DNA of 45,194 nucleotides from a virus. The notes under the pieces are model-generated. The model did no database searches, was not told the origin of the DNA, and saw nothing but the letters and a program-made list of their open reading frames with translations. The position numbers and the translations under genes are program-made. How positions within the stretch are numbered: position 1 is the stretch's first letter; each line of letters opens with the position of its first letter. Shown piece after piece: positions 1-45,194 of the stretch. Where the stretch lies: the IMG/VR virus record IMGVR_UViG_3300023184_002700, positions 1 to 45,194 of that record. The stretch is one strand, 5' to 3'.

Positions 1-1
1 C

Positions 2-715
2 GAAGGTGGCAATGTATTTAAACTAACTGATGGTCAATCTGCAACTACTCGCATCTCTAGAGAAAACGTAGTGCCGACTGTACAATGGTTAGAACAACTC
101 ACTGGACTTAATCTTGTTGATAATATGCTAGGATCAACTGGACGTAAAGAAACATCAGGTGATTTGGATCTAGGCATTGACGAAACTAAGATTACCAAAG
201 ACGTGTTGATACAACAGTTATTAAAACGTGGTATCAAAGCAGAAGATATCAAGAAATCAGGTGACAGCGTGCATGTTAAAACTCCTATCCTAGGTGATGC
301 AAGTAATGGATTTGTGCAGACAGACTTTATGTTTGGTGATCCAGAGTTTCAAAAATTTGCACTTAATACAGGTGAAAGTGACTATAAAGGTGTGCATCGT
401 GCTATATTGTTGGCCAGCATTGCCAAGGCACAGGGAATGAAATGGTCATACAAAAACGGCCTAATGGACCGTGAAACCAATGAAATTATCACTAAAAACC
501 CACAAGAAATAGCACAAAAGTTAATCAATGGCACCACTGCTGATCTTAGCAGTGTAGAGTCAATAGTTAAAAAGATTAAAGAATTACCTAATTATGAAGA
601 ACTAGTAAAAGATGCACGTGAAGCATTTGAGCGAGATAAACTAACCCTGCCAGAAGATACGGTATTACCTGGTACAGGTGCTTGGTATAGACAATTTATT
701 AATAGAAGAATATAA
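2..715 (+). CDS. Nucleotidyltransferase-fold protein, 5' truncated by window edge
   Basis: The frame is open from the left edge, so the true start lies outside; a GTG at 71 is internal. The motif GSTGRKETSGDLDLGID (about residues 39-55 of the visible part) has the G-S...D-x-D layout of the Pol-beta nucleotidyltransferase superfamily, with two aspartates that would bind metal. The rest is a charged alpha/beta and helical region. It ends one base before the next gene, which starts the series of MRAK-tagged proteins, so it probably belongs to the same late cassette. A second protein with this fold lies two genes downstream. The substrate (nucleotide transfer to protein, RNA or a small molecule) cannot be told from sequence. 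The fold call is fairly firm; the role is unknown. Confidence 0.6.
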   Translation, partial: EGGNVFKLTDGQSATTRISRENVVPTVQWLEQLTGLNLVDNMLGSTGRKETSGDLDLGIDETKITKDVLIQQLLKRGIKAEDIKKSGDSVHVKTPILGDASNGFVQTDFMFGDPEFQKFALNTGESDYKGVHRAILLASIAKAQGMKWSYKNGLMDRETNEIITKNPQEIAQKLINGTTADLSSVESIVKKIKELPNYEELVKDAREAFERDKLTLPEDTVLPGTGAWYRQFINRRI

Positions 716-716
716 T

Positions 717-1100
717 ATGAGAGCTAAAGAATTCCTTCCCGAAACTAAACTACACGGCACGTATGGTCACGTTACAACAAATGTCAGCGATGCTTTACCT
801 AGCGCATTTGTGCAACGAGAATTGCGTAATACTGATCCATATATGCAGTATCGATATAGTATGGCCCTAGCAGGTGCACGTGCCAATGCTGAATATGCTA
901 CAAACTTTGATCAAGAAACTGCCTGGGCTGAAAACTTTTCTATAGTGACCTATACTCCAGAAGACGAAGAAACTATCCGCCTGGCAGATGCGATGATGGG
1001 AGTTAGTGCTACTCGTGTCGCTAGCCAAGGTAGTACAGAAACAGATGTTAATGCTGTTAGCCCAGTGCCAGCTAAGAAGAAAAACAAATACGGGGTATAG
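717..1100 (+). CDS. MRAK-tagged phage protein, unknown function
   Basis: I chose the ATG at 717 because it directly follows the previous stop and gives the N-terminus MRAKEFLPE, which matches the starts of four neighbouring genes. The 127-residue product has no recognisable enzyme motif. It has an alanine-rich middle (ALAGARANAEYA, about residues 43-54), a conserved-looking stretch with VTYTPEDEETIRLADAMMG, and a basic tail (KKKNKYGV). The tag resembles T4 capsid-targeting peptides, so a small internal head protein is possible. That is inferred from the tag and neighbours only. The next gene begins at the base after the stop codon. Confidence 0.65.
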   Translation: MRAKEFLPETKLHGTYGHVTTNVSDALPSAFVQRELRNTDPYMQYRYSMALAGARANAEYATNFDQETAWAENFSIVTYTPEDEETIRLADAMMGVSATRVASQGSTETDVNAVSPVPAKKKNKYGV

Positions 1101-2120
1101 ATGAGAGCAAGAGACTTAACCAAAGGTAGCATAGCATATCACGATCAGTTAAATCCTGAAGTGTGGAAGGGCCGTGAGCTTCGTGTCGACGTCCGTTACA
1201 AACTATTAGAGATCGCTAAACGCTTTATTGAATACCTTGAAGTTCCAAACTTTAAATTAGAAGATGTGATCCTTCGTGGCAGTCTAGTCAATTACAACTA
1301 CACACAATATAGTGACTTTGATCTACATATAGTCACAGACTTTTCAACACTTGACTGCGATATCACTGAAGCATTTTATCTAGCTAAGAAAAAGATTTGG
1401 AATGATGAACACGATATCACTATCAAAGGCCACGAAGTAGAATTATATGTAGAAGACAAAGCGGCCAAGAATGTCAGCGAAGGCACATATAGTGTTTTAG
1501 ACGGTAAGTGGTTACGCACACCAAAGTTTAATCCACCAACTATCAATGATCGTGCTGTTAGTGCCAAAGCTCGTGACCTCATGACGCAGATCAATCGTGC
1601 TGTTAAACAAGGCAGCATAGAAGATATCACTAGATTACAAGATAAAATTAGAAATATGCGACAAGCAGGATTAGATGCGGGTGGTGAGTTCTCAACAGAG
1701 AATCTTGCCTTTAAGATCATACGCAATAAAAAATTCTTAGATAAATTATATAAAACTAAAAATTCTAAAGTTGATCAAGAATTAAGTTTAGATGAAGCTG
1801 AAACAGATTGGAGCCAACAGGCTGTTATACCTTGGTTGAAGTTTAGTAAAATGTTATCACAACAACTAACAGCTCTAGGATTCAAAGCATTTAAACAAAT
1901 AGATGGTGGATATGAATTCCATAAACGCCCCAATGATACTACAGATATATCATTGAGTATAGACTTAGAAACAGCGACTGAATTTGATTGGCAATGTTTA
2001 GTCACTGTAAACAACGCAACACAACCTAACGCTAATCCGCATCAAGGTGTGTTGCCAATGACAACCAGTTCGATCGCTACTGTAGTTGATTCAATTAAAA
2101 AAATGTGTGGAGATAATTAA
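1101..2120 (+). CDS. MRAR-tagged nucleotidyltransferase-fold protein
   Basis: The 339-residue product begins MRARDLTKGS, a looser version of the local tag. Residues 60-78 read GSLVNYNYTQYSDFDLHIV, a classic nucleotidyltransferase signature with G60-S61 and the metal-binding pair D72 and D74. About residues 100-230 are helical and charged, and the C-terminus (about 240-339) is a separate alpha/beta segment. The ATG follows the previous stop with no gap, and the stop overlaps the next ATG, so it is translated with its neighbours. If the tag is a packaging signal, this could be an enzyme injected with the DNA, loosely comparable to T4 Alt. That is an analogy of location, not of sequence. The substrate is unknown. 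Confidence 0.65.
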   Translation: MRARDLTKGSIAYHDQLNPEVWKGRELRVDVRYKLLEIAKRFIEYLEVPNFKLEDVILRGSLVNYNYTQYSDFDLHIVTDFSTLDCDITEAFYLAKKKIWNDEHDITIKGHEVELYVEDKAAKNVSEGTYSVLDGKWLRTPKFNPPTINDRAVSAKARDLMTQINRAVKQGSIEDITRLQDKIRNMRQAGLDAGGEFSTENLAFKIIRNKKFLDKLYKTKNSKVDQELSLDEAETDWSQQAVIPWLKFSKMLSQQLTALGFKAFKQIDGGYEFHKRPNDTTDISLSIDLETATEFDWQCLVTVNNATQPNANPHQGVLPMTTSSIATVVDSIKKMCGDN

Positions 2121-2674
2121 TGAGAGCTAAAGATTTTATAAATGAAGTTAAACAACGACTAGATACTAAATGCTGGAAAGGCAAGCACAAAGAAGGCACT
2201 AAGATCAAAGGTGGTGTTCGTGTCAACAACTGTGTGCCTAACGAAAGCGTTGATCCACAGGCGGAAGAAGAGTTTAATCTAATAGAGTCAATCATTGATA
2301 ATCTTGCAGTTCGCAATCAAGTTGATGCTGAAGTGATCTGGGAAGATCTTGAAGCACTCAACGATGACGAATTGTATGTATTTGCTGTTACACAAGAGCC
2401 AGTATTTGAAGATTGGCAAAAAGTCAATAAAAAAGACAAGACTGATGGTATGAGCAAAAAAGCTGTAGCATCTTATCGTCGTGAACATCCTGGTAGCAAG
2501 TTAAAGACTGCTGTGACTACCAAACCCAGTAAGTTAAAGCGAGGTAGTAAAGCCAGCAAGCGTCGTAAGAGCTATTGCAGTCGCAGTCGAGGTCAGATGA
2601 AAATGCACAACATCAGCTGTGCTAAAACTCCAGACAAGGCAATTTGTAAAGCACGTCGTCGTTGGAACTGCTAA
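2120..2674 (+). CDS. MRAK-tagged basic cysteine-containing protein (CWKG module and RRRWNC-type C-terminal domain)
   Basis: The 184-residue product begins MRAKDFINEV. Residues about 17-40 hold a module beginning KCWKGKHKEGT and ending NNCVPNES, which recurs in the metallopeptidase gene at 7648. The C-terminal 75 residues are strongly basic with spaced cysteines (SYRREHPGSKLKTAVT, RRKSYCSRSRGQMK, ARRRWNC). I recall this small domain in many phage and giant-virus proteins, where it has only a DUF name (DUF6321, from memory). High charge suggests nucleic acid binding, as expected for a DNA-associated head protein. Start and stop overlap the neighbouring genes by 1 base each. No catalytic motif is visible. 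Confidence 0.65.
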   Translation: MRAKDFINEVKQRLDTKCWKGKHKEGTKIKGGVRVNNCVPNESVDPQAEEEFNLIESIIDNLAVRNQVDAEVIWEDLEALNDDELYVFAVTQEPVFEDWQKVNKKDKTDGMSKKAVASYRREHPGSKLKTAVTTKPSKLKRGSKASKRRKSYCSRSRGQMKMHNISCAKTPDKAICKARRRWNC

Positions 2675-3975
2675 TGCGAGCACGCGAATTCATCTTTGAA
2701 TATAATCAACAGGCCACAGCACAACGCTTTGGTGATAAACTCTTACAGACTGCTGTAAAAGATCCTAGCCCAGAGATCTATAACATTTATTCTTTATTAA
2801 ATGCTCAAAAAGAGTTCAAAGACTTTAATCTAAGCCCAAATACTAAAACCAATATTCTAATCTCAATCATGCAGGCTATTGAAGGTGCAGATCCAACTAA
2901 GAATAAAGAATACACAGTGTTCCTTGCCAAGATGTATGCCCAAGGTGGTTGGGGTGCTAAGATCGAAGACTTAGAAAGCAAAGTTAAACCAGCACTAGAA
3001 AAATTCCATTTACTGAAACTTAAAAAGAAAATACCAAGTCCACGCAACGACATCATGCGCTACGGTGATCTAGCAGACTTTGTAGCGGTAATGGACGAAT
3101 ATCCTGATCCAGAAGAAAAGAAACAAGTAGACAAAGGTACTGCCAAGACAGTATTTGAAAATGATAGTGTGCGTATCATAGTTCCCAAAGATCAGAATGC
3201 CGCTTGCTACTATGGACAAGGTACACGTTGGTGCACAGCCAGCAGAACCAGCACTAATTATTTTGGTCATTACAGCAAAGATGGCCCGCTGTATATCTTA
3301 CTGCCTAAACAACCTAAACATGACGGTGAGAAATATCAACTACACTTTGCCAGTGAGCAGTTCATGGATGAAAATGACTATGGCGTCGAAAATATAGTCA
3401 ACTTATTAGAACACCGCTTTGGCGATTTAGTGCCATGGTTCCAAGAGAATGAACCAGCTATACGTGAGTGGGTCATGTTTGCTACCAATGAAGACTTAAA
3501 AGAACCCTTGATGCAGATTGGCGAAATCGTCATGGAACATGTCTGGGAAATGATCAATGATTGGGAACATGAAGATGACTATTGGTATGAATGGCTACGC
3601 AAAGAAGGCTATGTGTATCCAGAAGGACATGAAGAAGAAGGCATGATTGACTGGGACAAAGCCGCAGAAAATGACGTTGATTACCTCAACTGGAACTATG
3701 ATGCCAATGATTGGTATCTCGCAGCTAAAGAAGCTGTAGAAGTAAGTCCTACACAGGCACGTCGTGGTGCAGAAGAGGGCTATGAAGAAGAAGGTGAACT
3801 AATCACCCTAGGTGAACTGGAATTAATACCGGCCTACAATGTCCGCCAGGCATTCCTACGTAGCAGAGATGGTGACGGCGGATTAGAAGAATGGATACAC
3901 AAACACGTAATCATGCAGAAAGATGGCGACAAGTGGGTGGCTAAATTTTATACTCCGCCTAAGAAGGCACAATAA
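2674..3975 (+). CDS. MRAR-tagged protein with conserved GTRWCTA phage domain
   Basis: I moved the start from an upstream TTG at 2662 to the ATG at 2674, which overlaps the previous stop and gives MRAREFIFEY, matching the family tag. The 433-residue product has a helical N-terminal third. The central domain contains YYGQGTRWCTAS (about residues 185-196), GPLYILLP, and a QLHFASEQFMDENDYGV segment. I recall this combination from other large phage genomes, but no function is known to me. The C-terminal part is extremely acidic and rich in W, Y and E (many EEG, WEHEDD runs). No catalytic triad or metal site can be assigned with confidence. A packaged head protein is the best guess from tag and context. 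Confidence 0.65.
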   Translation: MRAREFIFEYNQQATAQRFGDKLLQTAVKDPSPEIYNIYSLLNAQKEFKDFNLSPNTKTNILISIMQAIEGADPTKNKEYTVFLAKMYAQGGWGAKIEDLESKVKPALEKFHLLKLKKKIPSPRNDIMRYGDLADFVAVMDEYPDPEEKKQVDKGTAKTVFENDSVRIIVPKDQNAACYYGQGTRWCTASRTSTNYFGHYSKDGPLYILLPKQPKHDGEKYQLHFASEQFMDENDYGVENIVNLLEHRFGDLVPWFQENEPAIREWVMFATNEDLKEPLMQIGEIVMEHVWEMINDWEHEDDYWYEWLRKEGYVYPEGHEEEGMIDWDKAAENDVDYLNWNYDANDWYLAAKEAVEVSPTQARRGAEEGYEEEGELITLGELELIPAYNVRQAFLRSRDGDGGLEEWIHKHVIMQKDGDKWVAKFYTPPKKAQ

Positions 3976-3976
3976 T

Positions 3977-4579
3977 ATGAGAGCAAAAGACTTTATTAAA
4001 GAGGCAGTAAATCCTCTAGCAACTAAATTAAAAAACGTAGCTACTCGCACGCAGGCCGCCAAGTATGATCCTGAGTATCAATACTATGGTGGTAAACGTC
4101 CGTTGCAAGAGCCTATACCGATGCAACCTCAACGACCCGTGGCTATTCCAGATACTAGTTCTATAGAAAAGACTGAACGTAATATTGAAATGGGTCAGCT
4201 TAGGAAAATCTTAGATCAATATATCAACACCCTGCCAACTAAAGAACAACAGATATTAAAAATGCGATACTATATGGGATTAACAATTAAACAAATAGCT
4301 GAGAGATATGGACAAACTGAATCAAATATTCGCGCATTTGAAGATAGGGCATTAAGAAGGATACGTATGAAAGATCGTATTAAAGGTCAATTATCGCACT
4401 ATGCACTGCAACAACAGCCACAACAACAATCTATACAACGTTCAGCTTCATATCAGACAGGTTATCAAGATGGTGCGTCAGGGACTCAATATGCCCCATC
4501 AACTGAATATGGTAGTCAGGATAAAGAATACTATCGCCAGGGATATGTAGCTGGCGATGAACAAAACGCGGGATTTTAA
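3977..4579 (+). CDS. MRAK-tagged sigma-70 region 4-like DNA-binding protein
   Basis: The chosen ATG at 3977 gives MRAKDFIKEA, the clearest copy of the local tag; the longer upstream reading overlaps the previous gene and loses it. The product has 200 residues. Residues about 72-135 match sigma-70 region 4: an acidic lead, LPTKEQQILKMRYYMGLTIK, a helix-turn-helix (QIAERYGQTESNIRAFEDRA) and RRIR. Region 4 normally contacts the -35 element. Regions 2 and 3, needed for -10 binding and melting, are absent, so it cannot act as a complete sigma factor. The C-terminus is Q-rich and then has two GY.DG/GYVAG-like repeats. It may steer host RNA polymerase, perhaps soon after injection if the tag causes packaging (inference). 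Confidence 0.72.
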   Translation: MRAKDFIKEAVNPLATKLKNVATRTQAAKYDPEYQYYGGKRPLQEPIPMQPQRPVAIPDTSSIEKTERNIEMGQLRKILDQYINTLPTKEQQILKMRYYMGLTIKQIAERYGQTESNIRAFEDRALRRIRMKDRIKGQLSHYALQQQPQQQSIQRSASYQTGYQDGASGTQYAPSTEYGSQDKEYYRQGYVAGDEQNAGF

Positions 4580-4657
4580 GAACATAACCCAGGACCGTTT
4601 GGTGTTATGAGGCGGCTGCTGCCTTGGAGGGATGCCTAGAGTGAGCAAAGAAAAATT

Positions 4658-5059
4658 ATGATAATATTAGAACTCGTTGAGAAATCTGCAGATCACAAGC
4701 CAGTGACCATCCACACCAACCCCTATTATAGAGGTGCCACTGTCTATCCTGGTGTAAAGTCTAGTCTACCAACAACGCAACTACCATTTGATAGTCTACG
4801 CATGTGGGAAAATGATAAAACACTAAGGACTAAGAAAGTCCGTGATTGGGTCAAGAATACCCTAATACCTATACTACAAGATCGTGGTCGCCTCAAGCCT
4901 ATGTTGGTATGGAAACGTAAAGATCAATACTATGTAATAGATGGTAATCATAGATACCTAGCATATAAAGCTGTTGGATTCCATGGTGACGTTCCTGTTC
5001 GAGTAGTGCCTGATGACATGGTTGCAATCAGCAACAAAATAGATAAAATAAATACCTAA
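4658..5059 (+). CDS. ParB/Srx-like nuclease-fold domain protein
   Basis: The 133-residue product holds a ParB N-terminal-like domain. A helix-rich lead is followed by IPILQDRGRLKPMLVWKRK and then DGNHRYLAYKAVG at residues 95-107, which corresponds to the D-G-x-H/E-R motif of ParB/sulfiredoxin folds. Only this domain is present, with no HTH, so plasmid-type partition is unlikely. Phage copies are usually annotated as ParB-like nuclease or NTP-binding domains. The 78-base gap upstream is the longest in this block and holds no clear gene. The N-terminus (MIILELVEKS) differs from the MRAK tag of its neighbours. The fold call is good; the role is unknown. Confidence 0.7.
   Translation: MIILELVEKSADHKPVTIHTNPYYRGATVYPGVKSSLPTTQLPFDSLRMWENDKTLRTKKVRDWVKNTLIPILQDRGRLKPMLVWKRKDQYYVIDGNHRYLAYKAVGFHGDVPVRVVPDDMVAISNKIDKINT
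5047..5054 (+). promoter_or_regulatory. Possible T4-type late promoter (AATAAATA)
   Basis: AATAAATA differs by one base from the T4 late -10 box TATAAATA. It ends 6 bases before the ATG at 5061, and no Shine-Dalgarno is visible between. With late-type spacing, transcription would begin at or within a base or two of the ATG. Confidence 0.35.
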
Positions 5060-5060
5060 T

Positions 5061-7640
5061 ATGAGATACGATCAGTTCAAAATTAACCTACTAGAAGCTA
5101 TCTTAGATGAAGCGGAAATGACGCCTAAGGCGTTCCAGGACTTCCTAGCCAGCCCTTTAGTCACGGGTATGAAGATGGGCTTTGAACTAGAAGCCTGTAT
5201 CCACAATGTGCGTGACTATGGTGACGGTGAAACAGAAAACGACATGGACTATGATGAACGTGTCACTGATATAGACAGTATCTTAGATTTCTTCCGTGGT
5301 GGTGATGATCCTAACGGTGATCGCACTATCAATACTTTACGCAATAATCTCTACGATGATTTCATGCAGTGGCAGGATGCTGAGTTTGATGACTACTTTA
5401 GGACTGATGAAGCACAAACTGATCTTAAAGAGTTCATCCGTGACTATCTAGAAGATAAAGACTACAATGATCGTCAAATGAAATTAGCATTTGACGACGC
5501 AGAAGAAGGCAAAGTCAGCGATGACTATGCAGAAGCTGAAATGTCAGGTATAGAAAAACTGCGTGATGAATGGAATGATAACGACACGGCCAGCTGGGAA
5601 AAATACTGTGACGTCATGGATATGAACTATATGAGTGATGTTTTAAACAAATACGAACACTACTTGTATTGGCCTTATACCACCTACAGCGACGATGAAG
5701 AATACCTCAACACAGAATATGTAGCAGATCAACTAAAAACTGAAACAGGAATTGATGCCTATGCTAGTGACAGCTATCACGGTACCAGTCGTGCCCGTGC
5801 CCAGGAAAAAGGACAGTGGATAATCGAACCTGATTCAAGTATCAGCACAGATGAAAGTGAAGATGGTGGCTTAGAGTTTGTCAGTCCAGCATTAGAAATC
5901 AATGAAGCACTTAAACAGATGCAACAGGTCCTAGAATTCATACGTGAATATGGATATACTAACACATCAACTGGCCTACATATCAATATATCAGTACCAG
6001 ACTTTAGCACAGACAATCTAGACTATGTCAAGCTGGCTATATTCCTAGGCGACAAGCACGTGCTTGAACAGTTCGATCGTCTAAGCAATCACTACTGTGA
6101 TGGTGCTTATAAGAAGATTGGTAATAAGATCCAGCAGATGAAAGGCACTGAAGTCAAAGCTGTCATGGACAAGATGAAAGAAGGCCTGACCCTAGCCGCA
6201 AGTAAGATCATACACACAGGTTATACCAGCAAATACACCAGTATCAATACCAAAGAAGGTTATATCGAATTCCGTAGTCCAGGTGGTGATTATCTAAATA
6301 AAACCAAAGAAGAATTAGTTAATACAGCTCTGCGTATGGCCTTGGCACTGCGTATCGCTACAGATCCAGAGATGTATAAAAAAGAATATCAAAAACGCTT
6401 ATACAAAGTATTAACTGATACTGGTGAGAAAGATGACCTAGTCAAGTTCAAAGACTACGTAGCCCGTTTCCAAACTGCTGATAAAGAAACAAGAGGCTAT
6501 ATCATACAGACTATACAAGCAGAACGTGAAGCACGCAAAGCCAAGAAGAAAAAGCCAGAAGGTGAGTCACGTCCTTATTGGATGGTGCGCCGCCGTGGTG
6601 ACACTCGTGGCGGTGGCATGGCAGTGTTTGCTGACACAGCTTATGATGCCGTTAAAGAAGTCGCTAAGTCATGGGGCCTAGATCCCATCTACTTGGTAGC
6701 GACACCAATGGCAGATGAACAACCACAAGGTGGTCCAGACAGTGGCAGTGAAGAACGAACATGGACCATAGCAGATGGCCTAGGTAGACCGGCAGGCACT
6801 GTGCAGGCAAGATCTAGTGATGAAGCCCTACGTATATATGGCAGCACCAACAACATTGACACAAGAGACTATGCGGCCGTAGCCAGTGATAGCAGTGAAG
6901 GTACTATGTTCGTCATAGACTATCGTGGAACGAAATATCGCCAACAGGCTAATAGCGCAGACGAAGCTAGAGCTCTGCTGTCAGCAAGGATTGGAGTTGA
7001 ACGTAATCTTCTCTGGGATATACAAGAAGAACCCCAAGGTATGGCAACAGGTGGTGTGACTGTAGATGGTAATGCTAGAGGCAACTATCAACTGGTAAAC
7101 AGTAATCGCAGTATTGATACCAGGATGAGTAATGTCACTAGAGAAGAAGCACACAGCACAGCACGCCGTATGGAACAAGAATATGGACTTGAAAGTGGTA
7201 GCATACACGTGACAAGGATCAATGATCAATCACAATCAACTACAGGTGTGGCTGGACATAACTGGCGCATCTATGATGTTCAAAACCCAGACTTATTCAC
7301 TGTAGTAGCTTCAGACAGTCGCACCAATGCTGTAGAACGTTGGGCTTATGTAAATCCAGAACGCCCAGCTGACATGGTTGATGCTGTGCCAGATGAAGGT
7401 GCTATGAAGTATGAGTTTACCATAGCACAACAGGCTATGAATCCAGATTCATTAAGCGACGGCGATAGATTCATCTACCCAGCAGAGCTATATCGTCAAA
7501 GAACAGGCCGTGACTTACCCGTCCGTAAAGTATGGGCCACTAGCAAAGAGCAAGCCATAGGCAAAGCACGTTCATTCTTCCCAAGAGATTTTGATACTAT
7601 CCCAGAAGATTGGCTAAAGATAAACGTAGTGGGTATATAA
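5061..7640 (+). CDS. Large amidoligase-like protein with repeated beta-alpha C-terminal modules
   Basis: The 859-residue product starts MRYDQFKINLLEAILDEA, a variant of the tag used by its neighbours. Residues about 38-46 (MGFELEACI) and the later GGLEFVSPALEI (about 268-279) and STGLHINISVP (about 302-312) fit the amidoligase (COOH-NH2 ligase) family, which links amino groups to carboxylates with ATP. Residues about 70-230 are an acidic insertion. From about residue 510 onward there are five or six divergent units of 40-50 residues. Each has a short beta strand pair and a helix with a (S/T)xDEA-like start (for example SADEARALL, SSDEALRIY, TREEAHSTA). The repeats suggest a binding or scaffold tail. 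It is likely a virion-associated enzyme; the substrate is unknown. Confidence 0.6.
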   Translation: MRYDQFKINLLEAILDEAEMTPKAFQDFLASPLVTGMKMGFELEACIHNVRDYGDGETENDMDYDERVTDIDSILDFFRGGDDPNGDRTINTLRNNLYDDFMQWQDAEFDDYFRTDEAQTDLKEFIRDYLEDKDYNDRQMKLAFDDAEEGKVSDDYAEAEMSGIEKLRDEWNDNDTASWEKYCDVMDMNYMSDVLNKYEHYLYWPYTTYSDDEEYLNTEYVADQLKTETGIDAYASDSYHGTSRARAQEKGQWIIEPDSSISTDESEDGGLEFVSPALEINEALKQMQQVLEFIREYGYTNTSTGLHINISVPDFSTDNLDYVKLAIFLGDKHVLEQFDRLSNHYCDGAYKKIGNKIQQMKGTEVKAVMDKMKEGLTLAASKIIHTGYTSKYTSINTKEGYIEFRSPGGDYLNKTKEELVNTALRMALALRIATDPEMYKKEYQKRLYKVLTDTGEKDDLVKFKDYVARFQTADKETRGYIIQTIQAEREARKAKKKKPEGESRPYWMVRRRGDTRGGGMAVFADTAYDAVKEVAKSWGLDPIYLVATPMADEQPQGGPDSGSEERTWTIADGLGRPAGTVQARSSDEALRIYGSTNNIDTRDYAAVASDSSEGTMFVIDYRGTKYRQQANSADEARALLSARIGVERNLLWDIQEEPQGMATGGVTVDGNARGNYQLVNSNRSIDTRMSNVTREEAHSTARRMEQEYGLESGSIHVTRINDQSQSTTGVAGHNWRIYDVQNPDLFTVVASDSRTNAVERWAYVNPERPADMVDAVPDEGAMKYEFTIAQQAMNPDSLSDGDRFIYPAELYRQRTGRDLPVRKVWATSKEQAIGKARSFFPRDFDTIPEDWLKINVVGI

Positions 7641-7643
7641 ATA
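7636..7643 (+). promoter_or_regulatory. T4-type late promoter box (TATAAATA)
   Basis: This is an exact match to the T4 late -10 box TATAAATA, overlapping the end of the amidoligase gene and lying 4 bases before the ATG at 7648. No Shine-Dalgarno lies between. An 8-base match in AT-rich DNA can occur by chance, but the placement just upstream of a late-type gene supports it. Confidence 0.45.
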
Positions 7644-7647
7644 CATA

Positions 7648-9111
7648 ATGCTAACAATAGACTTATTTGAAGAACTCGAAGGACCACCAGAGCCTACCTT
7701 GATTGATGCCCTGCGTGATTTCTTACCTGTGGCGATTAAACATCTCAAAATTAAAAAATTACCTAAGATTAAACTCTTACGTGCTGTTGATACCGAAAAC
7801 GTGCCATCATTTGGTAAATTCTCTAATGACGATCGTATAGTTCATGTAGATATTAAAAATCGCCACCCGAATGATATCCTACGCACCTTGGCACACGAGC
7901 TAACACACTACGCACAAGGTGAGCATGGCAAACTAGATGCAGACAGTTGGCATACAGGAAGTCCTGTAGAAGATCAAGCCAATGCTGAAGCTGGAGTGAT
8001 CATGCGTGAATTTAACAAACAATTTCCACAGTATATGGCGCTTAAACCTATAGTGTTCGAGGAGTGGAGCAAAAAATACAAAGATAGTATCAACTGTAGC
8101 CACCCTAGGGGTTTCAGCCAAAAGGCACACTGTGCTGGTAAGAAGAAACACAACGAAAGCGTTGAAATGGAAATGGTCTGTGAAGATTGTGGTATGTGCC
8201 AAACTCACGGCAATCTAAATGAGATCAAGAAAGGTGCTAAAGACTCAAATGGATATACCAAGTGCTGGCCAGGCAAGCATGCCGAAGGTACCAAGAAGGG
8301 CAAAAATGGCGGACAGGTACGCAACTGTGTGCCTAACGAAAGCGTAGCAGAAAGCGCAAATAAAGAATGCCCGCCAGCTACACAGGATATCACGCTTAAC
8401 CTAAAAAATCGACAAAAAGCCATCAATGAATATGGTTACGGTCCGCTTAATCCTGATCTACCTAACACCAAATTTTGGATGAAAAAGGTAGATGAGTGGA
8501 ACCTAGATTCAGCTGAAGAAGCCAAATCTAGCCTATGTGGTAACTGTGCGGCATTTGATCAGCGCAAGGCTACACTGGACTGTATAGCCCAAGGTATAGG
8601 TTCAGATCAGGGAGCAGATGATCCTACTATAGATGCTGGTGATCTAGGCTACTGCCGTTTCTTAAAATTCAAATGTGCTTCAAAAAGAACATGTGATGCT
8701 TGGGTCACAGGTGGACCACTTACTGAAGGCAAACACTGCGATGCTAAGAATGCAGTGCCTGAACTAAAAGCCGCATTAATAAAACGTAAATCAGAATTAA
8801 AGAATGTTGATGCTAAAGTCGCTTATGATAAGATCGATAAGATCATGACACGCATAGCACAAACATATAATATCAGTGGTCAAGAACTACATGACCTATG
8901 GACTGAACGCTATGGTGAGATCCCAGATACCTGGGTCTTAGATGAGAACTTTGCTGATGGCAAGGGTCCAGGACGACCAGGTGATAGTCAACGTCACGGT
9001 ATACCTAAAGGTGCTACCAAAGCAGAATTAGAAAAAGCCAGCCATGCCAAAGGTCGTAAAGGGCAACTAGCTCGCTGGCAACTTAATATGCGTAGGGGGA
9101 AGAAAAAATGA
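7648..9111 (+). CDS. HExxH metallopeptidase-domain protein with cysteine-rich modules
   Basis: The 487-residue product has a zincin-type site, HELTH, at residues 83-87, followed by an acidic helix with a candidate third ligand (EDQANAEAG). This fits a small SprT-like or M48-like peptidase domain in the first 140 residues. Next come NCSHPRGFSQKAHC, a CEDCGMC knuckle, and a second copy of the KCW.GKH.EGT...NCVPNES module seen at 2120. About residues 290-365 form another cysteine-rich unit (LCGNCAAFD, GYCRFLKFKC, CDAW). The end is basic (KGRKGQLARWQLNMRRGKKK). Such mosaics suggest a virion protein that binds DNA or metal. The last 48 bases have a diverged copy 162 bases downstream. Confidence 0.65.
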   Translation: MLTIDLFEELEGPPEPTLIDALRDFLPVAIKHLKIKKLPKIKLLRAVDTENVPSFGKFSNDDRIVHVDIKNRHPNDILRTLAHELTHYAQGEHGKLDADSWHTGSPVEDQANAEAGVIMREFNKQFPQYMALKPIVFEEWSKKYKDSINCSHPRGFSQKAHCAGKKKHNESVEMEMVCEDCGMCQTHGNLNEIKKGAKDSNGYTKCWPGKHAEGTKKGKNGGQVRNCVPNESVAESANKECPPATQDITLNLKNRQKAINEYGYGPLNPDLPNTKFWMKKVDEWNLDSAEEAKSSLCGNCAAFDQRKATLDCIAQGIGSDQGADDPTIDAGDLGYCRFLKFKCASKRTCDAWVTGGPLTEGKHCDAKNAVPELKAALIKRKSELKNVDAKVAYDKIDKIMTRIAQTYNISGQELHDLWTERYGEIPDTWVLDENFADGKGPGRPGDSQRHGIPKGATKAELEKASHAKGRKGQLARWQLNMRRGKKK

Positions 9112-9273
9112 TGGAAATGACTTTTGTAATTAATGATAAAGAATATACAGTAACAGCACCAGATGCAATTATAGGTCTAGTAATGGCCCAAGAGATAGCC
9201 GCAGCAGATACAGACGCATAATGTCCAACTAGCACGCTGGCAAATAAATATGCGTAATGGAAAGAAAAAATAA
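9064..9273 (+). repeat. Diverged direct repeat of a gene 3' end (arms 9064-9111 and 9226-9273)
   Basis: The last 48 bases of the metallopeptidase gene are repeated at 9226-9273 with 7 mismatches and no gaps. In the matching frame both read Q-L-A-R-W-Q-x-N-M-R-x-G-K-K-K then stop (TGA in the first, TAA in the second). The second copy has no start codon or upstream coding region, so it is a remnant. The 37-residue frame lies between the arms. Tandem duplication followed by deletion, or insertion with regeneration of the gene end, would both leave this pattern. Confidence 0.7.
9108..9221 (+). CDS. 37-residue hypothetical peptide
   Basis: A short frame starts at ATG 9108 in an ATGA overlap with the metallopeptidase gene and encodes 37 residues containing TFVINDKEYTVTAPDAII. 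This looks like a compact beta hairpin followed by a helix. Its only support is the overlapping start typical of this genome and a plausible amphipathic sequence. It lies between the true 3' end of the preceding gene and a degenerate copy of that end, so it may be an inserted cargo or a relic. Function unknown. Confidence 0.4.
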   Translation: MMEMTFVINDKEYTVTAPDAIIGLVMAQEIAAADTDA

Positions 9274-9313
9274 ATTATACCATTAGATGGAAATAATTTT
9301 TTAAAGGATAATA

Positions 9314-10462
9314 GTGACCCTTTCTTGTAGCGCGATCGATACAGCACTACAAATCACCACTGATGGTGGTATTAAACCCTGTTGTCCGGGTGCGCATGAA
9401 TTAGGCAACCTACGCAGAGATCCAATCGACATCATCCTATCCAGCGACACTTATAAACAGGTAAGACAATCTATCGTCAACGGAACCAGTCCATATTGTA
9501 AAAACTGTGACATAAATGATGCCATCATTCCTAACAGCAGTCAACGACATACATTTAATCGAGCATTCTCTAGTCCAGGACATCAGCAATTAAAACAACT
9601 CGACATACGTTGGAGTAACCTATGTAATCTAACCTGCAGATATTGTTGTTCAAGTGACAGCAGTGAGTGGGCTAAATTAGAAGCAAAACCTATAGAATCT
9701 ATCAGCAGAGACTACGCCCAAGGCGTATTAGATCTAATCAAACAAAATAGAAACACGATCCAAGTGGTTTACCTACTAGGCGGAGAACCTTTATTACAAA
9801 AATACAACGAAGATCTATTAGATATATTAGATAATAAAACACAGATCGACATAGTCACCAATCTCAATGTGCGATTAGATAACAATAGAGTCTATGAAAA
9901 GTTAAAATCATTTCCGCATGTGCGTTGGAATGTCAGTGTCGATAACATAGGTGATCGATTTGAGTATGTCAGGCATGGCGCCAATTGGGATTTATTATTA
10001 AACAACATCGATACCCTGAAGCAAGACTTTGGTCAAGCTCACATATTCCTACATCCAGTATATAGTATTTGGAGTGCATTTTCTCTGGCAGAGTATTTAG
10101 ATTTCACGCAGCGATTAGGTGTAGAAGTTTGGTGGCAATTGGCCAACGAAGATGAACAGTTTCCTGATCTCATACGTGGATTTAATCTATTCAAACATAG
10201 TGCTAGAATAAAAGAATCTGCTGGCAAACAGATAGATCAGTTAGGAAGGGTAGACTACCGATCAAAGAAATTCCTCGGGCAGGTCAGAGATGGATTACTA
10301 GCCACCACATCTGTGCTAGGTAGGGCAGAAAAGTTCTTATCCTGGACCGCACGAAACGAACAGCAATTAAAACCAAAGTATCCATTCAAAGATCTTTGGT
10401 CTGAGTTAAATACTTTATTAGTAGAGGATTTACAGCATGAACAATTGGAACGTCTACGTTAG
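9314..10462 (+). CDS. Radical SAM protein with N-terminal SPASM/twitch-like cysteines
   Basis: The 382-residue product starts at GTG 9314 with an upstream AAAGGA. Residues 104-111 carry C-NLT-C-RY-C, the CX3CX2C motif that binds the radical SAM [4Fe-4S] cluster. YLLGGEPLL matches the GGE SAM-binding motif. Before the core, cysteines at about 23-24 and 62-65 (KPCCPG, YCKNC) resemble the auxiliary-cluster part of SPASM/twitch proteins, here at the N-terminus rather than the C-terminus. A related protein with the same layout is encoded at 19348. The substrate is unknown; candidates include a peptide or a glycan precursor. It overlaps the next gene by 26 bases. It is not QueE, which is encoded separately. 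Confidence 0.85.
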   Translation: MTLSCSAIDTALQITTDGGIKPCCPGAHELGNLRRDPIDIILSSDTYKQVRQSIVNGTSPYCKNCDINDAIIPNSSQRHTFNRAFSSPGHQQLKQLDIRWSNLCNLTCRYCCSSDSSEWAKLEAKPIESISRDYAQGVLDLIKQNRNTIQVVYLLGGEPLLQKYNEDLLDILDNKTQIDIVTNLNVRLDNNRVYEKLKSFPHVRWNVSVDNIGDRFEYVRHGANWDLLLNNIDTLKQDFGQAHIFLHPVYSIWSAFSLAEYLDFTQRLGVEVWWQLANEDEQFPDLIRGFNLFKHSARIKESAGKQIDQLGRVDYRSKKFLGQVRDGLLATTSVLGRAEKFLSWTARNEQQLKPKYPFKDLWSELNTLLVEDLQHEQLERLR

Positions 10463-10856
10463 AGAATCCTACGAGCTAGTTCGCAGAGCAGAATGCGAAC
10501 TCGCTATAAATCTGTCAGAAGATATAGAAGCCTATATAGTGCATCTGTTTGCACACTATCTAGACAAGCCACAGGTCAACACAGTGCCTGTGGGTGTTAA
10601 ATTACTGACCAGTGTCAATCTTCCCGTAAAAGCCAAAAAAGAACTGCTGAAAAATGTAGGTGATGAATGCCTGCTGATCAACAGCATGGAATGGGGTAAG
10701 TATCGTTGGCCTACAGAAGTATACTATGCCGACATGGGACAGATGGCCTATTTAAATCGTGCCTATGCAGAACGTCCACCAGAAGACCTATACGATGATC
10801 TGGCCTTAGAATTCCAAACCGCTACCCGTATCCTACGAAAATGTAGAATAAATTGA
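10437..10856 (+). CDS. Hypothetical protein, translationally coupled to radical SAM gene
   Basis: The 139-residue product overlaps the end of the radical SAM gene by 26 bases, which suggests coupled translation and a shared role. It is mostly helical with an acidic N-terminal half, no transmembrane segment, and few cysteines. A stretch with MEWGKYRWPTEVYYADMGQMAYL and a C-terminal helix are the most distinctive parts. I do not recognise a family. A partner or substrate-binding subunit of the radical SAM protein is possible from context only. Confidence 0.6.
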   Translation: MNNWNVYVRESYELVRRAECELAINLSEDIEAYIVHLFAHYLDKPQVNTVPVGVKLLTSVNLPVKAKKELLKNVGDECLLINSMEWGKYRWPTEVYYADMGQMAYLNRAYAERPPEDLYDDLALEFQTATRILRKCRIN

Positions 10857-10864
10857 GCAAACCG

Positions 10865-10893
10865 TAGACACGCATATATAATTGTAGTATAAT
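10865..10893 (+). promoter_or_regulatory. Sigma-70-type promoter (TAGACA-17-TATAAT)
   Basis: TAGACA at 10865-10870 and TATAAT at 10888-10893 are separated by 17 bases. Start of transcription is expected near 10900, leaving a short leader with AAGGAGAG before the ATG at 10922. It starts a unit that includes the DsbA-like gene. Confidence 0.65.
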
Positions 10894-10921
10894 ATATTTT
10901 TCAACCAAGGAGAGCCACATC

Positions 10922-11182
10922 ATGGCATCAAAAATGTTTTCAGGCGAACAAAAAGCTAAACTAACACAGTTAATTAACGAAGGGATCGCTGTATTACAAG
11001 AAGTAGAGGATTTGAGTGCAGGGCTAAATGATACGGTTAAAGCAGTAGCAGAAGAATTAGAAATCAAACCTAGTTTACTCAAAAAAGCGATTAAGATTGC
11101 TCAAAAATCAAAACTAACTGAAACTAATGCTGATCACGAAACAGTTCAAGACATCCTTGAAACAGTTGGTCGCACAGTTTGA
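10922..11182 (+). CDS. Small DsbA-like dsDNA-binding protein (tentative)
   Basis: The 86-residue product is helical and rich in K and E (KAVAEELEIKPSLLKKAIKI in the middle, QDILETVGRTV at the end). Length, charge pattern and position in the replication region resemble T4 DsbA, a double-stranded DNA-binding protein that enhances late transcription, and the copies I recall from T4-like cyanophages. The match is by overall pattern; there is no diagnostic motif, so another small helical protein remains possible. It has a strong promoter and a good ribosome-binding site (AAGGAGAG), so it is probably abundant. Its TGA overlaps the TTG start of the next gene. Confidence 0.55.
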   Translation: MASKMFSGEQKAKLTQLINEGIAVLQEVEDLSAGLNDTVKAVAEELEIKPSLLKKAIKIAQKSKLTETNADHETVQDILETVGRTV

Positions 11183-11466
11183 TCGATTGGCACGCGACAT
11201 TTAATTTTGTCAAAAGAGATTGGCACAGCCATCCCGTTAGGCTATGTTTAGAAGTCTGTAATTGGTTATTAAACATAGTAATAGCATTGTCAGTTAGCCT
11301 AACAGTGCCCTATACCAATTGGTTGATAGTGTATCCAATCATATTCGTAGCATTGAGTATCAGCGTTTTTACCAGTATCAGTCGTGGAAGTTTTGGGCTA
11401 TTGATGACTACTTTAACTTTGTTTATTATCGATACTATTGGATTTTATAGAGTATTAGTTTTATAG
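11179..11466 (+). CDS. Small membrane protein, three predicted TM segments
   Basis: The 95-residue product starts at TTG 11179 overlapping the previous stop. After a polar, aromatic N-terminus (DWHATFNFVKRDWHSHP) there are hydrophobic stretches at about 27-46, 48-66 and 73-91. It has no catalytic motif. Phages of this type often carry several such small integral membrane proteins; two more lie at 24428 and 25506. The TTG start is the only in-frame option that keeps the whole sequence, but it is an inference. Role unknown. Confidence 0.6.
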   Translation: MIDWHATFNFVKRDWHSHPVRLCLEVCNWLLNIVIALSVSLTVPYTNWLIVYPIIFVALSISVFTSISRGSFGLLMTTLTLFIIDTIGFYRVLVL

Positions 11467-12048
11467 ATGGGTAAATTTGGTGCAGATCATAATTTCGTAG
11501 TCGTTGGACCGCGCAGGACAGGGTCAGTGATGATTACTAGAGCATTAGAAAAAATCACTGGTAAACCTAGGGTGCAAAATTTTACTCCAGATGAGCCTGG
11601 TATCATGCACATTCATCAACCAAATCCATCAACTATCGTTGATAGGGCGTTACATGTGTTGATCATTAGCAGACGCAGAGATACGTTTCTCGGAGCGATC
11701 AGTGAGATCGTTGCTAAACGCACAGGTGAATTTGAAACATATACCAAAAATGAAATTGATTTAATAAACAATCCCATCAGGCTGCATGTAGACATTGATT
11801 ATTTTGATAAGATTCTCAATGGCCGCAGAGATTTTTATAGGACAATTGATCCCAATGGATATGCACATGTGGTTGACGTATACCTAGAAGACATGCTACA
11901 ATATCCTTATTACCTGTTCGAACGTATGGGATTTACACAAAAAATAGCAACACCTATAGAAACAGTAAAGTCTCCTTATCGTGGTAGAGATATTATTAGT
12001 AACTATGATGAGTTAGAAGCATATTGGTTAAAGAGAACGAGTTTTTAA
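11467..12048 (+). CDS. P-loop sulfotransferase-like protein (tentative)
   Basis: The 193-residue product begins NFVVVGPRRTGSVMITRALE (residues about 9-28), which has the position and spacing of the PAPS 5'-phosphosulfate-binding loop of sulfotransferases (G-x-x-R-T/S-G-S). A later LIISRRRDTFLGAISE fits the 3'-phosphate-binding R...S motif. The C-terminal part, with VVDVYLEDMLQYP, fits the same fold. Distantly related phage enzymes are annotated as sulfotransferases, but the acceptor is unknown. A second candidate with clearer motifs is encoded at 16510. It starts immediately after the stop of the membrane protein. Confidence 0.5.
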   Translation: MGKFGADHNFVVVGPRRTGSVMITRALEKITGKPRVQNFTPDEPGIMHIHQPNPSTIVDRALHVLIISRRRDTFLGAISEIVAKRTGEFETYTKNEIDLINNPIRLHVDIDYFDKILNGRRDFYRTIDPNGYAHVVDVYLEDMLQYPYYLFERMGFTQKIATPIETVKSPYRGRDIISNYDELEAYWLKRTSF

Positions 12049-12078
12049 GAAATACGCCCACCTTGGGCATGAAGAGTG

Positions 12079-12100
12079 TGTGTGAGCTAGAAGTCGCACA
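12079..12100 (+). promoter_or_regulatory. Possible translational operator hairpin upstream of DNA polymerase
   Basis: The RNA can pair 12080-12085 (GTGTGA) with 12094-12099 (TCGCAC), extended by T12079-A12100, leaving an 8-base loop GCTAGAAG. One pair is a G-U wobble. The hairpin ends 12 bases before the ATG, just upstream of the AAGGA ribosome-binding site. In T4 and RB69, gp43 represses its own translation by binding a hairpin with an 8-base loop at this place. The geometry matches; the sequence differs, so the function is inferred. Confidence 0.45.
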
Positions 12101-12112
12101 AAAAGGAAAAAG

Positions 12113-14770
12113 ATGAGTTACGTAGACGCATTGTTCGATAGAACAAAAGATCGCATTTACATCGTTGAGCGTGTGAATGGACAAAGAGAATATCGAGAAT
12201 ATCCTGCCAACTATACATTTTACTACGATGATCCTCGTGGTAAGTTTCGCACCATCTATGACACACCTGTTAGTAGATTCAGCACACGCATAGGCAAAGA
12301 GTTCCACAAAGAAGTTAAAATCAATAGTGGTAAACGCATTTGGGAAAGTGATATCAATCCTGTGTTCCGGTGTCTTGAAGAAAACTATCTAGGACAGAAG
12401 TCACCCAAACTACACACAGCATTCTTCGACATTGAGGTTGACTTTGACCCGGTCAGAGGATTTAGTCGTCCAGAAGATCCTTTTAATCCTATCACCGCGG
12501 TATCGGTATACCTAGATTGGCTAGATAAACTGGTCACAATGGTCATCCCGCCTAAGAGCATGAGTTGGGAAACTGCTGAAGAAATCTGTGCCAAGTATGA
12601 CAACTGTTTCTTGATGGAACGTGAAGAAGACCTACTTAAAACATTCTTGGACTTGATCGATGATGCAGATATATTATCAGGTTGGAACTCAGAAGGGTTT
12701 GATATTCCATATATGGTGCAACGCACTAACAGAGTATTAAGTAAAGATGACACACGCAGATTCTGTTTATGGGGGCAGTTCCCCAAGCAACGTGAGTTTG
12801 AACGCTTTGGTGCAGCTAACATGACATTTGATTTGATTGGTCGTGTGCATATGGACTATATGCAACTATATCGTAAATACACCTATGAAGAACGACATAG
12901 TTATAGCTTAGATGCTATTTCAGAATACGAACTAGGCGAAAGTAAAACACAGTATGAAGGCACCTTAGATCAATTATATAACAAAGATTTTCATAAATTT
13001 ATAGAATATAATCGTCAAGACACTGCCTTGTTACACAAACTAGATACAAAACTACGCTTCTTAGATCTAGCCAATGAGTTGGCGCATGACAACACTGTGC
13101 TACTACAAACAACCATGGGTGCTGTGGCAGTTACAGAACAGGCTATTATCAATGAAGCGCATCAACTAGGTATGGTCGTGCCAAATCGTAATCGTGACGA
13201 AAGTTTTGACACACAGGCAGCAGGTGCGTATGTAGCGACTCCTAAAGCAGGTATGCATGATTATATTGGTGCTATTGACATCAACTCACTATATCCAAGT
13301 GCTATTCGTGCCTTGAACATGGGTCCTGAGACTATCGTAGGGCAACTGCGTCAGACCATGACTGAACACTATATCAAAGAAAAACAAACATCGGGCAGTA
13401 GTTTTGCTGACGCATGGGAAGGTTTGTTTGGCAGTTTAGAATACTCTGCTGTGATGAATGGCGAAATTGGCACAGAGATTACTATTGATTGGGCCAATGG
13501 TTCAAGTGATGTATTAAGTGCAGCAGATGTTTGGCGATTAATATTTGACAGTAACAAGCCATGGATATTATCAAGTAATGGTACCATATTCAACAATGAA
13601 CGTAAAGGTGTTATTCCAGGTTTACTAGAGCGTTGGTATGCTGAACGTCAAGACATGCAGGCCAAGAAGAAAGAAGCCACAACTGATGAAGATACTGCAT
13701 TCTGGGACAAACGTCAGCTGGTTAAGAAGATTAACTTGAACTCCTTATATGGTGCTATCTTAAATCCAGGCTGTCGTTTCTTTGACAAGCGTATTGGACA
13801 GTCAACTACCTTAACCGGCAGGACTATTGCACGTCACATGGATGCGTATATCAATGAATGCATCACTGGCATATATGATCACACCGGTGAAGCTATCATC
13901 TATGGTGATACAGACTCATGTTACTTTAGTGCTTACCCTATGGTCAAGGCAGATGTAGAAGCGGGTAAAATGGGATGGAACAAAGACATAGCAGTAGGCT
14001 TGTATGACAGCATCGCGGATCAAGTCAATGAAAGTTTTCCAGCGTTCTGTGAAAAGGCGTTTCATGTCACTCGTAAGCAAGGTGAACTGATCAAAGGTGG
14101 GCGTGAACTTGTAGCACTTAAAGGCTTGTTTATTAAAAAGAAACGTTATGCTGTGTTGATCTATGACATGGAAGGGCATCGTTTAGACACTCACGGTACT
14201 CCAGGTAAAGTAAAAGCCATGGGCCTAGACTTAAAGAGATCAGATACTCCTAAGGTAATCCAAGACTTCTTAAGTGATATCTTGCTATCTGTATTAACAG
14301 GTGCTGACAGAGAAACAATCATTGCCAAGGTTCGTGACTTCAAATTGATCTTTACTGAACGCCCGGCCTGGGAGAAAGGCACACCTAAACGTGTAAACAA
14401 TTTGACCAAGTATAGCAAGGAAGAGGAACGCTTGGGTAAAGCTAACATGCCAGGACACGTTCGTGCGGCGATGAATTGGAATAACTTAAAGCGTATGATG
14501 GGTGACCAATACAGTATGTCGATCGTTGATGGTATGAAAACTGTGGTGTGTAAGTTAAAAGAAAATCCATTAGGCTATAGCAGTGTTGGATACCCCACAG
14601 ATGAAACGCATATACCAGCGTGGTTTAAAGAACTGCCATTTGATGATGCTAGTATGGAAACTGGTATCGTAGATCAAAAGGTAGAAAACCTGCTAGGTGT
14701 GTTGAAATGGCAGATCGCAGAGAACACACAGATCGCTACAACATTTGATAACTTGTTTACATTTGAGTAA
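12113..14770 (+). CDS. 43: Family B DNA polymerase, T4 gp43 type
   Basis: The 885-residue product is close in length to T4 gp43 (898). The 3'-5' exonuclease site includes FFDIEVDF with D106 and E108, matching the T4 D112/E114 pair. Polymerase motif A is DINSLYPSAI (near residue 388), motif B is KKINLNSLYGAI (near 538), and motif C is IYGDTDSCYF (near 597), with the two catalytic aspartates intact. It replicates the phage genome with the clamp encoded at 15779. Clamp-loader genes 44 and 62, usually nearby in T4, are not in the window. A possible autoregulatory hairpin lies just upstream. A methyltransferase-like gene separates it from the clamp. Confidence 0.97.
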   Translation: MSYVDALFDRTKDRIYIVERVNGQREYREYPANYTFYYDDPRGKFRTIYDTPVSRFSTRIGKEFHKEVKINSGKRIWESDINPVFRCLEENYLGQKSPKLHTAFFDIEVDFDPVRGFSRPEDPFNPITAVSVYLDWLDKLVTMVIPPKSMSWETAEEICAKYDNCFLMEREEDLLKTFLDLIDDADILSGWNSEGFDIPYMVQRTNRVLSKDDTRRFCLWGQFPKQREFERFGAANMTFDLIGRVHMDYMQLYRKYTYEERHSYSLDAISEYELGESKTQYEGTLDQLYNKDFHKFIEYNRQDTALLHKLDTKLRFLDLANELAHDNTVLLQTTMGAVAVTEQAIINEAHQLGMVVPNRNRDESFDTQAAGAYVATPKAGMHDYIGAIDINSLYPSAIRALNMGPETIVGQLRQTMTEHYIKEKQTSGSSFADAWEGLFGSLEYSAVMNGEIGTEITIDWANGSSDVLSAADVWRLIFDSNKPWILSSNGTIFNNERKGVIPGLLERWYAERQDMQAKKKEATTDEDTAFWDKRQLVKKINLNSLYGAILNPGCRFFDKRIGQSTTLTGRTIARHMDAYINECITGIYDHTGEAIIYGDTDSCYFSAYPMVKADVEAGKMGWNKDIAVGLYDSIADQVNESFPAFCEKAFHVTRKQGELIKGGRELVALKGLFIKKKRYAVLIYDMEGHRLDTHGTPGKVKAMGLDLKRSDTPKVIQDFLSDILLSVLTGADRETIIAKVRDFKLIFTERPAWEKGTPKRVNNLTKYSKEEERLGKANMPGHVRAAMNWNNLKRMMGDQYSMSIVDGMKTVVCKLKENPLGYSSVGYPTDETHIPAWFKELPFDDASMETGIVDQKVENLLGVLKWQIAENTQIATTFDNLFTFE

Positions 14771-14772
14771 TT

Positions 14773-15714
14773 ATGTTAGTTAGTGAGTTGGTTAGCTTCC
14801 GTGACAATATAATTAAAAGACTCGAGTTCTTAGAACAGGACACTTCTTTAGATAACTTATATAATAATATTAGTTTAATCTTAACTGAAAATGCAAGCAT
14901 AGAAGAATCTTCCGCACATGATAAACTACGTGATATATTAAATGACTACGATATATTACGTAAAAAATCTGTAGAAATAAAAAATAGATTACCGAACGTA
15001 ATCGATGATATAAACGATTCGATCGATCAGCTGGCAGAAAAATTACTAGTTAAACAAGATGATCAGCCATTTAACCATTATCACTGCACAGATTTTATTA
15101 TATCCAACGAGATCGATTTATTGATCAGATCAAATATACATCAACACGCCGATTGGCATTTTCCTGCGATGCAATTAGGCTGTAGATCTTTGGCGCAGAA
15201 ATATACTACTGAATTAGTAGTCAATGATCCATTGTATATTTGTGATATTGATCTAACATATATTGATGAGGCTACTGCACAATTTAATGACCTTTATAAT
15301 AAAAGAATAAGAAAATATGTTATATCAAATCATGATATACAGGCATTGCCGCATAATCAATTTGGGTTTATATTAAGTTGGATGTTTTTTAATTTTGCAG
15401 GGATCGGAATATTAGAAAATTATTTAACCAATTTAATTAAACTACTACGTCCAGGCGGTTCTTTGATGTTTAGTTATAACAATGGGGATATATTTGATTC
15501 TTGTAGATTATCAGAAACTGGTGGTATGAGCTTTATACCAAAAAGAAAAATACTAGATATGTGTGAAAAAATTGGTTATAGTATTATTAGCAGTTATGAT
15601 TTACCAAATACCGATGATCAAGTAAAATATATCAGTTGGATTGAAATACAAAAGCCAGGAGTCTTATTAACAGTAAAACGGACACAGGCGATAGGAAGGA
15701 TATTATCAAAATAA
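14773..15714 (+). CDS. Methyltransferase-like protein with N-terminal coiled coil
   Basis: The 313-residue product starts 2 bases after the polymerase stop. Residues 1 to about 95 are helical and acidic and probably form a coiled coil. Later parts resemble a Rossmann methyltransferase: YICDIDLTYIDEAT (strand with acidic end), GFILSWMFFNFAGI, and LLRPGGSLMFSYNN, which matches the post-motif LRPGG loop of class I enzymes. A clean glycine-rich motif I is hard to see, so it may be degenerate or not an active enzyme. The gene is more AT-rich than the polymerase and clamp beside it, suggesting later acquisition. Substrate unknown. Confidence 0.55.
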   Translation: MLVSELVSFRDNIIKRLEFLEQDTSLDNLYNNISLILTENASIEESSAHDKLRDILNDYDILRKKSVEIKNRLPNVIDDINDSIDQLAEKLLVKQDDQPFNHYHCTDFIISNEIDLLIRSNIHQHADWHFPAMQLGCRSLAQKYTTELVVNDPLYICDIDLTYIDEATAQFNDLYNKRIRKYVISNHDIQALPHNQFGFILSWMFFNFAGIGILENYLTNLIKLLRPGGSLMFSYNNGDIFDSCRLSETGGMSFIPKRKILDMCEKIGYSIISSYDLPNTDDQVKYISWIEIQKPGVLLTVKRTQAIGRILSK

Positions 15715-15728
15715 ATTTATCAAACTAC

Positions 15729-15757
15729 TTGCAAGATCTAAATAAACCATATATAAT
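15729..15757 (+). promoter_or_regulatory. Sigma-70-type promoter (TTGCAA-17-TATAAT) for the clamp
   Basis: TTGCAA at 15729-15734 and TATAAT at 15752-15757 have the same 17-base spacing as the other promoters here. A short leader follows with AAAGGAG upstream of the clamp ATG at 15779. Confidence 0.6.
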
Positions 15758-15778
15758 CAATTATCAAAGGAGAATTAA

Positions 15779-16510
15779 ATGAGAGACCATCTATTAGACA
15801 TCGTTAAAAACACTTATGGCTTGGGCATTATTGACCTAGTTAAAGTATCAGGTACAGACACAGAAACCAATATCGAAGCACTAGCAGAAGACCGCAGTGT
15901 TATTGTTCAGGCCAAACTAAACGGCCCAGTAGCAGAATTTATTGGCACGTTTGGTATGCCGAACCTAGCAAAATTAAACACTATCTTAGGTATTCCAGAA
16001 TACAAAGACAATGCTAAGATTTCGATTACCAAACAAGATCGCAATGGCGAACAAGTAGCAGTGGGATTACACTTTGAAAATGCCGCAGGTGACTTTAAGA
16101 ACGATTATCGTTTTATGAGCCAAGAGATTGTCAATGACAAACTCAAAACAGTCAAGATGCGAGCAGTCACATGGAACGTTGAATTTGAACCAACAGTGGC
16201 TAATATCCAAAGACTTAAATTCCAAGCAAGTGCTAATGCAGAAGAAGCAAACTTTACTGCTAAGACTAATAACAGTAACTTAGAATTAAGTTTTGGTGAT
16301 CATAGCAGTCACGCAGGCAATTTTACGTTCCAAGCGGGTGTTACTGGCACACTAAGTAAAAATTGGTCATGGCCAGTTAACGCTGTATTAAGTATCTTAA
16401 ACCTAGCAGGTGATAAGAAATTTAGTATCAGTGATGAAGGTGCGGCACAGATCACTGTTAATTCAGGACTAGCAACGTATAACTATATCTTACCAGCACA
16501 GAGCAAGTAA
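15779..16510 (+). CDS. 45: Sliding clamp, T4 gp45 type
   Basis: The 243-residue product is near the length of T4 gp45 (228) and has the expected mix of beta strands and helices with a C-terminal PIP-contacting end (NYILPAQSK). I recognise it as the DNA polymerase processivity factor of T4-like phages from pattern and from its place just after gene 43. In T4 the trimeric clamp tethers gp43 to DNA and also activates late transcription. It has a strong ribosome-binding site (AAAGGAG) and its own promoter, in line with high need. The stop overlaps the next ATG (TAATG). Confidence 0.85.
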   Translation: MRDHLLDIVKNTYGLGIIDLVKVSGTDTETNIEALAEDRSVIVQAKLNGPVAEFIGTFGMPNLAKLNTILGIPEYKDNAKISITKQDRNGEQVAVGLHFENAAGDFKNDYRFMSQEIVNDKLKTVKMRAVTWNVEFEPTVANIQRLKFQASANAEEANFTAKTNNSNLELSFGDHSSHAGNFTFQAGVTGTLSKNWSWPVNAVLSILNLAGDKKFSISDEGAAQITVNSGLATYNYILPAQSK

Positions 16511-17103
16511 TGACGTTTGGCCGTTGGGCACACTTAGGACATAGGTTAGGTGAATGTTGGGTTGATGAAGTAAATGATAAAACCTACGTTCATATACCTA
16601 AAAACGCCAGTAGTTTTGTCAAGGGTGTGCTAATCGGTAGTGGTGGATTTTGGCATCACAGTGAAACATTAATCAATAGCAGTGAAAATTTAATTGTTTT
16701 ACGTGATCCTATCGACCGTTGGGTAAGTGGTATTACACAATATCTACATAACAGTAATCAAATCGATATGCCTACAGAACTGATTTTTGATAAGATAACC
16801 TTTGATGATCACACAGATCTACAGACATATTTTTTACAAGGTGTTGATTTAACCAACTCTACATTTATGTTTGTAGATAAAAATTTACGGGCTAATTTAT
16901 CAGATTGGATTTATGATCATGGTTATAGAACCAATGTTGATATTGCCATCGAATATAATGCCAGCAGTGAGGATGATCGTGCAACAACTAAAGACTACTA
17001 CACTAAACTACTTGACCAAACCCCAGAATTTGTGTTAAAATTACAACAGCACTTTGAAGAAGACTATAAACTAATCGGTAAAGTAAAATTCTATGGAAAT
17101 TGA
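16510..17103 (+). CDS. Sulfotransferase-family protein
   Basis: The 197-residue product has the two sulfotransferase motifs. The first is YVHIPKNASSFVKGVL at about residues 26-41, the PAPS 5'-binding loop as in the carbohydrate sulfotransferase (Sulfotransfer_2) family. The second is NLIVLRDPIDRWVSGI at about 59-74, the 3'-phosphate loop with R and S. The rest is helical. It would transfer sulfate from PAPS to a sugar or peptide, perhaps on the host surface or virion. No PAPS-synthesis genes are visible. It sits between the clamp and the DNA transglycosylase, overlapping both, so it is expressed with replication genes. Confidence 0.68.
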   Translation: MTFGRWAHLGHRLGECWVDEVNDKTYVHIPKNASSFVKGVLIGSGGFWHHSETLINSSENLIVLRDPIDRWVSGITQYLHNSNQIDMPTELIFDKITFDDHTDLQTYFLQGVDLTNSTFMFVDKNLRANLSDWIYDHGYRTNVDIAIEYNASSEDDRATTKDYYTKLLDQTPEFVLKLQQHFEEDYKLIGKVKFYGN

Positions 17104-18634
17104 TAATCTAACTAGCAAGCAGAAAGACTATGCTGTATTCTTACCAGCATTGAGTGGTTTCTATGCCACTTACGTAGGTAAGCAACGGCATGATCCTACG
17201 TATGTAGATCCAGCACGTATACCAGCAGACTTTGAAAATGGTATAGAAGGGCTTAATTGGCTTAATCCAGATGCGGCATACTTTCCATATCATTGGGCAT
17301 TATACTCAGCAGGTCATGCTGAATTAGATATTAATAAGCATAGTCCCAAAGAAGATATGATACGTAACAGAGATAGATCACGTAGTTTTATCTTAGGTGA
17401 CTCAGGTGGATTCCAGATCGGTAAAGGTGTTTGGGAAGGTGATTGGAAGAATCCTAACTGTCCTCGAGCACAGAAGAAACGTGAGCTGGTATTAACTTGG
17501 ATGGATGCTTACATGGATCGTGGTATGATCTTAGATATTCCAGCTTGGGTAGCTCGTAGTCCAGCAGGGCGTAAGGCCACAGGTATCAATACATACATGG
17601 AAGCTGTCGAAGGAACTTACATCAATAACGATTACTTCATGAAGAATCGCACAGGTGCTTGTAAGTTCTTAAACGTGCTACAAGGTGAGAATCACGCAGA
17701 CGCCGATGATTGGTATCAACGTATGAAGAAGTATTGTGATCCAAAACAATACGCACAACCATTTGAAGGTTGGGCCATGGGTGGACAAAACATGTGTGAC
17801 GTCCATTTAGTATTACGTCGATTAGTTGAATTGCGCTTTGATGGATTGTTAGAAAAAGGTCTACATGATTGGATGCACTTCTTAGGTACAAGTAAGTTAG
17901 AGTGGGCGTGTCTATTAACAGATATACAACGAGCAGTTAGAAAGTATCACAATGAACAATTTACAATATCGTTTGATTGCGCAAGTCCATTCTTGGCTAG
18001 TGCTAATGGACAGATCTATATCCAAACAGAAATCACAGACAGAGAAAAATGGGTCTACAGAATGGTACCTAGTGTCGACGATAAAAAATATTCTACAGAC
18101 ACCCGCAGGTTTAGCGATGCAGTTCTGCAAGACAAGTTATTTGCTAATTTTACAGATAGCCCAATTAGCCAACGTTGCACTATTAAAGATATTTGCATTT
18201 ATAAGCCTGGTGATTTAAACAAGATTGGTAAAGAAGGACGCACAAGTTGGGATAGTTTTAGTTATGCTATACAGATGGGGCATAATGTTTGGAGTCATTT
18301 GACCGCAGTGCAAGAAGCCAATCATCAATATGATCTAGGTGTTACACCAAAGATGTTAGTGCAAGAAACGTTCGATCGTGTTTACTTCCGTGATGTAGTG
18401 GATGCTATATTTGCTACTAGTAACAAAGGTGAAGCATTAGCTATCATCGATGAGTTTAGCAAATTCTGGATGGCAATCATCGGAACCCGTGGTGCCACAG
18501 GCAAGAAAACTGTTAATGCGTCGACTATGTTTAACAGCTTGTTTGAAAGTGAAGAGCCAGAAGAACATCACGTAGATGACAGCGGCTTAGATGAGGGCGT
18601 ATTAGATAATTTAGAAAACGAATTAGGAGAATAA
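17093..18634 (+). CDS. dpdA: 7-deazaguanine DNA transglycosylase, DpdA-like (TGT fold)
   Basis: The 513-residue product has TGT-family active-site signatures. FILGDSGGFQIG at about 99-110 carries D103, equivalent to the general acid in the TGT motif SDSGGFQ. VLQGE (195-199) and GWAMGG (226-231) match base-binding loops. FDCASP (294-299) carries D295, matching the nucleophilic Asp in the TGT FDC..P motif. Phage DpdA proteins of this family swap guanine in DNA for a 7-deazaguanine base. Co-occurrence of FolE, QueE and QueD in the same window strongly favours DpdA over tRNA TGT. I cannot assign the DpdA subfamily. The tail (about 470-513) is acidic. It overlaps the sulfotransferase gene by 11 bases. 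Confidence 0.82.
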   Translation: MEIDNLTSKQKDYAVFLPALSGFYATYVGKQRHDPTYVDPARIPADFENGIEGLNWLNPDAAYFPYHWALYSAGHAELDINKHSPKEDMIRNRDRSRSFILGDSGGFQIGKGVWEGDWKNPNCPRAQKKRELVLTWMDAYMDRGMILDIPAWVARSPAGRKATGINTYMEAVEGTYINNDYFMKNRTGACKFLNVLQGENHADADDWYQRMKKYCDPKQYAQPFEGWAMGGQNMCDVHLVLRRLVELRFDGLLEKGLHDWMHFLGTSKLEWACLLTDIQRAVRKYHNEQFTISFDCASPFLASANGQIYIQTEITDREKWVYRMVPSVDDKKYSTDTRRFSDAVLQDKLFANFTDSPISQRCTIKDICIYKPGDLNKIGKEGRTSWDSFSYAIQMGHNVWSHLTAVQEANHQYDLGVTPKMLVQETFDRVYFRDVVDAIFATSNKGEALAIIDEFSKFWMAIIGTRGATGKKTVNASTMFNSLFESEEPEEHHVDDSGLDEGVLDNLENELGE

Positions 18635-18635
18635 C

Positions 18636-18824
18636 GTGAACAAGGAAAAGTTACAACATCACCTTAAACATTTAGAAGAACGTCACGCAGAATTAGAAAA
18701 GAAAATCAAAGACGGTTACAGTCATTACCTAGATGACATGCACCTTGGCAAAATTAAACACGAGAAATTAGGTATTAAACGTGACATTGGAAAAACTCTG
18801 AAACAACTAGAAGAATACAAATGA
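18636..18824 (+). CDS. Small coiled-coil protein, YdcH/DUF465-like
   Basis: The 62-residue product starts at GTG 18636, one base after the DpdA stop. It is one long charged helix hairpin: LKHLEERHAELEKKIKDGYS, then GKIKHEKLGIKRDIGKTLKQ. This fits the YdcH/DUF465 family of short helical hairpins (H..L...I....D..L..LK..KL.LKD.I). The biochemical role of that family is not known. It ends in an ATGA overlap with the next gene. Confidence 0.6.
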   Translation: MNKEKLQHHLKHLEERHAELEKKIKDGYSHYLDDMHLGKIKHEKLGIKRDIGKTLKQLEEYK

Positions 18825-19348
18825 AGCGTGATTATACAGATGGAGTGAAAGAAAGCATAACATTCTTTACTGGGATAGAGATTGAACGGACTCCAGCCTA
18901 CGGTATGATGACATTGTTTGTAGTGGGCACACAACGGGCAGAAGAAATCATCGCACTAGCTAAAGAAAAAGAGTGTAAGCACATTTACTTTGGTGCTAAT
19001 CAAAGTTTTCCAAAGATCGACAGTGATGACGCTAGAGTTTGGAAACAGTGGGAAGTCATGATACGAACGTGTCTTGATACAGACTATTGGTGCACTTTAG
19101 ATTTGGACATAATCTGTGTAGAAGGACTATTAGAAGGCCCATTGGTAGAGTATCGCAGATTTATTCCGCAATTGAGTGTAAAAATTCCATACTTGGCACA
19201 GCTAGGATATAATGCTACTCTTAAAATAGATGATAAGGATTTTGATGCTACAAATCCAGGTGTTTGGTGCCATCGCTTACGTAATTTAACAACAACAGAG
19301 AGTTTTACTGATTGGGATCAATACGGTAAAGATGAGATTATTAAGTAA
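18821..19348 (+). CDS. Conserved-looking phage protein, unknown function
   Basis: The 175-residue product has an alpha/beta N-terminus (TLFVVGTQRAEEIIALAK), a central CKHIYFGANQSFP, and DTDYWCTLDLDIICVEGL, where a D-x-D pair could bind a metal. It overlaps both neighbours by 1-4 bases, between the coiled-coil protein and the second radical SAM gene. I do not recognise a named family. The beta-strand then DxD layout could suit a glycosyltransferase-A-like or nuclease fold, but the evidence is thin. Confidence 0.6.
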   Translation: MKRDYTDGVKESITFFTGIEIERTPAYGMMTLFVVGTQRAEEIIALAKEKECKHIYFGANQSFPKIDSDDARVWKQWEVMIRTCLDTDYWCTLDLDIICVEGLLEGPLVEYRRFIPQLSVKIPYLAQLGYNATLKIDDKDFDATNPGVWCHRLRNLTTTESFTDWDQYGKDEIIK

Positions 19349-20481
19349 TGGACCCAAAGAGAAAGTATGTATTACTAACTCAATCTAAACATTTTTGTGC
19401 GGCGCCTTGGACTAATTTATACCTAGAAACTAATGGTGATATTCTAACCTGTTGTGTTGGTCGAACTGTTTTGGGGAATATTAGAACTCATACTTTAAAA
19501 GAAATTCTGAATAATAATATAACAAAAGAAATAAAGCAAAAATTAATTTTAGATCAACCACACCGTAATTGCATTAACTGTGATATGTTTACAGCAGACC
19601 GGCCAGCCGATGCCTGGCAACGAGGACATTATAACAACATCGGCAAGAAGGTAGATATAGATTATGATGATGTTAGTAGTTTTGTTCTTGGTGCTGTTGA
19701 TGCCCGGTGGAGCAATACCTGTAATTTTAAATGTATCTATTGCGATCCAAAATATAGTAGCAGTATAGAAAAAGAATTAAATGTAATATATAGCAACGGT
19801 GATATAGGTAATCAACAGCTATTAGAATTTATACTAACCAATCAAAATAGCATAGTTGAGATCTATCTCGCCGGCGGTGAACCATTATTAATGAAAGAAA
19901 ATAGAGAATTTTTAGAACGTTATACAAATACTAATACTAGACTGAGAATTAATACTAATCTTAGTAACATACATGAAAAAAATAGCATATTAGATAAAAT
20001 TAAAAAATTTAAAAATATATTATGGACTGTTAGCATAGAAAATACCAATTCAAGATATGAATACACCAGATATAGCAGTAATTGGGATCAATTCTTGATT
20101 AATTTACAGGCCATAAAAGATCTAGGGCAAGAAATCAGATTTAACATGGTATACTTTATAGGCAATGCAATGACATTTTGTGATGATTTAGAATTATTAA
20201 AATCACTGGGCACAAATATTGGAATCAGCGTAGTCCCAGTAGTTGGTCATGATCCAATTAGCTCAAGAAATCTCCCCAACCATTTAAAAGCAACTGCACA
20301 AGAAAATCTAAATAAATTATCAAAAAGTCTTGCAAATGATACTAGTTTATGTAATAATATTAATAATTGTCTTAAAGAGCTGAACAAAGATCCTAACGGA
20401 TTAGATTATAAACAATATTTTGATTCTTTAGATGCTAAAAGAGGAACCAATTGGAAAACAGTATTCCCGGAGTTAGTATGA
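19348..20481 (+). CDS. Second radical SAM protein with N-terminal SPASM-like cysteines
   Basis: The 377-residue product has C-NFK-C-IY-C at residues 125-132 (CX3CX2C) and an AGGEPLL SAM-binding motif. Upstream are FCAAPW (C17), LTCC (C35-C36) and NCINC (C75, C78), an auxiliary-cluster-like set at the N-terminus, the same architecture as the protein at 9314. Recognised SPASM proteins often modify peptides, but no small precursor peptide is evident next to it. Glycosyltransferase and aminotransferase genes shortly downstream suggest a part in sugar or surface chemistry instead. The gene is AT-rich compared with its neighbours. It overlaps the next gene by 4 bases. Confidence 0.83.
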   Translation: MDPKRKYVLLTQSKHFCAAPWTNLYLETNGDILTCCVGRTVLGNIRTHTLKEILNNNITKEIKQKLILDQPHRNCINCDMFTADRPADAWQRGHYNNIGKKVDIDYDDVSSFVLGAVDARWSNTCNFKCIYCDPKYSSSIEKELNVIYSNGDIGNQQLLEFILTNQNSIVEIYLAGGEPLLMKENREFLERYTNTNTRLRINTNLSNIHEKNSILDKIKKFKNILWTVSIENTNSRYEYTRYSSNWDQFLINLQAIKDLGQEIRFNMVYFIGNAMTFCDDLELLKSLGTNIGISVVPVVGHDPISSRNLPNHLKATAQENLNKLSKSLANDTSLCNNINNCLKELNKDPNGLDYKQYFDSLDAKRGTNWKTVFPELV

Positions 20482-20906
20482 TATTAGAAGAACGTGAACG
20501 TATAGATAGAATTATCAAGGTTAGTCAAAAGAAAATATGGGTCACTTTCCAACGTGAAGGTATCCATTGTTTTCCAGCAGCGGCTACAGATCCTAAACTA
20601 GCAGATGTTGCATTCTTAGCTAGTCCACATCGTCATATATTCCATTTCCGTGTGGCAATTGATGTATTCCATGACGATCGTGAACTAGAGTTTATACAAT
20701 TTAAACGCTGGTTAGAGTCATTATATGTAAATACAGTATTACAACTAGATTATAAAAGTTGTGAGATGATCGCAGATGATTTGTATACACAGATCGCTGA
20801 AAAATATCCCAATCGTGATGTTTGGATAGAAGTATCCGAAGATGGCGAAAATGGGTGTTACATTGAGTATAACAATACTCGTCCTTTACAATCTGTCACT
20901 ATCTAG
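20478..20906 (+). CDS. Conserved T4-type phage protein (GIHCFPAA / SPHRHIFHF family), unknown function
   Basis: The chosen start at 20478 overlaps the previous stop as ATGA; the longer reading from 20451 would overlap more and is less likely. The 142-residue product contains REGIHCFPAAA, LASPHRHIFHFRVAIDVFHD, EFIQFKRWLESLY, a KSCEMIADDLY helix and VEVSEDGENG-like residues near the end. I recognise the pattern as a protein that recurs in T4-type phages infecting different hosts, always without a known function (recalled, not searched). The histidine-rich PHRHIFHF strand is the most conserved-looking part. Confidence 0.72.
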   Translation: MILEERERIDRIIKVSQKKIWVTFQREGIHCFPAAATDPKLADVAFLASPHRHIFHFRVAIDVFHDDRELEFIQFKRWLESLYVNTVLQLDYKSCEMIADDLYTQIAEKYPNRDVWIEVSEDGENGCYIEYNNTRPLQSVTI

Positions 20907-20917
20907 GAGATATTATT

Positions 20918-21151
20918 GTGGCAAATCCAAATTGGGTAAACAAGTACCTACGTATGACCCCCGAAGTTCGTCAAATTTACAATGACTTAGATGCATGGTG
21001 TAACTATTGTCGTTTCCGTATGATCAAGTATGATGCTGCTGATTTATATAAATCACCAGAATACAAAGAATGGCAAGAACGTCGAAAGAAACGTCAACAA
21101 TGGCAGGCTCGCAACGGCGTTGTCTACAACAAACAAAATCGAGGACAATAA
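20918..21151 (+). CDS. Small basic aromatic hypothetical protein
   Basis: The 77-residue product starts at GTG 20918 behind a TAGGAGA ribosome-binding site. It has an aromatic N-terminal half with two cysteines (LDAWCNYCRFRMIKYD), then a basic helix (KEWQERRKKRQQWQARNG). It overlaps the next gene's ATG. No family is recognised. The basic helix could bind nucleic acid. Confidence 0.6.
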   Translation: MANPNWVNKYLRMTPEVRQIYNDLDAWCNYCRFRMIKYDAADLYKSPEYKEWQERRKKRQQWQARNGVVYNKQNRGQ

Positions 21152-22206
21152 TGACTGTATTTCTAGTTGATCTAGAAGCAGTAGAAACCCGGTACACGGG
21201 TCAATGGAAGACTCATGTGCCTGATCTATTAGAGGAGGCAGGACATGCTGTTACAATTATCCAAGGCCCTACCGACATACCTGACGCTACTACTCCTGGC
21301 GCTTTTCTTAACTTTGGCGGCACAAATATTTATAAAGCCCGACAAGTGGAAGAAATTGCCAGATTGTTTACGAGCGGCAAAGTTGTTGATGGCGATCACT
21401 TTCTTTTTACTGATGCTTGGCATCCTGGTATTATTAACCTTAAGTATATGGCGGAACTGCTTGGTATAAAGGTCAAGATACACGCACTATGGCACGCCGG
21501 TAGTTATGATCCACAGGACTTCTTGGGACGACTTATTGGTGATGCTGATTGGGTCCGTCATAGTGAAAAAGCATTCTTTCATGCTATAGATTACAATTAC
21601 TTTGCCACTGACTTCCATATCGACATGTTCTGTTTTAATTTATTTAAATGTCCTCGTTGGATGTTTGAAGGTAAGATCTTCCGCACAGGATGGCCTATGG
21701 AATATATGCCTTCAGCACTTGAATTTTTTAAGCAGATACCTAAACGTGATTTGATCTTATTTCCGCATCGTCTAGCACCTGAGAAACAGGTAGAAATATT
21801 CCGTGATCTAGCGGCATCAATACCCGAGTATGAATGGATCGTCTGTCAAGATCAACCGTTAAACAAATTACAATATCACGGCCTACTAGGCACAGCTAAG
21901 ATGGTATTCAGTGCTAATCTACAAGAAACTCTAGGCATTAGTTGCTATGAAGGTGCACTAGTCGATGCTATACCAATGGTTCCAGATCGATTAAGTTACA
22001 GTGAAATGTATGATGATGCGTTTAAATATCCTAGTGAGTGGACAGAATCGTGGGATAGTTATATCAAGCACAAAGATGAACTAATAGCGGTAATAAAAAA
22101 TCATATAGAAAATTATGATAATCTAATACCAAAAATACAACAACAAGCACATAGTCTACACAACTATTTCTTTAGTGCTACTGCACTATTAGAAAATATT
22201 AAATAA
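21151..22206 (+). CDS. GT-B type glycosyltransferase
   Basis: The start at ATG 21151 overlaps the upstream stop (TAATG); a longer in-frame reading from 21070 overlaps the previous gene and is rejected. The 351-residue product has a C-terminal half typical of GT4-like enzymes: LILFPHRLAPEKQVEIFRDL (about 215-234), EWIVCQDQP, then VFSANLQETLGISCYEGA (about 271-288), the nucleotide-sugar binding E..G...E region. It would transfer a sugar from a nucleotide donor. The acceptor could be DNA, virion protein or host surface. The adjacent mini-aminotransferase suggests an amino sugar donor. This is a family-level call. Confidence 0.75.
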   Translation: MTVFLVDLEAVETRYTGQWKTHVPDLLEEAGHAVTIIQGPTDIPDATTPGAFLNFGGTNIYKARQVEEIARLFTSGKVVDGDHFLFTDAWHPGIINLKYMAELLGIKVKIHALWHAGSYDPQDFLGRLIGDADWVRHSEKAFFHAIDYNYFATDFHIDMFCFNLFKCPRWMFEGKIFRTGWPMEYMPSALEFFKQIPKRDLILFPHRLAPEKQVEIFRDLAASIPEYEWIVCQDQPLNKLQYHGLLGTAKMVFSANLQETLGISCYEGALVDAIPMVPDRLSYSEMYDDAFKYPSEWTESWDSYIKHKDELIAVIKNHIENYDNLIPKIQQQAHSLHNYFFSATALLENIK

Positions 22207-22787
22207 TGGGTTTTGAAAAGATCACAGAATTTGAATCTGCACTAGCCAAGTTCACAGGTGCACCATATGCAGTCATGACCGACTGTTGCACACATGCTAT
22301 TGAACTATGTCTACGTTATGATAAGTCTAGTCGTGTATTATTTCCTGCGCATACCTATCTCAGTATTCCAATGACCATGCACAAGTTAGGTATCAGTTAC
22401 GATTATACTGACAAACCGTGGATCGGTGAATATCAATTTATCAGCACACGAGTCTGGGACAGTGCTAGACTGCTTAAACAAGGTATGTATCGCCCAGGAC
22501 AACTACAGTGTCTGAGTTTTGGCTATGATAAACCATTGTCGATCGGTCGTGGTGGCGCAATACTTACAGATGATGTAGAAGCCTACGACACGCTTAAACA
22601 TCAATGCTACGACGGACGCGACTTAACTATAAGTCCATGGCAAGATCAAAAGATATTTAATATTGGCTATCACTATAAACCCACTATTGAAGAAGCTGTA
22701 AAAGGTTTGGAATTGTTACCAAACATAGATCAAGAACCTAAATATAAAGAGTATCCAGATCTTAGAAATATTACGATCATCAGTTGA
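22206..22787 (+). CDS. Compact DegT/DnrJ/EryC1-type aminotransferase-like protein
   Basis: The 193-residue product matches the large domain of DegT family PLP enzymes. FTGAPYAVMTDCCTHAIELC resembles the phosphate-binding start, RVLFPAHTYLSIPMTM the substrate loop, WDSAR the aspartate that contacts PLP, and LSFGYDKPLSIGRGGAI the strand with the PLP lysine. Full-length members have about 370 residues; the C-terminal domain is missing here, with no frameshift visible. It may be an intact minimal form or a relic. It starts in a TAATG overlap with the glycosyltransferase, which supports joint work on an amino sugar. Confidence 0.72.
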   Translation: MGFEKITEFESALAKFTGAPYAVMTDCCTHAIELCLRYDKSSRVLFPAHTYLSIPMTMHKLGISYDYTDKPWIGEYQFISTRVWDSARLLKQGMYRPGQLQCLSFGYDKPLSIGRGGAILTDDVEAYDTLKHQCYDGRDLTISPWQDQKIFNIGYHYKPTIEEAVKGLELLPNIDQEPKYKEYPDLRNITIIS

Positions 22788-22812
22788 CATAGACCTAAAT
22801 AACCTATATAAT
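22784..22812 (+). promoter_or_regulatory. Sigma-70-type promoter (TTGACA-17-TATAAT) for folE
   Basis: A consensus -35 TTGACA at 22784-22789 and TATAAT at 22807-22812 with 17-base spacing. The -35 box overlaps the stop of the aminotransferase gene. A leader of about 38 bases with CGGAGA precedes the TTG start of folE. Confidence 0.8.
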
Positions 22813-22856
22813 ATTAACAATACGGCAATCCTCTGCCTTAACATCGGAGACATAAA

Positions 22857-23552
22857 TTGAGTGAAAAAACAATCAGCGAACGAATTCTCGAACGCATACA
22901 ATCAACTAATACTAGATATTGGGCAGGTGACAATATCTCAGAGCATATCTTAGAATCAGAACGTGCTGAACTAGTAGATGAACTAACAGGTAAATTTGAA
23001 GGCGTGTTAGATAGTTTACTCATTGATAGACACACTGATCCAAATTCACGTGGCACAGCCAAGCGGTTGGCTAAAATGTATATGTATGAGATCATGGCAG
23101 GACGTTATGATCCAGCACCAGATGCTACAGCTTTTCCAAATGATAGTGAGGACCGTTATGAAGGCATGTTGGTTGTTCGTAGTGAACTTCGTAGCATGTG
23201 CAGTCATCATCACCAGCCTGTCGCCGGTGTTGCTTACATCGGAATTATCGCTGCCCAGAAACTTATTGGCTTGTCTAAATATACTAGGATCGCTCAATGG
23301 TGTGCTCGTCGTGGCACGCTACAAGAAGAACTTGCCAATGATATCGCACGTGAGATTATGAAAGCCACAGGCAGTGATAATGTTGCTGTGTATATACAAG
23401 CCACACATGGTTGTTGTGAGAATCGTGGCATCATGGCACACAGTAGTTTAACGCAGACTACAGTCCTTAAAGGTGCGTTTAAAGATGATGGTAATACAAA
23501 GAAAGAATTTTTTGATAATATTAAATTACAACAGGAGTTTGCCCCAAGATGA
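22857..23552 (+). CDS. folE: GTP cyclohydrolase I
   Basis: The 231-residue product starts at TTG 22857 behind CGGAGA. Zinc ligands C115 and H118 lie in SMCSHHHQPVAG and C186 in THGCCENRG, matching C110, H113 and C181 of E. coli FolE. GLSKYTRIAQWCARR matches the family GLSK.aRiv..ar.r segment. It converts GTP to dihydroneopterin triphosphate, the first step of the 7-deazaguanine route as well as of folate. With queD, queE and dpdA in the window, DNA modification is the likely use. DHFR and thymidylate synthase near 44 kb are another possible link to folate. Confidence 0.95.
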   Translation: MSEKTISERILERIQSTNTRYWAGDNISEHILESERAELVDELTGKFEGVLDSLLIDRHTDPNSRGTAKRLAKMYMYEIMAGRYDPAPDATAFPNDSEDRYEGMLVVRSELRSMCSHHHQPVAGVAYIGIIAAQKLIGLSKYTRIAQWCARRGTLQEELANDIAREIMKATGSDNVAVYIQATHGCCENRGIMAHSSLTQTTVLKGAFKDDGNTKKEFFDNIKLQQEFAPR

Positions 23553-23878
23553 GCACATTAAAAGATCAAGCAATACAATATTTTGAAATGTTTAGTAACA
23601 AAGATCTAACCGGACTATCAGAAATATTCGCCGACGATGTTAACCTACGTGATTGGGAAAGATCAGCCTCGGGTAAAGTTGGTATGTTGGCTGCAAATAA
23701 AGATATATTTGATGCTGTTAATACTATCGTTGTTACACCAATATCATTATACGAGGAAAATAGCACAGTGGTAGCAGAGATCGAAGTATTAGTTAATAAT
23801 GAAATTAAATTACTTGTCGTTGACGTGATTAAATTTGAAAACAACAAGATTTCTAGTGTTGTGGCCTATAAAGGATAA
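23549..23878 (+). CDS. SnoaL/NTF2-like fold protein
   Basis: The 109-residue product starts in an ATGA overlap with folE. Its order of elements (helix with YFEMFSNKDLTGLSEIFADD, then LRDWERSASGKVGM and strands ENSTVVAEIEV, IKLLVVDVIKFENNKI) fits the cone-shaped SnoaL/NTF2 superfamily of about 110-130 residues. Members bind small hydrophobic or polar ligands and some are isomerases or hydrolases. Its placement between FolE and a phosphoribosyltransferase suggests a role in pterin or purine handling, but this is guilt by association only. Confidence 0.7.
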   Translation: MSTLKDQAIQYFEMFSNKDLTGLSEIFADDVNLRDWERSASGKVGMLAANKDIFDAVNTIVVTPISLYEENSTVVAEIEVLVNNEIKLLVVDVIKFENNKISSVVAYKG

Positions 23879-23880
23879 TT

Positions 23881-24423
23881 GTGAAAAAGTTATATGTAGA
23901 TGATCAACAGATCAGAGAATACGTCAATAAAATCTCATATCAGATGTATAAGGACAATTGGCGTCCAGACTATATCGTAGGACTAACCCGCGGAGGACTT
24001 GTTCCCGCGGTATATATGAGTCATATGCTAGATATTCCCATGGAAACATTAAAAGTAGCTCTACGTGACGGTGAGGGTGGTGAAAGCAACTGCTGGATGG
24101 CCGAAGATGCATTTGGTTATATTAATGCTAGTAAAATTCCCAGACCCAAAGATGAACCCACCACAGATCCTAGTCTACGTAAAAACATCTTGATCTTAGA
24201 TGACATCAACGATACCGGTGCTACATTGGATTGGATAATCGAAGATTGGCAAGGTATTAATTTGCCCAACGACCCGGCCTGGGCAGACGTCTGGGGTAAC
24301 AATGTTCGCTTCGCAGTATTATTTGATAACCTAAGCAGCGAGTTTAGTCGTAAGGTCAACTACAGTGCTGTAGAGATAAACAAGGCCGAAGAAGATGTTT
24401 GGATCGTTTATCCTTGGGAGTGA
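23881..24423 (+). CDS. Purine phosphoribosyltransferase-like (Gpt/Hpt type)
   Basis: The 180-residue product starts at GTG 23881. YIVGLTRGGLVPAVYMSH (about 31-48) is the typical G.tRGGl.pa..la entry strand of PRTases. NILILDDINDTGATLD (about 102-117) is the PRPP-binding motif with paired acidic residues. E. coli Gpt (xanthine-guanine PRTase) is about 150 residues, so this is slightly longer, with an insertion around EGGESNCWMAEDAFGYINA. It would attach ribose-5-phosphate to a free purine. Because DpdA releases free guanine, guanine salvage fits the setting (inference). Confidence 0.78.
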   Translation: MKKLYVDDQQIREYVNKISYQMYKDNWRPDYIVGLTRGGLVPAVYMSHMLDIPMETLKVALRDGEGGESNCWMAEDAFGYINASKIPRPKDEPTTDPSLRKNILILDDINDTGATLDWIIEDWQGINLPNDPAWADVWGNNVRFAVLFDNLSSEFSRKVNYSAVEINKAEEDVWIVYPWE

Positions 24424-24427
24424 TAGG

Positions 24428-24652
24428 TTGCATTTTTTTATAAAACATAGTAAACTAATAGGATGGCTAGCTAATATCATTACCGTTGTTGGGGTGGTAT
24501 TCACCAGTCTTGATGTATATCCACTTAACATTATTATACTGTCCATCGCTTGTTTATTTTGGATCGTGACCGGTATAATATGGAAGAAACCAGAGTTATG
24601 GTCATTGAATGCCATAATATTATTCATATATCTTTATGGGTTAATTAGATGA
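24428..24652 (+). CDS. Small membrane protein, two to three TM segments
   Basis: I chose TTG 24428, which has GGGAG about 9 bases upstream, over an ATG at 24395 buried in the PRTase gene. The 74-residue product has hydrophobic stretches at about 10-28, 32-50 and 56-72, with KKPELW between the last two. It is related in style to the membrane protein encoded at 25506 (both have an aromatic FW..G segment). Its stop overlaps the queE start. Role unknown. Confidence 0.55.
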   Translation: MHFFIKHSKLIGWLANIITVVGVVFTSLDVYPLNIIILSIACLFWIVTGIIWKKPELWSLNAIILFIYLYGLIR

Positions 24653-25503
24653 GTAAACTTAAAGTCAGTGAAATATTCTATTCAGCACAAGGTGAAGGTC
24701 GCTTTATTGGCGTGCCTAGTGTATTCTTAAGAACCTTTGGTTGTAACTTTACCTGTGGTGGATTTGGTATGAGTGATCGCACACAGATGAGCACAGAACG
24801 AGAGTTTATCGATCCTAAACAATATAGAATATATGAAGACCTACCGTTGGTTACAACAGGATGTGACAGTTACGCAAGTTGGGATCCAAAGTTTAAACAT
24901 CTTAGTCCCTTATTAGAAATCGATGCTGTAGCTAAACGTCTTACAGATTTGGTTCCTAGTAATAGTTGGATCATGCCCAATGGTAATAACACACATTTGG
25001 TTATCACAGGTGGTGAGCCACTGTTGGGTTGGCAACGTGCTTATCCAGAACTATTAGATCATGAAGAGATGTTTAACTTATTAAACTTAACATTTGAAAC
25101 CAATGGTACTCAAGAACTACATGAAGACTTTGCCAAGTATTTGAAACTATGGAATCGTGGCAGCCGTGAGATAACATTCAGCGTAAGTGCTAAATTGAGT
25201 GCAAGTGGTGAGAAGTGGGCAGATGCTGTCAAACCTGATATTGTTCGTAGTTATGAAAAGGTTGGCACTACATATCTTAAGTTTGTAGTTGAAAAGCCGG
25301 AAGACTTTGATGAAGTTGATCAAGCAGTATCAGAATACAGGAAGGCCAAGTTCAAAGGTGTTATATACATTATGCCAGTAGGCGGTGTGGTTAAAGTCTA
25401 CGATGGTAATAAATTTAATGTAGCTGATGAAGCTATGCGTCGTGGTTATTATTATAGTCCAAGATTACATGTTGATCTTTGGGGCAACAGTTGGGGCAAA
25501 TAA
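24649..25503 (+). CDS. queE: 7-carboxy-7-deazaguanine synthase, QueE-like radical SAM
   Basis: The 284-residue product begins with the QueE signature VSEIFYSAQGEGRFIGVPSV. VITGGEPLL is the SAM-binding GGEP motif. QueE converts carboxy-tetrahydropterin to CDG. The cluster cysteines are unusual: C32-NFT-C36 is followed by GGF rather than the expected third cysteine, and the next cysteine is C72 in TGCDSYASWD, which aligns with the WCDTK..W end of canonical QueE. The motif is then CX3C-X35-C, with a 35-residue insertion in place of the usual 2. I recall similar sequences in other phages. The enzyme call is well supported by context; activity is unproven. Confidence 0.87.
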   Translation: MSKLKVSEIFYSAQGEGRFIGVPSVFLRTFGCNFTCGGFGMSDRTQMSTEREFIDPKQYRIYEDLPLVTTGCDSYASWDPKFKHLSPLLEIDAVAKRLTDLVPSNSWIMPNGNNTHLVITGGEPLLGWQRAYPELLDHEEMFNLLNLTFETNGTQELHEDFAKYLKLWNRGSREITFSVSAKLSASGEKWADAVKPDIVRSYEKVGTTYLKFVVEKPEDFDEVDQAVSEYRKAKFKGVIYIMPVGGVVKVYDGNKFNVADEAMRRGYYYSPRLHVDLWGNSWGK

Positions 25504-25505
25504 AA

Positions 25506-25769
25506 ATGAACAAAGTATTAAATTATATCGACTCTCACATTTCACAAATGGAAATGGTTGGAGTTATCATGCGTATTATCAGTTTTAGTTTAGTATCTTG
25601 GTTAGGTCCAGCAAGTCCGTTTATGTTTGTATGGATTTTTAACACTATCGATGCTGTCTTATTAACATATTGTGCCAGGATTAGGAAAGACCCAGCGTAT
25701 ACATTATTAAATGGGTTTTGGATCTTAGTTGGATTAATTGGCATCGCCAGAGCCGGAGGGTGGATTTAA
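25506..25769 (+). CDS. Small membrane protein, three TM segments
   Basis: The 87-residue product starts at ATG 25506 two bases after queE; an earlier in-frame start lies inside queE. Hydrophobic segments lie at about 16-33, 36-54 and 66-82, with a short basic loop (CARIRKDPAYT). NGFWILVGLIGIARAGGWI closes the protein. The style matches small uncharacterised phage membrane proteins, and it may be a distant relative of the one at 24428. The stop overlaps the next ATG. Confidence 0.6.
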   Translation: MNKVLNYIDSHISQMEMVGVIMRIISFSLVSWLGPASPFMFVWIFNTIDAVLLTYCARIRKDPAYTLLNGFWILVGLIGIARAGGWI

Positions 25770-26479
25770 TGAGGCAGATAGGTAGACTGTTTACATTTGG
25801 ATGTAGTTTTACTAGTTTCTTTTGGCCAACTTGGGCTGATATACTAGGGCAGGAAGCTGACTATTTTGAGAACTGGGGAATACCCGGTGGCGGCAACGAA
25901 TATATCTTTAACAGCGTAAATGAATGTTTACTTAGAAATAAGTTAACCAGCAATGATACAGTTATTATCATGTGGACAAATATCTGGAGAGAGGATAGAT
26001 ATATCCAAGGAGAATGGGTCACTCCGGGTAATATATATCATTCTAATAATCAGATTATCAATGATCGCGGATATTTAATCAGAGATTTAGCTTTTATTAA
26101 TAGTACCAAAGAAATGCTCGAGAATCGTAATATCAAATACATATTTTTAGCTATGGTGCCTATAGATAACTCAGATCAATATTCTGTAGTCAAACTTATT
26201 GACTGCGACGACGTGCTTGCTTTGTATAAAGATACCATTGAAGAAATTAGACCTAGTGTTTACGAAAAAATATTTAATTTTGATTGGCATAGTCGACAAA
26301 AAGATAGAGAAGATATGCATCCTATACCAAGTGAATATTTAGAATATTTAGATTTAATAGTGCCAGAATATAAGATAAGCAACAAAACCAGACAATGGAT
26401 TAAAGCAGTTGATGCAGAAATATGTAACGGAAATGATATTGCTCACTTATGGAATAAAGCATTTCCGATTAGATTTTAA
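25769..26479 (+). CDS. SGNH/GDSL hydrolase-like protein
   Basis: The start at ATG 25769 overlaps the upstream stop. The 236-residue product has LFTFGCSFTSFFWPTW at about residues 7-22, where GCSFT matches block I of SGNH enzymes with the catalytic serine. GIPGGGNEYIFN (about 44-55) gives the block II/III glycine and asparagine. DMHPIPSEYLEYL near residue 187 supplies the D-x-H catalytic pair. Such enzymes remove acetyl or other acyl groups from sugars; phage copies may act on surface glycans. The gene is AT-rich. It is separate from the metK operon start by 12 bases. Confidence 0.7.
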   Translation: MRQIGRLFTFGCSFTSFFWPTWADILGQEADYFENWGIPGGGNEYIFNSVNECLLRNKLTSNDTVIIMWTNIWREDRYIQGEWVTPGNIYHSNNQIINDRGYLIRDLAFINSTKEMLENRNIKYIFLAMVPIDNSDQYSVVKLIDCDDVLALYKDTIEEIRPSVYEKIFNFDWHSRQKDREDMHPIPSEYLEYLDLIVPEYKISNKTRQWIKAVDAEICNGNDIAHLWNKAFPIRF

Positions 26480-26491
26480 TAAAGGAAAAGT

Positions 26492-27589
26492 ATGAGTTAT
26501 TTGTTTACAAGTGAAAGTGTTAGTGAAGGGCATCCGGATAAGGTAGCAGATGCTATCAGTGATGCTATTTTAGATTTAATGATGCGTGAAGGAAATACTG
26601 CCTATCGTTGTGCTTGCGAAACATTAGTAACTACTAATCAAGTCGTCCTAGCAGGTGAATACAAGGGCATCTACAATCATCTAGAAGTTGAAAATGCTGT
26701 GCGTCGTGTTATACGTGACATTGGTTACGAGCAAGATGGATTCCATTGGGAAACTGTGGACATTAAAAATCTCATGCATGGGCAAAGTGCAGACATTGCC
26801 CTAGGCACAGATACATTTGGTGCCGGTGATCAAGGACTTATGTTTGGTTATGCTACAAACAAAACACCAAACTACATGCCGCCGACTATTTATTACAGTC
26901 ACAAGATTGTAGAAGCATTAACAAAATTACGCAAAGAAGGTGCTCGTTGGTTAGGTCCTGATGCTAAATCGCAGGTAACATTAAAGTTTAACGATGATCA
27001 CTCACTTAGTCATGCCGCTAAGATTGTCTGTTCGACTCAGCATACAGAAGACACAGATATTGCAACCGTGCGTGCTAATGTAGAAAACATTATTAGAACT
27101 ATCTTACCTGTAGAACTTATTACTAGTGAAACAGAATTTTTAATCAACCCAACTGGACGTTTTGTTATTGGCGGACCGGATGGTGATACAGGCCTGACAG
27201 GACGTAAGATTATCGTTGATACCTACGGTGGTAGTTGCCCGCATGGTGGTGGTGCATTTAGTGGCAAGGATCCTACTAAGGTAGATCGTAGTGCCGCTTA
27301 TATGGCACGTTACCTAGCTAAGAACATCGTAGCTAGTGGCAAGGCATCATATGCTACTGTTCAACTTGCTTATGCTATCGGGGTAGAACAACCTATGAGT
27401 GTCTATGTTGACAGCGATGGAAACAATTTTGAGCTTACTACATGGATAACTACTAATGTAGATCTAACTCCTAGAGGCATTATTAATAGATTTGATCTAT
27501 TCCGCCCTATTTACAGCTCTACAACTAACTACGGACACTTTGGTAAACCTGGATTACCGTGGGAAGAGTTAGATTTATTCAATGATTAA
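26492..27589 (+). CDS. metK: S-adenosylmethionine synthetase
   Basis: The 365-residue product is nearly full length (E. coli MetK is 384). It shows the whole set of motifs: FTSESVSEGHPDKVADAISD at the N-terminus with the ATP-binding H and D, GAGDQGLMFGYA, VIGGPDGDTGLTGRKIIVDT, and GGGAFSGKDPTKVDRSAAY with the P-loop-like region. It makes SAM from methionine and ATP. The window encodes at least three radical SAM enzymes (two SPASM-like and QueE) and a methyltransferase-like protein that use SAM. The ribosome-binding site AAAGGAAA is good. Host-derived acquisition is likely. Confidence 0.97.
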   Translation: MSYLFTSESVSEGHPDKVADAISDAILDLMMREGNTAYRCACETLVTTNQVVLAGEYKGIYNHLEVENAVRRVIRDIGYEQDGFHWETVDIKNLMHGQSADIALGTDTFGAGDQGLMFGYATNKTPNYMPPTIYYSHKIVEALTKLRKEGARWLGPDAKSQVTLKFNDDHSLSHAAKIVCSTQHTEDTDIATVRANVENIIRTILPVELITSETEFLINPTGRFVIGGPDGDTGLTGRKIIVDTYGGSCPHGGGAFSGKDPTKVDRSAAYMARYLAKNIVASGKASYATVQLAYAIGVEQPMSVYVDSDGNNFELTTWITTNVDLTPRGIINRFDLFRPIYSSTTNYGHFGKPGLPWEELDLFND

Positions 27590-27590
27590 T

Positions 27591-27713
27591 ATGTGGAATT
27601 TGATTAAAAGCTGGTGGGATGAATACGTTGATCTAATGGCGCATTCTTATCTATTAGATGAAGCGTATATGGAATTAAATATGGATGAAGAATTCGGTCA
27701 TGGAGAATGGTAA
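27591..27713 (+). CDS. 40-residue acidic hypothetical peptide
   Basis: A short frame starts at ATG 27591 (or ATG 27582, three codons earlier, overlapping metK) and encodes 40 residues with a WNLIKSWWDEYVD start and DEEFGHGEW end. The stop overlaps the next ATG (TAATG), which is the usual junction in this genome and supports expression. I recall a similar short W-rich gene before the next gene in some cyanophage genomes (unverified). Function unknown. Confidence 0.5.
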   Translation: MWNLIKSWWDEYVDLMAHSYLLDEAYMELNMDEEFGHGEW

Positions 27714-28087
27714 TGATAAAGAAATTAATTAATAGGTTATTTGGTACTAAACCTGAAGAGCCAGTTATTAAGACTCAAAAATCCAAAAAAACTCCAAAAG
27801 AACTGGCAACTGATGCCGGTGAACCTTGGGTAGAAGTCATTGGTATGGAGCTTGATAAAGATAATCCGGGAGCGGGTAGTTTTGAATTGGACTGGAATGA
27901 TAAATTCGTAGCCAATTTAATCCGTGCTGGTTATCAGGGTAAAACAGATCAGGACCTAGTAGACAATTGGTTCCGTAGCGTTTGCCAAAATGTGGTCTTG
28001 GAAAACTATGAGCAAGAGCAAGCTGACCCAGATAATCGTCCAAGTAACCGTAGAGATTTAGGCAACGGTAGAACAGAAGTCAGTTGA
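27713..28087 (+). CDS. Conserved phage protein (KTPKELATDAGEPW family), unknown function
   Basis: The start at ATG 27713 overlaps the previous stop; ATG 27707 is an alternative two codons earlier. The 124-residue product has a basic N-terminus (MIKKLINRLFGTKP), then KTPKELATDAGEPWVEVIGM, an FELDWNDKFVANLIRAGYQG core and an acidic helix with VDNWFRSVCQNVVLENYEQ. I recall this arrangement from T4-type cyanophages, without known function. The promoter of the next gene overlaps its last codons. Confidence 0.65.
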   Translation: MIKKLINRLFGTKPEEPVIKTQKSKKTPKELATDAGEPWVEVIGMELDKDNPGAGSFELDWNDKFVANLIRAGYQGKTDQDLVDNWFRSVCQNVVLENYEQEQADPDNRPSNRRDLGNGRTEVS

Positions 28088-28112
28088 CACAAACCAAAAT
28101 AGAAAGTATAAT
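28084..28112 (+). promoter_or_regulatory. Sigma-70-type promoter giving a leaderless RNase H mRNA
   Basis: TTGACA at 28084-28089 and TATAAT at 28107-28112 are spaced by 17 bases. The expected transcription start, 7 bases after the -10 box, is 28119, the A of the ATG. No Shine-Dalgarno lies between, so the transcript would be leaderless. Confidence 0.82.
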
Positions 28113-28118
28113 GTTTAC

Positions 28119-29117
28119 ATGAGATACTTACTTGTAGACACAGCAAACACATTCTTCAGAGCCCGACATTCAGCACATCGCCAAAGTGATACTTGGGACA
28201 AGCTGGGTTTTGCTATCCACGTAACCCTAGCATCAATCAATAAATCATGGCGTGATCAAAAAGCTGATCATGTTATATTCTGTTTAGAAGGCCGCAGTTG
28301 GCGCAAAGACTTCTACGAACCCTATAAGAAAAATCGCAGTGTAGCACGTGCGGCACTAACAGAAAGTGAAGCAGAAGAGGATAAGTTATTCTGGGAAACC
28401 TTTGATAACTTAAAAACATTCGTCGCAGAAAAGACTAACTGTAGTGTCCTTCAACACGGTGAACTAGAAGCAGATGATTTGATAGCTGGTTGGATACAAA
28501 GCCATCCAGATGATCATCATACTATCATATCCAGTGATACAGACTTCTATCAATTATTAGCAGACAACGTGAATCAATACAATGGTATCAGCGATGAGCT
28601 CCATACCTTAAAAGGCATCTTTGACAAGCGTGGTAAACCAGTCATTGATAAAAAAACCAAAGAACCTAAGAAGATCCCTAACCCACAGTTTATACTTTTT
28701 GAAAAGTGTATGCGTGGTGATCCTACAGATAACGTATTTTCCGCATTTCCAGGCGTGCGCACCAAAGGTAGTAAAAACAAAGTAGGTCTTGAAGAAGCCT
28801 ACAGTGACAAAGATAAGAAAGGTTATAATTGGAACAACATGATGTTACAGCGTTGGGTTGATCATAATGGTATCGAGCATCGTGTATTAGATGATTATGA
28901 ACGCAATCGCGTCCTAGTTGATCTAACAGCACAACCAGATGCGATAAAGATTAAGATGGCAGAAACTATAGCGGCCGCACAGGTACCTAAGAACATGCCC
29001 ATGGTAGGTGCGCAGTTCTTAAAATTCTGTGGCAAATATGATCTAGTCAAATTAAGTGAGAATGCTAGCAACATGGCAGAATGGATGATGGCTAGTTACC
29101 CAGAAAGGACTGTATGA
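28119..29117 (+). CDS. rnh: RNase H / 5'-3' flap exonuclease, T4 Rnh type
   Basis: The 332-residue product has the FEN-family acidic residues: MRYLLVDTANTFFRARHS at the start (D7), VIFCLEGRSWRKDFYEPYKK (metal and DNA-contacting), ELEADDLIAGW and ISSDTDFYQLL. A later MRGDPTDNVFSAFPGVRTKG matches the helix-hairpin-helix-like D-x-x-DN-x-x-G-V-x-x-x-G segment. T4 Rnh (305 residues) removes RNA primers from lagging strands. It has a strong leaderless-type promoter. The stop overlaps the next gene's ATG. Confidence 0.92.
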   Translation: MRYLLVDTANTFFRARHSAHRQSDTWDKLGFAIHVTLASINKSWRDQKADHVIFCLEGRSWRKDFYEPYKKNRSVARAALTESEAEEDKLFWETFDNLKTFVAEKTNCSVLQHGELEADDLIAGWIQSHPDDHHTIISSDTDFYQLLADNVNQYNGISDELHTLKGIFDKRGKPVIDKKTKEPKKIPNPQFILFEKCMRGDPTDNVFSAFPGVRTKGSKNKVGLEEAYSDKDKKGYNWNNMMLQRWVDHNGIEHRVLDDYERNRVLVDLTAQPDAIKIKMAETIAAAQVPKNMPMVGAQFLKFCGKYDLVKLSENASNMAEWMMASYPERTV

Positions 29118-29662
29118 AAGTTAATGTAAATTGGAGTATTATATCTATTCGAGAAATTCATACTAAAAATCTAAATAGCCCCTGCGAGATTTCCAATCTT
29201 ATGAAAGAATGGGGGATTACAAAATATTGTTATCAAATCATGTTCAAAGGAATAGTTTTGAAATATGGTATGAGTGCTGATAATTCTTGGATTAATGGGC
29301 AGTATGGTGAAAGAATATACAGACAAATTGGGCACATGAAATTTTGGGGTAAAGAAAAAAGACTTACAGGATCCAGCGGATGTGATTGGCGTATCACCGA
29401 AGACGACTTTGAAGATACCTACAAAATTAATATAGAAAAAGATTTTGTAAAGATTAAGATATGGGATCTTACTAATTATCCATTTGAGACTATTAGTCCA
29501 TGGGATGAAGTGGTTTCTATAGAAAGCCAATTAATTGAGTCATATGTAAAAATAGTAGGTGAGAAACCGATCGGCAACATCAACGACGAAGCACATATAA
29601 ATCGTCGACCAGCGATACTACAAACTACATGGGATAATATTTTTGAGAAAGAACATGCATGA
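29114..29662 (+). CDS. GIY-YIG-like nuclease domain protein (tentative)
   Basis: The 182-residue product contains YCYQIMFKGIVLKYGMSADN followed by a QYGERIYRQIGHM helix (about residues 39-75). This resembles the GIY-YIG nuclease core (Y.I...g...kyG.S.d...R...). A catalytic glutamate is plausible later (VSIESQLIESY). Context between RNase H and an exonuclease suits DNA metabolism. The motif is degenerate, so another fold cannot be excluded. The gene is AT-rich relative to neighbours, as are many homing-type or accessory genes. Overlaps of 4 bases join it to both sides. Confidence 0.45.
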   Translation: MKVNVNWSIISIREIHTKNLNSPCEISNLMKEWGITKYCYQIMFKGIVLKYGMSADNSWINGQYGERIYRQIGHMKFWGKEKRLTGSSGCDWRITEDDFEDTYKINIEKDFVKIKIWDLTNYPFETISPWDEVVSIESQLIESYVKIVGEKPIGNINDEAHINRRPAILQTTWDNIFEKEHA

Positions 29663-30240
29663 TAGCAGATGGCAAGTTCCTAGCATTAGATCTAGAATTA
29701 AACCAACCAAGCGGTAAGATCATACAGGTTGGTGTGGCCATAGGTGATAAACACACACGCTTCGAAGACTATGTTGTTCGTAAATGGTACATAGATCCAC
29801 AGGAGCCCATCAGCGAGTTTATCAATGATCTAACAGGTATTACAGACAGTGACATACGTGCTGAAAGTTATAGTCACGAACATGTTGCCCGTGAGCTCAG
29901 TGAGTTGATTAAAGAGCATAAGTGCTTTATCAACCCAGTGACTTGGGGCGGTGGTGATAGCGTTGAATTATTGGCAGAATTCTGCAAAAATCATGCTGAT
30001 TTTCCGCATTTTGGCCGTCGTTGGATAGATGTTAAGACCTGGTACACATACTTGATGCTTACACGTGGTAAAGCACCTAGTGGTGGATTAGCGTCAGCAA
30101 TGGGCTACTTCAAACTGCATTTCAAAGGTGCGGCGCACAGGGCAGATGTAGATGCGGCCAATACTCTAGCATTGTTTTTCAAACTGCTAGATCGTCAAGC
30201 TCGATTAGAAAGCATTCTAGACAGTGCAAAAAATATTTGA
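29659..30240 (+). CDS. DnaQ/DEDDh-type 3'-5' exonuclease (DexA-like)
   Basis: The 193-residue product has LALDLELN (residues about 8-15, D11 and E13), LTGITDSDI (the Exo II region), and AHRADVDAANT (about 159-169) with the H and D of the DEDDh class. A W/Y-rich middle (RRWIDVKTWYTYL) precedes the last motif. It resembles T4 DexA (227 residues) and could edit or degrade DNA. It forms a block with RNase H and a putative nuclease. The next promoter's -35 box overlaps its stop. Confidence 0.85.
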   Translation: MIADGKFLALDLELNQPSGKIIQVGVAIGDKHTRFEDYVVRKWYIDPQEPISEFINDLTGITDSDIRAESYSHEHVARELSELIKEHKCFINPVTWGGGDSVELLAEFCKNHADFPHFGRRWIDVKTWYTYLMLTRGKAPSGGLASAMGYFKLHFKGAAHRADVDAANTLALFFKLLDRQARLESILDSAKNI

Positions 30241-30265
30241 CATTTATCAAAAACCTAAATATAAT
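30237..30265 (+). promoter_or_regulatory. Sigma-70-type promoter with start codon at the transcription start
   Basis: TTGACA at 30237-30242 and TATAAT at 30260-30265 have 17-base spacing. The expected start (30272) is within one base of the ATG at 30271, so the mRNA would be leaderless. It drives the run that includes the QueF-fold gene and queD. Confidence 0.8.
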
Positions 30266-30270
30266 ATAGT

Positions 30271-30513
30271 ATGACTAAAGAATTAGAAAAATTAGCAGAA
30301 CAAGCAGGATTAACCGTAACAGATAATCTTGAACACTTCTATCGTCTAGTAGGTGAACGCTGTGCTGACATCTGTGGTAGTCAAGCAGATCAAAAGAATA
30401 TACGTCGTCATTTTGGTCTAGACTACTATGATGGTCCTAGCCACTATCAAAGCGAAAGACATCAAGAAACACAGTATGATTGGAGTAAACATTATGTTGA
30501 GGAAAAGAAATAA
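30271..30513 (+). CDS. Small hypothetical protein at head of the QueF-fold/QueD run
   Basis: The 80-residue product has an N-terminal helix (TKELEKLAEQAGL), a LVGERCADICGSQADQ segment with two cysteines, and an aromatic, histidine-rich end (YYDGPSHYQSERHQETQYDW). No family is recognised. It precedes the QueF-fold gene by zero bases, shares its promoter and may be made with it. It has no visible Shine-Dalgarno, consistent with a leaderless message. Confidence 0.6.
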   Translation: MTKELEKLAEQAGLTVTDNLEHFYRLVGERCADICGSQADQKNIRRHFGLDYYDGPSHYQSERHQETQYDWSKHYVEEKK

Positions 30514-30918
30514 ATGGAAAAGAAACTTTGGGACAGTATAGACAGCGGCATATTAAAAAGTCTACCTAATGCCGCACGTGGATATGAACAGCGTATCAAT
30601 ATCCCTGAATTTACATTTTTAGGTGGTGCAAATCAACCAGACTTTGGTGACGTTACTATTTGGTTCTATGGTAAAGACAAGACTATTGAACTTAAAAGTC
30701 TTAAGCAATACATATTCCAATACCGCGATACACGTTTGAGTTATGAACGTGCATTGGATGTCATGTATAAAGATCTTAAGGCAGCATACGAACCGGATCG
30801 TATCCGTATAGAAATTGAGTATCGCCCCCGTGGCGGTATCAGCAGTAGAATGATAGTAGACAGTGATTGGGGTCATCTAGGTGGCAGTGATCAACTTTGG
30901 CAACATCACAAGGATTAA
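30514..30918 (+). CDS. QueF-fold protein without catalytic cysteine (possible DpdL-like)
   Basis: The 134-residue product aligns with QueF (preQ0 reductase): PEFTFLGGANQPDF (31-44) matches PEFTSLCPxTGQPDF, IELKSLKQYIFQYR (58-71) matches the substrate-binding ESKSLK..L..FR helix with E59, and RIRIEIEYRPRGGIS matches the C-terminal strand. The nucleophilic Cys is replaced by Gly (G37, with a one-residue deletion) and the NHGIFHE histidines are absent. It is therefore unlikely to reduce a nitrile. In phages a CDG decarboxylase (DpdL) has been predicted for 7-deazaguanine DNA; a QueF-fold enzyme acting on CDG would fit this gene set. That assignment is recalled and unverified. Confidence 0.72.
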   Translation: MEKKLWDSIDSGILKSLPNAARGYEQRINIPEFTFLGGANQPDFGDVTIWFYGKDKTIELKSLKQYIFQYRDTRLSYERALDVMYKDLKAAYEPDRIRIEIEYRPRGGISSRMIVDSDWGHLGGSDQLWQHHKD

Positions 30919-30919
30919 T

Positions 30920-31468
30920 ATGGCACATATAATTGATAAAACATTTGAATTCTGTTATGGACACAGAGTTTGGACACAGAAACTAAATGGTGAATATGCG
31001 GCAGACTTGAAGTGTGCTTGTCGACACCTACATGGACATGAAGGTAAGATGCAGGTATATCTAAAGAGCCCAAGTGGTGAATTAGATCCAACTGGTATGG
31101 TAACAGACTTTAGGCATTTGGAATGGTTGAAGAAATGGATTAATGAACATATCGATCATCAGTTTATTGTAGATCGCAACGATCCATTATATGATCAATT
31201 ACTTGGTGGTAGTGTATTGTATCCAGTGACTATTCCAGAGACAGATGTAGTAGCAGGTTATAAAATTGACTTGGGTGGATTAGAACCAAACACGCCAGAG
31301 TATGAATACTTTGAAGGTTTCTTTGTAGTAGACTTTGTTCCAACAAGCGAAAACTTATCCAGTTGGATGGCAGAGTTAGTAGATGCTAAGATGAAGAAAT
31401 TAAATGTAACCGTTGACCGCATTGATTGGTGGGAAACTCCTAAGTCACGTAGTGTATTTTATAGGTAA
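30920..31468 (+). CDS. queD: 6-carboxy-tetrahydropterin synthase, QueD
   Basis: The start at ATG 30920 follows the previous gene by one base. The 182-residue product has the zinc-binding and catalytic set of QueD/PTPS: H15 in FCYGHRVW, then C34, H38 and H40 in KCACRHLHGHEG, followed by GMVTDFRHLEWLKKW, EHIDHQFI and PTSENLSSWMAELV with the active-site His and Glu. QueD turns dihydroneopterin triphosphate into carboxy-tetrahydropterin, the QueE substrate. It is about 60 residues longer than E. coli QueD, with an insertion around YPVTIPETDVVAGYKIDLGG. The stop overlaps the next ATG. Confidence 0.92.
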   Translation: MAHIIDKTFEFCYGHRVWTQKLNGEYAADLKCACRHLHGHEGKMQVYLKSPSGELDPTGMVTDFRHLEWLKKWINEHIDHQFIVDRNDPLYDQLLGGSVLYPVTIPETDVVAGYKIDLGGLEPNTPEYEYFEGFFVVDFVPTSENLSSWMAELVDAKMKKLNVTVDRIDWWETPKSRSVFYR

Positions 31469-31566
31469 TGAAGAAAGACGACATCATCGTAACCGTAGCA
31501 TTCATCATCATGATAGTGTGTGCTGTGATGCTATATTATATCGTAAGAGAGATTGGATTTAAATGA
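31468..31566 (+). CDS. 32-residue single-TM peptide
   Basis: A short frame from ATG 31468, overlapping the queD stop, encodes 32 residues: a basic-acidic N-terminus (MKKDDIIV), one hydrophobic helix with IIMIVCAVMLYYIV, and REIGFK. It ends in an ATGA overlap with the next membrane-protein gene. The overlaps at both ends and the clean TM pattern support it. Confidence 0.6.
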   Translation: MKKDDIIVTVAFIIMIVCAVMLYYIVREIGFK

Positions 31567-31931
31567 CAGCAACAGTTTTTATCTTACTAGCATTATTTGG
31601 CATCAAACATTTCATCGCTGACTTCTTGATGCAGTTTGATTACATGCTGAGAGAAAAAGGCATCTATGGTGCTACTGGTGGTGTTCATCATGCCTTGGTA
31701 CATGCCTGTTGGACATTCTTAATCCTAGTGTTCTTTTGCTCTAATGCAAATGATATTATCGCACTTTCATTTGCAGACTTTGTCTTACATTATCATATAG
31801 ACTATTTTAAACAGCATTTGAATAAGGGACTTACGCCAGCAGATCGTCAGTTCTGGGTTTGGCTTGGCGCGGATCAAGCTCTGCACTATTTAACTTATAT
31901 AGGGATTATTACCTATGCCACAGCAATATGA
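31563..31931 (+). CDS. DUF3307-type membrane protein
   Basis: The 122-residue product has about four hydrophobic segments and the DUF3307 pattern: GIKHFIADFLMQFDYMLREK, GATGGVHHALVHACWT, DFVLHYHIDYFKQHL and FWVWLGADQALHYLTY. The conserved histidines and aspartates near the membrane face suggest a metal or enzymatic site, but the family has no proven function. Copies are common in phages and bacteria. It overlaps the tiny TM gene by 4 bases, and the start of the next gene may overlap it if the longer start is used. Confidence 0.75.
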   Translation: MTATVFILLALFGIKHFIADFLMQFDYMLREKGIYGATGGVHHALVHACWTFLILVFFCSNANDIIALSFADFVLHYHIDYFKQHLNKGLTPADRQFWVWLGADQALHYLTYIGIITYATAI

Positions 31932-31970
31932 TAAAAAAGAATGTAAATTACACACAACTTGTCAGGATGC

Positions 31971-31988
31971 GGACTCCTGCGGAGGTCC
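31971..31988 (+). promoter_or_regulatory. Hairpin covering the Shine-Dalgarno of the next gene
   Basis: GGACTCC (31971-31977) can pair with GGA-GTCC in 31981-31988 with one bulged G and a TGC loop. This hides GGAGG (31981-31985), which is the ribosome-binding site if translation starts at ATG 31990. Confidence 0.35.
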
Positions 31989-31989
31989 A

Positions 31990-32502
31990 ATGAACATGTT
32001 ATTAGCCAAGGCCATCGTTAAGAATAAATGTTGGATCGTCGAAGATGATAGCCATAATAAAGTTGGAACTATTATGACCAACCCACAAGGGGTAGTTTAT
32101 CAACATGAAAATAAACGTGAGCAGTTTGCCAGCTTGAAATTACTCAGCGACAAGTATAACATCATCGTGGACAAGGCACCACCCAAGCGTATCATCACAG
32201 AAGCCAACACCGTTTATGGCTTCCCTTGCGAACATAAACCCAATAACGTCCTGTGGGACGTCAAGCATAAACTACCTATCTTTACCAAGGGCAATAAAAG
32301 CAAGAGCTTTTTCTGCGCTGGTTATTATATCGTCAAGTTTAACAACGGTTGGGTTAAATCATATTGTCCTAAACTAATCACACTTAATCGCTATCCTTAT
32401 GCTGGTCCATACGACACCCTAGAGGAAATGCAAGAACGACTACGTATCGCTAATGGAGCACTATATGGAACAACAATTAAGCCTGCATCTGAAAGCATTT
32501 AA
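31990..32502 (+). CDS. Conserved phage protein (KAIVKNKCWIVED), unknown function
   Basis: I prefer ATG 31990 because GGAGG lies 4 bases upstream and the protein then begins at a recognisable MNMLLAKAIVKNKCWIVED. An in-frame ATG at 31915 would add 25 cysteine-containing residues and overlap the previous gene by 17 bases. The 170-residue product has VGTIMTNPQGVVYQHENK, FPCEHKPNNVLWDVKHKLPI and an aromatic C-terminal half (FFCAGYYIVKFNNGW). I recall similar proteins in T4-type phages. No catalytic motif is evident. Confidence 0.65.
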   Translation: MNMLLAKAIVKNKCWIVEDDSHNKVGTIMTNPQGVVYQHENKREQFASLKLLSDKYNIIVDKAPPKRIITEANTVYGFPCEHKPNNVLWDVKHKLPIFTKGNKSKSFFCAGYYIVKFNNGWVKSYCPKLITLNRYPYAGPYDTLEEMQERLRIANGALYGTTIKPASESI

Positions 32503-32683
32503 CGACAAGGTTAAGACCATGAATCAGACTAATTCCAAGGAATTATCATTGTCTGCCCTTGAAGCACGTAACATACACGCAGGTATCTTTGAACTACTCA
32601 CGCAGATCCAATCACTTACAGAAGTCAAACGAGAAAAAGACAACGAAGTGATCACCCTACAAGTTGGCGGTGGTAAATTCTAA
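32465..32683 (+). CDS. Small conserved phage protein (LEARNIHAGIFELL), unknown function
   Basis: I chose ATG 32465 over ATG 32453 because GGAG lies 6 bases upstream of it. The 72-residue product is helical with NSKELSLSALEARNIHAGIF, then QIQSLTEVKREKDNEVI, and ends in a glycine-rich VGGGKF. A similar small gene recurs in T4-type cyanophages as I remember. It overlaps the 3' end of the previous gene. Function unknown. Confidence 0.62.
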   Translation: MEQQLSLHLKAFNDKVKTMNQTNSKELSLSALEARNIHAGIFELLTQIQSLTEVKREKDNEVITLQVGGGKF

Positions 32684-32702
32684 TTATATATGTAGTTTAT
32701 GG

Positions 32703-32710
32703 CATAAATA
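32703..32710 (+). promoter_or_regulatory. Possible late promoter box (CATAAATA)
   Basis: CATAAATA is one base from the T4 late box. Transcription from it would start near 32716, with GGAGAAA between it and the ATG at 32731 as ribosome-binding site. Confidence 0.3.
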
Positions 32711-32730
32711 TATGTGGAGAAACATAAACT

Positions 32731-33018
32731 ATGTCAAGACCAAAACCTACGGTGCTCCTAGAGCACGTAAACAAAACAAATTATAAGAGTGATCAGATCC
32801 TAAACAGTGAAGGTATCTGGGCCGTGTTCTATGATGGCCAACCTATCAACTTGAAAACACAGAATATGCTAGTGGCCTACCCAGGTCCTAAATACAAAAA
32901 AGTGTCATTTAGTAACCCAGGACACGCTATCAACCTAGCTAAAAAACTCAATACCCTATTCAAGAGTGACAAGTTCACTGTTGTCTTACTCAAAGCTGGC
33001 GATCAGATCTATCCTTAA
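32731..33018 (+). CDS. Conserved T4-type phage protein (SRPKPTVLLEHV), unknown function
   Basis: The 95-residue product starts behind GGAGAAA. It reads as a compact alpha/beta protein: SRPKPTVLLEHVNKTNYKSD, EGIWAVFYDGQPINLKTQN, VAYPGPKYKKVSFSNPGHA, then an amphipathic helix AINLAKKLNTLFKSDKF and a final strand. I recognise this pattern as a short protein shared by many T4-like cyanophages, never given a function (recalled). Two bases separate it from the next gene, so they are likely co-translated. Confidence 0.7.
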   Translation: MSRPKPTVLLEHVNKTNYKSDQILNSEGIWAVFYDGQPINLKTQNMLVAYPGPKYKKVSFSNPGHAINLAKKLNTLFKSDKFTVVLLKAGDQIYP

Positions 33019-33020
33019 TC

Positions 33021-33419
33021 ATGGCAAAACGCACTGCTGAATCATTGCAGAATGTATGGCAGACTCGGTTCCAAGAACATACCCTAAATCCATTCACATC
33101 AGACCCCAAACTTGGTATCCGTTATCAACGCTATGATAACCCAGCTAGTTGGTGGTTTAATCCGCTCAACCCTGATAGCCTACGGCTAACACGGCCAGCG
33201 TTTAATATGCTGAATAAAAATAAAGATATCAAAAATTGGCAGTTTAAGTTACCTACAGAATTAGTTAATCGCAGTTATATCCAATTAGAAAAACACTTTA
33301 CTAACCCATACTACATATCTGGTCCAAAATCCATCTATGTGTTTAGCGAGCAGGATAGTATCATGCTGGCCCTACATGGGTCAAACCTACAGCAATATTT
33401 GGACAATTTGAGCCAGTGA
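33021..33419 (+). CDS. Hypothetical protein, W/N-rich
   Basis: The 132-residue product has an N-terminal helix (AKRTAESLQNVWQTRFQEH) and a central NPASWWFNPLNPDSLRL, then helices and a C-terminal MLALHGSNLQQYLDN. It follows the previous gene with a 2-base gap and is followed by the 95-base promoter region of the helicase island. No family is recognised. Base composition matches the left neighbours rather than the island to the right. Confidence 0.6.
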   Translation: MAKRTAESLQNVWQTRFQEHTLNPFTSDPKLGIRYQRYDNPASWWFNPLNPDSLRLTRPAFNMLNKNKDIKNWQFKLPTELVNRSYIQLEKHFTNPYYISGPKSIYVFSEQDSIMLALHGSNLQQYLDNLSQ

Positions 33420-33446
33420 TTTTGGTTATTCTCACAGTAATTTAGG

Positions 33447-33475
33447 TTGCTCTCTAGCAACAAATTATGTATAAT
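33447..33475 (+). promoter_or_regulatory. Sigma-70-type promoter (TTGCTC-17-TATAAT) for the helicase island
   Basis: TTGCTC at 33447-33452 and TATAAT at 33470-33475 keep the 17-base spacing. A leader of about 33 bases with AAAAGGA precedes the helicase ATG at 33515. The -35 box is weaker than elsewhere. Confidence 0.55.
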
Positions 33476-33514
33476 ATACTTTGAAGGTTAAGGAATTTTA
33501 ACAAAAGGATTATT

Positions 33515-35296
33515 ATGCAGAAAAAATTGCGGCTCAGGAACAAAATTTTAAATCAACTCACTTCTGGTAATTTAAAGTTGCCTAACGGTGACCTAATAGA
33601 AAATAGACCATATCAAATTCAACTTGTTAAAAAATTAGGTGACCTTGAAAATCTTTGGCAAGCGATTTACCTAGATGCAGACGGTGGATCCGGAAAAACG
33701 TTAATGGGGTATACATATATACAATATTCGAGACATCAAGGGGATGCGTTATGGTTGGCTCCCCAAGATGATATGATTGAACAGGCATCATCTGATTTTG
33801 ATGGATTTCGACAAGCTGGGTTAGTATACGAATCAAAAATATACTCCATGACAGTGCAATCAGTATATGCATTAGCAACACAATTTTGTGAATATGACGA
33901 TGCTCTCGAAGTTATAGTAACTAAAATTCCAAATTTAAACGAAGCCCAACAAAGTCTTTATAACATTATTTCACAGTGTGACAAAATGGTAATCGATGAA
34001 ATACATCTTATTGGTTCAGGGTCAGACAAATATCTTAAAACATTATATTACTTTTTTACCGTGCATTGTTCTGGAAAGATTGTTCTTCCTATATCTGCTA
34101 CTTTACATGATGTTGTAAAAAACGAACCGTTGGGACCAGTCATTGGAAAAGTTGTAGGAACTCAGGGTAGCGAGTTAGAAAAACAGGGATATCTTAATAC
34201 TACAATGTTACATCGAATAGTTACAGGATTAAACATTACCTACAAAAAGTTAAATGAAGAAGTTAACCCAACAATGGATCCTGAAGTTGAGATGATTCTT
34301 AAGGAATACGGTATTGACGCAATAGAATCTGAGGATGAAGAACTAACAGAAATATATCAAGATTTAGATCATTTAGCAGAGGGATTAAAAAATAAAGCTA
34401 TCGAAATACTTCCAAAGATTCGCGCGATGTTTAAAATGGCTAATTGTAAAGACCTGGCAGGACTATATCATACCGAATGGAAGGGGGAGATTCCTGCGTT
34501 GTTTTATGTGCCTCGTTCTGACACCATAAATTCGTATGATTATGCTAAAGAAACTGTAGATTTTTTAAATAATCTATTTGGTAAAAAAATTGCATACGAA
34601 TATCACGGAGAAATAGATAAAGAAATCAGAAAAGAACTAAAAAAGAAATTTAAAGAAAATAACAAAGATGTAAAAGTATTAGTTTGTAAAGACATGTTAA
34701 TTGAAAGTTTTAGTAAAAATGATTTAAGATTGGTCTTTAATGGAAAAATGTCTCATGATCCTGCCCAGTCTAGAATCTCTCAGATTTTTAAACGAGTAAG
34801 ACGAGTAATGAGAGTAAACAGCAAAAACATCAAAGAAATGAGTCATGGATATTACGGAGTGTCTGCGCATAATGTATTTAATAAACAAATAGATACAATT
34901 GATCCAACTATATTTGATAAATTCCATGACATGGAAGGTGATTGGGATGATAAATTATTAGAGCTTGCTAAAGAAAATGCATTAGAATTACAAAAATTAA
35001 AATATCAACTTGATCATATAGGTGAAAAAGATGCCGAACATTTACATACTCTATTAGAAAAAGCATTGAGTCAAGCAAAATCAATTGAACAATTAGGAGA
35101 AGATTTACAAAACGGAACACTTGGTGTTGTGATTGATACCCAGACTCCTATGTATACTATCGAATCAGTGAATCAAGGTAATGCTAAAGATGTATTTAGT
35201 GCTGATTGGTATACGTTTTATCCAGAACGTAGATGGTCAGATCAGAAAATTACGTCAATGGTTAATAAATTATTAGAGGGAGTTGCTAGTGTTTGA
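33515..35296 (+). CDS. SF2-type helicase/ATPase (DEIH box)
   Basis: The 593-residue product has a Q-motif-like RPYQIQLVKKL (31-41), Walker A DGGSGKT (56-62), LWLAPQ, Walker B-like MVIDEIH (near 158; a DEIH box) and ISATLHD as motif III. After a long, acidic, helix-rich insertion comes a second RecA domain with ALFYVPRSDTI, LVCKDMLIESFS, and QSRISQIFKRVRRV (near 418), the motif VI arginine finger. It would be a DNA- or RNA-translocating ATPase. The gene is more AT- and lysine-rich than its surroundings. It overlaps the next gene by 14 bases, and the two look like one acquired unit. Confidence 0.8.
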   Translation: MQKKLRLRNKILNQLTSGNLKLPNGDLIENRPYQIQLVKKLGDLENLWQAIYLDADGGSGKTLMGYTYIQYSRHQGDALWLAPQDDMIEQASSDFDGFRQAGLVYESKIYSMTVQSVYALATQFCEYDDALEVIVTKIPNLNEAQQSLYNIISQCDKMVIDEIHLIGSGSDKYLKTLYYFFTVHCSGKIVLPISATLHDVVKNEPLGPVIGKVVGTQGSELEKQGYLNTTMLHRIVTGLNITYKKLNEEVNPTMDPEVEMILKEYGIDAIESEDEELTEIYQDLDHLAEGLKNKAIEILPKIRAMFKMANCKDLAGLYHTEWKGEIPALFYVPRSDTINSYDYAKETVDFLNNLFGKKIAYEYHGEIDKEIRKELKKKFKENNKDVKVLVCKDMLIESFSKNDLRLVFNGKMSHDPAQSRISQIFKRVRRVMRVNSKNIKEMSHGYYGVSAHNVFNKQIDTIDPTIFDKFHDMEGDWDDKLLELAKENALELQKLKYQLDHIGEKDAEHLHTLLEKALSQAKSIEQLGEDLQNGTLGVVIDTQTPMYTIESVNQGNAKDVFSADWYTFYPERRWSDQKITSMVNKLLEGVASV

Positions 35297-36824
35297 TACT
35301 ATTAGAATTAAGAATGTCGACGAAATTCCTAAAATTAATTTTGATAGTGATGATGATTTTCATAGGGCATTGGTGTATTTAATTCAGAAAATAAATCCGG
35401 ATCATGAAAAATTTGATAAATCATATGTTACTAAAACTAAAGAATTAGGATTATACGAAGCTCTGATACCAAATACAACCTTTGGTAAAAAAAGATTTAT
35501 TTTAAAATGTTTAACTTCTGGTAAATTATCAGAAATATCCTCTGACTATTATTACTATAATAGAAGATTTTTAATTAATTCAGAATCATCCGAGTATGAT
35601 GCAGAATATCACAAAACATTAATTAAACTAAAGGCTCCTAGGAAGCTAACAACCGGAGTGATTACAGCACAGCAAAAGTTTCAAATAATTTTAAGTATTG
35701 CTAAAAAAAGCCCTAAGAAAATACCTTTTCCACTTACGCAAAACAATTATATAAATCAAGAAAATGCTACTTTCCCTGACGGTGAAGGGCACATGGGGCT
35801 TTTTTTATTTGCAAATATTGTTCAAAAACCAAAAAAACAATTTATTGAAGAATTACAAAAAATTGCACCATTTTGGATTGATCATGTTATTGAGCATAGA
35901 ACAAAGAATACCTTTGAGGCTAACCGAAGCAAAAAAAGAACTACTCACTATAATAAATTATTAAAATTATCTACTCAACGTCCTAGGGTAGGGAAATGGA
36001 ACAATCCTGGATGGGGTGAGAATTTAAGTAAAGATGATTTAGTTTGGTTACAGGCAATAAGGAAAGTATGGGCAGAAAAATATAATACTCTTACTAAAAA
36101 TGCTCCGCAGTGGGCAGAAACTGGAAGAAAATCCTATGGTGAGCAATTATTCTCTGGGACTGCTATAACTAAAAAATTAGATATTTTAGATTGGGCTAAA
36201 GATAAAAATAATCAATATAAAGCAGTAGCCCTAGCAGGAAAGGTAAAATCAATCGACGATTTAATTTGTAAATCTATTTTTACGTATACCAATAAACAAC
36301 GACCTAAAAATGGGTATGATGAAAAATTTACAAATGCGTTAAAAAAGATTCGAACTGAATGGTTTGATTCAGAAGGTAATTTAATTAATTTAACAGAAAC
36401 TAAAAAACTAGCAGAATCTCAACCTAAAATTATTTTAAAAAAAGCTAAAAATAATGATTTAGCATATCTTCGAAAACATGTGAGTCCCCATGTTGATACC
36501 GTAATAAGACATTTATTTAAAAAAGATAAACAATTTGCAGACGAACTTAAATTGGTTAATCCTTTTTGGTATTATGGTCTCAAAGATGATAGGTATATGG
36601 CAGTTATAAATTCTAATAGGTTTCAGACTAAAGTAGAAAATTTAATAAAATATGCAGAAAAAAATATAGAAGCTCCAAAAAATCCTGGGCCAGATCCATC
36701 AATGAAATCCCAAAGATCGTTGGCAGGCACGTGGAGATATATTAAAGATAAAAGAACAAAATATAAAATTTATAATCACGCATATGAACTCGTAACAAAA
36801 GTCCAACCAAATTGGGCTATATAA
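35283..36824 (+). CDS. Lysine-rich repeat protein, partner of SF2 helicase, unknown function
   Basis: The 513-residue product overlaps the helicase gene by 14 bases. It is basic and AT-rich in codon use. At least four units of roughly 50-60 residues end in a similar hydrophobic signature: KIAPFWID, KNAPQWAE, LVNPFWYY and KVQPNWAI. They are often preceded by a helix and an (R/G)P..G stretch such as STQRPRVG, NKQRPKNG and KNPGPDPS. This regular pattern suggests repeated DNA- or protein-recognition modules. I do not recognise the family and see no nuclease motif. A helicase-guided DNA-binding role is possible. The helicase and this protein may form an anti-host or phage-exclusion system (inference). 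Confidence 0.6.
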   Translation: MLVFDTIRIKNVDEIPKINFDSDDDFHRALVYLIQKINPDHEKFDKSYVTKTKELGLYEALIPNTTFGKKRFILKCLTSGKLSEISSDYYYYNRRFLINSESSEYDAEYHKTLIKLKAPRKLTTGVITAQQKFQIILSIAKKSPKKIPFPLTQNNYINQENATFPDGEGHMGLFLFANIVQKPKKQFIEELQKIAPFWIDHVIEHRTKNTFEANRSKKRTTHYNKLLKLSTQRPRVGKWNNPGWGENLSKDDLVWLQAIRKVWAEKYNTLTKNAPQWAETGRKSYGEQLFSGTAITKKLDILDWAKDKNNQYKAVALAGKVKSIDDLICKSIFTYTNKQRPKNGYDEKFTNALKKIRTEWFDSEGNLINLTETKKLAESQPKIILKKAKNNDLAYLRKHVSPHVDTVIRHLFKKDKQFADELKLVNPFWYYGLKDDRYMAVINSNRFQTKVENLIKYAEKNIEAPKNPGPDPSMKSQRSLAGTWRYIKDKRTKYKIYNHAYELVTKVQPNWAI

Positions 36825-36846
36825 AATATAACACAGGAGAAAAACA

Positions 36847-37182
36847 ATGTTAAAAATATCATTAAACCCTCGTATCGATACAAAAGATATGTCGCTGACG
36901 TCATTTGACTCGGACCGTATCGTAGTTAAAGACACAGAAAGTGGGCAAGTCGTTGAGTGGTCGAGTGCGCATAAGATTCCAAACCATAATCAGTATACAA
37001 CAGACCAGAGAGATCAGATTTATCGTGTTAATGCGATATTAGAAGAAAATCTTCTACGCTCGATGACCGAAGAAGAGATCGAATATCTACTATATCCTTT
37101 TGGCAAGCCGGAAAAAGTCGCTCCGGAAGAATATCAAATCCTAGCAGGATTTGAAGTCAAAAAGGAAATCAAATATAAATGA
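36847..37182 (+). CDS. Hypothetical protein, acidic, 111 residues
   Basis: The gene begins 22 bases after the island behind CAGGAGA. Its product has a beta-rich start (LKISLNPRIDTKDMSLTSFD), an IVVKDTESGQVVEW strand pair, and a helical end with SMTEEEIEYLLYPFG. No family is recognised. It is the first gene after base composition returns to that of the main genome. It ends in an ATGA overlap with the next gene. Confidence 0.6.
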   Translation: MLKISLNPRIDTKDMSLTSFDSDRIVVKDTESGQVVEWSSAHKIPNHNQYTTDQRDQIYRVNAILEENLLRSMTEEEIEYLLYPFGKPEKVAPEEYQILAGFEVKKEIKYK

Positions 37183-37697
37183 CAACAAAATATTTTAGCT
37201 ACCAAGGAGGTTGGTGGTCAATTTGGGAAAGCATTGACCCGTGGGGGAAGCCGCTAACTTATGCTATAGAATGTTCCAATGATTGCGATCACGAAAACAG
37301 TGCATGGGAATATGTAGAAGCCAGCGATGTTAGGATTGACCGGTGGTGCCTCGAACAAGATCCAAACGATCTTTTCATTGGTGATGATGAGTATGATGAG
37401 CAGTATGAAAAGGAACACGACGACCCCAATCACCCCCCCAACATTAAACCACTTGACTCGAGTAAATTAAAAGCCATGTTAGAAGGTCTTAAAAAATCTG
37501 ATATCATCTATGGAAATCTACACGAGACTGAAGAAGATATACTAGGAATGATTAGGTCCAGAAATCGCAACACAACTTCAGCTGACATAAGAGTGCTTTC
37601 GGAAAAAGAAAAAGCTCTACTCAACCAAACCGATGCAGAATATCAACTGTTGAATATCGATGCTAGCTATATGGCTCTGGTGCGTAAACTAGGATGA
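37179..37697 (+). CDS. Hypothetical protein, acidic, 172 residues
   Basis: The product starts with an aromatic stretch (YFSYQGGWWSIWESIDPWG), then a CSNDCDH cysteine pair and a long acidic loop (GDDEYDEQYEKEHDDPNH). The C-terminus is helical with SEKEKALLNQTDAEY. It overlaps both neighbours by 4 bases. No recognised domain is present. The acidic loop could mimic DNA, as in some phage anti-restriction proteins, but that is a guess. Confidence 0.6.
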   Translation: MTTKYFSYQGGWWSIWESIDPWGKPLTYAIECSNDCDHENSAWEYVEASDVRIDRWCLEQDPNDLFIGDDEYDEQYEKEHDDPNHPPNIKPLDSSKLKAMLEGLKKSDIIYGNLHETEEDILGMIRSRNRNTTSADIRVLSEKEKALLNQTDAEYQLLNIDASYMALVRKLG

Positions 37698-38002
37698 AAG
37701 TATTTCCATTTAAGAACGATTGTCCTAGCTGGATAATAAAATATGTTCTGGATTTTAAAGAATTTAAACTGATATCTACTGAACTAAGGCGCCAAGGGAT
37801 ATTGGAAAAATGGACGAAAATCTCCGTACCAAATGATCATGAGTCCGGGAATGGTGATGTTATCGAAATGAATCAAGAATTTGTTCAAATCGCTGAGAGT
37901 CTAGGGTTTGGTCACATGTTCAAACTAGATGGGAAATTTATCGCTGTTGAATTGGAAGAAAATTACGATCTACTTTTAGCGGTCTTGACTCACAAATGGT
38001 AA
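37694..38002 (+). CDS. Hypothetical protein, 102 residues
   Basis: The product starts MKVFPFKNDCPSWIIKYVLD and has a basic middle followed by an alpha/beta C-terminus (GFGHMFKLDGKFIAVELEEN, DLLLAVLTHKW). Its ATG overlaps the previous stop. It closes a three-gene run of unknowns before the leaderless-type promoter at 38017. No family recognised. Confidence 0.6.
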   Translation: MKVFPFKNDCPSWIIKYVLDFKEFKLISTELRRQGILEKWTKISVPNDHESGNGDVIEMNQEFVQIAESLGFGHMFKLDGKFIAVELEENYDLLLAVLTHKW

Positions 38003-38016
38003 AATTATAATAGCCA

Positions 38017-38045
38017 TTGACTTTTATCAATTTTCTTGCTATACT
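38017..38045 (+). promoter_or_regulatory. Sigma-70-type promoter (TTGACT-17-TATACT), leaderless start
   Basis: TTGACT at 38017-38022 and TATACT at 38040-38045 with 17-base spacing. The expected start base, 38052, is the A of the next ATG, and no ribosome-binding site lies between. Confidence 0.7.
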
Positions 38046-38051
38046 AGTTTT

Positions 38052-38303
38052 ATGTTTGAATATCTAGGCGCACTGTTGGGCATGCATCAAGCTGATGGAA
38101 TCATATCATCGGCCCAGGCAGAAGAATCCTCACAAAAACCTCAGGTAGTGCAAATGGGCCAACCTAGGCCTGTTTATCGTGTTTCTAGAGAACAACGGTT
38201 TGAAGCGATCCGCAAGCGTTTTGAACGGCAATTAGAAGAAGATAAAAACACCCCCGATCCCCACGCAGATATGTGGGATAAAGACTGGATTAATAAGCCC
38301 TAA
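38052..38303 (+). CDS. Hypothetical protein, 83 residues, single-gene transcription unit
   Basis: The product has a short hydrophobic N-terminus (MFEYLGALLGMHQADGI), a flexible Q/P-rich middle and a charged helix (SREQRFEAIRKRFERQLEED), ending DMWDKDWINKP. The gene is framed by its own promoter and an intrinsic terminator 8 bases after the stop, so it is probably a separate early transcript. No family recognised; host-takeover genes are often of this kind. Confidence 0.62.
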   Translation: MFEYLGALLGMHQADGIISSAQAEESSQKPQVVQMGQPRPVYRVSREQRFEAIRKRFERQLEEDKNTPDPHADMWDKDWINKP

Positions 38304-38310
38304 AAACATG

Positions 38311-38340
38311 AAAAATGCACTCTAAAAGTGCATTTTTTTT
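38311..38340 (+). terminator. Rho-independent terminator
   Basis: AAAAATGCACT pairs with AGTGCATTTTT around a CTAAA loop, followed by a run of eight T starting at 38333. The stem core is six base pairs of TGCACT/AGTGCA extended by A-T pairs. It follows the 38052 gene and precedes a new promoter at 38364. Confidence 0.9.
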
Positions 38341-38363
38341 GGGCTATTTTTCACTGATTTTGG

Positions 38364-38392
38364 TTGACTTTTTGGTGAAATGACTGTATAAT
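38364..38392 (+). promoter_or_regulatory. Sigma-70-type promoter (TTGACT-17-TATAAT)
   Basis: TTGACT at 38364-38369 and TATAAT at 38387-38392, 17-base spacing. It starts a leader of about 25 bases with CGGAGCG before the ATG at 38424, restarting transcription right after the terminator. Confidence 0.78.
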
Positions 38393-38423
38393 GTTTACAT
38401 ACAATAAGAAAACGGAGCGAAAT

Positions 38424-38711
38424 ATGACAACGAAAACAACAGATTTACAGTGGGAAATTCAAGCCTACGGTATGACAAAAGCAGAGTTAAATCGTATGGT
38501 AAAAACGCAGGCTTTTCCAGGGCAAGAACTTATGTTTGCCGCGGGTATGTTAAGTGATGCGCAACAGGTTTTAGACCCAGAGTTTAATAGTGATGGTTGG
38601 GTCAGTCCAGACGTTGCTAATCAAGCACGTCAATATATCAACTGTGCCAAGGCAATCATGTTTGATGTCATGGACCCATCACGTCGTGGTGCAATGAAGG
38701 AGACTGTATAA
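38424..38711 (+). CDS. Hypothetical helical protein, 95 residues
   Basis: The chosen ATG at 38424 has a CGGAGCG ribosome-binding site; an ATG at 38391 lies inside the promoter and would be wrong. The product is helical: LQWEIQAYGMTKAELNRMVK, GQELMFAAGMLSDAQQVLD and ARQYINCAKAIMFDVMDPSR. No motif is recognised. The stop overlaps the next ATG, starting a four-gene run of small proteins. Confidence 0.65.
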   Translation: MTTKTTDLQWEIQAYGMTKAELNRMVKTQAFPGQELMFAAGMLSDAQQVLDPEFNSDGWVSPDVANQARQYINCAKAIMFDVMDPSRRGAMKETV

Positions 38712-39028
38712 TGTTAACTCAATTAGATCAACTGTTAGATGCTATCAAAGCCGACTACGGTCGTTGGAGCAAGAACTTAACATCACCTCGCCAAGAGATG
38801 ATCGATGAGTTCAATGCTCGTATCCGTGTTACTGAAGGTAAGAAGTATATCAAGGTCATCCAAGGTACCAGCGTGTGGGGTTTCATCGTTAAAGAAGATG
38901 GTGGTAAGTTCCGTAAGGGTGATATCCTTAAGGCCGCAGGTTGGAATGCGCCAGCAATGAACCAAGCCCGTGGTAACATCATAGACGGTGGTTACACTAT
39001 CCAATGGACAGGTCCACTTTACTTATAG
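38711..39028 (+). CDS. Conserved phage protein (AGWNAPAMNQARGNI), unknown function
   Basis: The 105-residue product has a helical start and a beta-rich core: KYIKVIQGTSVWGFIVKEDG, KFRKGDILKAAGWNAPAM, NQARGNIIDGGYTIQWTG. I recall the GDILKAA.W.APA.N.ARGN pattern from many phage proteins of unknown function. Base use here is typical of highly expressed genes of this window. A strong AGGAGG for the next gene overlaps its last codons. Confidence 0.68.
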   Translation: MLTQLDQLLDAIKADYGRWSKNLTSPRQEMIDEFNARIRVTEGKKYIKVIQGTSVWGFIVKEDGGKFRKGDILKAAGWNAPAMNQARGNIIDGGYTIQWTGPLYL

Positions 39029-39036
39029 GAGGTAGT

Positions 39037-39285
39037 ATGGATAAATTCATCTATTTTTCAACAGTGTCCAAAGACATACAAACAATTTTGGAACAGTATC
39101 GTAGCCCAGAAGTTGAAGCCAGTATTTGGAAATGGGTGCCAATAAAACATTTGGCTCATATCCGCCAAGCTCTACGTAACGTAGGTAAATTCCGTATCGT
39201 TTATCGTGGACCACGTGGTCGTTATCATGATCAAGCTATGACATGGAAACAGGACGCTCGTGCATTTACGGTGTATCCAAGATGA
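39037..39285 (+). CDS. Hypothetical basic protein, 82 residues
   Basis: The ATG at 39037 has a perfect AGGAGG at 39027-39032, which decides the start over an upstream in-frame ATG. The product is basic and beta-rich: DKFIYFSTVSKDIQTILEQY, ASIWKWVPIKHLAHIRQALR, KFRIVYRGPRGRYHDQAM. The net positive charge could suit nucleic acid binding. No family recognised. The stop overlaps the next ATG. Confidence 0.65.
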   Translation: MDKFIYFSTVSKDIQTILEQYRSPEVEASIWKWVPIKHLAHIRQALRNVGKFRIVYRGPRGRYHDQAMTWKQDARAFTVYPR

Positions 39286-39458
39286 CCCCACAAGAACAAG
39301 AAATCATTGATGCTATCTGGGGAGAGGATGCCTCAGAGGTAGACAAGGCAGAAGCCACCCAAGTAGTAGAAGGAATCTTTGCCATGGCCGACATTATGAA
39401 AGCTCGTATGGAAGCTGGTAAGATTGCCTACGTTCCACTAACAGATTACCTACACTAA
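39282..39458 (+). CDS. Hypothetical acidic helical protein, 58 residues
   Basis: ATG 39282 overlaps the previous stop (ATGA), while the longer in-frame reading lies inside the upstream gene. The product is acidic and helical (QEQEIIDAIWGEDASEVDKA, GIFAMADIMKARMEAGKIAY). It is the last gene before the moxR-like promoter. No family recognised. Confidence 0.62.
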   Translation: MTPQEQEIIDAIWGEDASEVDKAEATQVVEGIFAMADIMKARMEAGKIAYVPLTDYLH

Positions 39459-39465
39459 ATTCAAC

Positions 39466-39494
39466 TTGACAAATACCATTTTTGGTAGTATAAT
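39466..39494 (+). promoter_or_regulatory. Sigma-70-type promoter (TTGACA-17-TATAAT) for the MoxR-like gene
   Basis: Perfect consensus boxes at 39466-39471 and 39489-39494 with 17-base spacing. A leader of about 28 bases with AGAGAGGG precedes ATG 39529. Confidence 0.88.
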
Positions 39495-39528
39495 AGTTTT
39501 ACACAGTTAATTAATAGAGAGGGTTAAA

Positions 39529-40626
39529 ATGGCAGTTACAGAAAATCGCACCGTAACATCAGAAGAGGCTCGCGTGGCACTCGTTCAATGTTTCAACAAA
39601 AAACGCCCAGTGTTTTTATGGGGTCCTCCAGGTATTGGTAAGTCAGAGCTAGTAGCAGGTATCGCTGATGAAATGGGCGGTCATATGATTGACCTACGCC
39701 TAGGACAGATGGACCCAACAGATATCCGTGGTATTCCTTTTTACAATAAAGACAATGGTTTGATGGATTGGGCTCCGCCAATTGACTTGCCTAGTGAAGA
39801 ACTAGCCAGCAAGTATCCAGTCGTCGTATTATTCTTTGATGAGATGAATTCAGCGGCACCTAGTGTGCAAGCCGCGGCTTATCAACTAATCCTTAACCGT
39901 CGTGTTGGTAAGTATCAACTTCCAGACAATGTTGTTATGGTAGCGGCTGGTAACCGTGAAGGTGACAAGGGCGTTACATTTAAGATGCCTAGTCCGTTGT
40001 CAAATCGTTTCGTCCATTTAGAAATGCGTCCAGACTTTGACGCTTGGCAAAAATGGGCTGTCCAAAATAACATTCATAAAGACGTTGTGGGTTACGTGTC
40101 ATTTGCTAAACAAGATCTGTTTGACTTTGATCCTAAGTCTAGCTCACGTGCTTTCGCAACACCTCGTTCGTGGACCTTCGTAAGTCAACTGTTAGAAGAT
40201 AACTTGCCTACTAGTGTTGAAACAGACTTGGTAGCAGGCACAGTTGGTGAAGGCACCGCAGTAAAATTCATGGCGCATAGAAAAATAGCTGGCCAAATGC
40301 CTGACCCTAGAGAGATCCTTGACGGTAAAGTTCGCGAACTTAAGGTCAAAGAAATCTCAGCTATGTATTCTTTAACTGTGTCTATGTGCTATGAACTTAA
40401 AGACATTAACACCAACAAGAAAGAAAGTGTTAATCAAGACCAATGGCATGAGAAGGTAGATAACTTCTTCAAGTTTATGATGGAGAACTTTACTACAGAA
40501 CTCACTGTCATGGGTGCTCGTGTGGCACTAACCGTCTACAACTTACCATTTGTTCCTAACAAACTTAAAACGTTTGATGAATTCCATAAACGTTTTGGTA
40601 AGTATATCGTCCAAGCAGTAGCATAA
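39529..40626 (+). CDS. MoxR-type AAA+ ATPase
   Basis: The 365-residue product has Walker A GPPGIGKS (32-39), a MIDLRLGQMDPTDIRGIPF segment typical of MoxR, Walker B VVVLFFDEMN (about 98-107), and a sensor-1 region VVMVAAGNREGDKGV with the arginine finger SPLSNRFVHLEM. MoxR ATPases usually act with a VWA-domain protein to remodel or load metal into protein targets. Such a protein is encoded at 41044, with one small gene between. Both have perfect promoters, so strong early or middle expression is likely. T4 itself has no obvious counterpart. Confidence 0.9.
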   Translation: MAVTENRTVTSEEARVALVQCFNKKRPVFLWGPPGIGKSELVAGIADEMGGHMIDLRLGQMDPTDIRGIPFYNKDNGLMDWAPPIDLPSEELASKYPVVVLFFDEMNSAAPSVQAAAYQLILNRRVGKYQLPDNVVMVAAGNREGDKGVTFKMPSPLSNRFVHLEMRPDFDAWQKWAVQNNIHKDVVGYVSFAKQDLFDFDPKSSSRAFATPRSWTFVSQLLEDNLPTSVETDLVAGTVGEGTAVKFMAHRKIAGQMPDPREILDGKVRELKVKEISAMYSLTVSMCYELKDINTNKKESVNQDQWHEKVDNFFKFMMENFTTELTVMGARVALTVYNLPFVPNKLKTFDEFHKRFGKYIVQAVA

Positions 40627-40627
40627 C

Positions 40628-40981
40628 ATGGGCATGACCAAGGTCCCAGACCGTTGGAAAGTTAAGAAGTTAGACTCCCGATATACTGGGAGTCAACACT
40701 TTAAATATCTAATAGATTTTAACACGGGTAGATGTCGTCCAGATCAGCTTCAATTAGATAACCCACATATAGAGCTACAACATGCCCGTAATTGGTTTTG
40801 GACAAACTATGGTCCAAGTGGTGAATACGAATATTGGGCAATATGTAATCATGTGTATGCTAATAACCCTGATTTGGAGACCCCTGTTAGCAAGTTATGG
40901 GCGTGGTCATCTACCTATCACTTTCGTATCTATATCAAAGATGATACTGTATTAAGCCATTGGGTGTTGGCCCATTCTTAG
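40628..40981 (+). CDS. Hypothetical protein between MoxR and VWA genes
   Basis: The 117-residue product has a basic N-terminus (GMTKVPDRWKVKKLDSRY), an aromatic middle (NWFWTNYGPSGEYEYWAI) and KLWAWSSTYHFRIYIKDD near the end. It starts 1 base after the MoxR stop and ends where the VWA promoter begins. No family is recognised. A perfect 7-base inverted repeat lies in its codons 16-23. It may be an accessory factor of the ATPase/VWA pair. Confidence 0.6.
   Translation: MGMTKVPDRWKVKKLDSRYTGSQHFKYLIDFNTGRCRPDQLQLDNPHIELQHARNWFWTNYGPSGEYEYWAICNHVYANNPDLETPVSKLWAWSSTYHFRIYIKDDTVLSHWVLAHS
40673..40694 (+). repeat. Perfect inverted repeat, 7-bp arms, 8-base loop
   Basis: GACTCCC (40673-40679) and GGGAGTC (40688-40694) flank GATATACT. 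In RNA this is a strong hairpin with an 8-base loop inside the first part of a coding gene. It is not followed by a T-run, so it is not a terminator. Confidence 0.6.
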
Positions 40982-40982
40982 C

Positions 40983-41011
40983 TTGACAAATGGCCATTTT
41001 GAGTGTATAAT
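40983..41011 (+). promoter_or_regulatory. Sigma-70-type promoter (TTGACA-17-TATAAT) for the VWA gene
   Basis: Perfect boxes at 40983-40988 and 41006-41011, 17-base spacing. The leader is about 26 bases with AGAAAGAGA before ATG 41044. Confidence 0.88.
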
Positions 41012-41043
41012 ATACATATTACAGTTAGAAAGAGACTAGACAA

Positions 41044-42330
41044 ATGGCAAAAACAAATTCAAAAGGCACTACAACTACTAAAGCCAAGAACTATGTAGGC
41101 GTTAAAACCAAACCCGAAGTGGATGCTCTAGTGCGTGAGAAACTAGTAACAGCTCGTATTGCCCTACTACTTAAAGCACCTTTCTTTGGTAACCTAGCAA
41201 CCAGACTACAGTTAATCAACGCTGATGATTGGTGTCCAACCGCCGCAACTGACGGCCGTAAGTTCTACTACAACAGTGAATTCCTTAAGAAAATGCCAGC
41301 TAAACAGTTGGAATTCTTAATGGGTCATGAAGTCCTACATTGTGTTTATGATCATATGGGTCGTCGTGGTGAACGTGATCCTCAACTGTGGAATATCGCT
41401 GATGACTACTGCGTGAATCAAGACTTGTTAGATCAACGCATTGGTGAAAAGATTCCAGTTGGCTTATATGAACCTAAGTATCGTGGTTGGTCAGCTGAAG
41501 AAGTCTATGATGATCTAGAAAAGAATGCAGAAAAGATTGACATCGACGACCTAGTAGATCAACTATTAGACGAACACTTAGATGGTAACGGAGATAGTGG
41601 CGAAGGTGAGGACGGTGATGAAAAGAAAGATGGCAAGGGTCGCCCAAAACTAAGTGAGGAAGAAAAGAAACAGATACGTGATGAGATCAAAGAAGCAGTA
41701 ATGACTGCGGCACAAACTGCTGGTGCAGGTAACTTGCCTAGTGGTGTTAAACGTATGATCAAAGACCTAACTACACCACAGTTAGATTGGCGAGCATTAC
41801 TACAACAACAGATCCAAAGCACTCTACGCACTGATTATACTTGGGCTAGAGCTAGCCGTAAAGGTTGGGATATGGATGCTATCATGCCAGGCAGTGATTT
41901 TGACAAAGAGATCGATATCTGTGTAGCTATTGACACATCAGGCAGTATGTCAGACACCATGCTTAAAGATATCCTTAGTGAAGTCAAAGGTATCATGGAG
42001 AGTTATACTAGTTTTCGATTGCACTTATGGTCATTTGACACAGACGTATATCCAGAAGGTGCTAAGGTATTCACAGCTGATAACCTAGATGAGATTATGG
42101 ATTGGGAACCATTGGGGGGTGGCGGCACAGACTTTGAAGCTAACTGGAAATACATGCGTGAGAATGACATACAACCTAAAAAGTTTATCATGTTCACAGA
42201 TGGTTATCCGTTTGGATCTTGGGGTGAACCAGACTACTGTGATACCATGTTTGTTATCCACGGTTCAACTACTATCGAAGCACCGTTTGGTATCACTACC
42301 TATTATGAATTAAGCAAGGAGACAGCATAA
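41044..42330 (+). CDS. VWA-domain protein with metallopeptidase-like N-terminal domain
   Basis: The 428-residue product has two parts. Residues about 30-140 hold HEVLH (95-99) followed by H104, an HExxHxxxxH zinc site as in metallopeptidases (DUF2201 N-terminal type, from memory). After an acidic linker rich in D, E and K (about 185-225), residues 290-428 form a von Willebrand A domain with the MIDAS motif DTSGSMS near 297, and later GGGGTDFEANW and MFTDGYPFG. This architecture is the usual partner of MoxR ATPases. Its client protein in the phage is unknown. Confidence 0.88.
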   Translation: MAKTNSKGTTTTKAKNYVGVKTKPEVDALVREKLVTARIALLLKAPFFGNLATRLQLINADDWCPTAATDGRKFYYNSEFLKKMPAKQLEFLMGHEVLHCVYDHMGRRGERDPQLWNIADDYCVNQDLLDQRIGEKIPVGLYEPKYRGWSAEEVYDDLEKNAEKIDIDDLVDQLLDEHLDGNGDSGEGEDGDEKKDGKGRPKLSEEEKKQIRDEIKEAVMTAAQTAGAGNLPSGVKRMIKDLTTPQLDWRALLQQQIQSTLRTDYTWARASRKGWDMDAIMPGSDFDKEIDICVAIDTSGSMSDTMLKDILSEVKGIMESYTSFRLHLWSFDTDVYPEGAKVFTADNLDEIMDWEPLGGGGTDFEANWKYMRENDIQPKKFIMFTDGYPFGSWGEPDYCDTMFVIHGSTTIEAPFGITTYYELSKETA

Positions 42331-42479
42331 TGCCAATGTATGAAACTACTGTAAAAACACCAAATGGTGACACTAAAGAACGTGTATATGCAGACAATGC
42401 TCAAGAAGCTAAGAAGCTCTTGGAGCAACGTTTTGGTCCACGTAATGTTCCGTATATTCCACATATGATTCCGCACTAA
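42330..42479 (+). CDS. Small conserved phage protein, 49 residues
   Basis: A frame from ATG 42330, overlapping the VWA stop, encodes 49 residues: PMYETTVKTPNGDTKERVYA, then AQEAKKLLEQRFGPRNVPYI. The beta hairpin plus helix resembles small conserved proteins I recall from T4-type phages. The stop overlaps the next ATG (TAATG), which supports translation. Function unknown. Confidence 0.65.
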   Translation: MPMYETTVKTPNGDTKERVYADNAQEAKKLLEQRFGPRNVPYIPHMIPH

Positions 42480-42763
42480 TGCTCAAGCACGGTGAAGCAA
42501 ATCCTCTGAACGTGCATCAGCTAAGGCGGGTCTATCATTGTCCTCCTCACTTTGAGCAGGTCATGTTTGAACCTTACCTTACAGAAAAACAAATCACAGA
42601 TTGGCTCTACGAAAATCTAGAAGGGCGATTTTACGTAGGTAATATAGACGTAGCACGCACTCCGGGTGGCAAGCCTATAGATCGTAACTTATTAGTGGCT
42701 TTTGAATTACCTGCAGAAGCCAGCTACTTCAGCCTAATACTGCCAAGCATAAACACCATCTAA
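42479..42763 (+). CDS. Hypothetical protein, 94 residues
   Basis: The product starts in a TAATG overlap. It has RRVYHCPPHFEQVMFEPYLT, a KQITDWLYENLEGRFYVGN helix-strand, then RTPGGKPIDRNLLVAFELP and a hydrophobic end (ASYFSLILPSINTI). No family recognised. The next 60 bases hold only a ribosome-binding site (AAGGAGAA), with no strong promoter. Confidence 0.65.
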   Translation: MLKHGEANPLNVHQLRRVYHCPPHFEQVMFEPYLTEKQITDWLYENLEGRFYVGNIDVARTPGGKPIDRNLLVAFELPAEASYFSLILPSINTI

Positions 42764-42825
42764 GAAATTTTTCCACCTCTCATCTAGCTGTTAAATAGAA
42801 TTGTCCCCTAAGGAGAATTTAGATA

Positions 42826-43071
42826 ATGGCAAAGAAAGAAAAACAAGTAGAAGCTCCAGTTCAAGCTGAAGCTGAACAACATGCGGCACCTAGTCTAACA
42901 CTACAAGATCTAGTGCTGGTCGCACAAATTATCCAACTAACATCAACACGTGGCACATTCCGTGCTGAAGAAATGGAACAAGTTGGTGGTTTATATAACA
43001 AATTAATTGCATTTTTGCAATCAACTGGCGCACTAGCACCAGCAACAACACCAACAGAGGAAACAAACTAA
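42826..43071 (+). CDS. Conserved small phage protein (LTLQDLVLVAQIIQ), unknown function
   Basis: The 81-residue product has a charged, alanine-rich N-terminus, a hydrophobic helix LTLQDLVLVAQIIQLTSTRG, then TFRAEEMEQVGGLYNKLIAF and a disordered A/P/T-rich end. The ribosome-binding site is AAGGAGAA. The pattern resembles a small protein of T4-type cyanophages that precedes the gene found next here (recalled). It may form a complex with it. Confidence 0.68.
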   Translation: MAKKEKQVEAPVQAEAEQHAAPSLTLQDLVLVAQIIQLTSTRGTFRAEEMEQVGGLYNKLIAFLQSTGALAPATTPTEETN

Positions 43072-43072
43072 A

Positions 43073-43723
43073 ATGATTAAACACGTAGGTAAACACAATC
43101 AAAAGAGAGTTGCGATTGTATACAGAACAGTCCCAGATGAAGATCATATGGCACTAGTAGCATACGCAGATTCTATGCCATCAATGGTACATGATGAAGT
43201 AATGAAAGTTATTGAAAGCGCAATTGGACAAAATGCTAAAGAACTAGCAGATGCATTATTCCGCACAACACTAGCTGATGGCACTAATTGCCTAACAACT
43301 TTACACAAAGGTGGTTGGTTGAAAAAAGTTCCTTGTAACCAAGTTATCGTGACTCCAACTAGTAAAAGCACTTGTCGTTTAGATGAACTAAACAACCTGC
43401 TCAAGAAAATTGAAGAAGGTGGCGATGCTGCGGCTGCGCTTGCTGATTTAGATGCCAACCGTGGTATCAAGGGTGTTCTACAAGAAGGCCGTGAACTAGG
43501 TCAACCTGCTAGTGATCCCACAAGAACTACCGCTGGTAGTGTAAGCGGTGATGTATTAACTGATGACGTTCTATCACAACAACGTTTAGATCAAGCTACG
43601 AAAATGGAAGCAGAAGCTAAATCATTACTAGCTGAAGCTAAACGTTTAAAACAGGAAGCCACTCAACTTTCTCAACCAAAGGCTAAGAATGTCGGAAAAA
43701 CTTCCAAAAAAGCCACAGCGTAG
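43073..43723 (+). CDS. Conserved T4-type phage protein (MIKHVGKHN), unknown function
   Basis: The 216-residue product begins MIKHVGKHNQKRVAIVYRTV, then MVHDEVMKVIESAIGQNAKE and ALFRTTLADGTNCL, followed by PCNQVIVTPTS. I recognise this as a protein common to T4-type cyanophages without known function (recalled). The C-terminal third is a charged coiled-coil-like helix (QATKMEAEAKSLLAEAKRLK) and a basic end. It overlaps the next gene by 35 bases in another frame. Confidence 0.72.
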   Translation: MIKHVGKHNQKRVAIVYRTVPDEDHMALVAYADSMPSMVHDEVMKVIESAIGQNAKELADALFRTTLADGTNCLTTLHKGGWLKKVPCNQVIVTPTSKSTCRLDELNNLLKKIEEGGDAAAALADLDANRGIKGVLQEGRELGQPASDPTRTTAGSVSGDVLTDDVLSQQRLDQATKMEAEAKSLLAEAKRLKQEATQLSQPKAKNVGKTSKKATA

Positions 43724-44027
43724 TAAAAAAATCACGCTGAACACAGCCAAGCGTTGGAAAGACATTGTAGAAGGTGTAGATAAAAAAGAAGTCCCAATCG
43801 ATATACTACAACAGATCATCGTTAAGTTGATCGATGGGACTAACATTAGTATAGATGTTAAGAAATTGCTTGCTGACGGTATGATTCCTAATGAAATAGA
43901 AACCATGCTTGACGACAAGTTCAATGAACTTGATGCTTATATCCAAAATGTAGATTTTTTAATCGACATCGACAAGGTAGTTAGTGCTGTGCAACCCGAG
44001 ACTGACAAGGTACTGAAAGGCCTATGA
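43689..44027 (+). CDS. Hypothetical phage protein, 112 residues
   Basis: The product begins with a basic SEKLPKKPQRSKKITLNTAK, followed by a helical acidic body (RWKDIVEGVDKKEVPIDILQ, IETMLDDKFNELDAYIQNVD). It overlaps the previous gene by 35 bases and the DHFR gene by 4. It seems to recur with the upstream gene in T4-type phages (recalled). No motif recognised. Confidence 0.66.
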   Translation: MSEKLPKKPQRSKKITLNTAKRWKDIVEGVDKKEVPIDILQQIIVKLIDGTNISIDVKKLLADGMIPNEIETMLDDKFNELDAYIQNVDFLIDIDKVVSAVQPETDKVLKGL

Positions 44028-44521
44028 TTTGTAGCATACTAGCTTCAACCAACTTAGGCGGAATAGGCAATAGAGGTACCTTGCCTTGGCCCAAACACGC
44101 ACAAGACATGATTTGGTTTAAAGAACATACTGAAAATCAAATTGTAGTCATGGGCCGTAATACCTGGGACGATCCAAAGATGCCCAAACCACTACCCAAT
44201 CGCGTTAATTATGTTGTCAGCAGTCGTCATGTAGACAAAGAATACCAACACCTAGTGCGTTGGGCTCCGGGCGATGCTATAAACAATATTAAACAGATCC
44301 AAAAACAAAATCCAAAACAAGACGTGTTCATCATTGGCGGTAAACAGTTATATGATGCCACTGAACCAATCATCGAACGTGTTTATTTAACACGCATGAA
44401 AGGTGCCTGGTTTGCTGATACACGTATCGATCTTGAACGCTATCTAGCATGTTTCCGTATCAGCGGTGTCCGTCCTGGCAACAACTGCACCTATGAAATT
44501 TGGAATCGTGTGCTGTTTTAG
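44024..44521 (+). CDS. frd: Dihydrofolate reductase
   Basis: The 165-residue product has the DHFR elements: ICSILASTNLGGIGNRGTLP with the substrate- and NADPH-binding loops, WPKHAQDMIWFKEHTEN with the active-site acidic residue, IVVMGRNTWDD, NRVNYVVSSR and VFIIGGKQLYDATEPI. It regenerates tetrahydrofolate used by thymidylate synthase, whose gene follows at once. T4 carries the same pair (frd and td). The ATGA overlap with the previous gene suggests shared transcripts. Confidence 0.95.
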   Translation: MICSILASTNLGGIGNRGTLPWPKHAQDMIWFKEHTENQIVVMGRNTWDDPKMPKPLPNRVNYVVSSRHVDKEYQHLVRWAPGDAINNIKQIQKQNPKQDVFIIGGKQLYDATEPIIERVYLTRMKGAWFADTRIDLERYLACFRISGVRPGNNCTYEIWNRVLF

Positions 44522-44523
44522 AT

Positions 44524-44552
44524 TTGACCTTCCCTTAGAAAGATAGTATAAT
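44524..44552 (+). promoter_or_regulatory. Sigma-70-type promoter giving a leaderless thyA mRNA
   Basis: TTGACC at 44524-44529 and TATAAT at 44547-44552, 17-base spacing. The expected start base 44559 is the A of the thymidylate synthase ATG, and no ribosome-binding site lies between. Confidence 0.8.
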
Positions 44553-44558
44553 AGTAGT

Positions 44559-45194
44559 ATGAAAACTTATCTTGACGCATTAAAATTTGTTTTAGAAAAT
44601 GGGCAAGTGCGAGAAGATCGCACAGGCACAGGTACCATTGGCGTTTTTGGTATGCAATCTCGATATGATCTTACCCAAGGATTCCCAGCAGTAACAACCA
44701 AAAAACTAGCATTCAAAGCCTGCCTAAGTGAACTACTTTGGTTCCTTGAAGGTAGCCGTGATGAACGCAGACTATGTGAAATCTTGCATGGCACTCGTAG
44801 TTCTGGTAAAAAAACTATTTGGACAGATAATGCTACCAGCAAGTATTGGTTACCTAACGCTGAGTTCATTGGTGACCTAGGTCGAGTGTATGGAGTCCAA
44901 TGGAGAGATTTTGGTGGAGTTGATCAAGTTGTAGAACTCGTTAACAACATTAAAAAAGACCCGTCGGGTCGTAGACATATCATAACAGCGTGGAACCCAG
45001 GGCAGTTAGACCAGATGGCTCTACCACCCTGCCACTGTTTCGCACAGTTTTATGTCTCAGCAGACGGGAAACTAAGTTGTCAGATGTACCAGCGTTCCTG
45101 CGATATGTTCTTGGGCGTGCCCTTTAACATAGCATCCTATTCCTTGCTCACACATATGATCGCGCAGGTATGTGGGCTTGAGGCAGGTGAGTTT
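44559..45194 (+). CDS. td: Thymidylate synthase, 3' truncated by window edge
   Basis: The frame is open to the right edge, giving 212 residues of about 280. ThyA signatures are clear: [20 protein letters not shown] at the start, [13 protein letters not shown] for phosphate binding, and [13 protein letters not shown] with the catalytic cysteine, then [20 protein letters not shown]. It methylates dUMP to dTMP with methylene-tetrahydrofolate. No intron or inserted endonuclease is seen in the visible part, unlike T4 td. It lies directly behind the DHFR gene. Confidence 0.97.

What the first reader, a model, noticed from the sequence alone, without database searches (positions are those of the whole stretch)
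717..7700. Shared N-terminal tag MRA[KR][DE][FL] on a cassette of unrelated proteins, like a capsid-targeting signal
Five consecutive genes start MRAKEFLPE, MRARDLTKG, MRAKDFINE, MRAREFIFE and MRAKDFIKE, although the bodies are unrelated (small protein, nucleotidyltransferase, basic Cys protein, GTRWCTA protein, sigma region 4). A sixth starts MRYDQF.INLLEAILDE. No other gene in the window starts this way. T4 internal proteins carry a short N-terminal capsid-targeting sequence with an EFI.E-type core that the head protease removes after (I/L)xE. The tag here has the same position and look. This predicts that the whole set is packed in the head and injected with the DNA.
Basis: partly seen in the sequence, partly recalled or inferred. 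Interest (0 to 1): 0.82.

Follow-up and report, generated by a model that had tools for sequence, protein, structure and literature searches.

The report
Phage effector cassette with packaging tags
Eight neighbouring genes of a T4-related giant phage carry short N-terminal tags like the one phage T4 uses to load proteins into its head, so this phage probably packs a set of unrelated enzymes with its DNA and delivers them to the host at infection.

Summary
In detail: five consecutive genes start MRA[KR][DE][FL] (chance about 1e-18), and three more in the same run carry variant tags (MRYDQFKINLLEAILDE, MLTIDLFEE, MIILELVE). The window is a 45-kb IMG/VR fragment of a T4-superfamily phage (DNA polymerase closest to jumbo phages Phosso and Atu_ph07). 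In related contigs the tag sits on about 20 unrelated bodies, 46 tagged ORFs of 1421 against 1.0 expected from shuffling, with free codon choice, so the protein sequence is what is selected. The sub-types match phage T4's packaged proteins: IPII/IPIII (MKTYQEFIAE), IPI and Alt (MELITELFDED). Homologues of three cassette members were found in virions of other phages by mass spectrometry (PA5oct, S-CREM2). S-CREM2's virion SAM hydrolase, kinase and cytidylyltransferase also carry T4-type tags. T4-type late promoters occur on the + strand only inside the cassette. Best reading: a capsid-targeting-sequence cassette of injected effectors. Not shown: packaging, cleavage or injection in this phage; its protease gene lies outside the fragment, though a 189-kb relative encodes gp21 and gp23. 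One tagged gene (MRARDLTKG) lacks the cleavage glutamate in all close orthologues.

The parts
2..715 (+). 5'-truncated gene, nucleotidyltransferase-like (EGGNVFK...GSTGRKETSGDLDLGID)
   Evidence: PA5oct homologue EST35_0231 (153120-153833) detected by ESI-MS/MS; Atu_ph07 homologue gp065 lies inside virion gene cluster CDS 31-76
717..1100 (+). tagged gene 1, MRAKEFLPE|T, 127 aa, unknown body
1101..2120 (+). tagged gene 2, MRARDLTKG (no cleavage Glu), nucleotidyltransferase-like
   Evidence: weak Pfam NTP_transf_2 match below cut-off, phrog_36119 4.7e-51; S-CREM2 homologue ORF156 found in virions
2120..2674 (+). tagged gene 3, MRAKDFINE|V, CW-module plus basic Cys domain DUF6321
2674..3975 (+). 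tagged gene 4, MRAREFIFE|Y, GTRWCTA protein, 433 aa
   Evidence: PA5oct homologue EST35_0205 detected by ESI-MS/MS, starts MKLFEVFTLYED; tag residues M1 R2 A3 R4 F6 E9 invariant in the window protein and 6 relatives
3977..4579 (+). tagged gene 5, MRAKDFIKE|A, sigma-70 region 4-like
   Evidence: Pfam Sigma70_r4 9e-15
4582..4646 (+). 65-nt non-coding element, almost identical in at least 9 related contigs
4658..5059 (+). ParB-like gene, candidate variant tag MIILELVE
   Evidence: weak ParB matches; a different ParB-like protein in relatives starts MRA[KQ][ED]FI[LV]EAV
5048..5055 (+). ATAAATAC, T4 late-promoter-like, 13 nt before the amidoligase ATG
5061..7640 (+). tagged gene, MRYDQFKINLLEAILDE|A (IPI-like long tag), amidoligase, 859 aa
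   Evidence: Pfam Amidoligase_2 4.1e-14; tag kept in relatives; Atu_ph07 homologue gp196 lies near the portal gene
7636..7643 (+). TATAAATA, T4 late-promoter consensus, 12 nt before the ATG at 7648
7648..9111 (+). tagged gene, MLTIDLFEE (Alt-type tag), zinc-protease-like (HELTH) with CW-module

Best explanation
The run 2-9111 is a late-expressed cassette of head-packaged effector proteins in a T4-superfamily phage. Each protein carries at its N-terminus a phage-specific version of the T4 capsid targeting sequence. Inferred mechanism: the tag docks the protein into the scaffold core of the prohead, the gp21-type protease cuts after the (I/L)xE at the end of most tags, the mature enzyme is trapped with the DNA and is then ejected into the host, where it acts before phage genes are expressed. 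Shown here: the tag, its reuse on unrelated bodies, selection on its amino acids, its match to T4's packaged proteins, and virion presence of homologues in other phages. Inferred: docking, cutting and injection in this phage. The nucleotidyltransferase (MRARDLTKG) would be packaged but keep its tag.
For: Chance excluded. Same tag on about 20 unrelated body clusters in relatives, 46 of 1421 ORFs versus 1.0 +/- 0.9 shuffled; Alt-type tag 25 versus 1.3. All four Ala codons and both Phe codons used, so selection is on protein. The strict regex in the whole T4 genome hits 3 of 278 ORFs, two being ipII and ipIII. T4 ipI and alt match the other two sub-types. Virion MS of homologues: PA5oct EST35_0205 and EST35_0231, S-CREM2 ORF156. 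S-CREM2 virion enzymes carry the tag: SAM hydrolase MKDFDSFLEE, kinase VKRFDAFLTE, cytidylyltransferase MKNFSSFLTE; pattern in 4 of 52 virion proteins versus 0 of 172 others. S-SCSM1 virion NMNAT, checked afterwards: MKSFLQFLKEA. Relative G016 encodes gp21 and gp23. T4-type late promoter octamers on the + strand only at two cassette genes in the window, and in front of structural genes in G016. T4 CTS mechanism: PMC9958956, PMC5694885, PMC9391042.
Against: No proteomics of this phage. No protease or capsid gene in the 45-kb fragment. The tag of 1101 has no cleavage Glu in its close orthologues. In PA5oct the regex is not significantly enriched among MS-detected proteins (2/93 versus 3/391, p=0.25). 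The relaxed regex used for S-CREM2 was chosen after its N-termini had been seen; the strict one matched none there. Authors of both cyanophage studies note that non-structural proteins may be carry-over.
Confidence: 0.85

Rival explanations
1. The tag is a virion-assembly signal, but for another part of the particle (neck, tail or baseplate), so the proteins are virion parts and not head-packaged, injected effectors.
For: PA5oct virion proteins with tag-like starts include proteins of unknown location; the structural label there does not separate head from tail.
Against: The bodies are mostly enzyme- or regulator-like; the closest known tags (T4 IPs, Alt, gp24) are all head or core proteins cut by gp21; a tag-like start also occurs on the small protein beside the portal gene in PA5oct.
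Confidence: 0.07
2. The tag is an N-terminal handle for something unrelated to virions, such as a phage chaperone, a place in the infected cell or a degradation pathway.
For: No direct proteomics for this phage; MRARDLTKG lacks a cleavage site.
Against: Virion MS of homologues, late-promoter octamers, match to T4 IP and Alt tags.
Confidence: 0.05
3. The similarity is a DNA-level feature (recombination site or translation-initiation context at gene starts) and not a protein signal.
For: Genes are tightly packed with overlapping stop and start codons, and neighbouring gene content is swapped.
Against: Synonymous sites vary freely (Ala GCA 21, GCT 19, GCC 8, GCG 6; Phe TTT 28, TTC 12) and the 20 nt upstream show only a weak purine bias.
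Confidence: 0.02

Closest known systems
T4 internal proteins IPI, IPII, IPIII and their capsid targeting sequence
   Same: About 10 N-terminal residues shared by unrelated small proteins, basic residue at position 2, F[IL]xE end, gp21-type cleavage rule; IPI has a longer variant like the amidoligase tag here
   Different: Here 9 residues to the Glu instead of 10, consensus MRA[KR][DE]F[IL]xE, at least 6 and probably 8-9 genes in one run, mostly enzyme-like bodies up to 859 aa, and one member without a cleavage site
T4 Alt, head-packaged and injected RNA polymerase ADP-ribosyltransferase
   Same: N-terminus MELITELFDED resembles MLTIDLFEELEG and relatives MFLTELFE, MLTLELFED; an enzyme packed in the head
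   Different: Bodies here are protease-like, NMNAT-like and unknown; no ADP-ribosyltransferase found in the window
Virion-associated enzymes of T4-like cyanophages (S-CREM2 SAM hydrolase, kinase, cytidylyltransferase; S-SCSM1 NMNAT)
   Same: Enzymes found in virions by MS, each starting [MV]K.[FL]..FL.E; the S-CREM2 ORF156 protein is a homologue of the window nucleotidyltransferase
   Different: The parts of the source papers read here do not mention the tag and leave contamination open; genes are more scattered
P1 DarB N-terminal packaging signal and phiKZ-type ejection protein propeptides
   Same: N-terminal signal that puts injected proteins into heads
   Different: No shared motif seen; propeptides of phiKZ-type phages are mostly over 100 residues (PMC5694885)

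Membership tests
T4-type capsid targeting sequence (CTS) | Short N-terminal sequence shared by proteins with otherwise unrelated bodies | tested here: met
   Five exact plus three variant in the window; about 20 body clusters in relatives
T4-type capsid targeting sequence (CTS) | Ends in a gp21-type site, (I/L)xE | tested here: met
   Met for 717, 2120, 2674, 3977, and by a longer tag for 5061; not met for 1101 (DLTKG) or its close orthologues
T4-type capsid targeting sequence (CTS) | Same phage encodes a gp21-type prohead protease and gp23-type capsid | tested here: inconclusive
   Absent from the 45-kb fragment; both in relative G016 and in Atu_ph07, Phosso, PA5oct
T4-type capsid targeting sequence (CTS) | Tagged proteins are in the virion | tested here: inconclusive
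   Three homologues in other phages yes by MS; this phage not examined
T4-type capsid targeting sequence (CTS) | Tag is sufficient to bring a foreign protein into the head | not testable with these tools
   needs bench work
T4 internal proteins | Body homologous to IPI, IPII or IPIII | tested here: not met
   No such Pfam or PHROG match for any cassette protein
T4 Alt family | ADP-ribosyltransferase body | tested here: not met
   No ADP-ribosyltransferase match in cassette proteins; one PHROG named Alt-like transcription activator matches the sigma-like protein only at 0.0085

The most novel reading that the evidence does not exclude
Phages of the T4 superfamily share a head-loading code with interchangeable sub-types that turns a variable gene cassette into a magazine of injected enzymes. 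Here it carries nucleotidyltransferases, a sigma-like factor, an amidoligase, a protease-like protein and, in relatives, a superoxide dismutase, a deoxynucleotidase and NMNAT-like enzymes. Some members keep an uncleavable tag. The code predicts, from sequence alone, which orphan phage genes are delivered with the DNA.
Probability: 0.6. Interest if true: 0.78.

Novelty: new variant of a known kind. Interest (0 to 1): 0.64.

Why it matters
Most genes of large phages are of unknown function, and it is rarely known which proteins enter the host with the DNA. A short N-terminal code that can be read from sequence would pick out the first-wave effectors. It also bears on an open question in cyanophage proteomics: whether the SAM hydrolases, kinases and NMNAT-like enzymes seen in virions are cargo or contamination. 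The tagged set here is a ready list of candidate host-takeover or counter-defence enzymes.

Tried and rejected
The AlphaFold model of the GTRWCTA protein has mean pLDDT 65 with the core below 50, so no fold search was made. The Atu_ph07 paralogues gp056-gp062 (start M[RK]W.QL.E, contain YRGM/YRGI) looked like ADP-ribosyltransferases, but Pfam and PHROGs give no support for the three scanned. PA5oct tag enrichment among MS-detected proteins was tested and is not significant. Neither the window nor the first set of related contigs has gp21 or gp23. Regex false positives exist: a dCMP-deaminase-like protein in G014 at 106528 (MKTAEIFAECS) and a 61-aa ORF in G010, in line with the shuffle expectation. 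Rfam finds nothing in the window or the 65-nt element. Supplementary tables of the Atu_ph07 proteome could not be read, so only its cluster-level statement is used.

Full report
Observation. With the window's amino-acid composition the expected number of MRA[KR][DE][FL] starts among 67 called ORFs is 0.0004, and P(>=5) is 1e-19 to 2e-18 depending on how starts are counted. The sixth gene starts MRYDQFKINLLEAILDEA at 5061. I add 7648 (MLTIDLFEELEG) and, less surely, 4658 (MIILELVE). Relatives show that 7648 belongs: its orthologues start MRTIDLFEEM, MLALELFEEL, MLTVELFEEL or MNLFEMFD. The gene cut by the left edge is also a member, judged by its place in relatives.

What the window is. It is a 45,194-base virus record. 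Its DNA polymerase is closest to the jumbo phages Sinorhizobium phage Phosso (51%) and Agrobacterium phage Atu_ph07 (46%), both of which have T4-type gp21 and gp23. Eight related contigs came from the GTRWCTA protein and more from the polymerase, amidoligase and nucleotidyltransferase. None of the first set has gp21 or gp23, but G016, a 188.8-kb contig with a 74% identical nucleotidyltransferase, has both.

The tag is a protein module. In 1421 ORFs of the main related contigs a strict tag pattern occurs 46 times against 1.0 +/- 0.9 in shuffled N-termini. An Alt-type pattern (M...[DE]LF[DE]) occurs 25 times against 1.3 +/- 1.1. Distinct tagged proteins from all related loci fall into 22 body clusters, one or two of them probable chance hits such as a dCMP-deaminase-like protein. 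The bodies include the GTRWCTA protein, a GNAT-like protein, an Fe/Mn superoxide dismutase, a ParB-like protein and several small basic proteins; a 5'-deoxynucleotidase of the same cassette has the targeting half of the tag only. In 54 distinct MRAx[DEQN][FLI] starts the Ala codon is GCA 21, GCT 19, GCC 8, GCG 6 and Phe is TTT or TTC, with little upstream conservation, so the amino acids are selected. The gene order between the deoxynucleotidase/nucleotidyltransferase pair and the DNA polymerase is conserved in outline, but the genes between are swapped while most keep a tag.

Match to T4. The strict pattern in the complete T4 genome gives 3 of 278 ORFs: ipII and ipIII (annotated internal virion protein) and 61.1. 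T4 ipI is MKTFKEFTSTTTPVSTITEA and alt is MELITELFDED, so the sub-types in the window (FIxE; long MRYDQF...ILDEA; DLFEE) each have a T4 counterpart. Published work states that the T4 tag brings internal proteins and foreign proteins into the core, that gp21 removes it, and that internal proteins are injected and act against host defence (PMC9958956, PMC5694885, PMC3012670, PMC9391042).

Homologues in virions. PA5oct EST35_0205, homologue of the GTRWCTA protein, and EST35_0231, homologue of the first nucleotidyltransferase, are annotated as detected by ESI-MS/MS. EST35_0205 starts MKLFEVFTLYED. The S-CREM2 virion proteome (PMC10665884, Table 3) contains ORF156, homologue of the window's 1101 protein. 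The same table lists a SAM hydrolase, a kinase and a cytidylyltransferase as virion proteins; their starts are MKDFDSFLEE, VKRFDAFLTE and MKNFSSFLTE. A T4-like pattern matches 4 of 52 virion proteins and 0 of 172 others, p=0.0027, but that pattern was loosened after I had seen the list; the stricter one matches none. As a check made afterwards, the NMNAT of S-SCSM1, also a virion protein by MS (PMC9602691), starts MKSFLQFLKEA, and its P-SSM2 homologue MKSFSQFLTET. In PA5oct the pattern is not significantly enriched (2/93 versus 3/391); one of the three non-virion hits lies in the gp22 scaffold position, which would be digested in maturation. Atu_ph07 has a run of paralogues gp056-gp062 starting M[RK]W[EQDH]QL[TNI]E inside a gene cluster (CDS 31-76) in which the authors detected 29 virion proteins (PMC6102473). 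Whether each was detected could not be read.

Expression. TATAAATA/ATAAATAC, the T4 late promoter core (own knowledge), occurs on the + strand of the window only at 5048 and 7636-7644, each 11-13 nt before a cassette start. In G016 the same octamers precede genes that I read as portal, tail sheath and tail tube from their sequence and position, and several tagged genes. This fits late expression with head genes, but two sites are few.

Mechanism, shown and inferred. Shown: tag, modularity, selection, T4 match, virion presence of homologues. Inferred: docking in the prohead core, cleavage after (I/L)xE by the phage's protease, ejection with DNA, early action in the host. The 1101 family has DL[TV]KG in nearly all close orthologues instead of F[IL]xE, and the deoxynucleotidase has no (I/L)xE at the tag end; if packaged, they probably keep their tag.

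Novelty. The principle is T4's. In the open-access library searched I found no report of this code in cyanophages or Atu_ph07-like phages; subscription papers were not searched. What differs is the consensus and spacing, the size and enzyme content of one cassette, several tag sub-types side by side, and uncleavable variants.

Noticed in passing
4582-4646: A 65-nt non-coding element (ACATAACCCAGGACCGTTTGGTGTTATGAGGCGGCTGCTGCCTTGGAGGGATGCCTAGAGTGAGC) is almost identical in at least 9 related contigs although flanking genes differ; one copy per contig, in the cassette near the amidoligase gene; it holds a CATAAC/GTTATG stem and could encode a 10-residue leader (MRRLLPWRDA). No Rfam match, no exact match in bacterial genomes, fold not better than shuffles.
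   Followed up: partly
2168-2242 and 8260-8345: A Cys-Trp module (CWKGKHKEGTKIKGGVRVNNCVPNESV / CWPGKHAEGTKKGKNGGQVRNCVPNESV) recurs inside two cassette proteins and in many tagged proteins of relatives, often directly after the tag; function unknown.
   Followed up: partly
L029:18896-19426: A tagged Fe/Mn superoxide dismutase (MRACEFLTESEEKLEL..., Pfam Sod_Fe_C 3e-22) at the downstream end of the cassette in a related contig: possibly a head-packaged SOD.
   Followed up: partly
L290:467-631 (T4 18966-19130): T4 gene 61.1 (54 aa, hypothetical) starts MKTFKEFIKED, a full capsid-targeting-type sequence: a predicted further packaged T4 protein.
   Followed up: no
L280:7704-10313 (S-CREM2): S-CREM2 ORF12, annotated CRISPR-Cas9 nuclease and found in virions, has an internal tag-like stretch LRFASFMAEAA near its N-terminus.
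   Followed up: no
9314-10462 and 19348-20481: Two genes with CxxxCxxC-type motifs that look like radical SAM proteins, plus a sulfotransferase-like gene (16510-17103) among DNA metabolism genes.
   Followed up: no
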